Positions 1-64,000 of a DNA stretch of 64,000 nt are shown piece by piece. Numbering within the stretch: position 1 is the stretch's first letter; each line of letters opens with the position of its first letter. The notes beneath the pieces are model-generated. The model was not told the DNA's origin and made no database searches. It saw only the letters and a list, made by a program, of their open reading frames with translations. Origin of the DNA: Pohlia nutans (Eukaryota > Streptophyta > Bryopsida > Bryales > Mniaceae); contig CM040103.1 in NCBI GenBank assembly GCA_022496805.1, positions 20,746,820-20,810,819 of the forward strand. Direction: 5' to 3'. The translations under genes were made by a program, and so were the position numbers.

Positions 1-3000
1 CTCACCTCTTCTTCATTGTGATCTTGAAGAGATACCCTACACAATGAATCGATTTCATTTAATGTGTGGAGTACCTTCTTATGCATCACACCACTTGAAT
101 AAACCTCTTCTATAGGTACATCCATTTGAGATGGAATCGTGATGTCAATGTCCTCCATTTCGGGTAGCATAGGTAAGGCTTCTTCCACCACTTCATTGAT
201 TTTGGGCGCTTCAAAAAACTCCTTGACAATAGCTTGCACTCCAAAAATATGCTTGCATGTGGATACTATGTCGGGGCAATTGCAATAGTGTGTTTTTAAA
301 GACACACTATACCAAAGAGTGGGAGAAGTCTCACTTTTGACATGGAAAAGAAGATGATCCTTATCAATCACCTCCAAAACGTCCATGGGAGAGAATTGGT
401 AAGCTTTGAATATCCGCTCTCCTCCTTTCAATCGACGACGGTGATTTTTGTCATTCCCTCTTCGTATATACCGCTCCGAATCACCTAAACATTGAACAAT
501 TAAATTTAAACTTAGTATCATGTGTGAAACACGTTCAAAAACTTGAAATAATGAGAGAAAAAAATAAGAAAAGATGGAACTTACTCAAACGTTGAGTCAT
601 TTTGAATTGACTCAACAATGTGGGTTGAACCACATGGGTGCCATCTTAGGCACTACCAACAATGGCCACGATAAGATCACGAAGCGACCGATTCACCTTT
701 CCTTGAAGAAGGGTGTACTTGATCAACTCCCAATGTCTTTCGACATGGTTAGTTGTGTCCATTCCTCCATAAGCAAAAAGCCTTCCAAATCGAGGCCACA
801 ACCTTCTCCAAGGTACATTAATTCCGGCCCATCCGGAATTAATATAGGTAGCAAATCTCGGGATGTGTTGAAATTCAACACAAAAATTTCTTAAGTTCTC
901 ATCAAAATGAGACTCATTAGGACAAAGCATTAACACATGTAACGCCCTCCAAACCCGGTCTTTGTCCTCATTTGGAATACTTGTCAATAAATTCTCACTC
1001 CATGCTTTCATCACGTGGAAGTGACATAACAAGACCCGTGCACCTATTTGCACTTTTGCACCATCCTCATAAGTCGAACACAAGACATCGTTTTGAACAA
1101 CATTTTGAATTGCGTTCAAGGATGTCTTGTGTTTATCAATCACTATTGCGGACGGCCTTATCTCTCCTAAAGACTCAAAAACATGGGTCAATGCTATTTC
1201 AATGGCAATACCCTCATGTCCTTATTTCACATCATTACTACATAACATGTAAAAGACCGGAATCCCAATTCCGTCTTGATTTGGCACAATAGCCGCACAA
1301 AGAGGTAAACCGTATTGATTGGTTTTAAAAGTAGAGTCCAATGCCCAAGAATTATTACCGGAAAATCGTTTTGCCAAATTCCGCATGAACTCATCTTGAA
1401 TAACCACAACAAACGGCCTCTTTCTTGGGTCCTCATCCTTAGGTGCATAAGGTTGATAATAGAGAATCTTCCCTTGAGCTTGTAGTCTCATAATCTCAAT
1501 TTGGGCCGCATCCCAATCATCTTTGCGAAGTGCGTCTACACACACAATACCAAAAACTTGTCATCAAATTGTTACCAATATTCATACTTTTTAGGCTATT
1601 TCAAAAATTAGCAAAATTTCATCAATCCTAATAAAAGAAAAACTAGCAATAAAAATGACATTAACATATTTCAACTTTTATGTTTGAGTCAAATGTAGAG
1701 GTATTGCGTTCTTTCATGAAGAATTATGAATTTTTAAAATGAGTCATTCATGAATGCTTTAAATCAAATAAAACAATGAGGTTGAAATACTAACCATTTA
1801 ATTTCAAAGAATATGCAAGCATTTGCACTTCTTTCTTGATAATGAAAAAGCGATATGTCACACGTTCAACCTCCGGCACACTTTGGGAGAAGGTCTCTTG
1901 AGCTTCCACCGACGCGGCTTCCACCACTCTTGGAGAATGCATAAATTTCAAATTCTCCATAACCCAAGCTATCACATATGGGTGTACGGGTAAAAAAAAT
2001 GTATCCGCATCGGATCCCGGGACATGTCTACTATATTGACTATGCACATAAATGGTGGCTTCAAGCTTATCTTGAGACAAGGTACTTGAAGACTTAGATT
2101 GTGTAGGTTCCACTACCTTCATTTGGAACTCACAATTGCACAATCTAGAAGTCCTATCTCTTCTAGATTCTTTCTCATTTTTCATTTTTTCATGTACCGT
2201 TTTCCTATGTGTACGGTTCTTATTTCCACCCCGGTGACAACGGTAATAAGTGACGGTTTTTTTTTTCCAAACACGGCGTTTACAACGCCTTTTGAGCACA
2301 ACATGTTTTGTGCAAATGGCATCTAAAGTAGAACTTAGATCCTCTAATGGAACACACACAAGTTCATCCCAAAAAAATTTCTCTTGACACTCTTCACGAG
2401 AGTTCATACAATTTTGTATGAATGAGGCATGAATTCCACCTACTTTGATATCGGTACTCCATTGAGTACGAATGCTATTCATTGTCAAAGACAATGACAA
2501 GTGTTTGCCACTTCTATCAATATGACCTCTATAAACAATTGAACGCCAATACTCTATGGGCGGAATTTGTCTATTCTTTGTGTCATACAAAGGAGACAAT
2601 GCAAATCCATCTTCCACTTCTACAACTTTGAGTTTGACTTGAATTTTGTTCCACCTCTCAATTGTAAAGGCCTCTAATTTTGTTTTAGTATCCCTCCCAT
2701 GGATTTTTGAAAGAGGACAAAACAACGGATTTGCCTCTTGAATTTGGTGAAAGGAAGGGAAGTATGCCCCCCTTATGCAATCAACCATGAGTTTGATAGA
2801 TGAAAGTGTGAAGTGTACATACGTGGGAAAAGTCTCAATAGGAATGTCTTCAAACATTGAAGAAGTGAAGTCTTGAGAATGTGTTGGAGTTCCAATGTTG
2901 ATGCTCTCCACTCCATTGACTATCAAATCCTCCCATGGCTCCAAAATCACATCATCTCCATCCTCCTCATCTACATCCGAATCTCCATTTGAAGACAAGA

Positions 3001-3157
3001 AGTAGGTTTCTTGGAATCTTGAGTCTTCAACATTTCGCAAACCATTTTCATGAACTCCTTGTAGAAATTCTTCTACCCCCACCAACTCACTTGCATCATC
3101 CTCAAAATCGGAGGGGTAGAAGTTGTCGTCCTCCATGTAATCACCATCATCCTCCAT
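1..3157 (-). pseudogene. MULE-type transposase with SWIM zinc finger, partial, two in-frame stops
   Basis: Mutator-like transposase read on the minus strand; it runs off the left edge. Exon 1 is about 3157-1795 (Met at 3157, acidic N-terminus, then a basic Cys/His segment ending in RLCNCEFQMKV, like FAR1/MULE DNA-binding regions). Exon 2 is 1535-585 and exon 3 is 484-1; both introns have GT-AG ends and keep the frame. Exon 2 holds the MULE core: WALDSTFKTNQYGLPL (first Asp), IVIDKHKTSLNA (second Asp), LLCHFHVMKAW, and TTNHVERHWELIKY (Glu). Exon 3 holds a SWIM finger, YCNCPDIVSTCKHIF (CxC...CxH). Two stops break the frame: TAA at 1222-1224, and TAA at 646-648 where the decayed relative at 51.67 kb has AAA. 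Probably a recently inactivated autonomous element; terminal repeats were not located. Confidence 0.85.
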
Positions 3158-3468
3158 TTTCGACACCAAAGCTTCACACACTCTTAAAACAGTCACACAC
3201 ATAATCTTCATTAGGAACAATATATGTTAACTTAATCAAAACCCTAAAGATCATCAACCCTAATTTTTAACAATGCATAATTCATACAATGCAAAATACA
3301 TACAATGCATAATACATAATCATAGAACAATACATAAATAATTTGAGAAGGGGGAGTTTTCATACCTTAGGAGTTTGAAGGAGAAGCGGTGGAAGACAGT
3401 ATTGGGGGAGGCCTCCAAACAGCTCCCAGTAAACTCTCTCCCTGATGGCAGCGCTGATGGCACGAACA

Positions 3469-3500
3469 GGGGAACGAACGGGGAACGGGGAACGGGGAAC
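3469..3500. repeat. GGGGAAC short tandem repeat in a GC-rich island
   Basis: Four near-perfect GGGGAAC units lie in a GC-rich block (about 3380-3650) between the transposase 5' end and the cytochrome b561 leader. The block is unlike the AT-rich surroundings. It may be the promoter side of either gene or the terminal region of the MULE. No convincing coding frame is seen. Confidence 0.5.
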
Positions 3501-3848
3501 GCTGATGGGCGCGCCGGGCAGAGTTCAGGGGCGGGCAGGGAGGCGCCACCCCCAAACTGACCCGCCCTTAGTGGCGAGGACGGGCGGGGCAGGGATCAGG
3601 CGCCGGCGCCATTCCGAGGCGCCGTTAGTCCCGAGGCTGGCCTTCAGTAGTCAGAACCCTTCTGAAGCTTGTGACTCCATCAAAGGTTGCTTGAAACTGC
3701 TTGAAAATCTTCAGGATTAGGGTTTGGGGATCACCCAATTTGGAGATCTTCGCTGTTTCTAATGCTACCACAGTTGGACTTGGAGCACTGTGCTTGTAGA
3801 TCTAATTCCAGTCCAAACGCTTTGCCTCTGCCATTCATTTGATCATCA

Positions 3849-4756
3849 ATGGCGCTCCTGACAGCAAGCGAGCTCGGGTTCCGCACTGCAGTGCTTTCCT
3901 ATTAAAAATGCAGGTAACCCTAATAACGAATTACTCGTACACTGCACTGTCGTTGAGTTTCAGCTTTAGAAATTAAGGGTTACGTTTACTTTGATCTGCA
4001 GGTCGAAGCAAACTTTCATGTTGGTGAAGGGGCTCAGGAGACGACGCAGCTTTTGCACGGCCAGGAAGAGGCTTTGAAATTAAGGTTGGTGATTGCTTGT
4101 GTCGTTCCTTGAGGCGTCTTTGATCACCTCCTGGGGGTGTACTATGTTAAATTTGTTAAAGTATGTGTTAGTGCACGAAAGGGATATTAATTTGAATATT
4201 GCCATACAAAGTATACATAATAGACAGAGCTGAAAATATTGACGCATGCTTAGGACGGAATAGATCTGTAAACAAAGGTTTTAGACACATATATAAACCC
4301 TAGTATACAAGGGTTTATGAATGCAAGTGATTCTCAAACACAATGTAAGTGCACCGTGGGATCACTTGTTTTGAAGCTCTATCGAGACATTAGAGTTAAC
4401 CGAAAAGAAGCCCATCTAACCTCCCTTTTTGCTCTACTTCTAACCTCTTTTTTGAACTATACTTGGGTTGAATGGTGTCGTGTCATAGCTTGTCCCCTTG
4501 TGGGCCATGGGCTTGGAGCTTTGGTAGAAGGTGTGGGAGTCATTGCGAGGTGTGGAGAATAATCACAGCTTGTTTTAGATTGTCTCCCAACTCATCATGA
4601 ACTAGTTTTCGGTCTATTTGTATTTCAATATGAGTTCAAGAGGAGTTTGCTAAAACTTTCCTCTTTGAGCTGACTTCTCGGTTAACTAAATTGGATTTTG
4701 GATATACATGCAACTAGGTCTCTGACAATTGGTAGTGTTGTTGATCTACAAATTAG
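3849..4756 (+). other. Leader exons and first introns of the cytochrome b561 gene, with a uORF
   Basis: An exon ends at 3913 (donor GTAACC), a second exon is 4002-4084 (acceptor CTGCAG, donor GTTGGT), and an acceptor CAAATTAG precedes 4757. Splicing these gives an open frame from an ATG at 3908 through 29 codons directly into the cytochrome b561 frame (KLRSDWDSEAMAVYSG). A short uORF, ATG 3849 to TAA 3905 (18 codons), ends just before that ATG. The in-frame joins support a spliced 5' part. The family usually starts near the ATG at 4779, so the extra N-terminus may be untranslated leader. The second intron carries a hAT-type MITE. Confidence 0.5.
4130..4359. mobile_element. hAT-type MITE, 8-bp TSD (GATCACCT/GATCACTT), in the b561 leader intron
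   Basis: About 230 bp, beginning CCTGGGGGTGTAC and ending GTGCACCGTGG. It is flanked by 4122-4129 and 4360-4367, which match at 7 of 8 bases. The interior (TTGACG, GGACGGAATAGATCTG, GTGATTCTCAAACA) is shared with the elements at 13477-13726 (opposite strand) and 30513-30762. Confidence 0.75.
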
Positions 4757-4778
4757 GTCAGATTGGGATTCGGAAGCG

Positions 4779-5462
4779 ATGGCGGTATACTCAGGCGTGA
4801 CAACGAGGCATCTGGCGCCCGTGGTGCATTTGCTAGGGCTTGCAGGCATAGTGCTGATGGTGATCTGGACGTCGTCCTTCCGAGGTGGCTATGGATTGTC
4901 CGGCACGGCTGTGTTCAATCTACACCCGTTGATCATGTTCGCGGGCTTCATCGTCCTGTCCAGTGAAGCCATTGTGGCGTTCAAGTCTCTCAACAAGAAG
5001 CAGAAGGCAGTGCACATGACAGTCCAAGGGGCTGCAACCTCTCTAGCGCTTGTGGGAATCGGCGCCGCATACAAGTTCCATGTCGACAACGGCATCCAGA
5101 ATTTCTACAGCTTGCATTCCTGGTTGGGACTCGCCACCGTCACCTTGTACCTGGCGCAGTGGATTTTAGGGTTTGTGGCTTTCTGGCAACGCCGTGTCGC
5201 CAAAGCGAAGCGCACTGAGCTTCTGCCGTGGCATGTGTTCATGGGCTTTGCAGCGTACACGGCTGCGCTTGCCACTGCTGAGCTCGGATTGCTTGAGAAA
5301 CTCACGTTTCTGCAGAAATCGGGACTGGGTCTCTGGTCTGGTGAAGCCATGCTTGTGAACATCCTCGGCGTTGTCATCTGCGTTTACGGTGTCGTTGTGG
5401 TGTTGACTACTGTGGTTCCCAAACCTCGCAGGGAAGCAGGATTCAGAGACTTGTTAGAGTGA
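4779..5462 (+). CDS. Cytochrome b561 (ascorbate-dependent transmembrane electron carrier)
   Basis: A single coding exon gives 227 aa from the ATG at 4779, matching the usual length of plant CYB561 proteins. These move electrons from ascorbate on one side of a membrane (tonoplast or endomembranes) to monodehydroascorbate or ferric iron on the other, through two b hemes. Six hydrophobic helices are visible. The four heme-ligand histidines are in place: H49 (FNLHPLIM), H79 (KKQKAVHMTVQ), H113 (FYSLHSWLGL) and H152 (LLPWHVFMG). The pairs H49/H113 and H79/H152 are the standard heme pairs. SGEAMLVN and the short polar tail ending DLLE are also typical. Upstream leader exons can extend the frame N-terminally. 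The end of this exon is duplicated 168 bp downstream. The gene looks functional. Confidence 0.93.
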   Translation: MAVYSGVTTRHLAPVVHLLGLAGIVLMVIWTSSFRGGYGLSGTAVFNLHPLIMFAGFIVLSSEAIVAFKSLNKKQKAVHMTVQGAATSLALVGIGAAYKFHVDNGIQNFYSLHSWLGLATVTLYLAQWILGFVAFWQRRVAKAKRTELLPWHVFMGFAAYTAALATAELGLLEKLTFLQKSGLGLWSGEAMLVNILGVVICVYGVVVVLTTVVPKPRREAGFRDLLE

Positions 5463-5691
5463 CAACTTTCCTCTCTTTTTTTCGTTGCAGGATAATGTAC
5501 ATTACTTGGCAGGAAAACGGTACTAGAGTTCTCCCTCCTTGCTGTAGAGATTTCCTTGATAAAATACTCATCTGTAATGGTTGCAGACAAACCTCTCAGG
5601 GAAGTAGGATTCAGCGACTTGTTAGAGTGACAATTTCCTCTCTTTTTTTCGTTGCTGGAAAATGTGCATTTTTGTCTGCAGGAAAATGGTA
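5421..5691 (+). repeat. Tandem duplication of the b561 3' coding end and 3' flank (period 168 bp)
   Basis: The last 14 codons, stop and flank (from 5421) recur from 5589 with few changes. The repeat reads KPLREVGFSDLLE then TGA, against KPRREAGFRDLLE in the gene. The second unit is preceded by GGTTGCAG, a plausible splice acceptor. Its flank continues beyond the MITE at 5692-5912 (at 5913-5955) and again after the MULE-type MITE (from 6171). Confidence 0.85.
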
Positions 5692-5912
5692 TTAGCCCTA
5701 AACTTCTGTGGCGACCAGTAGAATACGGTGTATTTTGGTTGTATTTGAAACGGATCCACACCTTTATCGGGTTTGGGTGTAGAAGAGAAGTTGAAATTTA
5801 CATCAATGCGGTTCTAATTAGCTATTAAGATCCCAATTTAGAGTTTTTTGTTGGTAGCAAATCTCAATCATATGACAATGTATATACCATCTCCATGGGA
5901 TGTTTAAGGGAT
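5692..5912. mobile_element. TTAACCCCTAAAC-end TIR element, copy 1 of a ~230-bp family
   Basis: Starts TTAGCCCTAAAC and ends GTTTAAGGGA. The interior matches 34157-34389 throughout, for example CCAGTAGAATAC, GATCCCAATTTAGAGTTT and CCATCTCCATGG. It sits in the second b561 3' repeat. The first repeat at ~5519 (GGTACTAGAGTTC) shows the uninterrupted sequence. Confidence 0.75.
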
Positions 5913-5955
5913 AGAGTTCTCCCTCCTGCTGTAGAGGTTTCCTATACTCATCTGT

Positions 5956-6170
5956 GGGCTAGGGCGAAGCTACACCTGTGCTGGTACTAGCCATTTTTCT
6001 GGCTTTCTCATTTTTTGGGTCTAGGTGCTTTTTTTTGAAAATTCTAATTCTATGTTTGGGGTTTGTGACCCCAAATTAGTCTAGTAACCCACCATGTCCA
6101 AAAATAGGGGCAAGTTTTGATTTTTACCCTCTTCCTCTGGTACGAGCATGGGTGTAAGTTCGCCTCAGTG
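5956..6170. mobile_element. MULE-type MITE with a perfect 9-bp TSD (CTCATCTGT)
   Basis: 215 bp flanked by CTCATCTGT at 5947-5955 and 6171-6179. Imperfect terminal inverted repeats surround GGGCGAAGCTACACC (left) and GGTGTAAGTTCGCC (right). The interior (GGGTCTAGGTGC, ACCCACCATGTCCAAAAATA) is shared with 33417-33628. The intact target (CTCATCTGTAATGGTTG) survives at about 5567-5584. A 9-bp TSD is the Mutator signature. Confidence 0.82.
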
Positions 6171-6180
6171 CTCATCTGTA

Positions 6181-6900
6181 ATGGTTGTAGATAATTAAGG
6201 CCTTCAGGGTTCTTGTTTCATTCTCGACTGGGTTTTGTTTTGTTGCTGTATTTTCCTTCAAGAATATGGAAACGAAGAGTAGATTGAAGAAGCTGTAATG
6301 ATCTTGTCGAAGCACCTGTTCCATGGGACAATATAGGCTGCTATAGCTGAAACTTCATGCAGAGCAAAGTTTGAATAGAGGTAACTTAGTCTAGGTGATT
6401 TGAGATTACCCTGACTGTCTGCCTGAGGTTATTCTCAAATCACCGTGCCCATACCCGTCCCAACACTGATTTAGACGTTGGAATTGCAAATCTAGACATT
6501 TAATAGATTTGATATACTCTACCCATATTTCAAATCTATGATGGATATGATGGATTTACTAGAAGGATTTTGAAGGACCAAAATTCTATTAGTACTGGAT
6601 TTGTGGTACCTCAGGCTACACCTTTTCTAACATTGGTAGGTATCGTGAGAGGCTATCCACCTCACATATTTTGAGCACTTCACATATTTTGGGTGGAAGA
6701 GAATGAAATGGGAAGCTGAGAGTAATTAAGCTTCAAATTAGGTTTGGGCTGAGGGCTGATGAGGTTCATTTGGAGTGGCCGTGAACTTCCTGCAGCCTTT
6801 GACGGCGGGATTGGGGCACGTAGGAGGCTCCACCCCAGGAAAGTGCAGTTGGCGGGCCTTCTTGCTGTGAAGATTGAGGATGCCCTTAGGAGAGTGGAAG
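6181..6900. other. Intergenic, no gene seen
   Basis: Continuation of the b561 3' flank, then unique-looking DNA. A small inverted repeat (GGTGATTTGAGA near 6394, TCTCAAATCACC near 6433) could form a hairpin. The more GC-rich stretch 6760-6900 has no frame I can support. Confidence 0.4.
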
Positions 6901-6919
6901 TGAGGGGGTATTACAGTTG

Positions 6920-7110
6920 TTCCTGTACATTACCATTGTTCTGTACATTACTATTGTTCTGTACATTACTGTTGTGCAGTACAATCCCACTCCTGCACAA
7001 CCAGCCAGGGTTTAGGGTCTTAATGGCAGCGATGACACTACTTAGGTTAACAAATACAGAGAACATCTCCTCACTCACGCTCAAGAATTTCTTCGCAATG
7101 TACCCAGTTA
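6920..7110 (-). pseudogene. Possible ankyrin-repeat gene fragment beside a 19-20-bp triplicate
   Basis: The minus strand between about 7200 and 7000 reads MPLLIAARNGMEEML, resembling the PLLxAAxNGxxEMV stretch of plant ankyrin proteins, with hydrophobic sequence after it. Beyond it (6920-6980) are three tandem copies of a CTGTACATTACTATTGTT-like unit. There are no flanking exons or clear start. Probably a relic; weak call. Confidence 0.2.
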
Positions 7111-7261
7111 TCAGAATCGCTGCGCAATTCAACAGCATTTCCTCCATTCCATTTCTTGCAGCAATAAGCAGAGGCATCCGATTCAAGCACTCCCGATTCC
7201 TGATCATTTTGAATAAGTCCTACAATTGCAGCGCCTTGAGTCTTCCATTATGTACTACATA

Positions 7262-7443
7262 CACTACAAGGAGAAGGTGTTGCTTTTCACTTCATCTCTG
7301 AGTCAAACTGCGTCATTTTGCACTCACCAAATTTTTGGTTGGACTTGGTGAGTGCAACTTGTCACGTAGAACAAGCGTGTAGAGTGAAAAGCAACAATTA
7401 ACAAGACCCTCCAGAGTGAGAAACGACACCTCTACTTGTAGTG
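7262..7443. mobile_element. CACTA-type MITE, 3-bp TSD (ATA)
   Basis: 182 bp with ends CACTACAAGGAGA and TCTACTTGTAGTG, flanked by ATA on both sides. The subterminal GTGTTGCTTTTCACT is shared with 32551-32743, 41990-42183 and the end fragment at 61798-61851. CACTA ends plus a 3-bp duplication identify the superfamily. Confidence 0.85.
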
Positions 7444-7819
7444 ATAGAGTAGTCCAAGGGCTCTTCTACGATATGTAAATTAGCACTCCACGTGCATTCT
7501 GTCTCCAAGTCGCGGAGCAACGAGGTGGTAGAATGCACCTACTACACAACGTGTTGAGCCCATGGAGCATTCTATCTAACATAGCCTACGACACATGTCG
7601 CACATTACTAAAGTCTTATTTTGGGACTCGTACACTATGGAGAATTGAGAATAGAAAGAGATGAAGAGTTCTTTACAAAGATTTGAAATACACTACGAAG
7701 ATTGTGTGCATAGAAAAATACATTAAATACGAATTGTAACCTTACTGCTTAGAACCAATCTGAAGCTGCCACCACTGATTTCCTGGAGTAGCTTAGGTAC
7801 TTGTCCCAGACGCTGCATT

Positions 7820-8018
7820 CACCAGGGTCTCATATGCAATTCCCTGTGTGATTTCCCTACGAGTCTCACTTTTCCCACTGAGTCTTCCCCAGTTTAATGT
7901 TGACTCACTTGCTTGTAAAATTAAGGAAAGTTTAACAAGTGTCAACTCTTCAGGTTCGGTGGGAAAAGTGAGACTTAAAGGGAAATGCGCACAGGGAAAC
8001 CATTATGAGCTCCCGGTG
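7820..8018. mobile_element. Harbinger-like MITE family H, copy 1, TSD ATT
   Basis: 199 bp with long inverted repeats. It starts CACCAGGGTCTCATATG and ends TTATGAGCTCCCGGTG, with CTCACTTTTCCCAC facing GTGGGAAAAGTGAG further in. ATT flanks both ends. Copies 2 and 3 are at 60024-60231 (AGT) and 61122-61335 (CCT). Confidence 0.82.
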
Positions 8019-8375
8019 ATTTGTGTTCGGATCACAAAGGTATCGAGGTTTAACTAGAGGCCTGTGCTGACTGAACAGAATGACAGGCCGCAGCCAGTGA
8101 CGGAATGTACACACAAGAGAGCGTTGAGAAAAGGAAGTCAGAGGCTGTATCACTGGTGTATAGTGCAGGTGATGATGCACAAGAAACAGGAGTCACCGGC
8201 GTCCGTAATTAAAAGTGGCTCTCATGTCAGTTCAAGACTGAGGAGCTGCAAATCGTACAGACGGCTTGACAATGAGCCGCGCTGTCGTCATGGTAGCGCC
8301 GGCCGGAGCTGTGACGTGACTCATTAGGAAACTTGAAGGCGGCCCTTATTTTTCTACATATTTTTTTGGTATGTA
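8019..8375. other. Intergenic, weakly coding-like
   Basis: The 8064-8327 frame encodes 87 residues without a recognisable domain. The GC content is locally raised. I see no splice structure, and I do not call a gene. Confidence 0.3.
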
Positions 8376-8692
8376 CATAACATTCAGTAGTCTTCAAGAG
8401 GGGTGCCTTTTTGTTTCATCCACCTTAATTTATAGAGTGAGCAGTGATTTGTATTTGAATGGACTATTGAATCAAATAAATAATTATAGAACACTATTGA
8501 ATGTGATTGAGAAGTGCTTTGAGTTCCTGTGCACCATGGTTGATTGCTCTTGCTTAATGCCACATGTCCTCATAGCTACTGATGTGATGAGGAATATCCC
8601 ACATCATTTCATTCGGGGATGAAATGATGTGGGATATTCCACATCAATTTGTCAGAGAAAGGCAGCACTAACCAAGGCTACTGAATGTTATG
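8376..8692. mobile_element. CATAACATTCAGTA MITE family with internal hairpin, copy 1, TSD TA
   Basis: 317 bp with terminal repeats CATAACATTCAGTAGTCTT and AAGGCTACTGAATGTTATG, flanked by TA on each side. Inside, 8591-8611 and 8620-8640 form a perfect 21-bp stem (GGAATATCCCACATCATTTCA). Other copies are at 19908-20198 and 59504-59868, with a truncated one from 31813. Confidence 0.85.
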
Positions 8693-9549
8693 TAGTTTTT
8701 GGGGCGACAAGTAAGGAATTCTCTAAATTCCCCCGGACATTAATCTATGGGGACAAAGTTGTACCCAAATTTGAGCCGGGGTTACCTTAAAAAAAAACTC
8801 CCTCTTCCCATGGCTTACCCCTTAAATAACCGAAGTCAATGATCATTTTATGGTTGTTGCCCTATTTTTACAAGTGTACCCAAGATGTTAATAAATAATC
8901 AAATAAATTTTCTAATAGGAAATCAAGTGTACTTTCCAACTCAATTTGAATCGTGTCAATCTGAGTTAAACTTCATTGAGGAGAATTTTTCAAAAACAAA
9001 TTTCAATATTGTCCTAGCGTTATAAAATTTATAATTTGGAGAAACTAATGATGTTCTCTCCTTTAAATTTTTTTAATTTTTAATTTTTCAATTTTTCTAA
9101 TTTTTTTATGACACACAAATTGCATTTTCGCAACCTTTGGCAAGTTTTCCAATGATAGTGAGATGATTTCACAACCAGCCTCTCCATTTGGTTTTGGTAC
9201 TTTACCACTATCACCTTGGTAGTTTAGGGTCATTTCAAACCATGAGAAAATTCTTTATTTAATTTTATAATAAAATGTCTAGTTTTAATCAATCGTACCA
9301 AATTTCAGATTCCAAAAATAAAATTTGTAATTTTAGTGACTATTAAATGGTAAATGCTTCTGAATTCATTAAATGAGTATTTTTTTAAACAATTTTTGAA
9401 AGTTTGACCGTATGAATATTTATTAAACATCATGCTTCTCATTTTCTCTTTTGGACCAAATTTCATCAAAGCTGCAGAAGTCACATTTTAAAACACATTT
9501 AGTTTTTTCCTTTATCCCCTCACTCATTTAGGAGCTAAATTTTGTTGAT
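8693..9549. other. AT-rich intergenic DNA
   Basis: No gene, RNA gene or TSD-bounded element was recognised. Low-complexity poly-T and poly-A stretches occur around 9060-9110. Confidence 0.5.
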
Positions 9550-10120
9550 TTAACCCCTAAATGTCCTCACCTCACTCCAAATTTGAAGAATTTTAAATAT
9601 GTCTTATAAAATGTAACTAAGAGGGATATTTTGAACTTGGTGTATGAATAAAAGCTGTACATTATGGATTTTAGATGCTATCCACACGGATTGTTGGCAA
9701 CAATATTTTTGTATAAAATTTGAAACTTAAAATCAAAAATTCTTTTGTAATTTGATTACAAATAAAAATGTTGAAATTTTGTGTATGAAAATTGTTGTGA
9801 TTGGTTGAAATGTAATACTGTAAGTGTAGTGATTTTTGAATATTTTTTGGTTGCTTAATTTTATGAGTTGACTTTTTCAAGAGCACTTTTAGTACATTGA
9901 AATTTTTAAAATTTTGGGTGAATTGCTACCACATGAAATGAAGCATAAAAATTTCACAAATCATCTCCTTTCTAATTGGATCACACATGTATAAAGCTAA
10001 ATTTCATAAAATATATACAGTAGTAAAAAATTCGCAATGCAAAAAAATCAATGACAGGTGAGAAAATTGTGCTTGATTCTATACAATTAACGTTTTGAAA
10101 GGTTGAAAGTTTATGGGTTA
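9550..10120. mobile_element. TTAACCCCTAAA-end element, subfamily A
   Basis: About 571 bp, from TTAACCCCTAAATGTCCTCA to TTATGGGTTA. The interior (CTAAGAGGGATATTTTGAACTT, AAAGCTGTACATTATG, TAATTGGATCACACATG) recurs at 57338-57910, in truncated form at ~19405-19713 and ~21822, and reversed at ~43250-43405 and ~44410-44560. Non-coding, so a non-autonomous TIR element. Confidence 0.65.
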
Positions 10121-10755
10121 GGGTTGTATGCTTGGAGTTTTTGAAAATTGAATTATGACTATTTTCGGCTCATAGACAGATAAGATTCATGAATAAAACT
10201 AAAAATCATAAAATTAAAATGTAAGTTAAAATGTAAGTGGAAAATCATTAAAATGTAAGTTATATGAATTTTGAAAGTGAAAAGTTGGTCTTACGCTATT
10301 TGTGTCATGTAGGTGATGATTTTCCAATACAAAAAAGATCATGAATTGCATCCTAGACACGTTAATTGTGCTCATTTGTAAAACTTTCTTATTGCATGAT
10401 AAGTAGTCGGATTTAAGTTCTTTGAATGACAACACCTAAAAGTTCCTATAGCATTAGAATGGAAGGGAGTTTAGGTGCCTCTACCTTTGTTTTTCCATTG
10501 CCATCGCTTCCCTGTAGGCTACAAATAAATCTGAGATTGAATAAATGTACAACACTTGAAAAAACAAAGTATCCATGGTTTAGGGGAAGTTTTAATACAA
10601 CTTCAAAAATTTGAAATTTATTCATAGGGTATTCAAATAATAATTTTTAGTATATCATAATCTTCATAAAATGGAGACAAGATTGACAAAGTGTTTTCCT
10701 TAAATATTAGTAAATTCATTTAGCAACTACAAACCACAAGAATGGAGAATTTACT

Positions 10756-11300
10756 TTAACCCCTAAATGTCCTCACCAATTCTGTAAAAGTCAAATCACT
10801 ACAATTTGAATACTTGAAATATCACATTGGGTGATTTATAATTTTTCATTGATAATCATCAGCATTATGAAGGTATAACAAAAATTTCAACACGATTGGA
10901 AGATATTTTGAATATTTACAAATTTTATTATGTAAACAGGATAAAAATTTAGAATAAATATATTTCTGTCAAATTTAATATGAAAAAAATGTATTTGAGG
11001 TAGATAAAAGTTACATTGACAAGTAGTAAAAATATGAAAGTGAAGAAAATAAAAGAAACCTATGATTGGAGCATCTTTAGAAAGCCCTTTGTATTTTGAA
11101 CACTTAAATTTCAAATTTCTCAAGGGTGGGAAAACTTCAAATGAAGTTGATTATCCAATCCCAACGGTCAAAAGATGTATCATAACTCAATTTAAACATC
11201 TAATGAAAACACCAACTACAATAAAGCTTAAACACTTTATTTTTTGGACGTTTGACCAAAAATCAAGCATAATATGGTTGATTGGGCACTTAGGGGTTAA
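10756..11300. mobile_element. TTAACCCCTAAA-end element, subfamily B
   Basis: 545 bp bounded by TTAACCCCTAAATG and CTTAGGGGTTAA. The interior (GGTCAAAAGATGTATCATAAC, TTAGAAAGCC) is shared with ~22890-23428. No coding frame. Confidence 0.65.
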
Positions 11301-12184
11301 GTGGAGTCAATTGAAATGTGGAATATACAATGAGTTGCTGATTTTATGTTTTTTATACATTAGACATCAAGTTAAAAAAATATGATAAATTTATTATACA
11401 ATGACAATGTAAGACATATATCAATTACACAAATCAATTCAATCAGTTTGAGAATTTAAGTACTACAAAACCTCCTTCATTAATTTGGATGATTTTTTAA
11501 TGAATGCAAGAATGAATGTGGTTTAATTAGTATGAACTATTGGATGAAATTTGGTTAAAATTTGGATGAAAGTTGAATGATAATTTCACTATTTGAAATG
11601 AAAATGACTACATTGTATTGATTTATCCAAGAATACAATGAACTTCTATATTAGTGCACCTCACAAACTCACATTATTCTCAAATTAGTACAAGGTAGTG
11701 TTATTAATGCAGGGTGTAGTTATGAGCATTTGAAGATTTGCCACTCTATTGAATTGTTGTTTTGAAGCATTTTTTACACAAGATGACACTTGCTTTTTGG
11801 TTGGAAAATTTGGAATGGAATAAATTTCTTAGACACATTCAATGAGACCATAACCAACTTTTAATTATCAAAAGAATAGCGTACACACCAAAAATTTGCC
11901 TTAAATATAATGATGGCTGGTGGTAATACGAAACTTCATCATGCAACTAGGAGTTGCCAGTTCACAATAACTCCAAGTGGTTACATAATTGTAACCGATC
12001 ATTTACCAATTTTTCTTAAAACTATCTATCAGTTTTGATTCCCTCTTTACCGAATCAACTTCCGTGAAGTTTTTGTGGTGCATATGATACACTCAAAACT
12101 CTTTTATATCATTCTCTTGCCAACCAATGTGAATAAGTTCAAAACTTGGCATGTGGAAAGTATCCAATCATATGTACACAATAG
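11301..12184. other. AT-rich intergenic DNA
   Basis: No gene or bounded element recognised. The right part is the probable upstream region of the multifunctional protein gene. Confidence 0.45.
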
Positions 12185-12239
12185 ATAATGTTCACGCCGG
12201 CCCCATGCTAAAAAGGACCGGAATTTCTATCTATCTATC
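12185..12239. mobile_element. Short retroposon scar with (TATC)n tail and 10-bp TSD
   Basis: A 55-bp insertion beginning ATAATGTTCACGCCGGCC and ending in TATCTATCTATC is flanked by TACACAATAG at 12175-12184 and 12240-12249. TSD plus a simple-repeat tail indicates target-primed integration of a 5'-truncated LINE or SINE. A related tailed sequence lies reversed at 34446-34497. Confidence 0.7.
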
Positions 12240-12539
12240 TACACAATAGTATAATTCTGTAATAATGGAATGTGATATTGGAGTGTGATAATACAGAACA
12301 CGTTGGGAACGTGCCCATGATGTTCCCCAGGTTCCCACCACCGTTCCCCTCCCACGTAGGGTTTCACCTTCTAAAAGTAGGTAGAGTGTAGGTCCTTCTT
12401 CTTCCACGTTTAGTTTGTTTTTTTTTGGTTTTGTTTTCCTTAATACGCGGCAGCTACGTTGGTTTGACTGAAGAACTTTTTTCCCCGTGGCCTGCGGCCT
12501 CACAACAGTGCTTCAATTGTAATTATCCTTTCTTCGGTG

Positions 12540-12689
12540 AAAGCTACTCAGCATAAATCCATGTTGCGGCGCTGCCGAACTCTCAGCCTCTCAGCAACTG
12601 CAATTCCCCCTTGTAACTGGTATTCGAATCCACTTCTACTTGAATTTTTCGTTTCAGGAACTCTGAGCCAAGTGGCGTTTGTTTCGCAG
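12540..12689 (+). promoter_or_regulatory. Probable 5'-UTR exon of the multifunctional protein gene
   Basis: A less AT-rich stretch ends GTTTCGCAG followed by GTGTAT. The acceptor CTTTCAG at 13857-13863 comes 46 nt before the start codon, so 12690-13863 would be a leader intron of about 1.17 kb. No transcript evidence; the exact transcription start is unknown. Confidence 0.45.
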
Positions 12690-12725
12690 GTGTATTAATT
12701 TTTTTCCTTCTTCCTTTGAGTAATT

Positions 12726-13860
12726 TTTGCAATTAGAAACAGAGTTTCTTGTGGTTTGCTATCTAATCACGAGTTCCGCAATCGTGAGTTTAGGTCTGTG
12801 CACATTCTTTTTAAGTTCTTGTTATTGCGGTGGTTGTCTTCTTTTCAAGTCGCGGAAATCGATTCTTGTGTGTGGTTAGCTATTGCTTCCTTTGCATGTT
12901 TTGCAATTAGAATCGCTTGAGGTTTTATGCAAATGCTTTGAGTTCCTTGTGGTTTGCTACTTAATCACAAATTCCGCGATCGTGAGTATAGGTCTCTGCT
13001 GAGCATTTTAAATTTTGTTTTGAGTTCTTGTTATTGTAGTGGAAATTGATTCTTGTGTGTGGATTCTTTGGCATAAACTTGCCATTGCTTCCTTTGCGTG
13101 TTTTGCAATTAGAATCACTTGAGATTTTACGCAAATGCTTTGAGTTTCTTGTGGTTTGCTACTTAATCACGAGTTCCGCAATCGTGATTTTATTTAAGTT
13201 CTTGTAATTGTGGTGGTTGTCTTTTTTTCAAGTCGTGGAAATCGATTCTTGTGTGTGGTTAGCAGGTGGATTCCTTCGCATAAACTTGCCATTGCTTCCT
13301 TTCCGTGTTTTGCAATTAGGATCACTTGAGGTTTTATGCAACTTCTTGTGGTTTCGCGAATTGTGCAATTGTGAGTCTAGGTCTTTGCTGAGCCTTTAAA
13401 ATTTTCTTGTCAATCGTAGAACTTGATTCTTGTGTGTGTAGATTCTTTTGACATTGCTTCCTTCGCGTGTTTTGCACCCGGGGAGTGCACTGTACATTAT
13501 GTTCATGACCTCCTCTAAAAACCCCTGTACACGAGGTGTTAGTGTGTAAAAACTTTTGTATTCAGATCTATTCTGTCCTAAATACATGTTTAATGTAAAT
13601 GTACGTCAACATTTTTAGCTCTAAATATGTTTATCGTATGTATACGTCACACGACAGTTTCAAATTAATACCACTTCTGTGCACTCACGTACACTTGTAC
13701 GTGTTTAGTACAGTGCACCCCCCGGGGTTTTGCAATTATGATCACTTGAGGTTTTATGCAAATTCTTTGAATTTTGTGTATTGTGTAATGGTGAGTGTAG
13801 GTCTGTGCACATTCTTTGCTGAGCTTATTTTGAGTATTTGTTGTTGTTGTGGTTGCCTTT
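12726..13860 (+). repeat. Degenerate ~160-205-bp tandem array filling the MFP leader intron
   Basis: About five diverged units begin TTTTGCAATTAG at roughly 12727, 12899, 13101, 13308 and 13728. Each continues with variants of CACTTGAGGTTTTATGCAAA, CTTGTGGTTTGCTACT, ACGAGTTCCGCAATCGTGAG and GGAAATCGATTCTTGTGTG. A hAT-type MITE interrupts the array at 13477-13726. Leader introns can boost expression; that role here is inference. Confidence 0.8.
13477..13726. mobile_element. hAT-type MITE with perfect 8-bp TSD (GTTTTGCA)
   Basis: 250 bp. The ends are CCCGGGGAGTGCACTGTAC and, as reverse complement, CCCGGGGGGTGCACTGTAC (18 of 19). GTTTTGCA is at 13469-13476 and 13727-13734. Neighbouring tandem units show the empty target (GTGTTTTGCAATTAG). 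Related to 4130-4359 and 30513-30762. Confidence 0.88.
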
Positions 13861-13908
13861 CAGGTTGTGGTGTCAGCGTCGCGTTGAGAAAGAGACCGGA
13901 GTTTCATC

Positions 13909-16900
13909 ATGGGAAGGATAGTGCTCATGGAGGTCGGGGAGGATGGCGTTGCCCTCTTGACCTTAAATAAGCCCCCTGTGAATTCTCTGGATAACACTGG
14001 ATCCGGTTCTAGTAAGTCTTGATCTTGCCAAAAGCTCTGTTTCTCCATTTTCATTATCTTTGTGAGTGGAGTTTGTAGTTGCAAATATAGTTTGTTATCG
14101 AGGGTTTTTTTTTTTTTTTTTTTCGTTTTTCGGTTTATAAAGATTCCTGTATGTAATTCAGGGTTTTGCTAATCGTAGAGTATTATTTACTTACCTTCGT
14201 GACATGTCTTTTGGCAGTGGTGTTTCAACTGAAGGAATCAATTTGCGAGGCTTATTCAAATCCAAATGTGAAAGCTATTGTTATCAGAGGTGAATGACGT
14301 GGTTTTTGGGAACCATTGTGAGCATTTGGGGTTTGTTTTGGGCAAGATCTGATTGATACGTCGACTTGGCTTTAAAATCCTGTACACGAATTGATTTATC
14401 TCTACTGCTGCAGGAGCTACTGGCAAGTTCAGTGGAGGGGCTGACATTGGTTCATTCAACAGTGTCAAGCAAGGTTTGTCATCCTCAGCAAATATCAATT
14501 TAATTTTTTATTTTCTGGTGTACCGGTTTGTGTCTCCGCTTGATTTTCTTACATGGGGTGCTGGGTAAAATTTTGGCAGAGGGACCGAATCCGAACATTG
14601 TTCGGGGTACAACCTTCTTTAATGAGATCGTTGAAGGTATGCACTCTGTCATATCATCTGTTTGAGGTCTTTTATCCCCTTAGTGCTCAAGCTAAAACAG
14701 AAAGTTCATTTTCGAATGTAATAATCGAATAACTTTCAAAGCGTATTTCTATTATTGAAAAATGTAGCGTTATGATTTCTTGATTCCAATTTGGGTACTT
14801 CAGAGTTAATTTTTCTGTGGCTGGCTTTCAAGCATACCTTTCTGCAGGCTATTGGTTTTTGTTGTTGATATCAAAATAAGATGCTGTTTCGTTTTAATCC
14901 TGCGCTAGATACGATGCTCAGTTGTAATAGAAAATAAGAGTCCTTTTCTGTCTAGCTCCTCATGTGTTAGTTGAAACAGGGGGTCCGAAGCCTATAGTGG
15001 CAGCAATTGAAGGTTTTGCTCTTGGTGGTGGCTTGGAACTAGCAATGGTACAAAATCTGCTTGTTTTCTGCTTGTTTTACTCTACCCTTGATTTATCTGC
15101 ATATCGTAATTTGAAATTTCAGTGTTTTGAAATTATCGTGACATCAATGTTGTGAATTTCAGTCTTGCCATGCACGCATTGCTGCCCCAAAGACACAACT
15201 GGGCTTGCCCGAGTTGACACTGGGCATCATCCCTGGCTACGGTGGTAAGTTACACCCGTCCTTAGACTTTGTCTATCAACGCAGATCGAATGCTTTACTA
15301 GGAGCTCAATGTCTTCCACTTGTTTTAAAGTTCCATAGAACAAGATCTTTGAGATTCCTATGGCTTGGATGCACTTTCCTCAATTTCTATTGGTTTTCTC
15401 TATTTCCTTCTAATTGGTGCTATTTCTGTGTTTTTAAAGGTACCGCACGGCTTCCTCGATTGGTAGGGCTCGCTAAAGCTGTCGACATGATGCTGGTACG
15501 TCATAAGGACGTGCATTGTAATTGTAAAGCGTTTAAATTGATTCTACTAATTGATATTTATGTACCCTTATTTGAGCAAGTATTGATGTCTAGCAACATT
15601 CTTTGGTTCCTGCACATAAAAACCATCTCCAGGGGTCACATCTATAATACTCACTCAGTGCGTTCATGTTGGTAAAACATTTGTCGCGTTGTGACTGAGC
15701 AGACTTCAAAGCCAATAATGTCCGAAGAAGCCGTCCAGGTCGGCTTGGTGGATGCAGTGGTACCCCTCCGACAGCTAGTACCAGCTGCAAAGAAATTTGC
15801 GTTAGATATCGTTTCTGGGAAACAGGCTTGGCGGAGCTCACTTTCTTTGACTGACCGCATTGGCTCACAAGAGGAATCGTTGAAAGTCCTTCAACAAGCA
15901 AGAGCTCGAGCTCAGAAATCTTATCGCCATGTGCCTCACCCGTTTGTAATGCTGGACTGCATCGAGGAAGGCATCAAGCATGGAGGCGTGGCTGGCACTT
16001 TGAAGGTCTGATTTGTGCCGTTCAATATGATTTGTTTGCAATGAGAAAATTTCTGTACTTTCAGAGTTCAAAATTGATGAACAGAGGTGTAGAATTGATT
16101 TCTGATGTGAAGGTTTCATCTGCAGGAAGAGGAAGTATCTCCCATGCTAATAGCAAGTCCTACAGCCAAATCGCTCATGCACATATTTTTTGCCCAGCGG
16201 TCTGCATTCAAGGTTTGCTGGTCGCCCAATTTTCGTGATTTTGAGAGCGGAGAGGGTTCACTTTTGACAACCATGCATGAGGCAGTTTCTAAAGCAAATT
16301 TATCTTACAGTCTTGTTGTGGATTGTGTTGATTGACAGTAAGAATAACATTGTTGAGCTTGCTGGCAGATCCAAGGTATCACAGACAGCGGATTAAAACC
16401 ACATCAAATGAAGTCAGTGGCAGTCATAGGTGGTGGTTTAATGGGTACAGGAATTGTAACCGCTCTTGTTCTCAATAACGTCCCAGTGGTATTGAAGGAG
16501 GTGAACGAGGAGTTTCTTCAAGCCGGACTGAAGAGAATTGAAGGTATCGTTTATCTACGAGCATGTGTGCCACATGATTCAGAGACGAGATTTTTTCATC
16601 AGTATTCCTGCTTCTTGTGTGAAGTGATTTATTTCTTTATTCTGTTTACATTTCGCTTATGAACCTACTCAGTTATTGATGGATGAAAACCGAATCATGT
16701 TTGCATTTTTTGCACTAAAGTTTCTCATTGCTTGATGTTGTTTGCTTGCTGACAATGACCAGCCAATTTGAAGGCCCGCCTGGCAAGAAATGCACCAAAC
16801 GCAGAGAAAGTTCAAAAAGTGATGAGTCTTGTGAAGGGAACCTTAGATTATGCAGACTTTTCAGATGTTGACATGGTTATCGAGGTATTATATTTGCAAG

Positions 16901-19375
16901 AGCTCCCCATCTTGTACACATTATGTTGTTGTTTGCTCAGTATCATCTGTTAAACAAAGAAAGCGCACTAACTCCGCAGTGTGTTCACAGGCGGTAATCG
17001 AGAGTATTCCACTAAAGCAAAACATTTTTGCTGATCTAGAGCAGTACTGTAAGCCTACCTGTCTGCTGGCGTCAAATACATCGACGATCGATCTTGGACT
17101 CATTGGCATGAAAACCAAGTCACAGGATCGAATTATTGGGGCTCATTTCTTCAGGTTCACTTGCCACATCGTTCATTCTATTTTGTGTCATCCATGCTTA
17201 ATGTGTCACCAAAACAGCGCCATAGATTAAATGTACTTTTTTTGTGGTTAGATAGTGTACCTTGGGACCATCAAGAAGCTTTTGAGTGAATAGTCTCTCA
17301 ATCAACAAGTGGCCAACTCGCAATCCAATTATCTGTAAATGGTGTTCATCAATAGGTGCACTAATATATGGTGTTTGAATTAGCGCTAGTTTACGAAATA
17401 GGTTATGATACACTAAAGAGAATTAAGAGTTGCTCATAATTCAATTTGTGAACTATTAAAGATTTGCACCCTGGAAACGACGTTCACTGATGTTTGGGTC
17501 TTCCTGCTAAACACAGCCCTGCACACGTGATGCCACTTCTGGAAATAGTGCGAACGAATAACACTTCGAAACAAGCGATTCAAGACATGCTGGCATTGGC
17601 CAAGACTATCAAGAAAGTTCCCGTTGTTGTGAGGAGCTGTGTAGGTTTTGCTGTGAATCGTGTCTTTTTCCCGTACTTTCAAGCAGGACACTTACTGGTG
17701 CATTTGGGAATCCATCCATACCGGATAGATGCTCTCATCAAGGCATTTGGCATGCCTATGGGTCCCTTCAGGTTTGATTTCTTCTAGAACCTTCATTTGT
17801 TCATGATTTATTTCTTCTAGTTAGTTGTTTGAAAACAGAAAACCATGTATGCTGTAGATGAAATCTTGGAAGATCGTCATTGAACCTTTAAAATGGAAAA
17901 ACGTATTGTCTGTCGTTATGAACTAGCTGCATTGGGCTTTTCAGGTTGGCAGACTTAACAGGTATTCAAATCGGTCAAGCAACATCAGCAATCTACAAAG
18001 AGGCTTTTGGTGACCGTGTACACCTTTCAAACCTCAACGACTTATTACTCCAGGACAATCGCTATGGTACGTCATACTCTCATAATTCTGGGATGTTCAT
18101 TTTGTATCTGCGCAAGATTATGCCACATTTTGAACCTCAGTATAGAGTCTGTCATGAATTGAGTGTGAAGGTGGGTTTAATGATTTTATCTGTAAATTAT
18201 TCAGGTGAGCGGACTGGAACGGGTTACTATAATTACAAAAAAGGCTCTCGAGTTGAGCAGCCTGCACCCGAGCTGGACAGCTACTTGGCAAAGACTCGTC
18301 AAGCCGCACGCTTGATTCCTGAAGGAAAGGTATAAACTCAACATCCCACTGTATGCGTGTTATCCCTGAAGTGCTTGAATGGCCAAAAGTCGCCGCTTCC
18401 ATATCTGTAGGAGTTGATATATATATCATGTAGGAAGCTTAACCATAAACGTACCAGGGTGTCCCTGGAATTGACGATTTGAGAAAATTTATCATAAATT
18501 ACTATTTAGAAGAATATTTTGGAATTAACCCCTAAACGTACCAGGGTGTCCTTTGAATTGACGATTTGAGAAAATTCATCATAAAGTACTATTTAGACGA
18601 ATATTTTGGAATTGATATACAAATGAAAGTTCTAGACTTTGAATTTTAGATTCCATCTGTACGGTTCGATTCTTTATGTTTTTCGCTTTATGTTTTTTGC
18701 TTTATATTTTTTTGCTTTATGCTTTAATTTTATTTTTTGCTTGAATGTCCTCCAGGTGGTTGACATCTCAGATGAAGAGATAGTGGAGATGACCTTTTTT
18801 GGTGTGGTGAACGAAGCTTGCCGAGTGCTGGATGAGGATGTGGTTGTTCGCTCTGCTGACCTTGATATTGCCTCAGTCCTTGGCATGGGTTTCCCAGCGT
18901 ACAGGTATCTTCATTTTCCCATTTAGTTCCATTGTTTGACTACACTGTATATGTTGACTTAAAAATACACTTTGTCCGTCTGTGTTGTGAATAACATATT
19001 TGTGGGCTCGACTATGCACAGGGGTGGCGTGGTATTCTGGGGTGATTCTGTGGGCGTGGAGCGTATCTATTCAAAGCTCAAGCACTGGTCTACTCTATAT
19101 GGTTTAGGGTTTTACAAGCCTTCTGCTGCTTTGGAAAGGGCTGCTCATGGCAAGTACTCACTGGTATGTAACTGTCTGAATCCCCTCCTGAATCTGAGAG
19201 GAATAAAAGCTCCTTTCTCTTTTCAAATCCTTTAGTAGGATTTTCAAATGATATTCTTCAGTATGGAGGTGGAGACAAAGGCTTAATTTTGTGCATTGGC
19301 ACTGACGGGATGGGTTGGATGGGGTTGGTGCAGTCACAAATTATTGAGAAAAGGTCTGGAGCTTCTCGGCTGTGA
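13909..19375 (+). CDS. MFP2-like: Peroxisomal fatty acid beta-oxidation multifunctional protein (enoyl-CoA hydratase / 3-hydroxyacyl-CoA dehydrogenase)
   Basis: Eighteen coding exons: 13909-14011, 14218-14289, 14414-14473, 14580-14636, 14956-15047, 15163-15244, 15440-15495, 15703-16005, 16126-16212, 16369-16543, 16763-16884, 16991-17154, 17517-17771, 17945-18066, 18205-18329, 18756-18904, 19022-19163, 19334-19375. All joins keep frame and give 735 aa, the usual plant MFP size. Start is MGRIVLMEVGEDGVALLTLN. Hydratase motifs are GKFSGGADI, GLELAM (Glu) and LGLPELTLGIIPGYGGTARL (Glu). The NAD site is VAVIGGGLMGTG (about residues 321-332). Dehydrogenase residues are IESI, GAHFFSPAHVMPLLEI (catalytic His) and CVGFAVNR. 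The end is SRL, a PTS1 peroxisomal signal. It hydrates 2-enoyl-CoA and oxidises 3-hydroxyacyl-CoA in peroxisomes. The last acceptor could instead be at 19262, adding 24 in-frame residues; 19334 gives the more family-like tail. Confidence 0.95.
18441..18612 (+). repeat. 86-bp tandem duplication of a TTAACCCCTAAACG end inside an MFP intron
   Basis: Two units (18441-18526 and 18527-18612) share ACGTACCAGGGTGTCC, GAATTGACGATTTGAGAAAA and AATATTTTGGAATT. Each begins with the AACCCCTAAACG-like end of the abundant family. The intron is 18330-18755. Confidence 0.85.
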
Positions 19376-19404
19376 GGCACTTCACTTTAGCTTCAACATT
19401 AACT

Positions 19405-19713
19405 CACCCCTCTTTAGATTTGGAGAATAACAAAGATGTCTTCTAAAATATAACTTAATTTTACGAGTTGAATTTTTTAAGAGCACTTTTATGTTGAAAT
19501 TTTCAAAATTTTGGGTGAATCATTACAACACGAAATGTGGCATAAAAATTCACAAATTTTCCCCTTTCTAATCAGATCACACATGCTTGAAGCTAACTTC
19601 CCATAACATCTGTAGTAAAAAATCCATATTTCAAAAAGTCAATGAAAGGTAAAAACTGTGTGTTTGATTATGTACATCGTCCACTTTTTGGATGGTTGGA
19701 TGTTTAGGGGTTA
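19405..19713. mobile_element. Internally deleted subfamily A element just 3' of the MFP stop
   Basis: Matches the outer parts of subfamily A (CACCCCTCTTTAGATTTGG on the left, CTAATCAGATCACACATG and GATGTTTAGGGGTTAAC on the right) but lacks the middle. It may supply the MFP polyadenylation region. Confidence 0.55.
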
Positions 19714-19907
19714 ACTTAGAGGCATTTATTACCTTCTAAGGGACAAAAGATTTTTTTGTTAGGGTCCTCGATGGTATAGCATATATACTGTGACTACAAT
19801 GATTTAGTAAATGATATACTATTTTGTGGTCTTATAAAACCATAGAACCATCATGAATTATTATAATTGTTGATGAATACCATTTATTAAGCTTTGCATC
19901 TTGTGTT

Positions 19908-20198
19908 CATAACGTTCAATAGCTTATGTGACTCTTCCTTCTTCTAACACAATGATGTGGAATAACGCACATTGTTTCATCCCCCAATGCACTGATGTGG
20001 GATATTCCACATCACATTAGTAGCTATGGGGGCAGGTGGCATTAAACAAGAGCAACTAACCATGGTGAAGAATAATCGAAAGCACTCATTCAATATTGCT
20101 CTATAATTGTTTATTTTATTTAATAACCCTTTCAATTATAGACCACTGGTCACTCCATACTAACACGCAGCCTTTTTTGAAGGTTGTTGAATGTTATG
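19908..20198. mobile_element. CATAACATTCAGTA MITE family, copy 2 (reversed), TSD TT
   Basis: 291 bp from CATAACGTTCAATAGCTT to AAGGTTGTTGAATGTTATG, flanked by TT. The internal stem GATGTGGAATA...GATGTGGGATATTCCACATC is weaker than in the other copies. Orientation is opposite to copies 1 and 3. Confidence 0.78.
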
Positions 20199-20439
20199 TT
20201 GGTCACTTGTTGCTTTAAGAGTATCTATTCATTGAAAAGTTTCTTGATGGTGATTCCAAGTATGCAATTAAAGGAAAAGAATTTATTTACTTCATGTTAC
20301 AATATTTTCATGTTTACATTATATCATGGATGATACTAAATAGAATAAAAAGTGTAGCTTGTTTTATCATCTTGTACTCGGCAAGAGATGGAAAGTAATC
20401 TTTTTTTTCATGTTTTATATACAAATAAAAATTGTACAT

Positions 20440-21175
20440 ATATTGCTTATAAGCAATCCCTAAGTTAACCAAAGAGAAATGACTAATTGTGATGGTTCTA
20501 ACAAACTTGGTTGAATTTGGAAATTGAAAATCCAAAGTGTGGTTTACGTGATTGAATTATACACCAAATTAGAAAGTGAAAGCATTTTGAAATATAATAA
20601 AAGTTCCATTTTATTCATAGATATAGCCCTCCAAAGTTGAGCATATTAGAGAGTGGGGAAAGCCTCAAAAGCTAAGTTTAGACACTCATGTCATGTCAAT
20701 GACTCACTTCAATGCAAATTGAAATCTCATTTCATTTTTGCATCACAATTAAATTTCAAGACCAAAACGAAACAAGTCCAATGCTCATTTTTTTCAAAAC
20801 TTCATAGAAAATTCAAAAAGTCTTAGAAAATTGGGAAATTTTTAGGCAATGTGAGTAATATGATAAAAAATCACTGGAAGAACATTCATTTGAAAATTAT
20901 TATTTTGTATATTTTATGGCTTGTTGAATGTTGGGTCTATTTGAAGGACGGATAAGGCAGTTGTGAAAGGGTTAATCTTTTAAATGCCCATGTGGACCAA
21001 AATGTCTATTTTCATATCTCACTAGGTCTCAAAGGCATGACCACTAAGGTAAATTCCAGGTTCATTGGGTCCAACTAGCAAACTCTTATCAAAAATATCT
21101 TATAAACAACTCATTAGGTTAGGGTTTGTAAGTTGCTATGAGTTTCACAGATGCTAAGTTTTGGCCATGCCAAGC
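20440..21175. repeat. Segmental repeat, inverted partner at 42385-43100
   Basis: About 700 bp read in reverse complement at 42385-43100. Shared landmarks are GATGGTTCTAACAAACTTGG, ATAGCCCTCCAAAGTTGAGC, AGACCAAAACGAAACAAGTC, GACGGATAAGGCAGTTGTG and AAGTTTTGGCCATGCCAAGC. Similarity continues leftward, discontinuously, to the MFP stop codon (~19368 against ~43440). Confidence 0.75.
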
Positions 21176-21821
21176 GAGCTCTTTTGTTCAAGTACATCTT
21201 GGATTCAATATGTCAAAAGCCACCCTTCAAGCTCTTCAATATGTTGAAAGCCACCCATCAAGCTCTATGTGGTTGATTTAGGGATTGCTTGATAAAAAAT
21301 CACACTGAAAGTGTATATTTCTTAAATGTATCGTATGTCAAACATATAGAACAATTACATTCAAGAAATCATACAATTTTTTTGAAGTGATAATATTGTG
21401 GCCCTATGTCGTAGGCCAATATTCCCCGTGATTTGGCCATGTTTTTAATTTTTAATTTAAAACAATTTATTCATAAATTAATTTAATTTATGGTGATGAA
21501 ATTCGATTAAAAATTCATAACATTCACATTGTTAATCCAAAAGCTACAAAACAACTTACAATAGATGCACCCTACTTCTCAAAAACTTTCTAATGATGTC
21601 AAGAATGACATCAAAAACTCCCATATTATATATTTCATGATTTACACACTAGATTGTTTTTAAGGCAATGCTTACCATTCTCTCTGACAAGTGTTTATGT
21701 GTACCAGTTTGTCACAAGTGTCTCAACGTATACTTGTTTCTCAGAAATAAAAAGGATGCTTGTATTAATGGTGATTTCCCATTAAAATTTAGCTAAGGAG
21801 GAGGCACCTTTATTTACCTAT

Positions 21822-22430
21822 TTCACTCCTAAACGTCTTCACGTCTCCAGATTTGAAGAATTATAAAATGCATTATAAAATGCAGCTAAGAGGGATATTT
21901 TGAACTTGATGTATGAATAAAAGTTGTACATTATGAACTTTTGATTCTATTCAGAACACTTGTTTCATTAAAAGTGCACATGTTGAAATTTTATATATTT
22001 GAAAAAAGTGTAGTCATATTTTACCTGTAAAGTGCCAAAATTGAATGTACGTTACATCAAAAAAAATGTAATGCGAATTTTAAAAGAGGGGTCGGTGTGT
22101 TCCCACCCCCTCCTTTTAAAATTTTGAAAAATGTAGTGTAAACTTTAGAGGGAGGTGGGTGTGTTCCCACCCCCCTCCTTAAAATCAAAAAAAATGTTGC
22201 GCAAATTTTAAAGGGAGGTGGGTTTGTTCCCACCCCCCTTCTCCTTTTTAATAAAAAGATGTGCAGGGCACATACCATTAAAAAATAGTGCACATGGCTA
22301 TCTGCACTTTTAACAAAAACAAGTGTTCCATACAGATAAATCTATGATTGCAATCATGAATGTGGTAGGCAGGTAGCGGTTGAGGAGATATCAACATTGC
22401 TTACAAAACGAACAAAACAAAACAAACAAA
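21822..22430. mobile_element. Subfamily A copy split by a nested inverted-repeat element
   Basis: Left end CTCCTAAACGTCTTCACG and the AGAGGGATATTTTGAACTTG core are subfamily A. A second element, 21955-22327, interrupts it. It has ends AACACTTGTTT and AAACAAGTGTT and inner arms AAAAGTGCA and TGCACTTTT. Possible 8-bp TSD CTATTCAG/CCATACAG (6 of 8). Confidence 0.5.
22063..22255. repeat. Three tandem ~65-bp units, each a short G/C hairpin
   Basis: Each unit carries GAGGTGGGTGTGTTCCCACCCC or a close variant between AT-rich spacers (AATTTTAAA, AAAATGTTG). The GGTGGG and CCCACC halves can pair. The array lies inside the nested element. Confidence 0.75.
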
Positions 22431-22889
22431 GTACCTTTTTTAACCCTTTAGTGCTTAGATGACCACATTGTGGTCATTGATGAGTCAAAAAACGCAAATA
22501 ATAGAAAATTTGTGAAGGATTGGATTTTGAGTTGTGACGTTAGAGTTGGGGATTTATAATACACATCTAGAAAAAGAATATTTCAATTTGGAGCTCGGAA
22601 ACTATCAACATACCTATGTCCAAAACACCAAAATATTGCAAATACAACAAATATTCAGTACAGTACATCACATGTACTACGCAATATTTCTTGTGTTTGG
22701 AAGTTTGTTATCTTGTATTATTCTTTTGGATTGTGTTCTCCTTTTTATATTCCATTGGTGTATTATGTTGTGATGTTGATCAATGTACCAATTCGTTTCA
22801 TATTTTAACGTGTAGATTTTTGTCCTAAACCATATATGGATAAGTCACTCTTACTTATAAAATTCATAATTATGTGAATTTGTTTTTGA

Positions 22890-23428
22890 CATGAAAGATT
22901 GCAATTTCAAGTATCCAAAAAGTCTAGGGCTCAAATCTGCATACTTGGATTATCACATTGTTTGGTTCATAATTTTTCATAGATAGTCAATAACATTATG
23001 GATTTATGACAAAAACTTCAACATAATTGGAAGATATTTGAAATGTTTACAAATCTTATCATATAAAAAAGATAAAAATTCAAAATAAGTATATTTTGGA
23101 CAAATTTCATATCAAAAATTATATTTAATGTAGATAAAGTTATGTTCACAAGTAGTTTAAAAATGAAAGTGAAGAAATAAAAAAAAGAAGCATGATTGGA
23201 GCATTTTTAGAAAGCCATTTTTATTTTGAACATTCAAAATTTCAAATTTCTTAACGATGTAAAATTTTGAAATGAAGTCTATTTTCCAATCCCAATGGTC
23301 AAAAGATGTATCATAACCTAATTTAAACATCTTATAATAAAGCTCCAACAAAGTTTAAACTCTTAATTTTTTGAAACCTTTGACCAAAAAGCATCTAAAA
23401 AATAGATGGTTGGTCCATTGGGGGTTAA
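22890..23428. mobile_element. Subfamily B element, second copy
   Basis: Shares GATTATCACATTG, GGAAGATATTTGAAATGTTTAC, CATGATTGGAGCAT and GGTCAAAAGATGTATCATAAC with 10756-11300, and ends GGGGGTTAA. The left border is unclear. Confidence 0.5.
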
Positions 23429-24950
23429 TAATGTAATGACCTCTACTGATGGAATCTAAAAATTAAAACTCTACAGTTTTCATTATAAATATGAATCAAT
23501 CCCAAAACATTCATCTGAATAATACTTTGAAATCATAATGGATTTTCTCAAAATCGTCACTTTGAGGAGCACTCTATGACCTTCGCGTAAGCGTCTCTTG
23601 CTTTTTTGGGCTTAAAAACATCATTGCTTTTGATGTGTTATAGGTCTAAGTTTAAGTGAGGTATAGGAAACACAACTGTACAATCTTGTAGTATACATGT
23701 TGTACATAATGTGGATCAAATTTGGAGTCATTTGGCCACTTAGATTGCAAGATCATAGTGTTTTAGTGTAAAAAAGGATGCTGAAATTTTCCTAGCAGCA
23801 TAGTTAGAGATGAAATTTGTTTTCAAGAATTACTCAAATGAAAAATCTTTCAACTATAAAGTAGTTCAAAATTATCATATAAATTTTTAAATCATCATAT
23901 AGAGTACACATTTCCAACAACCTTTCAAGCTTTGTAATTGACTTTTGACGTGTTTGTAGCATTTTTGGAATAAGTCAATTACAAATTTGTAAATCAATAG
24001 ATTAGCTATGAATGAAAGTTTTATTGTTTATTATTTATTATTTAAAAACAATTTAACTGAATTACTTCAAATTTTAGAGTGATATTATTTACCATTCAAT
24101 ATATAAATAATTCAACTTCCATTGTATTTCTTGTTCCGTAATAAGTTCCCTTCAAAAAGATTTTAAACTCTTTATAATATGACAATAAGTCCAAACATAA
24201 AATATTTTGTTTTTAAAATGCTAAGTATTGAACTTGTCGAGGTACTATTATAGTGCAGTTGTATATCAATCTATATATCCATTAAATTCATTGCTCAAGC
24301 AATTATATTTTTAAAAGTGAAACATAGTTTTAGTTTCATAAGTTCATCTAATTAAATACTTGCAAAAGGGTCAATTTTAGTAGCATCATAAATTTGGAAA
24401 TCATAGGCCAACGCTCTTTACAACTATTGAATTGTTTACTTTATTTTTTAACATTATTAATTTATTTATAAGTTTAATAACATGTAAACCCTTTGAACAT
24501 TCTAAAACTGAAGGGAATCAACAAAACAATGAATAAAATATAGTGTTATTATTCTCCTAATTTAGGGAACCATCTCAATGAATAAATCTAAAATAGAATT
24601 TTAATCTTTTAATTTTGTATCTATAATTTAAAATTTTGATTCTAAATTTTCATCATGTATCTAAATGTAAAAAAAAGAACCCAATTTTATGAACTTAAAA
24701 GTCATTTATTTCAGGTTTAATACATTATAGATCAAATTTTGAATGTTCATCTCTCACATTAACTTATCATCTTATCAAGAAATTAAAAAACATGTTTCTA
24801 GTTCTCATACAATCTACAATCTTAATGCCTTACAGATCAAATTTTGAATACTGATCTCTTACATTAACTTATCATCTTATAAAAAATGAAAAAGAAACAT
24901 ATTTCTAGTTCTATTAGATGATGTTTGTAGTACTCATGAGTAGAATGGAA
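23429..24950. other. AT-rich intergenic DNA
   Basis: No gene or bounded element recognised. A short internal direct repeat (ATCAAATTTTGAAT followed by CACATTAACTTATCATCTTA or a close variant) occurs near 24732 and 24836. Confidence 0.4.
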
Positions 24951-24954
24951 TTTT

Positions 24955-25175
24955 TTGGGATTATCTTGCAATAGAATCCATGCCCTACTTACCTCAATTA
25001 TGTACTTGGTGAGAGTGAATTAAGTTTGTCCATGCCATACTTCCCTCTTTCAATACCATCAAATTGTCAGCTTTTTCTTTTCTGAGGAGCTTCTTTTGGT
25101 GCTTCTAACACATTGACAATTCAATTCAATGTAAGCTTGGTGTAAGTTCATTAGAATACTTCAAAACCTATGCAC
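24955..25175 (-). pseudogene. Decayed duplicate of the exon at 29159-29354
   Basis: Minus-strand similarity to 29215-29440 (AGTTTGTCCATGCCAT, ACCATCAAATTGTCAGC, GTAAGCTTGGTGTAAGTTCATT) including the flanking intron side. The frame is broken and the protein family is unknown. Confidence 0.5.
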
Positions 25176-25218
25176 TCTTTAAAAACTTTAATTTAGCCTA
25201 AGCTAGTTGATCGAAATC

Positions 25219-25768
25219 TTAACCCCTAAATGCCCGAGGGGTATTGGACAAAACATAGATGTGTTATAATATGTGCCTTCCATATGTTTGATGAAGGTTG
25301 GTTCAATAGACAAAATGTAGAGTATCATCTTTACAAATTATCCATACGGTCAAACTTCCAAAATAATCTTTAGATCATTTTTTAATGAATTTAAAAGCAT
25401 TAACCTTCGAAAATTTGTATAAATTATAATTTTCAATTTTAGAGTTCAAAATTTAGTACGATTGGTTAAAGTTGGGCTATCTATCGTAAACTTCAAAAAA
25501 GCAAGAGAAATGATGGAGGAATCATCATTACTTTCCCCAAATAGCAAATTTTGTAACACTAAGACAATGTTGAGGTGATCTACTTTGAAAAATTCTCCCG
25601 GGTGGAGTTTAACTCGGATTGCCATAATTCAAATTGGGTTGGAAAGTAGACTTGATGTAGTATTTTAAAATATTTTTTATTTTTTCAAAAGAATATTATT
25701 TTGTTCCGGGCAGCCCGTTTGTTCCGGGCAGCGACCAGAAAATGGTCGCTCGGGAGCTTAGGGGTTAA
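25219..25768. mobile_element. TTAACCCCTAAA-end element with ~20-bp TIR
   Basis: 550 bp. The left end is TTAACCCCTAAATGCCCGAG and the right end, as reverse complement, is TTAACCCCTAAGCTCCCGAG. No coding content. It contains a GTTCCGGGCAGC direct repeat near 25708-25733. Confidence 0.65.
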
Positions 25769-26670
25769 ACTCAAAAAGCAAATCGTTTGTCATAGTGCTA
25801 AATATACCAAACTTCCAAATTTTATCTACCCGGGTAGCGCACTCTCAAAAATTTATCAAACCATGTGAGAAAGAATGTAGGGTATCTTTTATTTATTTGT
25901 GAGAAAATTTATACAATTCTTATATTATAAAGAAGGACCTCTTCAATTACAAAGTTGTGTGTAAAAAAAAATAAGGGTACCATATAATGCATCAGTTTAT
26001 CTAATTATTTTAGTCTAAAATAGGGTTGGGAATAGTAAGTAGAGAAAAAATATTGAGGCAGAAGTATACAATGCATTTTATGGTGGTCAACGGATGAAAA
26101 ACTATCCATTTTCAATCCAAAATTCCCAAAATGAAAAATTTGGTATTCTTTGCTTTGTGCGTTGTATCTTTGATTTTTGCTTAGGATTTGCTTCTGGTTT
26201 TTGGAATTCTAGTAGTAGAATCTTGGGGTCAAATATAAAAATTATAAAGAACATAGGGTACCAGAAACTAGTTCACTTGCGACTTTATAAATACAAATAG
26301 GGTCATCTAAAATGACAAAATTTAGATTTATTTGTATTAATAGGGTGTAAAGAATTGATAAATAGCCCCATGATATATATCCTTCCGTCGCAGATGGGTT
26401 ACTAAATACATGTATGAGTGCCCTACTCGGGTTTACCAATAATATTGTATGCATATTGCTAAATATACCAAACTTTCAAATTTCATCAATATTATTGCAT
26501 GCAGTGTATTGGGTTCTAAGGATTCAGTACCAAAAGTACGTGTGCTCTTATTGCCATTGGCAATTTTTGAATCCTAGATTTGGCAATTATTCATATTGTC
26601 CTCTTTGAATCCTAGAAGCACAAAATATTATGAAAAATTACTTAGCATTAGGAGGTTGTTGTCTCACAGC
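25769..26670. other. AT-rich intergenic DNA
   Basis: Nothing recognised with confidence. Short frames at 26094-26300 and 26242-26608 look random. Confidence 0.4.
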
Positions 26671-27602
26671 TTAACCCTTAAAGGTCAGTAGGGGACCATA
26701 TGTACGATCACGTATTTCACTTTTAACATACAAAAAATGTACTAAAATTTAACAAGACATATACCTTTGGATTGAATATTCTTCAACTAACATTTTTTGT
26801 TTGGAGGTCCTTTCAATACCTCATCCTTATCATGCTCAAATACAACACCATACATGTAGAATACATGACCATTTTGCAACTTCTAAGGCATGTAGTAGGT
26901 GCAATAATGATCTAAACTAAAATTGTCATGTGTTATTGGATCGGGCTCAGCACAAGTACAAACTTTCGTAACTAGAGTATACATCAATTCTTACACCTTG
27001 TATGTCAAATACACAAAAAATACCATGTTGCAACCAAAATGTGGCTTCTCAGACCTTTAACCCCTAAACGTCCAGGCATCCAGTTTCTGGACGTTTGTTG
27101 GTCAAACCCAATTTTGATCTTGAAGACGACTTTTGTTGCTAATACACCCAACTAAGAAAATGAAGTTTATTAAGTCTAGTTTGAACTCCACTTTTCAAAT
27201 CTTAAAATTCCAATTATTGAGTATTTTATTGCTTGTGCAAGCTTTGTAGCTCAAGGTTTGAATTACACTACATAGGATGTTCACCTTTCGAATTTCAAAA
27301 TTTAAATAAAAAATTTCTATGGAAAACATATCATGTGATTCTCCATTGTAATTTGTACCTGCTCCCAAAAAAATATTAAATTTTTAAAGCTTTTTTGTAA
27401 TAAAAATTATTTTTTGAAGTATTTGACTTAAAAATTTGTTAAAAAGGCCGTATTAAATCAAAAAAATCTGAAAATTTCAAGACTTATAGGAAACATTCAA
27501 TTCCATGCATGAAAAATATTACAAAATATATTTTGATAAATCTTGAAGGCTAAATTGTGTAGTTTGACTTTCCTACAAAGGAGTGGTACGTTTAAGGGTT
27601 AA
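26671..27602. mobile_element. Two abutting TTAACCCCTAAA-end elements
   Basis: The first runs about 26671-27060 (ends TTAACCCTTAAAGGTC and GACCTTTAA). The second runs 27059-27602 (TTAACCCCTAAACGTCCAGG to GGTACGTTTAAGGGTTAA). They share the TTAA at their junction. Neither encodes protein. Confidence 0.5.
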
Positions 27603-27636
27603 GGGTTAAGCACCAAATTCAAACAGAACCAACTTT

Positions 27637-28496
27637 GTACAGTACCCGGAAGCAATGTTACGTAATTCCTTCTTCTACGTATCAAAGAACTCTTTATACT
27701 ATAAAATGTAATTGGATTTTTTCATCTTGCATGTTTTGTATTAAATTCTTGCATGATTCCAAGCAAGCATACTAGATTTGGGTTTAATAGAAGCAAAATT
27801 TGGTTTTTGGTGGATTTCAAAAGTCCAATTTCTTGATTTTATATGATAATGTATTGAAAACAATTCGTGATGAATTTTTATAATTTTATTGCATAAGTAT
27901 TTTGGAAATATCTATACGCACCTTTCATATCAAGGAACATTCCATTCATTAACAAAAACATTCTCAATGAAGAATTCAATGTGAAGAATTGCATGCCCAA
28001 ATTTTGTAAAATAGATATCTTTTTATTATAACTAAAGTTTGCTACATGATCTTCACATTGTAACTAACTTGGTATAGTTAAGCATGATAGTACAATTACT
28101 TTGCCAAAATTTACTTATAATAAAAAGATATCTATTTTACAAAATTAGAGCATGCGATTCATCACAATGAACTCTTCATAGAGGATGAATGGGGTGTTCC
28201 TTGATATGAAAGTTGCATATAGATATTTCCAACACACCTATGCAATAAAATTATAAAAATTCATCACCAATTGTTTCAATAAATTATCACGTAAAATCAA
28301 GAAATTGGACTTTTAAAATCCACCAAAAATGGGATTTTTCTTTTTATAAACCCAAATTTGGCATGCTTGCTTGGAATCATGCATAAATTGAATATTAAAT
28401 ATGCAAGATGAAAAAAACCAATTATATTTGATATTATGAAGAGTTCTTTGAAACGCAAAAGAGGGAATTACGTAACAATGCTTCCGGGTACTGTAC
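27637..28496. repeat. ~860-bp hairpin element with ~385-bp arms
   Basis: 27637-~28031 and ~28114-28496 are near-complete reverse complements around an ~80-nt loop. The outer ends are GTACAGTACCCGGAAGCA and TGCTTCCGGGTACTGTAC. Paired landmarks include GATTCCAAGCAAGCAT/ATGCTTGCTTGGAATC and AAAATAGATATCTTTTTATTATA with its complement. A fold-back transposon or inverted duplication; a transcript would form long double-stranded RNA. Confidence 0.85.
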
Positions 28497-28850
28497 ATAA
28501 TATATTCAAGACCAAGATAATATTAATAGAACATAATATATTCAAGACCAAGATAATATTAATAGAACAATGCCAAACATAAACATATTCAAGACCAAGA
28601 TAATATTAATAGAACATAATATATTCAAGACCAAGATAATATTAATAGAACAATGCCAAACATAAACATATTCAAGACCAAGATAATATTAATAGAACAA
28701 TGAAAAACATAAACACTTCCGGGTACTGTACATAATATATTCAAGAACAATGAAAAACATAAACACTTCCGGGTACTGTACATAATATATTCAAGACCAA
28801 GATAATATTAATAGAACAATGAAAAACATAAACATAATTCTGAAAGTGGT
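28497..28850 (+). repeat. Complex tandem array that includes the hairpin end
   Basis: Multiple copies of ATATTCAAGACCAAGATAAT and TTAATAGAACAATG(C/A)(C/A)AAACAT, mixed with two further copies of CTTCCGGGTACTGTAC, the outer terminus of the hairpin. The array must have amplified after the hairpin existed. Confidence 0.8.
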
Positions 28851-29158
28851 TGATTTAAAAAAGTTAGAGTTGGACAATGATTTTATAAGCACGTCATGTA
28901 CATTCAATATCAAAGCAACTTGCAAGTTGGAATTGCCCGTATTATGTAGTCTATCATGGGTCTAATTTCTATATAATGTAAGACAACTTTATTCCATCAT
29001 CTTACCAAAAATCATTTTTCTTTTGTGGACTCTTGACTTCTTCTACATAGGTAGACAAACTACTTCCAACTTCCACAACTCTTTATTCACAACGATCTCC
29101 ATGCAAGCATTACATGGTTGGCATACAATTCATGTTTTGGTTCAATATATGAACTAAA

Positions 29159-32100
29159 TTAATACTTTTCAGTTGAAAGATATTTCCTAGGGTTGTCATT
29201 CAACGGAATCCATCGCTCGTTCCATTGTTTTCTCTCTTCCGAAATCAAGTAGTCTAGGTAGTTTGAAAGAGGGAAGTTTGTCCAAGCCATCATTCCTTCT
29301 TTTAGTACCATCAACTTGTCAGCCTTCCTCGCGGCTTCTTGTGCTGTACCTAATACATCCAAAATACAATTCACGGTAATTTATGGTAAGCTTGGATGTA
29401 AGTTCATTTGAATGTCCCACCTCAACCTATGTCCTCATAAGAAACTCACTTTAATTTAGCTTAAATAAATCCTTTGTTTATAATTACATTCTAGAACCCA
29501 AATAGCATATCACCTACACAAGTCAACTGTATTCAAAATCTATTCACGCAATTATTGCAAGCAATGAAATCCATCAAATGTATCATCGTTTGCATGATTG
29601 TGGTGTGTGGATCTAGGTTCCGGCTTCGTACCAAAAGTAGATGTGCCTTTGGTGGCATCGACAACCTTTGGATCCTTTGGGTCTCGAATCATTCCGCGCT
29701 TAAGCGAAACGTCGCAAAACCATCTCGTTTTTCCTTTGTGTTGCCCTCTTTTGATCCTACAAGTACATGACACCATGAAATTTTATTTAAAAACACTTGA
29801 ATGATATTAGAAGATGGTTAATTTAGGATTGAGCATCGAATTCACACAAACATCGTTCAAAGTATATATTAATATTGATCAATATGAGTTTAAGGCAATA
29901 TCCAGTAACAAATGCAAGTTAGAGGTCGTATTAACTTATACTTACTCGTAGGACTTGACGTTCCTGTAATTTGAGATTTCAACACCTTGTAAATCACGAT
30001 CTTTGAAATGTTGCCTACCACTGTTCCAAATACAATTACACAACATGTCACTAATTTAAGAACAAACCGGTCAACAATCATTGATGTTATTTCATCCATA
30101 TCTACAACACGACTGTTATTCTTGACATTTGCACAATACGTACTATTGATTTAAATACCCTGTTAACACAGGTGTCCAAGTTAATTTCAATAGATTGACC
30201 CCCGAGAAAATATGGTGGTTTAACTTACTTAAGTCTCAAATGGGCTAACAGGGCATCTCAATGAAGTTCTTTCCATCTGCGGACTTCCACTCCCTTTTCA
30301 AGTTTCTTCAATTCCTCGTTCTCCTGCACTGGCAGATGACAATTAAATGGCAACAATTAACAAACCTTTAGATTATCTAGAAATCACAGCACAGAATTCA
30401 GTTATTGATAAATTCTGCTTTTGCAGGTGACTCATGTAATGCAAGAATTATTCATGTAATTAATGTTTACCATTCAAGGTTCAGGTTCTCCAGATTGTGA
30501 ATTTTTATCATATGGGGGCTGTACTAAACATGTACAAGTATACATGAGTGCACAAATGGGTATATTAAGTATACGTACAATAAACATATTTAGAGTTGAA
30601 AATATTGACGTCTACTTACATTAAACATATATTGTTTAGAACGGGATAAATTTGTATACAAAGGTTTTTAAACAAATAACTTCTTCAGTTGTATATAGAG
30701 GATTTTTAGAGGGGTTCATGAATGCACGTGATTCTCAAACATAATGTAGAGTGCACCCTTAAGGATCATATCGATTCCAACGAACATTTAAGCTAATACA
30801 ACTTCAAACCATGAGCAAGGCAAGTATGCAGGAATGGTAGCACACATAATTACACTAGTAGAAATCTTGTCCAATGTATCTCAAAATCAATTTCAAGTCA
30901 CTAATGACATCATGTTGTAACGGACATGTAATCGTTAAAAACATGTCACATTGAACAAGATTTCTATTAGTGTTGTACCATAGTATTCGTGGACTGATCA
31001 ATTAACAGGACCTCAACCTATTGACATGCCGTGGCACTTCAAAGACCCAAGCAAAACTCAAGTAAAAAAAAGGCGATTCAAAGCTAGGGATCTTAAATAC
31101 AATATTCATGCATGACTGTTTGCCTTCGTGAACCAGAGCAAAGAGATTGAAGGCATCCCATGCATCTCTTTCGTTCGTGAACTCTCCTGTACACACGTTA
31201 TGCATCCATCATTAGTCAGTAGTGAGTTTGTTAACCCCTAAACGTCCTAGCGTCCACAAACTGAATCACAGATTTGAAGCCTTGTAACTTTCTCATAGAG
31301 CCTCAGATGATTTTCATCCGAGTCACATTTGAAAGCCTATTAAATTCTCTTCCAATTACAATAAATCTCTTGTGGTGGGGAGTTGTTGATAATATTGGAG
31401 AGGCCTCCAACTACAAGTATGTCTAATTTGTTTGGTAGATTTTATGCTTGCAATGGTCTTCTCATGTACACCTCAATCATGCTAATATCTACTTTTGAGG
31501 CTAGAATCTACTTCTGTTCAAAAGGTTGGTACGTTTAGGGGTTAATTGGTATGATATTATAGCATATGGATTGAGCATATGTAGATAATTAACAAGCTGT
31601 TGTATTAAGGATCAAACTGACCGTATGTTTTAGATGGAACAGAAGTGAAAATATAGTACCCAGTGTAACGAACTTCTTGTTGTCCGATTCTGGAAGATCT
31701 TTGGGTTTGAAGTACGCCACAAAACTTTTTCTAGAACCTTCTCGCCTGCATACATTCATCACGACTAACAATCTCCATTCAGCTCCATACTAATTATCAA
31801 AGAACAAGCAGTCATAACATTCAGTACCCTTCATGCCGGCCCATTGCTTTTCCTTCATACACTGTCTTCATCACCTTGAGCCTCCACGTGTTCATTTAGC
31901 TACAGACTAATGAAGTACCGTTGAGTGTGGAATAATCCACACCATCTACTATAGAGTCAAAGCAAAGACTATGCATGCTGCTAAATATTAACCCTTGAAA
32001 GTCCAAAGAGCCCTTTTCCGACCTATTGTACACCAGTATTCTCTTGTATTTAACATGGTTCCATATCTCCTATGAGTTTAAGATAAAAAGTGAAGTCAAA

Positions 32101-32868
32101 ATTCACGTCAAAATGATTTTAATGAGTTATTGGGGTCTTAGATATGCATCAACGTATCTACTACCGGTATCCCCAGTAGCCCCTTAAGGGTTAGGCCCAC
32201 TTTATACACAAGCTAGGGCTGGATGGAAGGCTGGCCCGATTCAATCCGTCTCAAATTTAGAGTTCGTGCCATGACAAACCTTATCCCGATTGCATCAAAG
32301 ATTTGGCGCTAAAAACATGCCAAATAGGACGCCACGTAGGAAAATTTGCTCCTTCCGGCCCAACCCTAGTATAAAACCCTTGGGCTAAATTTGAAAAAAT
32401 CGAGAGATCCTATTGGTTGAAATTTGAAGAGTTCGGGCCAGCCCTCAATCCGGCCCCAAGTACAAAGTGGGCCTTAATATGGTAGCTACAACTGAATGTT
32501 AGTATTATTATAACTGACACCTCTTAAATAATATGAGGACTATTAACAATCACTAGTAGCAGAATTGTCATTTTTTATTCCCCACTTTGTAAAAACACTG
32601 AATAGTGACAGAATATTGTGCTTAGATTTCTGTCTTCCTGTGACCAAAACCACTCACCAACATCGATGAAACCCATGTGCCAGGCGCGGTTTCATTTCTT
32701 TTCCGTTTATAGTAAGTGAAAAGCAACACATTTCCTACTAGTGAATTAATGACGAGAGGGAAGATTTTTAGATACTCACTTTACCACACCATGATGTTTG
32801 TCAACTTTGGGCCGAGGTGCTTTCGTTTTGCTACCATCTGTGCTCGTGACGCTTAATGATCTCTCCAT
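29159..32868 (-). CDS. Possible unrecognised multi-exon gene, probably degraded
   Basis: Scattered exon-like stretches on the minus strand. There is a start at 32868 (MERSLSVTSTDGSKTKAPRP) with donor GTGAGT near 32779. An exon at ~31783-31657 (EWRLLVVMNVCRREGS, KSFVAYFKPKDLPE) joins in frame to ~31186-31090 (GEFTNERDAWDAFNLFALVH). A segment near 30320 reads ENEELKKLEKGVEVRRWKEL, and one at 29354-29159 reads GTAQEAARKADKLMVLKEG. I do not recognise a domain. The first join is out of phase and later pieces contain stops. A hAT-type MITE, a CACTA MITE, a TTAACCCC-end element and a truncated CATAAC-family MITE occupy its introns. Confidence 0.25.
30513..30762. mobile_element. hAT-type MITE, third copy
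   Basis: About 250 bp, in the same orientation as 4130-4359. It shares GTACTAAACATGTACAAGT, GAAAATATTGACGTCTAC and GTGATTCTCAAACATAATGT. Flanks TTATCATA and GGATCATA agree at 6 of 8 positions. Confidence 0.65.
30853..30972. mobile_element. Small CACTA-type MITE
   Basis: 120 bp with ends CACTAGTAGAAATCTTGTCC and GAACAAGATTTCTATTAGTG. Flanks TTA and TTG are an imperfect 3-bp duplication. Confidence 0.65.
31231..31545. mobile_element. TTAACCCCTAAACGT element with perfect 15-bp TIR
   Basis: 315 bp. TTAACCCCTAAACGT opens the element and its exact reverse complement closes it. This is the cleanest example of the abundant end sequence. Confidence 0.78.
31813..31960. mobile_element. Truncated CATAACATTCAGTA-family MITE
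   Basis: Left end CATAACATTCAGTACCCTT, then CCACGTGTTCATTTAGCTAC and GTGTGGAATAATCCACAC, parallel to the intact copies. The right terminus is missing. Confidence 0.5.
31988..32193. mobile_element. Short TTAACCC-end element
   Basis: About 206 bp, TTAACCCTTGAAAGTCC to CCCCTTAAGGGTTA. Non-coding; borders uncertain by a few bases. Confidence 0.4.
32551..32743. mobile_element. CACTA-type MITE, TSD AAT
   Basis: 193 bp with ends CACTAGTAGCAGAATTGTC and GAAATGTGTTGCTTTTC as its complement, flanked by AAT. The copy at 41990-42183 is its reverse complement along the whole length. Confidence 0.85.
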
Positions 32869-33284
32869 GTCCAGATGGAGCTTCAATGATCTCCTCAGAC
32901 GGGAAGAATGTTTGTATCAAGCGAGTAATCGCAAGTAAATGTGTGTACAGCAGATAAGAAACTTTGCCTCTCTGGATGAGTGCTACTTAATAATTATGCT
33001 ATTAGTATCGACTACTCGGAAACTCAAGGGTCACCGTTTACGTTCTGTCAGTGAGCCCTATCGATATTCCAAGGATAGTGTAACGCCATACTTAGGAATG
33101 TTCTGGAGTTGAATTCGAGCAAAGAAGTACTCTCCGGATGATCCATGTTCTAGTGCTGCAGCATCGCAAGGGTGCGCAATCTGAAGAAAACTGCCAGGCA
33201 TTATATTGGCAGAGGTACGTAGACGTGATCCCTAAACCCTAAACCGAAGGGCTCCGTGTAGACTAGTTGACACGGGATTCGGTG

Positions 33285-33656
33285 ATGGAGGTTGCCCCGG
33301 TGCTGTGTTCCAACCAGACTCAGCCAGCATCGAGTTTCAGGAAGGGCTCCGAGGCTTTTTCCAACGAAGAGGTCGACGCTATGGCAGCTTACGACGAAGT
33401 CGTCGTGCTGCTGGAGGGGGAGGGCGAACCAACCCCCACACTGGGACCAGTCATTTTTTGTTTCGCATTTTGGGGGTCTGGGTGCTTTTTTTGGAAATTT
33501 TAATTCTATATTTTGGGTCCGCGACCCCAAGTTAGTCTTAGACGACCCACCATGTTCAAAAATAGGGGCAAGCTTTTGTTTTTGTTTTTAATCTCTGGTC
33601 CCAGTGTGGGGGTTCGTTCTCCTAATCCCTGCTAGAGCTATCAAAGAAAATTTTAA
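33285..33656 (+). pseudogene. First-exon fragment of an unknown gene, interrupted by a MULE-type MITE
   Basis: ATG at 33285 begins MEVAPVLCSNQTQPASSFRK and continues SNEEVDAMAAYDEVVVLLE, where the element at 33417-33628 inserts. After the duplicated target (CTGCTAGAG) the frame resumes as LSKKIL before a GTGAGT donor at about 33657. A second copy of the same 5' end and upstream DNA lies at 59380-59503 and is also cut by a MITE. No domain recognised. No downstream exons found, so the gene is likely dead here. Confidence 0.45.
33417..33628. mobile_element. MULE-type MITE, 9-bp TSD (CTGCTGGAG/CTGCTAGAG), inside an exon
   Basis: 212 bp with inverted repeats around ACCCCCACACTGGGACCAG (left) and its complement (right). 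Flanks match at 8 of 9 bases. The interior is shared with 5956-6170 (GACCCCAAGTTAGTCTTAG, ACCCACCATGTTCAAAAATA). Confidence 0.82.
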
Positions 33657-33709
33657 TGTGAGTGAATACTATCGGAAGATCTGACACTGATATTCTTACT
33701 AGCCACTTA

Positions 33710-33910
33710 GGGCAGGCTTCCATGTGGGGATCGGTGTGGGTGGCCGGTTCTCAAAAGGAGGAAGTTCTACCGAAATGGGTGGAAACAGGAGGATCCAAGA
33801 GTATAGATTTCATTTGTACCAAAATGGGTGGAGCATGGGTGGTTCTTGAGACCTCAATTCTTGTCTTCTAGTGCCTTCCACTCAACCGATCCCCACATGG
33901 AAGGAGGCCC
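33710..33910. mobile_element. Tourist/Harbinger-like MITE, TSD TTA
   Basis: 201 bp with GGGC ends and an 18-bp inverted repeat, CTTCCATGTGGGGATCGG, near each end. TTA flanks both sides (33707-33709 and 33911-33913), the classical Harbinger target. Confidence 0.85.
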
Positions 33911-34156
33911 TTAGTCAGTATTACTATCAGATATTTTTGCCAGTTGGTAGAGGGATTCATTTGTGTGTAAGTTACATGTTCGTGTGTGTTCTGTGCAATG
34001 AAAAATGGAAGTTGTTGAACCATAATTACCTTGATCTTTTTGAAGAAAAAGAAAAAGTAAACTCCAATTTTTTTTTCCCAGGAGCCAACGATTCCTGAGC
34101 CAACAGAAAAATGTCACATAACAATAGATACACATACTTTAAGGTAAATGCTCCTT

Positions 34157-34389
34157 TTAACCCCTAAACGTTTGAACGTGTCTTTGCGGCCAGTAGAATA
34201 CATTGTATTTTGATTGTATTTGGAATGAATCCACACCTCTAATGGGTTTGAGGTCAAAAGAGAAATTGAAATTTAGATCAATGCAATTCGAACGAGCTAC
34301 TGAGATCCCAATTTAGAGTTTCTCGTTGGTAGAAAATCCCAATTATACGACAACGTATATACTATCTCCATGGAACGTTTAGGAGTTAA
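34157..34389. mobile_element. TTAACCCCTAAAC-end element, second copy of the 5692-5912 family
   Basis: 233 bp from TTAACCCCTAAACGTTTGAA to AACGTTTAGGAGTTAA; colinear with 5692-5912 throughout. Confidence 0.75.
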
Positions 34390-34445
34390 GATATAATTAC
34401 CTTATGTTGAATGATCTGCATGATGAGTTTGGCCACTAAAACCCA

Positions 34446-34497
34446 AATAGATAGATAGATATGAACTCCGGTCCTCTTTCGAGGCCGGCGTGAATAA
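34446..34497 (-). mobile_element. Retroposon 3' end with GATA tail (minus orientation)
   Basis: TAGATAGATAGATA is followed by ACTCCGGTCCTC...GAGGCCGGCGTGAAT, the reverse complement of the 12185-12239 insertion. No TSD found; the 5' extent to the right is unknown. Confidence 0.45.
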
Positions 34498-34689
34498 AGT
34501 GTCTGTTCGTCTTGACAATGAGCCAATGCCCACCGGACAAAGGTCCATTGGTACAAGACTACTCACCTATTTCGAGAATAGACACTTTAGTAACCAGAGA
34601 TAATTACTAGTAACACTAGTAAAATACGTTAGATTAGAACTTGCACGGGTATAAATTGGTGTTTGTTTTGCTAGAGGTCGCCAAGTCAT

Positions 34690-34765
34690 GGTTCCAAGGT
34701 TGGTTGGAGAAGGGCGTTTATGTTACAATTGTATGGTCCGGGTTCGATTCCCGTGGAGTCCGTAT
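34690..34765 (+). other. tRNA-like T-arm / pol III B-box sequence
   Basis: GGGTTCGATTCCCG followed by GGAGTCC looks like a tRNA T arm plus 3' acceptor, but the 5' half does not pair with it. It may be a decayed tRNA or the head of a tRNA-derived SINE. Confidence 0.25.
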
Positions 34766-35824
34766 GAGCGTTTATTGTGATATACATGACTTGGTGCTGC
34801 TAGCGAATTATTCATAGGCAGGAAAGTTTGTACCAACCAACCGGCCCCGTCCCATCTACCTAAGACAAGTGTGTACTGTGAGCTAAACAAATATCTAGTG
34901 ATAGCCACCCAATACTATTATATAACGTGCTGAAAAAATCCTCCATGTCGGTCACACTATTCATGAACATTCGATAAAATAATTTAGGGTTTGAAGTTTG
35001 AGAATTTTTACCATTTAATGTTGGTAACATTAGTAAGGTGGTGGAAACCAGCCCTTTTTATTCTGGCTGAATAAAGCCAGATGTAAAAACGACCTGGCGA
35101 AACTATAGTTATAATGATGGGGGTAAAACCTCAAGATGTTGCCACGTCGCCATCTGATGTGTGCATCCCCTCGCCACTATGGCGCCTGATCATCACAGAC
35201 TCTTCGCCAGCGGGTTTAGGGTATACAACCGGTTTACGAGTCTTCATCGCCAACTCGGGGAAGTCACCGTCGAAAATTTATATAACTATGAGAGAACAAA
35301 TATAGGGTGTCTTTTATTCATCTGAGATAAAAAATTATAAATTTATAGAAGTAATATAGGGTGTTTTAAAACCATTTAAAGAACATTCTTAGAATATACT
35401 CCTTAATATGCTATAAATAGTAGAATATTCCAATTATTTCATAGCCCCCATTAAATACCCTTTGTAAGCTCATATGTACCCAAAATTTACATTAAGTGAC
35501 TTCCCCGAGATTGCCAAAACGCGTCCTCGCATTCAAACACCTCGACAACACGATGTAACTCTACACGATGTAACTCTACTGGTCCAAAAAACGGAGTCAA
35601 AACTTGTTTTTGGTGCCCGTGAAGCTAAAATTCAATTATACCTCGTCTTTCCTTTTTCTAACTTAGTAAACTTTTGCTAAACTTTTGCACATAAGTCTAT
35701 TCACAAAAAATAAGATAACTGGGAGCTTGTTTACTCTAGCTCAAGTACAACAGTGAGCCGATCACTTGGATTGACAATACAAAAAATGTGAGGTTGTGAA
35801 GCTTTCTTTTGACGGGTTTGCTTT
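34766..35824. other. Intergenic DNA with an inverted repeat
   Basis: CGCCAACTCGGGGAAGTCAC near 35249 and GTGACTTCCCCGAGATTGCC near 35496 are imperfect complements about 230 bp apart. No gene is seen. The right part is the 3' flank of the minus-strand fusion gene. Confidence 0.35.
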
Positions 35825-38800
35825 TCATCCAGGGAAGTTACCAGTGTCTCGGTGATGCTCAAGCACGCGTGACAACCCAAATTCCTGCACTGAAGCCATC
35901 GCGTGACGGAACCCATCTCCAGCAATGGGCGATGGATCGGTAGAGATTTTGTGCAGATAGAATTCACCAAGACGAGCTTCACTGCCGATTTTCCAGTTAT
36001 TTGGTGATGAAGATGATCTCTTGCCATTCAGCTGTATGAGTTCCCTTGTCAGCCATATGTGTGACATAACATTTCTTATACCGCTTTCCACTTCAGGGCG
36101 CAAGTGTAGGTATGTTCCTGCAGAGAATCAAATTAAGTGAATTAGAAGTGGAAATAGCACCTACTCGTTTCAAGTACTTTGAAAACTGTTGTTCAAGTCC
36201 TTTGAAAACTGCAATCAAAGTGCAGATAATGGTAGAGTAAATCTGCTACACTGTTCACTTTTTTTGGTGTATTCTGAACTAAATCTGGACTTTACAACCT
36301 ACGACTATGTGACACAAAAATGCTTCAAATGAACATCCACACAAAGCTAGACACGCACAATCGATACTCATGATCGACAGTATCTATACATTCACACCAA
36401 TTAAAGTGGAGTGTACTGAGATTGCTAGAAATTGGTTGCAAGAAATTGCTACACTGGGTTACCTTGGAGAAGAAGCCAAGCACGCATGAATTCGCAAGCC
36501 AAGATAGAGCCAGTGAGCAGCCTGCAGAGAGCAAACAATTACCCAAAGAATAGTGAGTACTTGAACAACAGAACTGATTGATAAAGCTGGAGAATTCTCC
36601 AATTTACTCAGTCACTTCAACGTGGTGTTGTGAACGAAGCTGCAAAACTTTTACACGGATAAAGAAGATGGATCTTCATAATAAAAGAGCATAGAAGGAT
36701 GAAGAATAAAGATCTACCGGGGAAGCCCATAGAGGACAAGGATGGCAGTAACTTTACAATGATGCTTTCGCATGTGCCTCATCGGATCGCTTGAAACAAA
36801 TTGGAACACCTGCTTGGAAGCTCAAGAATACATTAATACATTGAGCACATAACAAGGAAGCAAGATGGTTTGTTGAAATAAATTTGCATAATTAGCTGCA
36901 GCAGAGTCACACTCCATACGTATACAGCATACCCAAAAACTTTTGAACAAAATCATGAGTTTGACCTTAACACTAATATCCTTTTCATATTGCATCCAAC
37001 CCCACGTTGAATAACACGGGAATACTCCATAACATTGAGAAACGGCATTCTGTGACCTCACCGTAGGTTCTGTTCGTTCCTCTGAAACGCACAACCCTCG
37101 TATCTCCGCTGCATGAGATTCCTTTCCACCAGAAAAATGCAAAAAAACTAGCTTTTCATTCCTTTCCAAGAAACATATCACTTTAAGGACTACCAAAACA
37201 TTTGAATAACTTTTGATATTTAAAAATGAACTATTGAGTGTAACCAGATATTGGAACTAAAACTCAAACATGGTAGTGAAATTAATAAGCAAATCCACTT
37301 ACTTTAGCATTCATGGCGCTTCGTTCAACCAATTGCATCGGAATGAACTCCGTTATTGGCATGTCCATGTCCTTGTAAAACTTAAAAATTCCACGGTACA
37401 AAGGCTGGCAATCTTTGGTACGCATAACACTATATTCCGAACACTCCGGACAAACCCTACGGCCATCTTCTAGTGCTGCATATACTCCTTCAACTTTATT
37501 CTGCACTCAGCATTCACGTTTGTCAAAAGATTTGACATTTTTTCAAAACAAAGCTGTATTGCGAAACAACATAATCAAAATTGGGTGCCTGTTCTTAAGA
37601 ACTTTCAAACCTGATAGGCAACTAGTAGCCTTGATGGGCAGATCGTTTAAGGCTGAGCATAACCAATAGAAGATTCACTACTAGCCTAGTGTACTAGCCT
37701 AGTACCCTTCAGTAGTTATAAGAGAATGGATATAAATGCGCATTTGAGAAAAAGCATCCTAACCTCAAAGCGATCACAACTACAGCAGCGGGGTGTGCCG
37801 TCGCTCTCATGGTATGGGCAATACTTCATATTCCAAAATGGAAGTGTCTGAAACTTTACAAGCCCAGCTGCATTTCTAGGACACTGCGCAAACAATAGAG
37901 AATGAGTTCCTGCAAAGTTGCAGCCACCAATATGAGGGGGACCAACAAAATCATTGTTATAATAACGGTCAAAATAATATCAAGCTCGAGCTACTGCTCA
38001 TTCAGAATCGGAGGATCAGCTAACAAGCTTGGCTTATTCAAAGGTTTTGCTAAATCCGTTTGTGAGCTGCACTTACAAAGTTGTTGCAAACTTCACACTT
38101 GATCTGCAGTTCCAATTCACTTGATCTGCAGCACACTAGGAACGGAACCAAAGAAAATTTTCAGTTTCTTTCCTTATGCAATATGTAAAAAACATCTACA
38201 CACAAATTTGTGCACAACCCAAAACAGGTGGTGGATCTCAATCTTCCTGTGAAGACAAAGAAGACATCATGTACGTGACTTACATGGCATGAAAGTTCCA
38301 CACTTGATGTGCCTCAGCTGTGCACAAATTTCACCAAAAGTTGGCCGATGTCTAGCTTCAAAGCTCCAGCAGTCCTCAATCAATCTCTTCAACGTATGGG
38401 GACATTGATTTGGTAATTGTGGACAATAACCATTCAAAATCCTCTTCTTTACTTCACTTGGGGAGCAGATCTCTGAGAAAGGTATATTTCCAGTCAAAAT
38501 TTCATAGCAAACCATTCCAAAGCTATAAACATCGCTTTTGAGTGGATACTTCAACTTTATCACTGTTTTTGCCTTCCAATCTTCACCAATGATTTTTATC
38601 GTCTCAGGAGCCATCCATCTTGTGGTGCCCATGTTCGGAGTCTGGTTGGAATATGTCATGCTCTTTTCTTTCGTTTTGGATAGCCCAAAATCTGCCACCT
38701 TCACATGCAAGTAATCAAATCTTGCACTTGTTGTCTTCACACATTTCACCAAAACGTTACCTGATTTTAAATCCCTATGTAGAATGTGCTTCTCATGAAG

Positions 38801-40133
38801 GAAAAGCATCCCTTCGGCCACTTGCAACATGATATCTACAGCTTCAGAAATAGTGAAAGGAGCAGATCCAGGTGATCTATCCAATCTTTTCTGCATGAAA
38901 GAGTAAAGATCGTCATCCATCAACTCCAAAATGATGCGACCTTCGCGCTCATTTACTGTGTGCCAAAGCAAAGCCCCAATGTTAGGATGGCACAGTCCGT
39001 CTAAGATTGACACTTCCTTCATAAAATCAGATTCTGGGTCACTTGAAGGTCCATGGAAAGTCTTCACAGCAACGTCAGCTCCTAGTCAGGTCGCTTTGTG
39101 TACAATACCCACTGCACCTTTCCCCAACTTCTGGGGCAACACCGACAAGCTCTCTTTAAGGATTTTGAGATGGCTCCGTTGGTTTCCTGGCACATCAGAT
39201 CCCGGATTCATGCTCAATCTTCCAAGTAGAAAAGTGGCCAGCTGCCTTTCTTCACTACTTGATTTGCTTGACCGAATCAGACCACTCAAATCCTCACATA
39301 ACCTGACATAGTCAAGCCTAGCCTTCTCCTCAACCTCTTGAGCTTCAGCGTTGCTCAACTTGGAAAGTGCAACATTTGTCATACAAGTGTGGTCCTTGGT
39401 AAGTCTCGACCTTGCTGTTCTCTCATCGGAAAAGATCATTCTGCAAAACTCTAACATAAAACCTATAGATGAAATATGCTCCATCTTGTTTGTCTCCAAC
39501 AGGATAGCCGATTTAATCCAGGCTTCTTTGCAACAGCTTCCGATGAAGGCCTCCACTTTGCTACTCAACACAAAGAGCAGCTTAAAAATCTCAAGACATC
39601 TAGATCCATGCTTTCAAACTTGGTGGAACCCTGAGACGTAGAGTTCATTGATCTTAAGAACCAGTCAGCGCTACGAACGGCCATTTTCAGTTTCCCCGCC
39701 AGGTATTCACTCTGGTTATCGTTGGACTTCAGTGAAGCAGAAACGTGAGATGTGGACGTCACTCCACCAACTCGGTCCATACATTCTGTTGCGAGCTTCA
39801 AGAACAGCTCCGGCGATTCAACTGAAGCAAGAGCACAATCAGCACGCGATGTAACACCAAGGCAAATGTAGCGAATGTGCTTATCTAGAGAAACATACAG
39901 GAAATACACATCATATCTGAACTACAAAAGAGCAGAGAGAAAATTCGCTTCTGCTGGATACTGCATTCCACGGTACTAAAGTCAGCATACGAAATTGGAA
40001 AAGACACCATGCTAAAACACGATAATTATTTGGTATGAGAAATACCAGCTTCCTCAGTCGCATTTGTCTTTGCAAATCCGGTATCTTCAGCCACCGCTTT
40101 CCAGATCTTCAAAATCCACTCCATGCACTCCAT
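35825..40133 (-). pseudogene. DUF1221 - protein kinase - DA1-like (LIM-like + peptidase-like) fusion gene with nonsense and frameshift
   Basis: Nine exons: 40133-40046, 39884-38284, 38135-38077, 37883-37764, 37500-37303, 37121-37062, 36809-36718, 36521-36463, 36117-35825. All junctions are GT-AG and phase-compatible; restored length would be about 856 codons. Exon 2 holds the plant DUF1221 region, then a Ser/Thr kinase: GKGAVG loop, VAVK, HRDLKSGN, DFG, APE. Exons 3-4 carry the DA1 LIM-like part ([21 protein letters not shown]). Exons 5-9 carry the DA1 C-terminal region (CQPLY, LVERSAMNA, RGLCVSEE, CKVTAILVLYGLPRLLTGSILA, RPEVESGI). The DA1 zinc motif HEMMH reads CEFMR, so peptidase activity is unlikely. 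TGA at 39086-39088 replaces the expected Trp of KATWLGADVAVK. One base is missing between 39567 and 39614. No separate DA1 start or canonical first LIM domain is present. Confidence 0.82.
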
Positions 40134-40830
40134 GGTGCATAAAAGCTCCTAAACAGTACACGATACTTGGTAACTTGTATGAAGCGCCTGGTAGCCTATC
40201 TGGAGGTGATCTAAAAGTTGGATTATAGCGCCTCTGAGATCACAAGCAACAAAAAAACATGCATCAGCAACCATCACCAACCAGTGATTTACTTCTGTCC
40301 CAACTAGCGTACCAACTGTCTATATTTCGATCCAGCATTCATCATGTCGTAAATTGCAACATAAATTACAAATGGTAGGGATGATCGCTGAACAAGGGAT
40401 CCAAGCCTCCTTGACCAACTCCCGCAGTATCATTCTTGCACCCGTTGCATCATCGCTGAAACACACTCACCGCTTACTCACATCTCGAAGTCTGTCGAGC
40501 GAGAAAACAAGACAAAGTACTGTCGGTAAGAGTAACTTAACCAAGCCCTTCGCCCTCAGTTTGTGGCCAAGCGCACGCCAATTTCATCGGCACAGTGTTC
40601 TCGTTGCAAGATTGGCGAGATCCTGCAAGATGCCGCTGCGCTCCCCAAGTGGTCAAAATCCTCCCTCGCAGCCGTTTACAGAGCTTGCAAGGTGACTTGC
40701 CGAAAATAGCGAGCCACTCTTAACCTTCCACAACCTTCCACAACCTTCCACATGTATCTTCGTCAACATCAACGAAGGCCGCAGCAGCCGACTGCAGCTT
40801 GCAGCTAAGTTATGGTAGGAACACCTATTT
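40134..40830 (-). promoter_or_regulatory. Upstream region of the kinase-DA1 fusion gene
   Basis: Higher GC than the flanks, without a supported coding frame. Three tandem CCTTCCACAA-like units lie near 40728-40752. The likely promoter and 5' UTR of the minus-strand gene, by position only. Confidence 0.35.
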
Positions 40831-41989
40831 TCGTGCATTTAAGGAATTTTGCCTATTTCCAATGGGATTTAGATGCTGGTTTTTTTATACCGTATTAGCA
40901 ATCTAAAAAAAAGGTGAACCCAGGTGAAATTAAATTTTTCTCATTCTATATGAATATACTATGAATTTTCAAAGTTTTGTATGTCTAGACACCTATTTAT
41001 GTGCATAGACCCCTCCTAAAAGTGTGCACAAGGACAACTCACCTTTTGGTGGCTTGTGCCAATCAATGAGTGCCTTGTGTTGGATTTGTTTTAGAAATAG
41101 AATCTTATGTGCACAGTACTAGGTGAGGCATTGCTTGTGAATGCATGCATTTATAGGGATTGCTTTTAGGGGGGCGCTCGAGTATGGGTGTTCCTACATG
41201 TGCGTGGGAGATGTCCAACATCCTAACATACAGCGGAAGAAAGTGCAAAGAGGCCGAGGCGTTGATACCCTACAACTCCCGGGCAGCTACCTCTAGTAAA
41301 ATTATCCCCAGTACCCTTTGAAGGTCGGGGGCGTGGGCAGTATGAACTCGGGCAGGCTCTTTGCCGCGCCGGCGCTCCGTTTCCATCGACGGCGTGCCCA
41401 TGGACGGCGTTCCGATCCCTCCGTCCGTCCGTTGCTGAGCAGGCTTGACTCTGGCGTCATGATGTACAGGAGCTAGTTGTGCATGCACAGTTGGCACACT
41501 GACACTCATCAAGCAGACCGAGAATCTGGACACTCACGCACAGTGATCTCACAACTGGATTTCTACCCAAAAAAATTAATGGGGCTGCTAAACATACAAA
41601 AAAAGAGAATGAATGTTTTTTTGAAATGTAGCGAGAATGCTCATCATCTTATAAATATGTAGCAACTTCATGAGGTGATATCTGCGGATATCATTACGGT
41701 ATCACCTTAACATATCAAGGGTATTGCCGGATATTATAGAGGTTTTGTGAGTAGTACATTCACAAGGTAGCAAAAGTAGATACCATTTATGTGGGAGGCA
41801 GCACCCTGTGCTAAATGTCATAAAGTGGTTCTGAGATCACTGCAGTCACGAGGAATCTTGCAAGGAGGAGGAAGAAGAAGAAACTGTGGTTCACTCAAGA
41901 GCATCAATTCCATTCATTTGCATTTTCAGATGTTGGGCACCAGGACGATGAGCGTAAGCCGCACGTGCTTGCTCTTGGACAGCAAATCA
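40831..41989. other. Intergenic; GC-rich patch 41160-41460
   Basis: The patch has CpG-rich motifs and a CCATCGACGGCGTGCCCATGG stretch of imperfect repeats. The 87-codon minus frame there has no recognisable domain. Confidence 0.3.
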
Positions 41990-42183
41990 CACTAGAAGGA
42001 AATGTGTTGTTTTTCACTTACTATAAATGAAAAAGAAATGAAACGGCGCCAGACACATGGGTTGTGTTAGTTCTAATGAGTAGTTTTGGTCACAAGAAGA
42101 CAGAAATGTAAGTATAATATTCCGGTACTATTCATTGTTCCCAAGAAATGAGGAATGAAAAACGACAGGTTTGCTACTAGTGT
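41990..42183. mobile_element. CACTA-type MITE, TSD TCA
   Basis: 194 bp, CACTAGAAGGAAATGTG to TTTGCTACTAGTG, flanked by TCA. Reverse-complement relative of 32551-32743. Confidence 0.85.
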
Positions 42184-42384
42184 CACCTGCCTTGCTCAGC
42201 TCTCTGCACACCCTCACCTGCTCTCGCCGCTTCCATCTCTCGCAAACAGTAAGCCTCAGTTCTCACACTCTGCTGCAAACAATGGATCAAAGCCACGGAT
42301 CAAAGCTCTCTGGATTAGGGTTTTGAGGTAATTGGGGTTTTTGTTGAAGAGAGCAATAACAGCTCTTGCAAGTGCACCCTCAAC

Positions 42385-43440
42385 AAATGCGCCGCTTGGT
42401 ATGGCCAAAACTTGGCCTTTATGGAACTCATAGCAACCTACAAAATCCTAAATAACATATTCTTGATGAGAGTTCGTTGGATCGAACCCATTGAACCTGG
42501 AATTTTCCACAGTAGTCATGCCTTTAAGAACTACTGAGATATAGAAATAGACACTTTGGTCGACATGCGCATTTAGACATTAACCTTTTCACAACCGCCT
42601 TATCTGTCCCTCAAATAAACCCAACATTTAGCAAGCCAAAAACATACAAAAATAATCATTTTCAAATGAATGTTTTTTCGGTGATTCTTGATCATATTAC
42701 TCACATTGCTTGAAAATTTCACAATTTTCTAAAACTTTTTGAATTTCTTGTGAAGTTTTGAAAAAAGTGTATTGGACTCGTTTCGTTTTGGTCTTGAAAC
42801 TTAGGGTTAAATGTGATGCAAAGATGAAATGAGATTTCAATATGCATTGAAGTGAGTCATTGACATGACATGATTCCGCCTAAACTTAGCTTTTGAAGCA
42901 TTCCCCACTCTCTAATATGCTCAACTTTGGAGGGCTATATCTATGAATAAAATGGAGCTTTTATTGTATTCCAAAATCCTTTCACTTTCTAATTTGGTAT
43001 ATAATTCAATTATGTAAACCACACTTTGGATTTTCAATTTCCAAATTCAACCAAGCTTGTTAGAACCATCACAATCAATCATTTTCTCTGGTTGACTCAA
43101 TGATTGCTTATAAACATTATATAAACGGGTATATTATTTAGTTTTAGTAATCATTAATATCTAGTCCATATATAATTCATAATCAAATTACAAAAGAATT
43201 TTCAATTATAAGTTTCAAATTTTATACAAAAATATTGGTGATAGCAATCATAGATCTAATCGTATGGATAGAATGAAAAATTCATAATGTACAATTTTTA
43301 TTCATATATCAATTTCAAAATATCCCTCTTAGTTATATTTTATAGGACATCTTTGAAATTCTTTCTCCAAATCTAAAGAGGGGTGAGGACTTTGAAGGGT
43401 TAATATTGAAGCTACAGTGAAGTGCCTTACAGTATTATAT
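42385..43440. repeat. Inverted segmental duplicate of the MFP downstream region
   Basis: 42385-43100 is the reverse complement of 20440-21175. 43250-43440 matches a subfamily A element and then the sequence around the MFP stop (its complement reads CTGTAAGGCACTTCACTGTAGC, against CTGTGAGGCACTTCACTTTAGC at 19370). Confidence 0.7.
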
Positions 43441-45228
43441 TGTATTGTATTACCGACTAAGTATTGTACCGATTGTTGTTGATTTAGGTAATTTGAAATT
43501 TAGTCCCCACTTAAGCATCTTAACCCTTAAATTTCTTCACTACAACTATCTTGTCAAATGTCATCAATTCCTTACATTTTGAAACATATTATATTATTCA
43601 GGTATTTTTCTCATATAAGATATCATTGAACCAATTTACCTTGATTTTTTTATAATTATATGAGTGAAAAAATTATTTAAGAATTTTCAAAGTTCTTTTC
43701 CTGTAAAAATCATAGTAATTACAAAATAGCTTTGAATAGTATGAAATTTTTAGGGTAAATGTGTATAATAGTGGTGAACAACAAGTGGTAGGTGCTATGC
43801 TTCTTGACCTCAATGAAAAGGGATTTGCTAGAAAACATTACTGCAATATATATTGAAATTTAAGAGCTTTGAGCTTTAAAGTGCTATAAATAACTCAGTT
43901 TTAACAATTTTGAAGAATAGTAAATTGAACAAGAAAGTAAATTGACAAATGATCAAGCATAGCCTCACGGGGTTCCTTTCATGCTTACGGATTAATCCCT
44001 AAAGGACCTAGGATTTATATTTCTAAAATGTCAAATTCAATCAATCATATCGTGAAAGAAATAATACATATAAAATCAATTCAAACAAGATTTGATATCA
44101 TTAGAATCAATGAAGAACGTGGTATGTGTTGGACAAAGAATAAATCTATTTGAATGATAAACACTCTGCATATGATCTACTCAATGATACTAGAAGTCTA
44201 CTTTAACCCCTACTGAAGGAAAATATCAACTCTTAAAATTAAGCAACCAAAAAATCTCCAAAAATGACTTCATTATAACTATTCTATTTCAACCCATCAC
44301 AACAAATTTTACGCACAAATTGTCATTAAATCTAATCTATACTTGAAGTACAAAAGAATTCGGAATATTAAGTTTCAATTTTTATACGCAAATATTAGTG
44401 ATTGCAATCATTAATGTAATTGTATAGCTAGAATCTAAAAATTCATAATGTACAACTTTTTATTCATACATCAAGTTCAAAGCATATGTTTCATTTGCAT
44501 TCTATAATGCATCTTTGCCATTCTCCAAATCTTGGGAAGGTTGTCTGCATTTAGGGCTTAAGTAAGGATCAAATAAGGTTGACACACTTTAACGATTAAT
44601 TTTATATTTTTCATATGCAAAAGTTAGAAGATACTGCCATCATGTGATGACATTTGATATAGTAATGTGATTCTTATTGAGAACTTGAACAAAAATTTCA
44701 ATGTTAGTTTTATTTATACAAACATCCATATTCCTCATCGGCCAAACTACAAAAGGGAATCACATCTTTATATAGAAATTGTATCCCTATAGATTGATAA
44801 AATTGAGCTGTTCAATCCACTGCATATTAATAAATACAAAAAACCATATGAGTTTAAACTAATTGTGTATTTAATAAATTGATTTATAAATTTATTAAGA
44901 AATATTTTTAATTAGTCTTATTACATACCGCCATTTGCACAATGAAATTACATTTATATCATTTGTGCATGTTTCTTTTTGTGTTGAGTCATTTCAAATC
45001 CATCCTAGGAATATGTAATTTTTATTATTTTTACCATATTAATTATGTAAGGTCGATGTGAAGCCGACAAGGAAAAATTTCTTTATTGACATAAGGCTCT
45101 TTAAAATCCAAGAATTTCTTCTTACTTTAACTTTGCTTGAAAAAAACAAAGCAGAATAGAGAGTTCTCTTAAATTTTGCTTGTATTGTTGGCTATATTTG
45201 ATAGAGGCTTTGCTTGGAAGTACTTTGA
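43441..45228. other. AT-rich repeats, no gene
   Basis: Contains a reversed subfamily A remnant (~44410-44560: ATTCATAATGTACAACTTTTT). The rest is unique-looking AT-rich DNA. Confidence 0.4.
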
Positions 45229-45589
45229 GGGCCGCTTCACACTATGGCTGAAGGTCGAGAGGCCGTCAATTTCCACTAATCAAATTGCAAGAAACCATGG
45301 GTTCGGCCTCTCAACCCTTCACACTAGAGGCCAAAGTCCTCCCGCCGACGCTCTCCAAAATGCCTACGTGGCAGTACTTTTTGACCAAGGCGACAGTCTC
45401 TCCAGAGGAAGTTTGGGTTCTGCAGTTTGCAAGACCCAAACTGTGGTTGAGAGGCCGTCGAAATTTTTTCATAAAAAATGAAAAATATATTTTATTGCCT
45501 ATTTTCAGTAGATTTCTTTGGACTCAACAAAGTTTGGGCTCTCAATCCCACGGCCTCTCAACTTAGACAGCCATAGTGTGCAGCGGCCC
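45229..45589. mobile_element. Harbinger-like TIR element, TSD TGA
   Basis: 361 bp with ends GGGCCGCTTCACACTATGGC and, as complement, GGGCCGCTGCACACTATGGC (19 of 20). TGA flanks both sides (45226-45228 and 45590-45592). The internal CCAAACT/GAGAGGCCGT pairs extend the symmetry. The 101- and 93-codon frames inside are incidental. Confidence 0.82.
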
Positions 45590-45629
45590 TGACAGTAGAC
45601 TAGAACTTGGTAGACCTAATGTTTGCAGC

Positions 45630-46020
45630 ACATGAAGGGCGTGGACGTTGTGCTGATGCCTCGATCATGTGTAGTAATACGCCAAAGAATGAAGTATATC
45701 CCGGACCGACTGCAAACTCGTCACGATTAGCAGAAGATCATTCGGGCCGTTGTTAAGCATTGGTAAGCACTTCATTTCTACTCCCGACAGAAGATAGTTT
45801 AGACTTCTGAATTTTTAATTCATTAATGAGTTTTCCGAAATTAAAGTATTTGGCCTGTGGCTCTCGACCTCTGACAATCTGGTGACCTTTTCCGTGTACA
45901 GAAACTCCAGTTGCAGGTGCCTATGTCCTGCCACAAATACGAGGAGAGCGTCGAGGAAATTGAGAAAGTGTCGTATTCAAAGTTCACTAGAAAAGCCGCA
46001 AAGTGGTTGTGTTAACTACG
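45630..46020 (+). pseudogene. Decayed coding-like relic, family unknown
   Basis: ATG at 45632 gives MKGVDVVLMPRSCVVIRQRM and more before a stop. A later stretch (~45915-46010) reads MSCHKYEESVEEIEKVSYSK after a CAG acceptor-like site. Codon texture differs from the AT-rich surroundings, but no domain is recognised. Confidence 0.25.
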
Positions 46021-47880
46021 CCCGAGTGTGCAAATTGAGTAAGCCTATGTACTTCATTTAGTTTATTACGGTTTTTCCAAAATTATCATTAATTATGATT
46101 AAGAGTTTGAGAGACATTATAGGAGGATCAAGTAAGAAAAGCCACTGACTTCTTAATGTTACACATGATGTAAAATATTAGGAGTGTCAACCTAACTTTA
46201 GCATATATGTTACTTGATGAATTTTAGGATTCGAGTCCCTGTGACCCCTCCTTAGGTAGAATTACCTATTATGATCCATTTAAGCAATCTAAACACTTGG
46301 AAAAGCATTTTAAAGTATGTTGAACACCTAGAAAAACATTCTTAATTGTGTAAAATTTTTCAGAGAAAGATAAATCTCGCTAGAGTTGACTTCAAGTGAA
46401 ATCATATTTTTTCGATAAGTTTATTATAGCCTTTCAAAGTAGTCTTCCTTAAAATTACAAAAGTGTTCCTAGGTGGGAGCCATGAGCATCTTAAAAATGC
46501 TTTATAATCATTCAAAAGATTGTAATATTTGACTATGAGGACTTTAAAATTACAAATAATACAGAATCGTCAAATTTACTAAACTTAGATTACCGATTAA
46601 GCTATTAATGCATATGCCTCAATAGTTTATTTCTGATGTGCCGATTGATGATACTTTCCTTGTGTTCAAATTTTTTATGTCCTTAAATTAATGTTTTAAT
46701 GACTACTTCAGTTTCTTATTAAGAAAATTTGTAAACTTAAATCTCTAATTACATCATTATGTGCATGTGTCAAAAAGGACAAATTACATCATTAGGACAA
46801 ATATGGATGAACACATTCTCTTCTTCAAATATTTTAATAAAATCTTCTTCGAAGTCTCTAAGTAAATCAAAAACGTTGACTTTTTACTTTATGAATCAAG
46901 TTTAAGAACATACAGATATTAAGCACTTATAGCACTAAAGAAAAAAAAATTCAAACATTAAGGTCTCAAACAATGCCGGCAACACCATACAGAATACCAT
47001 CAAAAAACAGCTTCACACCTCTAAAAAAAAAAAAATTTAAAGGAAAAAAAACACTCATATTACTTGATAAACATATGTGCGTTATTAAAATTGAACTTCC
47101 AAGACTTTAAGACTATCATATCACTTGATGTAAATTGCAGTTGGAATACATAGAACGGCATCAATAGCAATGATACAACGGAGATATGCATCTTAAAAAA
47201 ATTTGGCCAATCATACTAACAACCATAATCGTTTTAATCATAAGTTCATATCATTACAAAGAGCTAAACCATCATAATCATAATCAAAACATTATAAAAA
47301 TAAAACACACGGAAGCAAGCACTTGTTTTTATGAGAATAAAAACAACTTTCGCATTCTCTCAAACTTGAGCCTAGAAATGACACATCACTTCTTCAGCAA
47401 AAGCTCGGCTTCTTCCTTTAGACGGATATACCAATATTAAAGTACTATTAAACTAGTGCTACTTGAAACAACATTAAGGTGATACCAAACTCTTATTATT
47501 AGAGCTATTAAAATATGATTAACGTAATTTTAGAATCTTTACAAATATCAAAATATTGATTTGTTGTGGATCCTTAAAGTAATGAATTGCCTATATCACC
47601 TTGAATATAATTTTGCCACATTCTTTTTAGTTGATCAAGAATGTGTCCCATTGAATCTCAAATAAAATTGACACTGTTCGCTAAACTGAAACTACATGAT
47701 ATCGTTCAATGGTATAACATTCTTAAAACCATCATCACAGTCATTTCCGGATATTGAATCATTTGATGAATGACTCTTGCATTGTTTCATCCACTTGAGA
47801 TATTTATTTATTTATTTATTTATATCTATATATTTATATATAACATAAAATATTTTTGAAATTTTATTTAATTTTAGGGA
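46021..47880. other. AT-rich intergenic DNA
   Basis: No gene or bounded element recognised. A TTTA microsatellite lies at about 47803-47825. Confidence 0.45.
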
Positions 47881-50150
47881 TGGTATTTGAATTGCTCTAA
47901 AAGCTACATCTCTCCGTCAAAGAAGAGTCTGCATACCACTTTGAATGCTGAGGCTCCTTCGAAGATTCATGAGTACGAGTCTTCAGTGCAAGAGGAGACG
48001 AAAAATGAGACTTCATATTTACCAAAGTCAAGAACGAGCCTAACGGCAATAAAAAGCCCGAGGCCAAGAAAGGTAACACTGTTGATATTCCTTCAAGTAC
48101 TCCTGCTTCTCAAACAACCATCTGTACCCGTTCTACTACGAAGGATGTTGAGGAGGTTTTTACCGCTCCTATCATTCTTGGTAACCGTTCAATTCCTCTA
48201 ATTAGTTGGGTTACTGCACTTTACAGCGCAGCAACTGCCGTCGTCTTCACTTGCAATACGAAAACGCTTGCTGCAGTTACAAATGCCACTTCCTCGGAGG
48301 CTACCTCCAAGTACACTCTCATTGAGAATGTGTACATATGAGACCTCGTAAGGCTCTTCAATTACACCAAGACCCACCACGAGACTTTCCTCCGAATTGT
48401 AGAGTTCTAAGTTGAGGTAAGAAATTTCCCCTTTCGTATTGTTTCAATTTTTTTTTCTACTAGCATTCCTCTTCTTTGTGTGACAATTCTTTTTTGTCTT
48501 CTAGGTTAAAGGCGGCCGCTTTCGCCCCACCACAAGGAAGTTCAACTTTTACTCTGATATCGACCTCATCACTGCAAATGTTCTAAGGAACATTTCAGTA
48601 CCAGCCACTTCTAGCTCCCCACTAATATCTCCGTGTGGAACTGCCGTGGTATGTTTTACATAAATGATTTCATTGCATTTGTTGAAGATCATCTTTATAA
48701 CAACGGTGTTTTAATGATCACCGAAGGTACACAAGAAACATCGTAATTGGGGCACGAAGCTAAAAGGACTATGACAAGGGATTGCTAGAATGTTAATGAC
48801 CTTCACATTGCCTCCGCTCAAGATTTAAAGATGTTTATAAGTTTTTTTCTCTTTTCACCGTATTTCTCTTCAAGTTTGAATTTCATCTCTTCGTCACTAA
48901 ATATATGGGTTTTTTTTTTGTAGACTAAGCACTTTTTAATAAAGGTGCTTGTGTCCTTTGGCGCTTCTCTCATCGCGTACAAAGCCTCGGAAATTTTCAA
49001 TGTTGGGTTTCTCACAAGAGAACGATTCCATCCTCCATAACTTCACTGAAGAGGATACCCTACTCTTCAAGGATGGCACAGTGGCAACGATAAAGGTATT
49101 TAAGTTTATTTTTAAATATATTATCAATATTTCAATATTTTATTAAAAACATAAAGCATAAGACTTAATCTTGTAATATCACAAGATTTATATTTATGAT
49201 GATAAAATGTGGCATTGATTTTTAAAATTAACAAATGTTTAAAGTTATTTAACGGTATATGTATTTTATTTTATCGATTTTAATTGGTACTTTATTCATA
49301 TACAACATTTAAAAACATCTCAATTCATTCGAAGAGTATTTACGTTTTGATAATAGAAAAAAAAAAAACAAGAATTGAAATTATAGGAGAGAGAGAGAAC
49401 AGCGTCTCCAAATAGGTTTCTTGCTGCTTAACTTTATATTGAAAATTGCAATTTATTTATTAGACATACATACATAGAAAAAAAAATTTAAAAAATTGAA
49501 TGAACCTATAACATAGTCGAGTTTGGTAACGACTCCTCTGTTAGACTCTCGAAAAAACTCCGAATTCCTGTGTTTCTTTGGAACATCTTCTCGCTTCTGG
49601 TTTAAAAGAACTTCCACCACCACCGCACCTCTTCTTCTACTCCATCTGGAAAGGTGATGAAGAAATCATACCCTGAAAAATTCAACCATACTCTCCACAG
49701 TGTCAATTTCATACCCACAATATTGCAAAATTTGCACGTGCAGAAATTACAAGAGGCTTCAATAGATACTATTCTTAATCCCCTTTAGAACCCTATGGTG
49801 CAAGCCTTTACAACACCAGTGACCACTCCAAAACAGCTTTCAATCGACAGGACAATCCCCGAGTGGCTGAAAAGGTAATTCTCTACAAGGAAGCCTACAT
49901 TATTGTGTACTGTGTCTTATCTTATAGTACCCAACTGCGTGAAAATGAAGGGTAGTAAAATAAATATTTCTCCAAAAGTAACCATCTTGATTATTGATTA
50001 TGCTTAGATGGAGATTAGTCCTAACAAGAAATTGAAACAAATTGGTGTAAGGAAGGTGATCATAAAAAATGCACAGGTATGAAAGGGCAAGTATTGGGAA
50101 GCCAACTGTTTGCTTGGCGTAGAAGCTGGAAACGCTAAATAATGGAGTAA
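47880..50150 (+). pseudogene. Decayed multi-exon gene, family unknown
   Basis: Coding-like blocks alternate with intron-like AT-rich DNA. 48017-48410 reads EPNGNKKPEAKKGNTVD..., FTAPIILGNRSIPLISWV and FNYTKTHHETFLRIVEF, with in-frame TGA and TAA. A GTAAGA donor and TTCTAG acceptor then lead to KGGRFRPTTRKFNFYSDIDL (48507-48650). 48930-49095 ends EEDTLLFKDGTVATIK before a GTATTT donor. 49640-49875 includes KKSYPEKFNHTLHSVNF and TPKQLSIDRTIPEWLK with a stop between. A last exon-like piece is near 50009-50075. I do not recognise the family. It could be a host gene or transposon-encoded. Confidence 0.35.
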
Positions 50151-51672
50151 GTTCTAAACATTATCATCAATAAGATAATTCGATTTCATTTCGCATTCTT
50201 CGTTAGCAAGGTAGTGCAAGAAATTGAACACAAACAATTATCGCAACATGCTATTTCACACGCCAATGAAACTTAATTCTAATTTCAAAATTGCGAAATC
50301 GTCATACAAAAAAAGGTACAAAAATTTCTTACGTGAAAAGGATCGCACAACACCAAAGCGCATTAGAATATTAAATATAATTGCAAATTTTTTGTTCAAA
50401 TAATATTCATGTCCGAGTACATTATTGTATTTTATTTAAAGTTTTCAATTTTTATTATTATTATATTCAAAATACTCATAACTAGAAATACATTTTCGAT
50501 TATTTCCGCTTGAAATTTTTTCATCACATATACTGTAAGAGAAAAATTATCTTCTTATTTTACATACGAGTGCTTAAATGGATAAGTAACAGTTTATATA
50601 ATTTTTTATAGAATAAATATATTTTTTTATTAAATGTTATAGTTTTTCGTAAACCATTTAAAGAATTAAAACTTTTATTATTTTAATACTTTGTTAAAAA
50701 ATTTAAAAAACGTTAAAGTATGGTTCATAACCTCTGAAAATGCTAAAATATATTTAACTTAAACAAGATATGTAAAAGTTATGAGTGTAAGATTCTCATG
50801 CATTGAAGTGTGATACCAATGATGCTCAGATCTGTTATAATTGGACTCAACCTTTGTCAGAAGTATCAACCTAGGACATAAAAACTCATGAGAAAAGAAT
50901 GTATAGTTATGAAATTATATAATCCTAAAGTCAATTAAGTTAATGCAGGAACGACCATTGGTTAATTGAGTAGTTTTTGAGACGGCATTTTTGGGAAAAG
51001 ATTCTATTACAGTATTAAGCTCCGTGCTTTTTCGAACTCACTCCTTACTTGTTAACACCGATTCCATTCATAAACCAACATGGCGACAAATTGGAAGACT
51101 GTGATTTTACAAACACGATTATCTGCGATGACAAGAAGAGTGCGGCTTTGTTTTTCTCATCTCCATGGATGACCACAAGTACAGATTTTCTGTGAATGTA
51201 ATGAGTTTGTTGCGCATAACGACCTCTACGTTAGAGACTTGTTAACTTTCGTTTTTGATGTCGAAACTATTCATTTCCAAGTCTATATGTTTCACGAGAT
51301 ATGTTCACTTTGATGAGTTTACTTTGAATTTAATTAGCTCAACAATAAATATCATTTTTTCATCTACTATAGACTGAAAATCATAAATGAATTGTTTCTT
51401 TAAATATAATGAAATTTACATTTAAAGTAACAGATGTGACAGGATATAGAAGTCGTATAAAAAAATTCTTTGAAATTTTTAATTTGTAATGATTGTACGA
51501 GTTTTTTTAATTTTTAAAATGAGTAGAAAAATATAACATTATGTCATTTTATTTGAAAATGTACCAAAATGTTGAATAACAATATCATTGATGTCGGTGT
51601 TGCTTTTCATTTTATGAATTTATAAATTATTTGATCTCCTAATTTGCATAAAATAGTTATTTTTATTATATA
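50151..51672. other. AT-rich DNA upstream of the decayed MULE
   Basis: 51060-51240 is less AT-rich and coding-like but has no recognisable domain. The rest holds nothing I can name; the transposase first exon was not found here. Confidence 0.35.
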
Positions 51673-52570
51673 GATGCACTTCGTAAGGACGATTAGGATG
51701 CGATTAAAATTGAGCTCACTAAACTGCAAGCCCAAAAGAAAGTTTTTCATTATCAACTACATGCATTTACGAACGAGTATTCACAAAAAAATCATTTGTG
51801 GTTGTCATTCAAGATGAGTTACTGAATTATTTGGTTAAAAGATTTTTTTATAATAACTCTTCAACCTTAGACTTCACTTTTAAAATTAATCAATATGAAT
51901 TGTCTCTTTACACGACAATGTGTGCCAAAACAAAATGAAATAAGAATTTTGATCTTTCGTATGTTTAATAGTAATGATATAAAACAAGAGCATGAAGATA
52001 TTACTATAAAAATAACTTGAACTCATCTTTTTGACATGTTGAAGAAAATTAGGCCTTCCGTCAATATTATTGATAAAGATAAGATATCATTAAGTGCAAT
52101 GCAAAATGTTATAAACAATGATATGTATTGTTGAACTCTTGAGGAGTACAAAAACACAAATCGTTGGAAGGGTGCTCTTGTTTCACTTTCATGTCATGAA
52201 AGCATGAAGTAAGAACTTGTTTACCCGGATCCCTAACGAGGGCAAATATAATGTATAAAGAGTCTTACATGTCTTAATGCTTTATCTTACAGAAAGTCTC
52301 TTTGATGAGAACTTAAGACGATTTAGTGTTGAATTTTATCACATTCTGGCATTTGTTACATACATTAAATCCGGAATTAATGTGCCTTGTAGAAGATTGT
52401 GACCTCGATTCGAAAGGTTTTTCATATAATGGCATGGACACAACAAACTATTTTGAATGACATTGAGAGTCGATAAAATATACTCTCCTCTAAGGACTGG
52501 TCAATCGGTCTCTTAGAGATCTTATTGTAGCAATTATTAGAAGTGTCAAAAATGGCACCCATTTGTTTTA
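51673..52570 (+). pseudogene. Heavily decayed MULE transposase (exon 2 homologue)
   Basis: Colinear with exon 2 of the minus-strand transposase at 585-1535. The conserved acceptor TAG|ATGCACTTCGTAAGGACGA lines up with TAG|ACGCACTTCGCAAAGATGA. Further shared blocks include AAAGTTTTTCATTATCAACT, GGCCTTCCGTCAATATTATTGA, TTTCACTTTCATGTCATGAAAG, TGGCATGGACACAACAAAC and GATCTTATTGTAGCAATTAT. Many stops and frameshifts. The final conserved bases read AAAAATGGCACCCAT where the first copy has TAAGATGGCACCCAT. The SWIM exon is not recognisable downstream. Confidence 0.85.
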
Positions 52571-54360
52571 GAGTATTTTTTTAATTTTTGATATGCACAT
52601 GTCACTTGGTGACTAGGTGACCCCATTTAGGCACATTTCTGCTTTTAAGTAGTGTTCATGTCCTCCCTTCTAACCTATTTTCAATTTTTTTTATAACACC
52701 ATTGAGTACTCAATTAGATATGCTTAATTTACGTTTGTTGTGATTATACGATGACTGTTATTATATCATGTGCTAACACAATTTTCTTCACTGACGGTCT
52801 TGAGTTTCAAAGATTCATGAGATGAAATAATCTGGAAATCTCCAACGGCTGCTGACGCTTCCGCTCTCTCGACTCCCAAATTCTACCATGTCCAAGGCCT
52901 TACACAAGAAGATTGTCAACCCTCGAAGCTGAGGTATGATTAGATTTGCAACTTTTAAGATTTCGTGCATACTCTTGAAATTTTGGCTATTTGTCCTTCA
53001 AATCCTTCAGGGATGGCAATTTAATTTAATTTTACTTTTTTATTTTTTTAAGAAAAGAATCGTGGTTCCAAAGTGGCAAAATTTAGATGTTGAGCTGTTG
53101 CATCTTAGTTCTGAAAAAGAACTAGAAATGGTAGTGTACTTGTTTGTAAGGAGTAAGTATTGTTGATGTTGGAGATCGTTCTTATGCATTGCATTTGCTT
53201 GTATTTTAGAATATATGCTAGTAAGGCAGGAAATTAACCCTTGAAGGAAACTAGGATTGAGGAGCTTTATTTTAGGTGATTGCACTTGCTTGTTCATTTG
53301 TTGTGTCTATTTGACCTATAAGATATTCATCGTAAGAAGAAATAACAAAATTGTTTGATGAAAGAAGGGTTTCGAACATGTTTGCAAAACCTTACAAGAC
53401 ATTGTGGACCATGTATGAAGTAAACGACAGTTTTTAGAGCATTGCTAAAATTCAAAGAGTCTTGCTTTGATGGGCTTCTAAACAAAAGAAAAACAAATTT
53501 AAATGATATGCCTAATTTTGCCATTCTCAAGATGAGGTAGGCAACAAGATGCGTAACTTACTATGACAAGATGTTCTATTCACGAGCATTTTTTCAAAGA
53601 CCTTTCTTAGGTTAGGGTACGAGATTTTGAACATAATTGATTATTTGTTCAACTTTTCTTTAATAAGTAGAGCCCACAATTCAAGACATATAACCCATGT
53701 GAGTTGTACAAAAGTTCATTTGAAGTGCCCAATGAACCTTAGAGTTTTTGACAACTGTACCCCTTGTGTTCAAACTATTTTTAACAAAGAGGTGTTGCAC
53801 TTTGAAAATTCCTCTAAGTGAAGTTTTGATTGTATAAACATAAATCCAATTGCATTTGAAAAAATATTTGTTTACCTAAGGTACAGTATTTTTTAGAATT
53901 TTAGAATTTTCTTTGGACTTTGACAGTTTGGAAAAATGGGCAGCCACAAAAAATGGTCTTTTGAGAGTATAGGGATTACCGGTAATGTCCTATAAAATTA
54001 TATTTTAGGTGAATTGGTGATACTATGCATGAAATTTAATAATATCTTTTATCTTCCGATCAAAACCTTGTTGATATGTTGTAGAATTGGTTATACTACT
54101 AGGATAATTTTGACTTACAATTGATTTTGACATTAAGAATTGTTAATAATAAATTCAACTTCCAATATACAAATAAAATGAATTTTGGAAAAATATGTAA
54201 AAACTTACTAAGATGCAATGACTTTCAAATTCCATCCAAAAAAACCCTAAATCTAAGTAACGAAAGTATATAAATAAAATAAAAAAATTTAGAAAGTTAT
54301 AAAATCCAATTTCATTTCAGATAAGCCAAAATATTGTCTAAATATTATAACACTAATTCT
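52571..54360. other. AT-rich intergenic DNA
   Basis: A short less AT-rich stretch near 52830-52935 (ATGTCCAAGGCCTTACACAA) precedes a GTATGA donor-like site. Otherwise no gene is seen. Confidence 0.35.
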
Positions 54361-54365
54361 TAGGG

Positions 54366-54519
54366 CAATTTTGTTTGGTACATATAGTAAAGTTTTTAAT
54401 CAAGTAATGGAAAATTCAAAAGTGAGAATGAAGCTTTTAAGGTAATTTTGTTTGGCACATACAACAAAGTTTATAATCAAGTAATGGAAGATTCAAAAGT
54501 GAGAATGAATCTCATAGTC
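54366..54519 (+). repeat. 77-bp tandem duplication
   Basis: AATTTTGTTTGG(T/C)ACATA, AATCAAGTAATGGAA and ATTCAAAAGTGAGAATGAA recur at an offset of 77 bp. Confidence 0.8.
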
Positions 54520-54559
54520 AAACTCAATTTCGTTTGTATCTACATAATCATAATAATTT

Positions 54560-54790
54560 CTTCTTTATCTACATGTTTATATAATTTATTCTTATCTACG
54601 GCATCAACTCTAACAATATATTCTTCTTTATCTTTATCATGGTACTCTTATTTATCTTTATCATGGTAATCTTCTTCATCTTTATCATCGTATTCTTTTT
54701 TATCTTTAGCATGGTATTTATCATTATCTTTATCTTTATCATTGTATTCTTCTTTATCTTTATCATCATATTCTCCATTTTACTGATCAC
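54560..54790 (+). repeat. Pyrimidine-rich minisatellite (TTATCTTTATCATGGTATTC-like)
   Basis: About seven imperfect units of 25-35 bp. The reverse-complement theme occurs at 55185-55430. The long hydrophobic frame across it is a by-product of the repeat. Confidence 0.75.
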
Positions 54791-55184
54791 TCTATTCTAC
54801 TTAACCTCTATTTTCGTCATATATTTTTTACCTTATACGTATTTTTTTATAACTTCAACATTTGGTTCATTTTCAAAGGATGCTATTCATATTTTCCACA
54901 GTCACACTATTTTCGGCGGTCAAAATAACAAGAATTGGCCAATTTAATGAATATGGGGTTATGGATATTAATTAGAATTACATTAATGTTATTTTTTTAT
55001 TTATTCTTTTAGCCATTGATAGAGGATATCACTCATGTTGATGCGGTTCTAAAATTTTGATGATTTTTACCACCCAATTTTATTTACGGATTCTCGGAAG
55101 ATTAAAATAATTGCAAAATAAGGCACTGCAACATAGAAATAAGTGATTTGTACTATGCAAACACCCTATGTGGAATTAAAGATA

Positions 55185-55430
55185 AAGAAGAATTTCAGGA
55201 TAAAGATAAAGAATAACACGATGATAAACATATGGAAGAATACAATGATAAAATAGAGAAGAATACGAGGATACAAATAAATAAGAGTATGGAGATAAAG
55301 ATAAAGAAGACTATGTGGCTAAAGACAAAGACATGGACTAAGATAAATACAAGTATGCAGACACAGACGAAGGTAAATACAAGTATGCAAACATAGATGA
55401 AGGTGGTATGGACATGTAGATACATGAGAC
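55185..55430 (+). repeat. Purine-rich minisatellite, inverted counterpart of 54560-54790
   Basis: Repeats of GATAAAGATAAAGAAGAATA and AAATACAAGTATGCA(G/A)ACA-type units; complementary in theme to the block about 400 bp upstream. Confidence 0.7.
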
Positions 55431-57337
55431 ATTGGGTTTATGTGTGAGCGTCATTGTCACCTTAGATTTTTTCGTTAATTTCTTATAGACTGTAGTATAC
55501 GCACGTAGTGAAATTAGTTGTAGCCATGTAGAGTATATAACATATAGGCATGTTCGAATTTAAAGTGGGTCTTATAACATCCTAAATAAATGAAGGTTTT
55601 TTTATTTCTTTGATGCATGGTTTCGTTCATAATATGAATCAAAGTCTAACTATGGACGTCAATGTATCTTTTTAAATATATTTTTTATTGTTCCAAAAAT
55701 TCATTGTATTAGAGTAGTGAAGTTTGGATTCACCCTCAACAATTAAATAATTTAGAGTTCAATTCTAATCATGAATTATCCTAGTAGTACAACCAATAGT
55801 ATATGTAAACAAGATTTTCATTGCAAGAAAAGAGACTTTATGGAACTTTGAGAAATTGTACAAGTACAATCACCTAGAACGTTATTATATAGAATAATAA
55901 ACATCATATGACATTCAAGCCAGGTTTGCAACATAGTATTCTCGTGTATATATAAGTTTACTCCTATGAAACATGTTTGTGCAAAGAGAAGATGGAATCG
56001 AAAACGACTTACACAAAATTGAGAACTAAAAAATATTACAAAATAGAATTAGAATTATAGAGAACTTTAATAAATTAAAACAAGATTTAACAAGCTAGAC
56101 GTTTGGATGAGTGAAGTCTCAAAAATTGAAAAGAGTGAACCTTTGAACTAATGATATTCCCTTTGCAAAGGCATTAGTGAATGTATGAAAACAAAGTTGT
56201 GGAACCTTTGGAAGAGGCATTGTAGTGAAGTGAATGTTTCACTTGTTTTGAAAAAAAGAGCTCTTTCTCATACCCTTTAGTACATTTTTCAAGGGCTTTT
56301 GTATTCACTTTGCACATGATCATTTTGTCTTTTAACGATAAATCTTTATGAATGTTTAATGTTTAATTGAATATTTTAGTTCTTAGGGGTTTGTGTAAAA
56401 TTGAGAAGTTTTGATTATAGAAGCCAAATAATAAATTTGCCAATATCCTTTCGCTATGTCTTCTTTCAATGTCCTCCCTCGTTGCCCAAAGCAGTTGTTT
56501 CCATCCCACTTTATATTTTCTACTCAAGAATGCATTTGCAATCCAAATTTACAATTACATCTACAATCACAATTTCCGCCTTTCATTATGAAACTTTTAG
56601 AAGAATAGTAAAATCATCAAAAAGCCTTTCAACGTTCCAAAGTTAATCATCAAAAAGTGCTCTTGGTACTTTTATTTCTTCTTTTGCTTTTCTTCAATTT
56701 TGTTAACATGATGAACTTAAAATTGGAAATTCCAAAATTAAAATAAAGAAATATTCAGTTGACACACTTTTAAAAAAGAATCATGATTGTACAAATCCTC
56801 GGAATTAGAGATGGTTAATGATTATTGACTTGACGATGACTATTTAGCAATGGAAAAGAAGTGTTATCTCAATGAATTCAGTGAATTACTTACATATTTT
56901 GTTTTGTTTTGGTGTTCACAATGATGCTTGTTTTTGAAAATAATCAATATTAAGTGATATATACACATCATAAATTTGCAAATGTCAAGTCGACTAAACT
57001 TTGATCATTCATAATTCAACGACGTTTTGTTCAATTGTATTGTTTATTTTTTTCCAAAGTGTGTCAAATGAATATTTTATTGTTTTGTTGTGTTGAATTT
57101 ATAATATTAGGTTCATCTGGTCATTCAAATTGGAGAATAAAGGTCTCAGGGGCACTTTTTGATAGCTACTTTGGAGCAATGAAAAATTGCTCATTGGACC
57201 AAATCACATATTAAAAAATTACATATTTAGCTTCATTTTGATGTACTCTATGATGTTCAAAAAATGAGTTCTCAACAAAATCAAAAGAAAGTTGTGGAAA
57301 TGACCTTTGAGCAAAAATGAAAAAAAAGGCATGACGT
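55431..57337. other. AT-rich intergenic DNA
   Basis: No gene, RNA gene or bounded element recognised. The frame at 56401-56646 has no recognisable domain. Confidence 0.4.
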
Positions 57338-57910
57338 CTAACCCCTAAACGTTCTCACCTTTTTCAAATTTGGCAGTTTTTCAAAGATGCACTGTAAAAT
57401 GCAACTAAGAGGGATATTTTCAACTTGATGAATGAGTAAAAGCTGTACATTATGAATTTTAAATTCTATCCATACGGTTAGATTTGCAATTGCTATTACC
57501 AATATTTGTGTATTCAATTTCAAACTTAAAATTTAATACTCTTTAGTAATACGATTACGAATAAGATAATAAGATATTGAGAATCTAATAATGAAATTTG
57601 TTGTGATGGGTTGAAATGAAACACTCTAAGTGTAGTGATTTTTGAAGATTTTTTGGTTGCTTAATTTTAGTAGTTGACTTTTTAAGAGCACTTTTAAACT
57701 AAAATCTTCGAAATTTTGGGTGGAACATTACAATATGAAATGAGGCATAAATTTTTCAAAAATCATCCCCTTTCTAATTGGATCACACATGCATGGAGCT
57801 AACTTACCATAAAAGTTTCAGCAAAAAATCCACATTGCAAGAAGTGCATGATGGATGAGAAAATGGACTTCAAATCCATACCTATGCATGGTTGGGCGGT
57901 TAGGAGTTAA
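57338..57910. mobile_element. Subfamily A element, best full copy
   Basis: 573 bp from TAACCCCTAAACGTTCTCAC to GGTTAGGAGTTAA; colinear with 9550-10120. Confidence 0.7.
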
Positions 57911-58210
57911 CCCTTTGACACGATTGCAATGAACAAATTGCAACCTTTCTCAACACTACATCTTGTACAATTTTTCATCCATCCGAATTTCTCTTGGTTC
58001 ATGTGCTAATTGACTATCATTTGTAGGGTATGGGTCTCAAAATAAGATGTGTTTTTTTGAAGGAAAAAACAATTGGTTTACGTCAAGTTTCATTCTTAAT
58101 TCAAAAAGTGAGACGTTAAATATGATTTTTCACAATAAATAAAATCAAATAATGGAAACCATACCATCTAGTAGTGCATGTTATTCCAATTTCATTACAA
58201 TATTTAAAAA
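57907..58210. mobile_element. Partial TTAACCC-end element, inverted relative of 62036-62585
   Basis: Shares AATTGACTATCATTTGTAGG, GTGAGACGTTAAATATGATT and ATAATGGAAACCATACCATC (as complements) with 62270-62480. It abuts the preceding element through a shared TTAA. Confidence 0.6.
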
Positions 58211-58317
58211 AAAATTGTGTTAATTTATGATTTTAAAAAGAATTCCAAGAAAAAACCTTGTAAAATTAATATAAAAATATTAATGGAAAATATGATGAAT
58301 CCATCCGCACTCTTTCC

Positions 58318-59223
58318 CAGGGCTGATTTTTCACACAGTTCTAGCCCGTCCACGTCCAAAAACCTTGAAATGAAAGGCAAAAAAAATTGTAACCCGTCCC
58401 AAAACCGATGATTTTAAAATCAACTTGTCCATGGAAAGGTTGAAAAAAAAACAACCCATCCCAAAACCGGTTGCAAATTGAAAATACATGTCCCGTAATG
58501 TTTAGAATTTAAAAAATAAAAAAATTTATAAAAAAATAAAAAAATAAAAAAACGAAGAAAAAACGGCTGCAGTCGGGCCAGGGCCGCAGCCGGGCTGTGA
58601 ACACTGCAATATGTGAGAGGGGTTTTTCTAAACAAAACCTCATCAAAAGTCATCTACATACTAGCTTGAAGTTGGAGACTTTAGATGCTTAAGTTTGATG
58701 CGCATTTGATGTGCAAATATTCCAGTTGAAAACATCAATTGGAATGCAGTGATGCTTGTTTGGAGAAACATGAAGGATAGGAGAATTCATCCACTTGTTT
58801 GAAGGGTAAGTTCATTTTTTTTATAAAATTTTGAACATGCTTATATAAAATATTAATTATTCAATTTCTAAGTGTACCTTCCATTATAATCTTTGACATT
58901 GTGTTACAAAGGTTCTAAATATTGTAGTTGATGAATCATTGTATGCAGGTGAATTGAGCTCTTGAAGATTGGTATTTTGATTAGGTATTAGTGCTTTGAC
59001 TCCATTATGCTTACATTCACATGTCATATATGACATAATGTAATTGATATTTGCACCATTTACTTTTTTGGGAAATTTCACATTAAAAAAAATAAAATTT
59101 TAGAACCCATCCAAAGTGAATTTAACCCGTCCAAAAACCGGTTTGATTTTTTAGAACCCGTCCACTGGAAATGTTTTTTTTTTTTTCTGAACATGTTAGG
59201 GACCTTGTGAAAAATCACCACTG
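58318..59223. mobile_element. 906-bp hAT-type element, perfect 8-bp TSD (CTCTTTCC)
   Basis: Ends CAGGGCTGATTTTTCACA and, as complement, CAGTGGTGATTTTTCACA. CTCTTTCC is at 58310-58317 and 59224-59231. Subterminal repeats of AACCCGTCCAAAAACCGG type occur on both sides. No transposase frame, so non-autonomous. The CAG(G/T)G start is typical of hAT. Confidence 0.88.
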
Positions 59224-59231
59224 CTCTTTCC

Positions 59232-59503
59232 TCTCCCCGCCTGAGTGACGCGGCCGTTCGGATGAGAGATGTGGCGGTGGTTTAGGACCCGGGCAGCTTG
59301 GGACCCGGGCAGCTGTTGGGGCAGAAAAAGGCCGGTTGTCCGTGAGCATCTCACGGGGGATTGATATGAGCTCCCTGTGGGGTGCGCAGTCTGAAGAAAA
59401 TTAATTGCCAGGCATTAACTTAATTGGCAGAGGTAGACGTGACCCCTAAACCGAAGCCATGTAGACTAGGTGACAAGGGATTCGGTGATGGAGGCTGCCC
59501 CGG
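59232..59503 (+). repeat. Duplicate of the 33160-33305 gene 5' end, with a family H end fragment
   Basis: From ~59380 (GGGTGCGCAGTCTGAAGAAAA) to 59503 the sequence follows 33168-33305, including GTGATGGAGG(C/T)TGCCCCGG. It resumes after the MITE at 59869. The stretch just before it ends ATATGAGCTCCCTGTG, a solitary family H terminus. Confidence 0.7.
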
Positions 59504-59868
59504 CATAACATTCAGTAGCCTTCAAAGAGGGTGCCTTTTAGTTTCATCCACCTTTATTATATGGAGTGACCAGTGATTTGTAATTGAATGAACTATATTG
59601 AATCAAATAAACAAGTACAAAACACTATTGAGTTGTGAATCAATCAAATAAACAATTGCAAAACATTGTTGAGTTGTGATTGAGTAAGTGCTTTTGAATA
59701 GTGCTCACCATGGTTGATTGCTCTTGCTTAATGCCACGTGTCCCCATAGCTACTAATTTGATGTGGAATATCCCACATCATTTCATTCGGAGGATGAAAT
59801 GATGTAGGATATTCCACATCATTCCATCCAGGAGAGGGCAACAGCCTGTAAGGTTACTGAATGTTATG
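59504..59868. mobile_element. CATAACATTCAGTA MITE family, copy 3, TSD GG, with known empty site
   Basis: 365 bp with ends CATAACATTCAGTAGCCTT and AAGGTTACTGAATGTTATG and an internal 23-nt hairpin stem starting TGGAATATCCCACATC. GG flanks both ends. The 33-kb paralogue shows CCCCGGTGCTG without the insertion, fixing the duplication at 2 bp. Confidence 0.88.
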
Positions 59869-60023
59869 GGTGTTGTTTTCCAACCGGACTCACCAGAAGA
59901 GGATCCTGAATTTGCAGTATAGTGTATCGTATTATATACTATATATCATACGGTATATCATATAATATATAGTATTCAATACAACATCTGGCATAGTAAT
60001 AGACCGTCTAACATACTACTAGT

Positions 60024-60231
60024 CACAGGAAGCTCATAATAGTTTCTTTGTGTGCATTTCCCTTTTAGCCTCACTTTTCCCAGTGAGCCTGAAGAGTTGA
60101 CACTTGTTAAAATTTCTTTTTACAAGCAAATGAGTCAACATTAAATTGATGAATAAACAGCTTTAAGACTCACTGGGAAAAGTGAGACTCGCAGGGAAAT
60201 CACAAAGGGAATCACATATGAGACCCTGGTG
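60024..60231. mobile_element. Harbinger-like MITE family H, copy 2, TSD AGT
   Basis: 208 bp, CACAGGAAGCTCATAATAG to CATATGAGACCCTGGTG, reversed relative to copy 1. AGT flanks both ends. Confidence 0.82.
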
Positions 60232-60541
60232 AGTACTGGCCAGCTTCACAACAAGTATCCTTGACCTCACTCACCCCTTGACAAACTTTATGGGATAAAT
60301 AGCTTGGCTTGAGAACATCGTGAGAATGTCATTGGAAACACAAAACGTTGCTCTCACCTCTAAAATGTTGTTCAAAGACAAACGTTTATCTCAAACGTTA
60401 CTTATAGACGTTGCAAAGCCCCCCACATTCTAGACTTACTGAGAGGATCCTCATAATTGGTATTTCCTTGCTCTCCATACCCACTCCAAGCATAATTATT
60501 CGTGAGACTCAAGGTTGCTCAATCGAAGGTCCGTTATTTAC

Positions 60542-60689
60542 ACAGTGAGACCGGGAGGCCATTACCCTGGGGTATTTTGAACGGTGATGTACAAATACCC
60601 TCCCCCTCGACCTACTTGTTTAGAAAGTTTGGGGGGGTAAATCTACATTGAAGGTAGCCTGGGGGTAATGGCCTCCCGTTCTTCCTGTG
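60542..60689. mobile_element. 148-bp MITE, TSD TTA
   Basis: Ends CACAGTGAGACCGGGAGGCC and, as complement, CACAGGAAGAACGGGAGGCC, with GGCCATTACCC on both arms. TTA flanks both sides. Confidence 0.8.
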
Positions 60690-61121
60690 TTACTAGTCAC
60701 ATCGACATGAATCACGTGAGCAGTCTGCATGTTTTATGGATCGGAATGACATGTAACAGACTAGTGTTTTTTCCCTCCGCCCAATTCAGGATCCTGCTTC
60801 ACCATTCCACGTGGGTTCACCGCTCAATCGATCCTTCAAGCTAGAATACCGGGTAGCAAAATCGCAGTGTAATTAACTTCAAGTAATGTCTTAACAATCT
60901 TGACGTTAGCGGGTGTCAAAGTGCAAGTATTCACGCCTAGCTTTTGCAACAAGCTTTGGAACGAGGACGTGGCTCATGTCTCCTTGTCATGAAGGATGCC
61001 TTAGTTAGAGAACTCCACAGTTTCAATTTGTTGGTTAGAATGCATTATATATCGAGGACCTCCCGTGCTGCACCTCTGGAGTAATGTCAACAGGAGGGAT
61101 ATTTATGGCGCAAAGGTCCCT

Positions 61122-61335
61122 CACAGGGAGCTCATATGGTTCCCTGTGTTGATTCCCCCATGAGTGTCACTTTTCCTTGTGATTTCAAGTTTTGAGATGT
61201 GTACAAAATCACTTGCTTAAGCTTAGTCACCTACTTGTAGAAGGAAAGTTTTAACATGTGTCGAGCTCTAAAGCTCAGATGGAAAGTGACACTCACAAGG
61301 GAATCAACACAAAGAAACCATATGAGACCATTGTG
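61122..61335. mobile_element. Harbinger-like MITE family H, copy 3, TSD CCT
   Basis: 214 bp, CACAGGGAGCTCATATGG to CATATGAGACCATTGTG. CCT flanks both ends. Confidence 0.82.
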
Positions 61336-62035
61336 CCTGATACTACATGTGTTCCCAATTTGTGTGTAGAAGGCTGCAACTATTTTGGTGAGGGTCTTAC
61401 AATTGTGGGCCTGGATATTAGGACGACAATATGTAGGAACTCCATCTTAGAGTCTCCATCAGAAGCTTGCATTCTGACACCCCTATTGTTTAGAATGGAG
61501 ATCACAAGTGCAAGAGCAAGTTGCTGTTATTGAAGGTTGTCAGCTGAGTACGTGAGCTTTCACGCACACAACGACCTAAAATTAATTTCAAGGAATTTGA
61601 AACTATAGAGTCATTGGAGGGTTGAGATTTGGCGAAAGTAATTAACTAGCATGATAAGATTAATTTGCTCTGTTTCTGCAACCCTATCTGGCTCGAGCTT
61701 TGAGGCTGCCAGTGGCGTATCTACAGTTTCTGGAACCTAATTTCACTCATCCTGTCTCTGCTTTGGATCTCCGTTGGGTTCCATTCCAGCTATGCGAAGT
61801 GGCGCCGTTTGACTCACAAAGCAGTGAAAAGCGACGCCTTCTCCTTGTAGTGCTAGGATTGTAGATTTAATTTAACGAATATGGTGATCTAAAGTTATGG
61901 AGAGACTGTTGTACTATACACAATCCGAAAGCACCCATCTTCCAGTCAGATTTAATTTGTTGTGGCAGGATGAGGCTGCAATCGTTCATCAGCTCAGAGA
62001 ATGTGGTTCACTTTTACTGATCGTGGATGAACAAC
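61336..62035. other. Intergenic, with a CACTA end fragment at 61798-61851
   Basis: GCAGTGAAAAGCGACGCC followed by TTCTCCTTGTAGTG is one terminus of the 7262-7443 CACTA family without its partner. No gene is seen. Confidence 0.5.
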
Positions 62036-62585
62036 TAACCCTTTAATGTCCCCATTCAACACTGTTTTGAAAGATTCAGTTATAAAATGTTCGATGAAAA
62101 AAAGAAATGGAGTTGATGTACAAAGAAAAGTTGTAAATGTCACTGTGAAGATCACATTTGTACGGTTGGATTCATCATGTTTATTATTAATATTTTTTAA
62201 TTAATTCTGCAAGGTTTTTTCTTAAAATTCAATTAAAAATCCAAAATCAATACAAAAAATTAAAAAATATTGCACTAAAATTGGAATAACATGCACTACA
62301 AGATAGTATGGTTTCCATTATTTGATTCTACTTATTGTGGAAAATCATGTTTAAGGTCTCACTTTTTGAACCAAAATGAAAACTTGACATAAACCACTTT
62401 TGTTATTAAATTTCAAAACTTCACAATATCTTATTTTGAAAATCCATACTGTCCAAATGATAGTCAACTAGCACAAGAATCAAGAGAGTTCTGAATGAAT
62501 GAAAAACATCACCATATGTGGTAAAGGGACGCGTCAGAAATCATCTAGAGTTCACAATATGAAAGCTGGCGCGCCAAAGGGTTAA
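62036..62585. mobile_element. TTAACCC-end element
   Basis: About 550 bp, TAACCCTTTAATGTCCCC to GGCGCGCCAAAGGGTTAA. The interior is shared in reverse with 57907-58210. Confidence 0.5.
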
Positions 62586-64000
62586 AAGACCAAATAAAAA
62601 CAAAATCAAACTTCTTCCTCTTCATGATGTGCCACCACCATCTCAAAAACAAGACTCCGTAAGGTTTTGTGCCATCGCTGAACTGTGCCTGGCATTTTTA
62701 CTGGCACAGAATCTCACCTACAGGTGCACTTACAGCAGAATTTTTGATTGAAGCTTCTTCCACTTGATAGATGTGAGGGCTCCAATGATAATATAATGAG
62801 ACTTAGTGTCAATCGAGGACAGCAGCCCAAATGCAAAGTTGGAAGAATTTTAGGCACAAGCAAAGAAATTGAATAAGAAATGGAGCAGATTATTTAACCC
62901 AGACAATGCAAGCCCCATGGGCTTGGTTTTATTTTGGGAGAATTTTCTACTTCATTGTATCAAATGGGGTTTTTGAAATGCCAAACCGAGCACCTTAGAG
63001 AGATCTATACTTCTTAAGTTTAGAATAGAGCCAAAGTAAATTAAAAACAAAATCATGCTTAAAACGGAATTTAAAAGAGATTTTGGGTGTGGTATCAGGA
63101 AAGCTTATGTCGTTTAAGGGTTAATAACTTCCTATCCTTTGATGACATAGTCGGTGATAAAATGCACAGTAATTGTTTTGCTTCCAAAACAGCTGCAATT
63201 GGAGAAGGTATGATAGCATAGAGCTTCCTATACTCATCTTCATTGACAAAGAATAATTTTTTGCATAAAGTTCCACAACATCATGAAGATTCTTTGGAGG
63301 CGTGGCATGACTCAAAAACTAGCCAATTCAATTTTTATTTAAAAAAAGCTTAAACATGTTCAATAGAATCTTGAGGTTAGTTGATTAGGAGACTAAGCAG
63401 TAAGCAAGACACTCCATTACTTCACATGGTTGCTTCTAAAATCAGTCTTGAACAATTTTAGATGTGTGCACAAAAGCATTGTCTTGTGCTCAAAAAACTG
63501 AGTGAATACACATACTCAATTTTGATATGTTGTATCTTCAAATTTATCAACACAATTTGTCGTTTTCCACTTGGATGTTCTTTATTACTTCATGCTTTAG
63601 AATTTTTATTGGTAAAGTTTTTGAATTTTTCCATTTGTTCTCATCGAATTATAAATTTATTGCAATTGATTGGCTAGTTTTTGAGTCAGTCACTAGTCTG
63701 CATGTCATAGCACCTAACGGACTATCTATCCAAATATAAAAGTAAATTCAAGTATATTTTTAGAATATTTCAACATATTCAAAAAATGTTTTTTTAATAT
63801 TAAAACCCTAATATGTTCAACTCCAACAACGCAAAAGGACCATCTTGTTTACCTGTCCATGTCCAAAACTTAAGGCACATTCAATGATTCAAATTTATCC
63901 AATATGAGACTTTTAGTAACATGTGTCGTCACAAAAGACCACCCACGCACCCATTAGATTGATAAAGACTTCAATGATGAATAAACATACATAATATTCA
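62586..64000. other. Intergenic DNA to the window edge
   Basis: A TTAACCC-type end (CGTTTAAGGGTTAATAAC) occurs at 63109-63126. The minus frame 63315-63121 (NLHDVVELYAKNYSLSMKM) has no recognised domain. A GCTAGTTTTTGAGTC(A) inverted pair flanks 63309-63686. Confidence 0.35.

Follow-up and report, generated by a model that had tools for sequence, protein, structure and literature searches.

A candidate fusion of an MLKL-like kinase with a DA1-derived module in a multi-copy gene family of the moss Pohlia nutans

Gene model and lesions of the window copy

The window, a 64,000-nucleotide stretch of the Pohlia nutans genome, carries on its minus strand a gene model in which a helical domain and a protein kinase domain are followed by a module derived from DA1 (Table 1). 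As a sequence-only reading of this DNA had proposed, the kinase exon ends at a GTAAGT donor whose CTAG acceptor keeps the phase and opens onto KCEVCNNF, followed by the C-terminal region of DA1, and eight junctions (exon 1/K2, K2/E3, E3/E4, E4/E5, E5/E6, E6/E7, E7/E8 and E8/E9, K2 being the kinase exon) are phase-compatible. The same reading correctly saw that a canonical first LIM domain is absent: the unit, which begins at the last CxxC of LIM1, contains neither the first half of that domain nor the DA1 regions upstream of it, and also lacks the UIM region. In the window protein, Pfam recognises a kinase (PF07714, E 6e-55) and a DA1-like region (PF12315, E 6e-41), and the DA1 part alone has 292 open codons up to its stop.

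A working gene, as had been assumed at these coordinates, is not what lies there. Relative to all six sister copies, the kinase frame is broken by an insertion that shifts the frame and by an in-frame TGA, both in kinase exon 2, and an intact gene was rejected on these grounds. The window locus belongs to a multi-copy gene family of the moss and has decayed.

Table 1. Features of the kinase–DA1 unit, in window coordinates
Feature	Position	Strand	Remarks
Duplicated unit common to window and C7 copies	35695..42382	(-)	upstream sequence, kinase exons and DA1-derived exons; blastn against L019-L025, matches gapped
Exon 1 (predicted)	40046..40133	(-)	MECMEWILKIWKAVAEDTGFAKTNATEEA plus 1 base, start codon at 40133; open frame
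Exon 1 donor GTATTT		(-)	phase 1 with acceptor before 39821
Exon 2	38284..39821	(-)	N-terminal helical (MLKL-like) domain and protein kinase domain; PF07714, motifs, family profile
Two extra bases, window copy only	39600..39601	(-)	frameshift in N-terminal domain; alignment with six C7 copies
TGA, against TGG (Trp) in six sister copies	39086..39088	(-)	alignment with six C7 copies
Junction intron, donor GTAAGT, acceptor CTAG	38136..38283	(-)	kinase to DA1-derived module, phase 1
Exon 3	38077..38135	(-)	linker and last CxxC of LIM1 / first of LIM-like module (KCEVCNNF)
Exon 4	37764..37883	(-)	LIM-like module (...CCSC)
Exon 5	37303..37500	(-)	LIM-like CxxC, then DA1-like region begins
Exon 6	37062..37121	(-)	DA1-derived part
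Exon 7	36718..36809	(-)	DA1-derived part
Exon 8	36463..36521	(-)	holds former peptidase motif
CEFMR where DA1 active site has HELMH	36482..36496	(-)	
Exon 9	35825..36117	(-)	DA1 C-terminal region to stop; Pfam PF12315; EE of HExxHx15EE is ES

The kinase, its N-terminal domain and the DA1-derived module

The kinase motifs VAVK, HRDLKSGN, DFG and WMAPE are kept in all seven copies. When a profile of the moss family (61 relatives, window copy left out) was compared with the PDB, the top two matches were 6lba and 6ka4, which we take to be Arabidopsis MLKLs; both are collinear with the profile over N-terminus and kinase (profile 55-536 with 6lba 24-521, E 1.2e-80; profile 54-540 with 6ka4 21-524, E 2.1e-74), while the alignments of the remaining PDB matches displayed begin inside the kinase or just before it. 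The predicted model of P0003 has seven helices ahead of the kinase; as to a match of the N-terminal fold with the MLKL four-helix bundle, the lists that Foldseek and VIA-align gave for this model as a whole were filled by kinases. The full-length alignments suggest that the N-terminal helical domain is homologous to that of MLKL and collinear with the kinase domain. In substance, this bears out the DUF1221 label given to the protein by the sequence-only reading; the label itself fails, as the Pfam DUF1221 model (PF06760) matched neither the window protein (E 0.01) nor six N-termini (E 10). Because PF06760 is unmatched, we call the domain MLKL-like and not a DUF1221 member.

The DA1-derived module has kept its zinc scaffold and lost its active site. 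The zinc peptidase motif of DA1 is HEMMHx15EE (PMC5322733). Where the eight unfused DA1 loci examined in the same genome all have HELMH, the window has CEFMR, a point that the earlier reading had not made. Across the copies, LIM-like zinc-ligand residues are kept at 55 of 56 positions, compared with 12 of 33 for peptidase residues and a background of 1002/1427; counted by column, the LIM-like ligands stand at 7/8 against 83/212 (p 0.009). Among the peptidase residues, the first His is lost in 7/7 copies, the Glu in 4/7, the second His in 3/7 and the second Glu of EE in 6/6. The DA1 region of this family is accordingly read from its residues as protease-dead. A last-exon tree without L020 places the fused DA1 part nearest to the moss's own DA1 genes on C3 and C4 and to Ceratodon P0080.

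Sister copies and sequence evolution

Six further units lie on contig C7. Their kinase exons are 92-94% identical to that of the window, and in each the DA1 exons then follow in unchanged order; as the arrangement is common to seven units, the idea that two genes merely happened to lie side by side in a single place was rejected. At the junction, codon and phase are identical in 7/7 units, the donor being GTAAGT in six and GTAAAT in L023, and the length of exon 3 differs among the C7 copies by multiples of three, except in L024, where a deletion runs across the donor. With predicted splicing, the frames of L022 (911 aa) and L023 (844 aa) run uninterrupted from ATG to stop through the kinase and seven DA1 exons, and the spliced L023 protein matches both PF07714 (5e-55) and PF12315 (3e-48). 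Lesions are present in five of the seven copies (window, L019, L020, L021 and L024): L020, for instance, has lost its last exon and L019 has a frameshift in exon 8; the counterpart on C8 consists of upstream sequence and last exons only.

The DA1 exons are under frame constraint. Nine of their 12 indels are multiples of three, against 7/38 in introns (Fisher p 6e-4), and exons 4-9 alone give 6/8 (p 0.004 against introns). The fusion proposed by the sequence-only reading thus holds as a gene family, with the window as its decayed member, because L022 and L023, two of the six sisters, are open through both parts; together with the frame-preserving indels, this supports a single fused protein made of kinase and DA1-derived module. 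A DA1 product made independently, from a start in exon 3, could draw on the in-frame ATG that this exon holds in 5/6 C7 copies, the open L022 included. That alternative is weakened by the absence of this ATG from the window and from L023, the other open copy.

Within this frame, the DA1 part changes fast. DA1 exons diverge more than introns in 21/21 pairs, and dN/dS over exons 4-9 is 1.01-2.46 in 10/10 pairs of five copies (L020, with its last exon lost, and L019, with its exon 8 frameshift, left out here and from the DA1 codon counts) and 1.34-1.46 in pairs among L022, L023 and L024; copies and copy pairs are not independent of one another. Fast change is uneven across the part, since exons 4 and 5 alone give dN/dS below 1 in 13/21 pairs (0.70-1.43). 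At codon positions 1 and 2 of the five copies, 153/534 DA1 sites are variable against 257/1480 in introns (p 6e-8); in that analysis the kinase is represented by four rows and the introns by five, the kinase counts omitting three copies whose kinase is broken (window, L020 and L021) and intron 1 omitting L019. With identical rows (L022, L023 and L024), the figures are 109/542 against 187/1492 for DA1 exons (p 3e-5) and 117/1032 against 187/1492 for the kinase (p 0.38). Because the latter comparison does not separate kinase from introns, the case for constraint on the kinase is drawn from dN/dS alone, which is 0.45-0.80 in 6/6 pairs.

Relatives, rival explanations and meaning

The junction donor extends beyond the fused copies: GTAAGT recurs at the corresponding position in 10 of the 12 other family loci with a recognised kinase end. 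A second kinase lies downstream of the first in at least 7 of 23 other family loci, and in at least six among the donor-conserved relatives. Family relatives in Ceratodon carry other partners (HSP70-like, SH3, ARM and MBOAT), although the partner regions of twelve Ceratodon proteins found no match in the 23 other family loci (L026-L048, 7-8 kb each, E 1e-7). The sequence-only reading had proposed searching bryophyte and lycophyte proteomes for kinase and DA1 in one protein; no such protein appears among the best 120 of 408 and the best 120 of 975 database matches, so that, among the matches listed from outside the Pohlia nutans genome, kinase and DA1 have to date been met only separately. The best matches are to Ceratodon and Physcomitrium; when proteins were searched with the L023 N-terminal region, a single one matched. 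A literature search, in which subscription journals are poorly covered, listed no paper on kinase–DA1 fusions or on moss MLKL-like kinases with integrated domains.

Several known systems share parts of this design. Lr9, Sr43 and others are cereal resistance proteins built as kinase fusions. A LIM-peptidase integrated domain in CHS3/DAR4 was reportedly treated by Gu in 2023, and a Ceratodon phytochrome with a kinase tail, CpPHY1, is said to have been described by Thummler in 1992. Ceratodon P0035, which joins phytochrome domains to a kinase of this moss family, is presumably CpPHY1. There, too, a moss-family kinase is joined to a sensor, but the partner stands ahead of the kinase, whereas DA1 stands behind it.

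The plant MLKL proteins, AtMLKLs and Pm13, have an N-terminal helical domain and a kinase domain, to which the moss copies add a third, DA1-derived module behind the kinase. Wheat Pm13 is an MLKL-type resistance kinase with its kinase residues kept, as in the moss copies, while AtMLKLs are termed pseudokinases (PMC10951266), unlike the moss copies with VAVK, HRD and DFG kept. The same source proposes effector perception for fusions of a kinase with an extra domain, Pm13 being an example (PMC10951266). Like such cereal fusions (Pm13, Lr9, Sr43), the moss copies unite a kinase and an extra domain in a single protein; they differ in the partner, and are known here from sequence alone. DAR4 is described as a TIR-NB-LRR with a conserved DA1 C-terminus (PMC5322733). 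CHS3/DAR4 thus likewise ends a defence protein with a DA1-derived LIM/peptidase module, but the moss chassis is an MLKL-like kinase (NB-ARC, TIR and LRR are absent from the L023 protein by Pfam at E 0.01) and the moss LIM1 lacks its first half. DA1/DAR peptidases share the LIM-like and DA1-like regions (PF12315) and differ from the moss module in having what it lacks, namely the UIM, the first half of LIM1 and HEMMHx15EE.

From N- to C-terminus, the open members are predicted to encode a helical MLKL-like domain, a kinase whose catalytic motifs are kept, and a region derived from DA1 that no longer has the zinc-protease residues. Kinase and host-derived domain would share one frame in L022 and L023 if splicing is as predicted, and the added domain appears enzyme-dead by sequence and fast evolving, as an integrated decoy would be. 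We consider it fairly likely that the protein is a single-chain immune receptor, an MLKL-like kinase with protease-dead DA1 as bait. The bait reading offered from the sequence is favoured by the dead active site, the kept zinc scaffold and the fast amino-acid change, while the bait role itself, like expression as a single transcript and a cell-death output, is inferred. In such a receptor, the DA1 part would be contacted by a molecule from a pathogen or by a DA1 partner that has been disturbed; the kinase would be released or activated, and the MLKL-like domain would signal or cause cell death.

Other readings must be weighed against this one. The fused dead DA1 could be a growth regulator, a dominant-negative partner of normal DA1 that competes for its regulators or partners under control of the kinase; a protease-dead region with LIM-like zinc residues kept would suit this role, as would nearest unfused genes, the moss's own C3/C4 DA1, that retain HELMH. 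We think it rather unlikely, as DA1 exons that outpace introns in 21/21 pairs, with dN/dS of at least 1.01 in 10/10, would be unusual for such a role, clustering on C7 with several broken copies resembles immune gene clusters, and the UIM region of DA1 is missing. An old fusion amplified by duplication might also survive only as pseudogenes in which past constraint is still visible. Lesions in 5/7 copies, the reduced C8 counterpart and the kinase-versus-intron result (p 0.38) all agree with a dead family, yet two copies are fully open, kinase motifs are intact in all seven, kinase dN/dS stays at 0.45-0.80 in 6/6 pairs, and DA1 exons faster than introns are not produced by decay alone; we regard it as unlikely.

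Quite unlikely, in our judgement, are kinase-only genes whose transcripts end within the junction intron, with the DA1 exons as relics. Read on without splicing, the kinase frame does stop early in the intron: in the window it meets TGA at intron base 15 (38269-38267), and in the six C7 copies it runs through 28 or 32 intron codons before its stop and would add a short tail. The loss of DA1 catalytic residues is what relics would show. Relics, however, would not be expected to have frame-keeping indels, retained zinc residues and seven DA1 exons open in L022 and L023, and the splice donor is conserved even in family relatives that lack DA1.

Returning to the receptor with DA1 as bait, a broader idea is possible, though we advance it tentatively: that the MLKL-like kinase is a second moss chassis for integrated decoys beside NLRs. 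One conserved phase-1 donor would take swappable modules at the C-terminus, among them DA1, HSP70-like, SH3, ARM, MBOAT and a second kinase; a single polypeptide would then both sense and execute cell death, and DA1 would have become bait on two separate occasions, once in a moss kinase and once in CHS3, an NLR of Arabidopsis. Since mosses are editable, the idea is directly testable. Integrated decoys reveal pathogen targets. If true, DA1 decoys in an Arabidopsis NLR as well as in a moss kinase would point to the regulation of DA1 as an old, shared target of pathogens; an MLKL-like protein with swappable sensors would couple perception to cell death within one molecule, and decoy integration would extend beyond NLRs and cereal kinases.

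A kinase-DA1 gene family

The kinase-DA1 fusion forms a gene family. The locus under study lies on the minus strand of G000:C19:20746820-20810819, in a genome of 698 Mb. When this genome was searched with the kinase-exon DNA, at least 41 matches were found, the window itself included; six are units on contig C7 (L019-L024, 92-94% identity), one more short match of 93% is a tandem partial duplicate within L019, and the remaining matches reach at most 71%. In all six C7 units, DA1-type exons follow the kinase with order and splice places unchanged. The segment common to the copies spans window positions 35695-42382 with gaps and includes upstream sequence, while a counterpart on contig C8 (L025, C8:4757500-4764500) retains the upstream sequence and the last DA1 exons, the middle of the unit being gone. 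Aligned along the unit, any two copies share 85-93% identity, and the window copy is as distant from the C7 copies as these are from one another. DA1 matches also occur as similar pairs on C1/C2, C3/C4, C7/C8 and C11/C12, contigs that look as if they were homeologous.

The eight phase-compatible junctions claimed by the sequence-only reading were all confirmed in the window copy. That reading missed two lesions in the kinase frame: two bases (39601, 39600), absent from all six sister copies in the alignment, shift the frame, and positions 39088-39086 are TGA where 6/6 sister copies have TGG. It likewise overlooked that the DA1 peptidase motif here is CEFMR in place of HELMH. Altogether, five of the seven copies are broken (the window copy, L019, L020, L021 and L024). 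The kinase motifs VAVK, HRDLKS, DFG and WMAPE are present in 7/7 copies, and the predicted spliced L023 protein matches PF07714 and PF12315 in Pfam. L019 (C7:4761500-4769000) carries a tandem duplication of about 300 bases around the end of the kinase and the junction intron, the extra copy having a stop in its kinase end. Elsewhere in the window, the long ORFs 646-1221 and 1790-3226 (minus) have no Pfam match at E 0.001; by eye, they resemble segments of a protein from a mobile element.

Features of the window, state of the sister copies and domains joined to related Ceratodon kinases
Feature	Position	Strand	Details
ORF, cytochrome b561 domain	4686-5462	plus	258 aa; PF03188, E 2e-39
Kinase exon	39821-38284	minus	ends at donor GTAAGT
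Exon 3, end of LIM domain	38135-38077	minus	opens in phase with kinase exon
Six further DA1-type C-terminus exons	end at 35825	minus	after exon 3
L022	C7:5029000-5036700		open ATG to stop, 911 residues; predicted, spliced as in window
L023	C7:4827500-4835000		open ATG to stop, 844 residues; predicted, spliced as in window
L019 lesion			exon 8 with five extra bases
L020 lesion			20-base deletion in kinase; last exon missing
L021 lesion			frameshift in kinase
L024 lesion			exon 3 donor lost
P0021			HSP70-like region after kinase
P0025			SH3 after kinase
P0030			DUF7792 and ARM after kinase
P0032			MBOAT after kinase
P0048			GIL1/IRKI C-terminus after kinase
P0077			second kinase with EF hands after kinase
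P0081			F-box and weak propeller match after kinase
P0035			phytochrome domains ahead of kinase

Reading frame, residues and rates in the DA1 part

The DA1 part is without a 5' half of its own. Across the seven units compared, indel lengths are divisible by three in 9/12 cases within DA1 exons, versus 7/38 within introns (Fisher p 6e-4); exons 4-9 alone give 6/8 (p 0.004) and the kinase exon 5/8. Exon 3, the linker exon, has changed in length by 18, 81 and 105 bases, each time in frame, and a fourth event is a deletion across the L024 donor. Given the indel pattern, the in-frame exon 3 changes and the missing 5' half, the DA1 exons were kept in frame, most simply together with the kinase exon. 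In the two fully open copies, exon 3 is without ATG in L023 and has one in L022. With the junction intron left unspliced, the reading frame of the kinase would end at intron base 15 in the window; in L019-L024 a 3-base deletion abolishes this early TGA, and the frame would stop after 28 or 32 codons, giving a tail of that many residues. A KELFH-like peptide occurs in short in-frame repeats at the junction, in exon 3 of L019, L020, L021, L022 and L024, apparently descended from LIM1, whose end reads YKELFHPKC in moss DA1s that are not fused.

In the fused copies, the eight LIM-like zinc ligand positions are kept in 55/56 cases, the five peptidase positions in 12/33, and other positions common to two unfused moss DA1s in 1002/1427. 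By column, 7/8 ligands are kept versus 83/212 other columns (p 0.009), and 0/5 peptidase residues (p 0.09). The first catalytic His is lost in 7/7 copies, the Glu in 4/7 and the second His in 3/7; HELMH is intact in 8/8 unfused DA1 loci inspected within this genome. In the last-exon tree, the six fused copies having that exon form one clade (support 100/99), which adjoins the genome's own C3/C4 DA1 and Ceratodon P0080 (88/82).

With gapped columns omitted and the copies not independent, DA1 exons are more divergent than the intervening introns in 21/21 pairs, while the kinase exon is less divergent than introns in 18/21. Variable sites at codon positions 1, 2 and 3 of exons 4-9 number 84, 69 and 60 of 267 in five copies, so that positions 1+2 vary at 153/534 sites versus 257/1480 in introns (p 6e-8). 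Among L022, L023 and L024, the three copies with intact kinase and usable DA1 exons, the values are 109/542 versus 187/1492 (p 3e-5); kinase positions 1+2 (117/1032) do not differ from these introns (p 0.38). NG86 dN/dS for exons 4-9 is 1.01-2.46 in 10 pairs (1.34-1.46 among these three copies), for the LIM-like exons 4+5 alone 0.70-1.43 (below 1 in 13/21 pairs), and for the kinase 0.45-0.80 in 6 pairs. We read this as amino-acid change probably favoured in the DA1 part, mostly outside the LIM-like exons, and as weak constraint on the kinase.

The kinase, its partners and the shared junction

The DUF1221 label given earlier to the kinase stands in part. The Pfam DUF1221 model found no match in the kinase-family sequences scanned, although a profile of 61 relatives, run against PDB sequences, ranks 6lba and 6ka4 first, aligned over N-terminal domain and kinase; the other matches listed are confined to the kinase region. 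In the PDB table, 6lba and 6ka4 are named protein kinase family protein and F22L4.1 protein, and we take these chains to be Arabidopsis MLKLs. The AlphaFold model of P0003, a relative with 54% identity to the window protein, has seven helices ahead of the kinase (pLDDT 82.5). PMC10951266 describes the N-terminus of plant MLKLs as a bundle of four helices, alias HeLo or DUF1221, and states that Pm13 retains kinase residues whereas AtMLKLs carry a pseudokinase domain; in its kept kinase residues the moss family is like Pm13 and differs from AtMLKLs.

The partners tabulated come from a Pfam scan of 15 annotated gene models among the Ceratodon relatives listed, picked for unusual domains or length. 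PF00012 (HSP70-family) shares a Ceratodon gene model with the kinase in P0021, P0023, P0026, P0028, P0057 and P0067; the scan places it after the kinase in P0021, and its presence in the others is taken from precomputed domain annotation. In Pohlia, a second kinase lies downstream in at least 7 of 23 other family loci (L026, L028, L029, L031, L033, L034 and L035, on C19 and C21), which are tandem-kinase arrays in a moss.

In 7/7 DA1 units the splice donor lies 5 or 6 codons plus one base beyond LRHLK, and GTAAGT stands at the matching site in 10 of 12 other loci with a recognised kinase end. By eye, sequence seems to switch six residues beyond the same point in about 12 of 20 Ceratodon and other proteins having the motif; the switch is not clear in others, e.g. 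P0048, P0069 and P0079. We infer a standard phase-1 junction after the kinase, where modules may be exchanged. No protein carries both kinase and DA1 among the matches listed in the database searches (120 of 408 and 120 of 975); hence the DA1 partner has, among these, so far been seen in this genome only.

A probable integrated decoy and its alternatives

As judged from sequence, the fused DA1 region would most simply be an integrated decoy on an MLKL-like kinase, since the enzyme domain is dead, the zinc scaffold is kept, change is fast, the kinase is MLKL-like and the cluster holds several broken copies. A growth-regulatory, dominant-negative role of the kinase-DA1 proteins seems unlikely. 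That the whole family consists of pseudogenes is rather improbable.

The LIM-peptidase integrated domain of CHS3/DAR4 was reportedly treated by Gu in 2023. CHS3/DAR4, by PMC5322733 an NLR with an integrated LIM-peptidase domain, offers a parallel to the moss family; there the domain sits in an NLR, whereas here the DA1 part is on an MLKL-like kinase. The excerpt of PMC11218826 reports mosses as rich in NLR integrated domains and counts MLKL-type proteins as NLR-associated in all species tested; no description of MLKL proteins with integrated domains was found within that excerpt. For a DA1 region acting as integrated decoy, bait contact would occur at the DA1 part, the kinase may then be released, and an MLKL-like output would follow.
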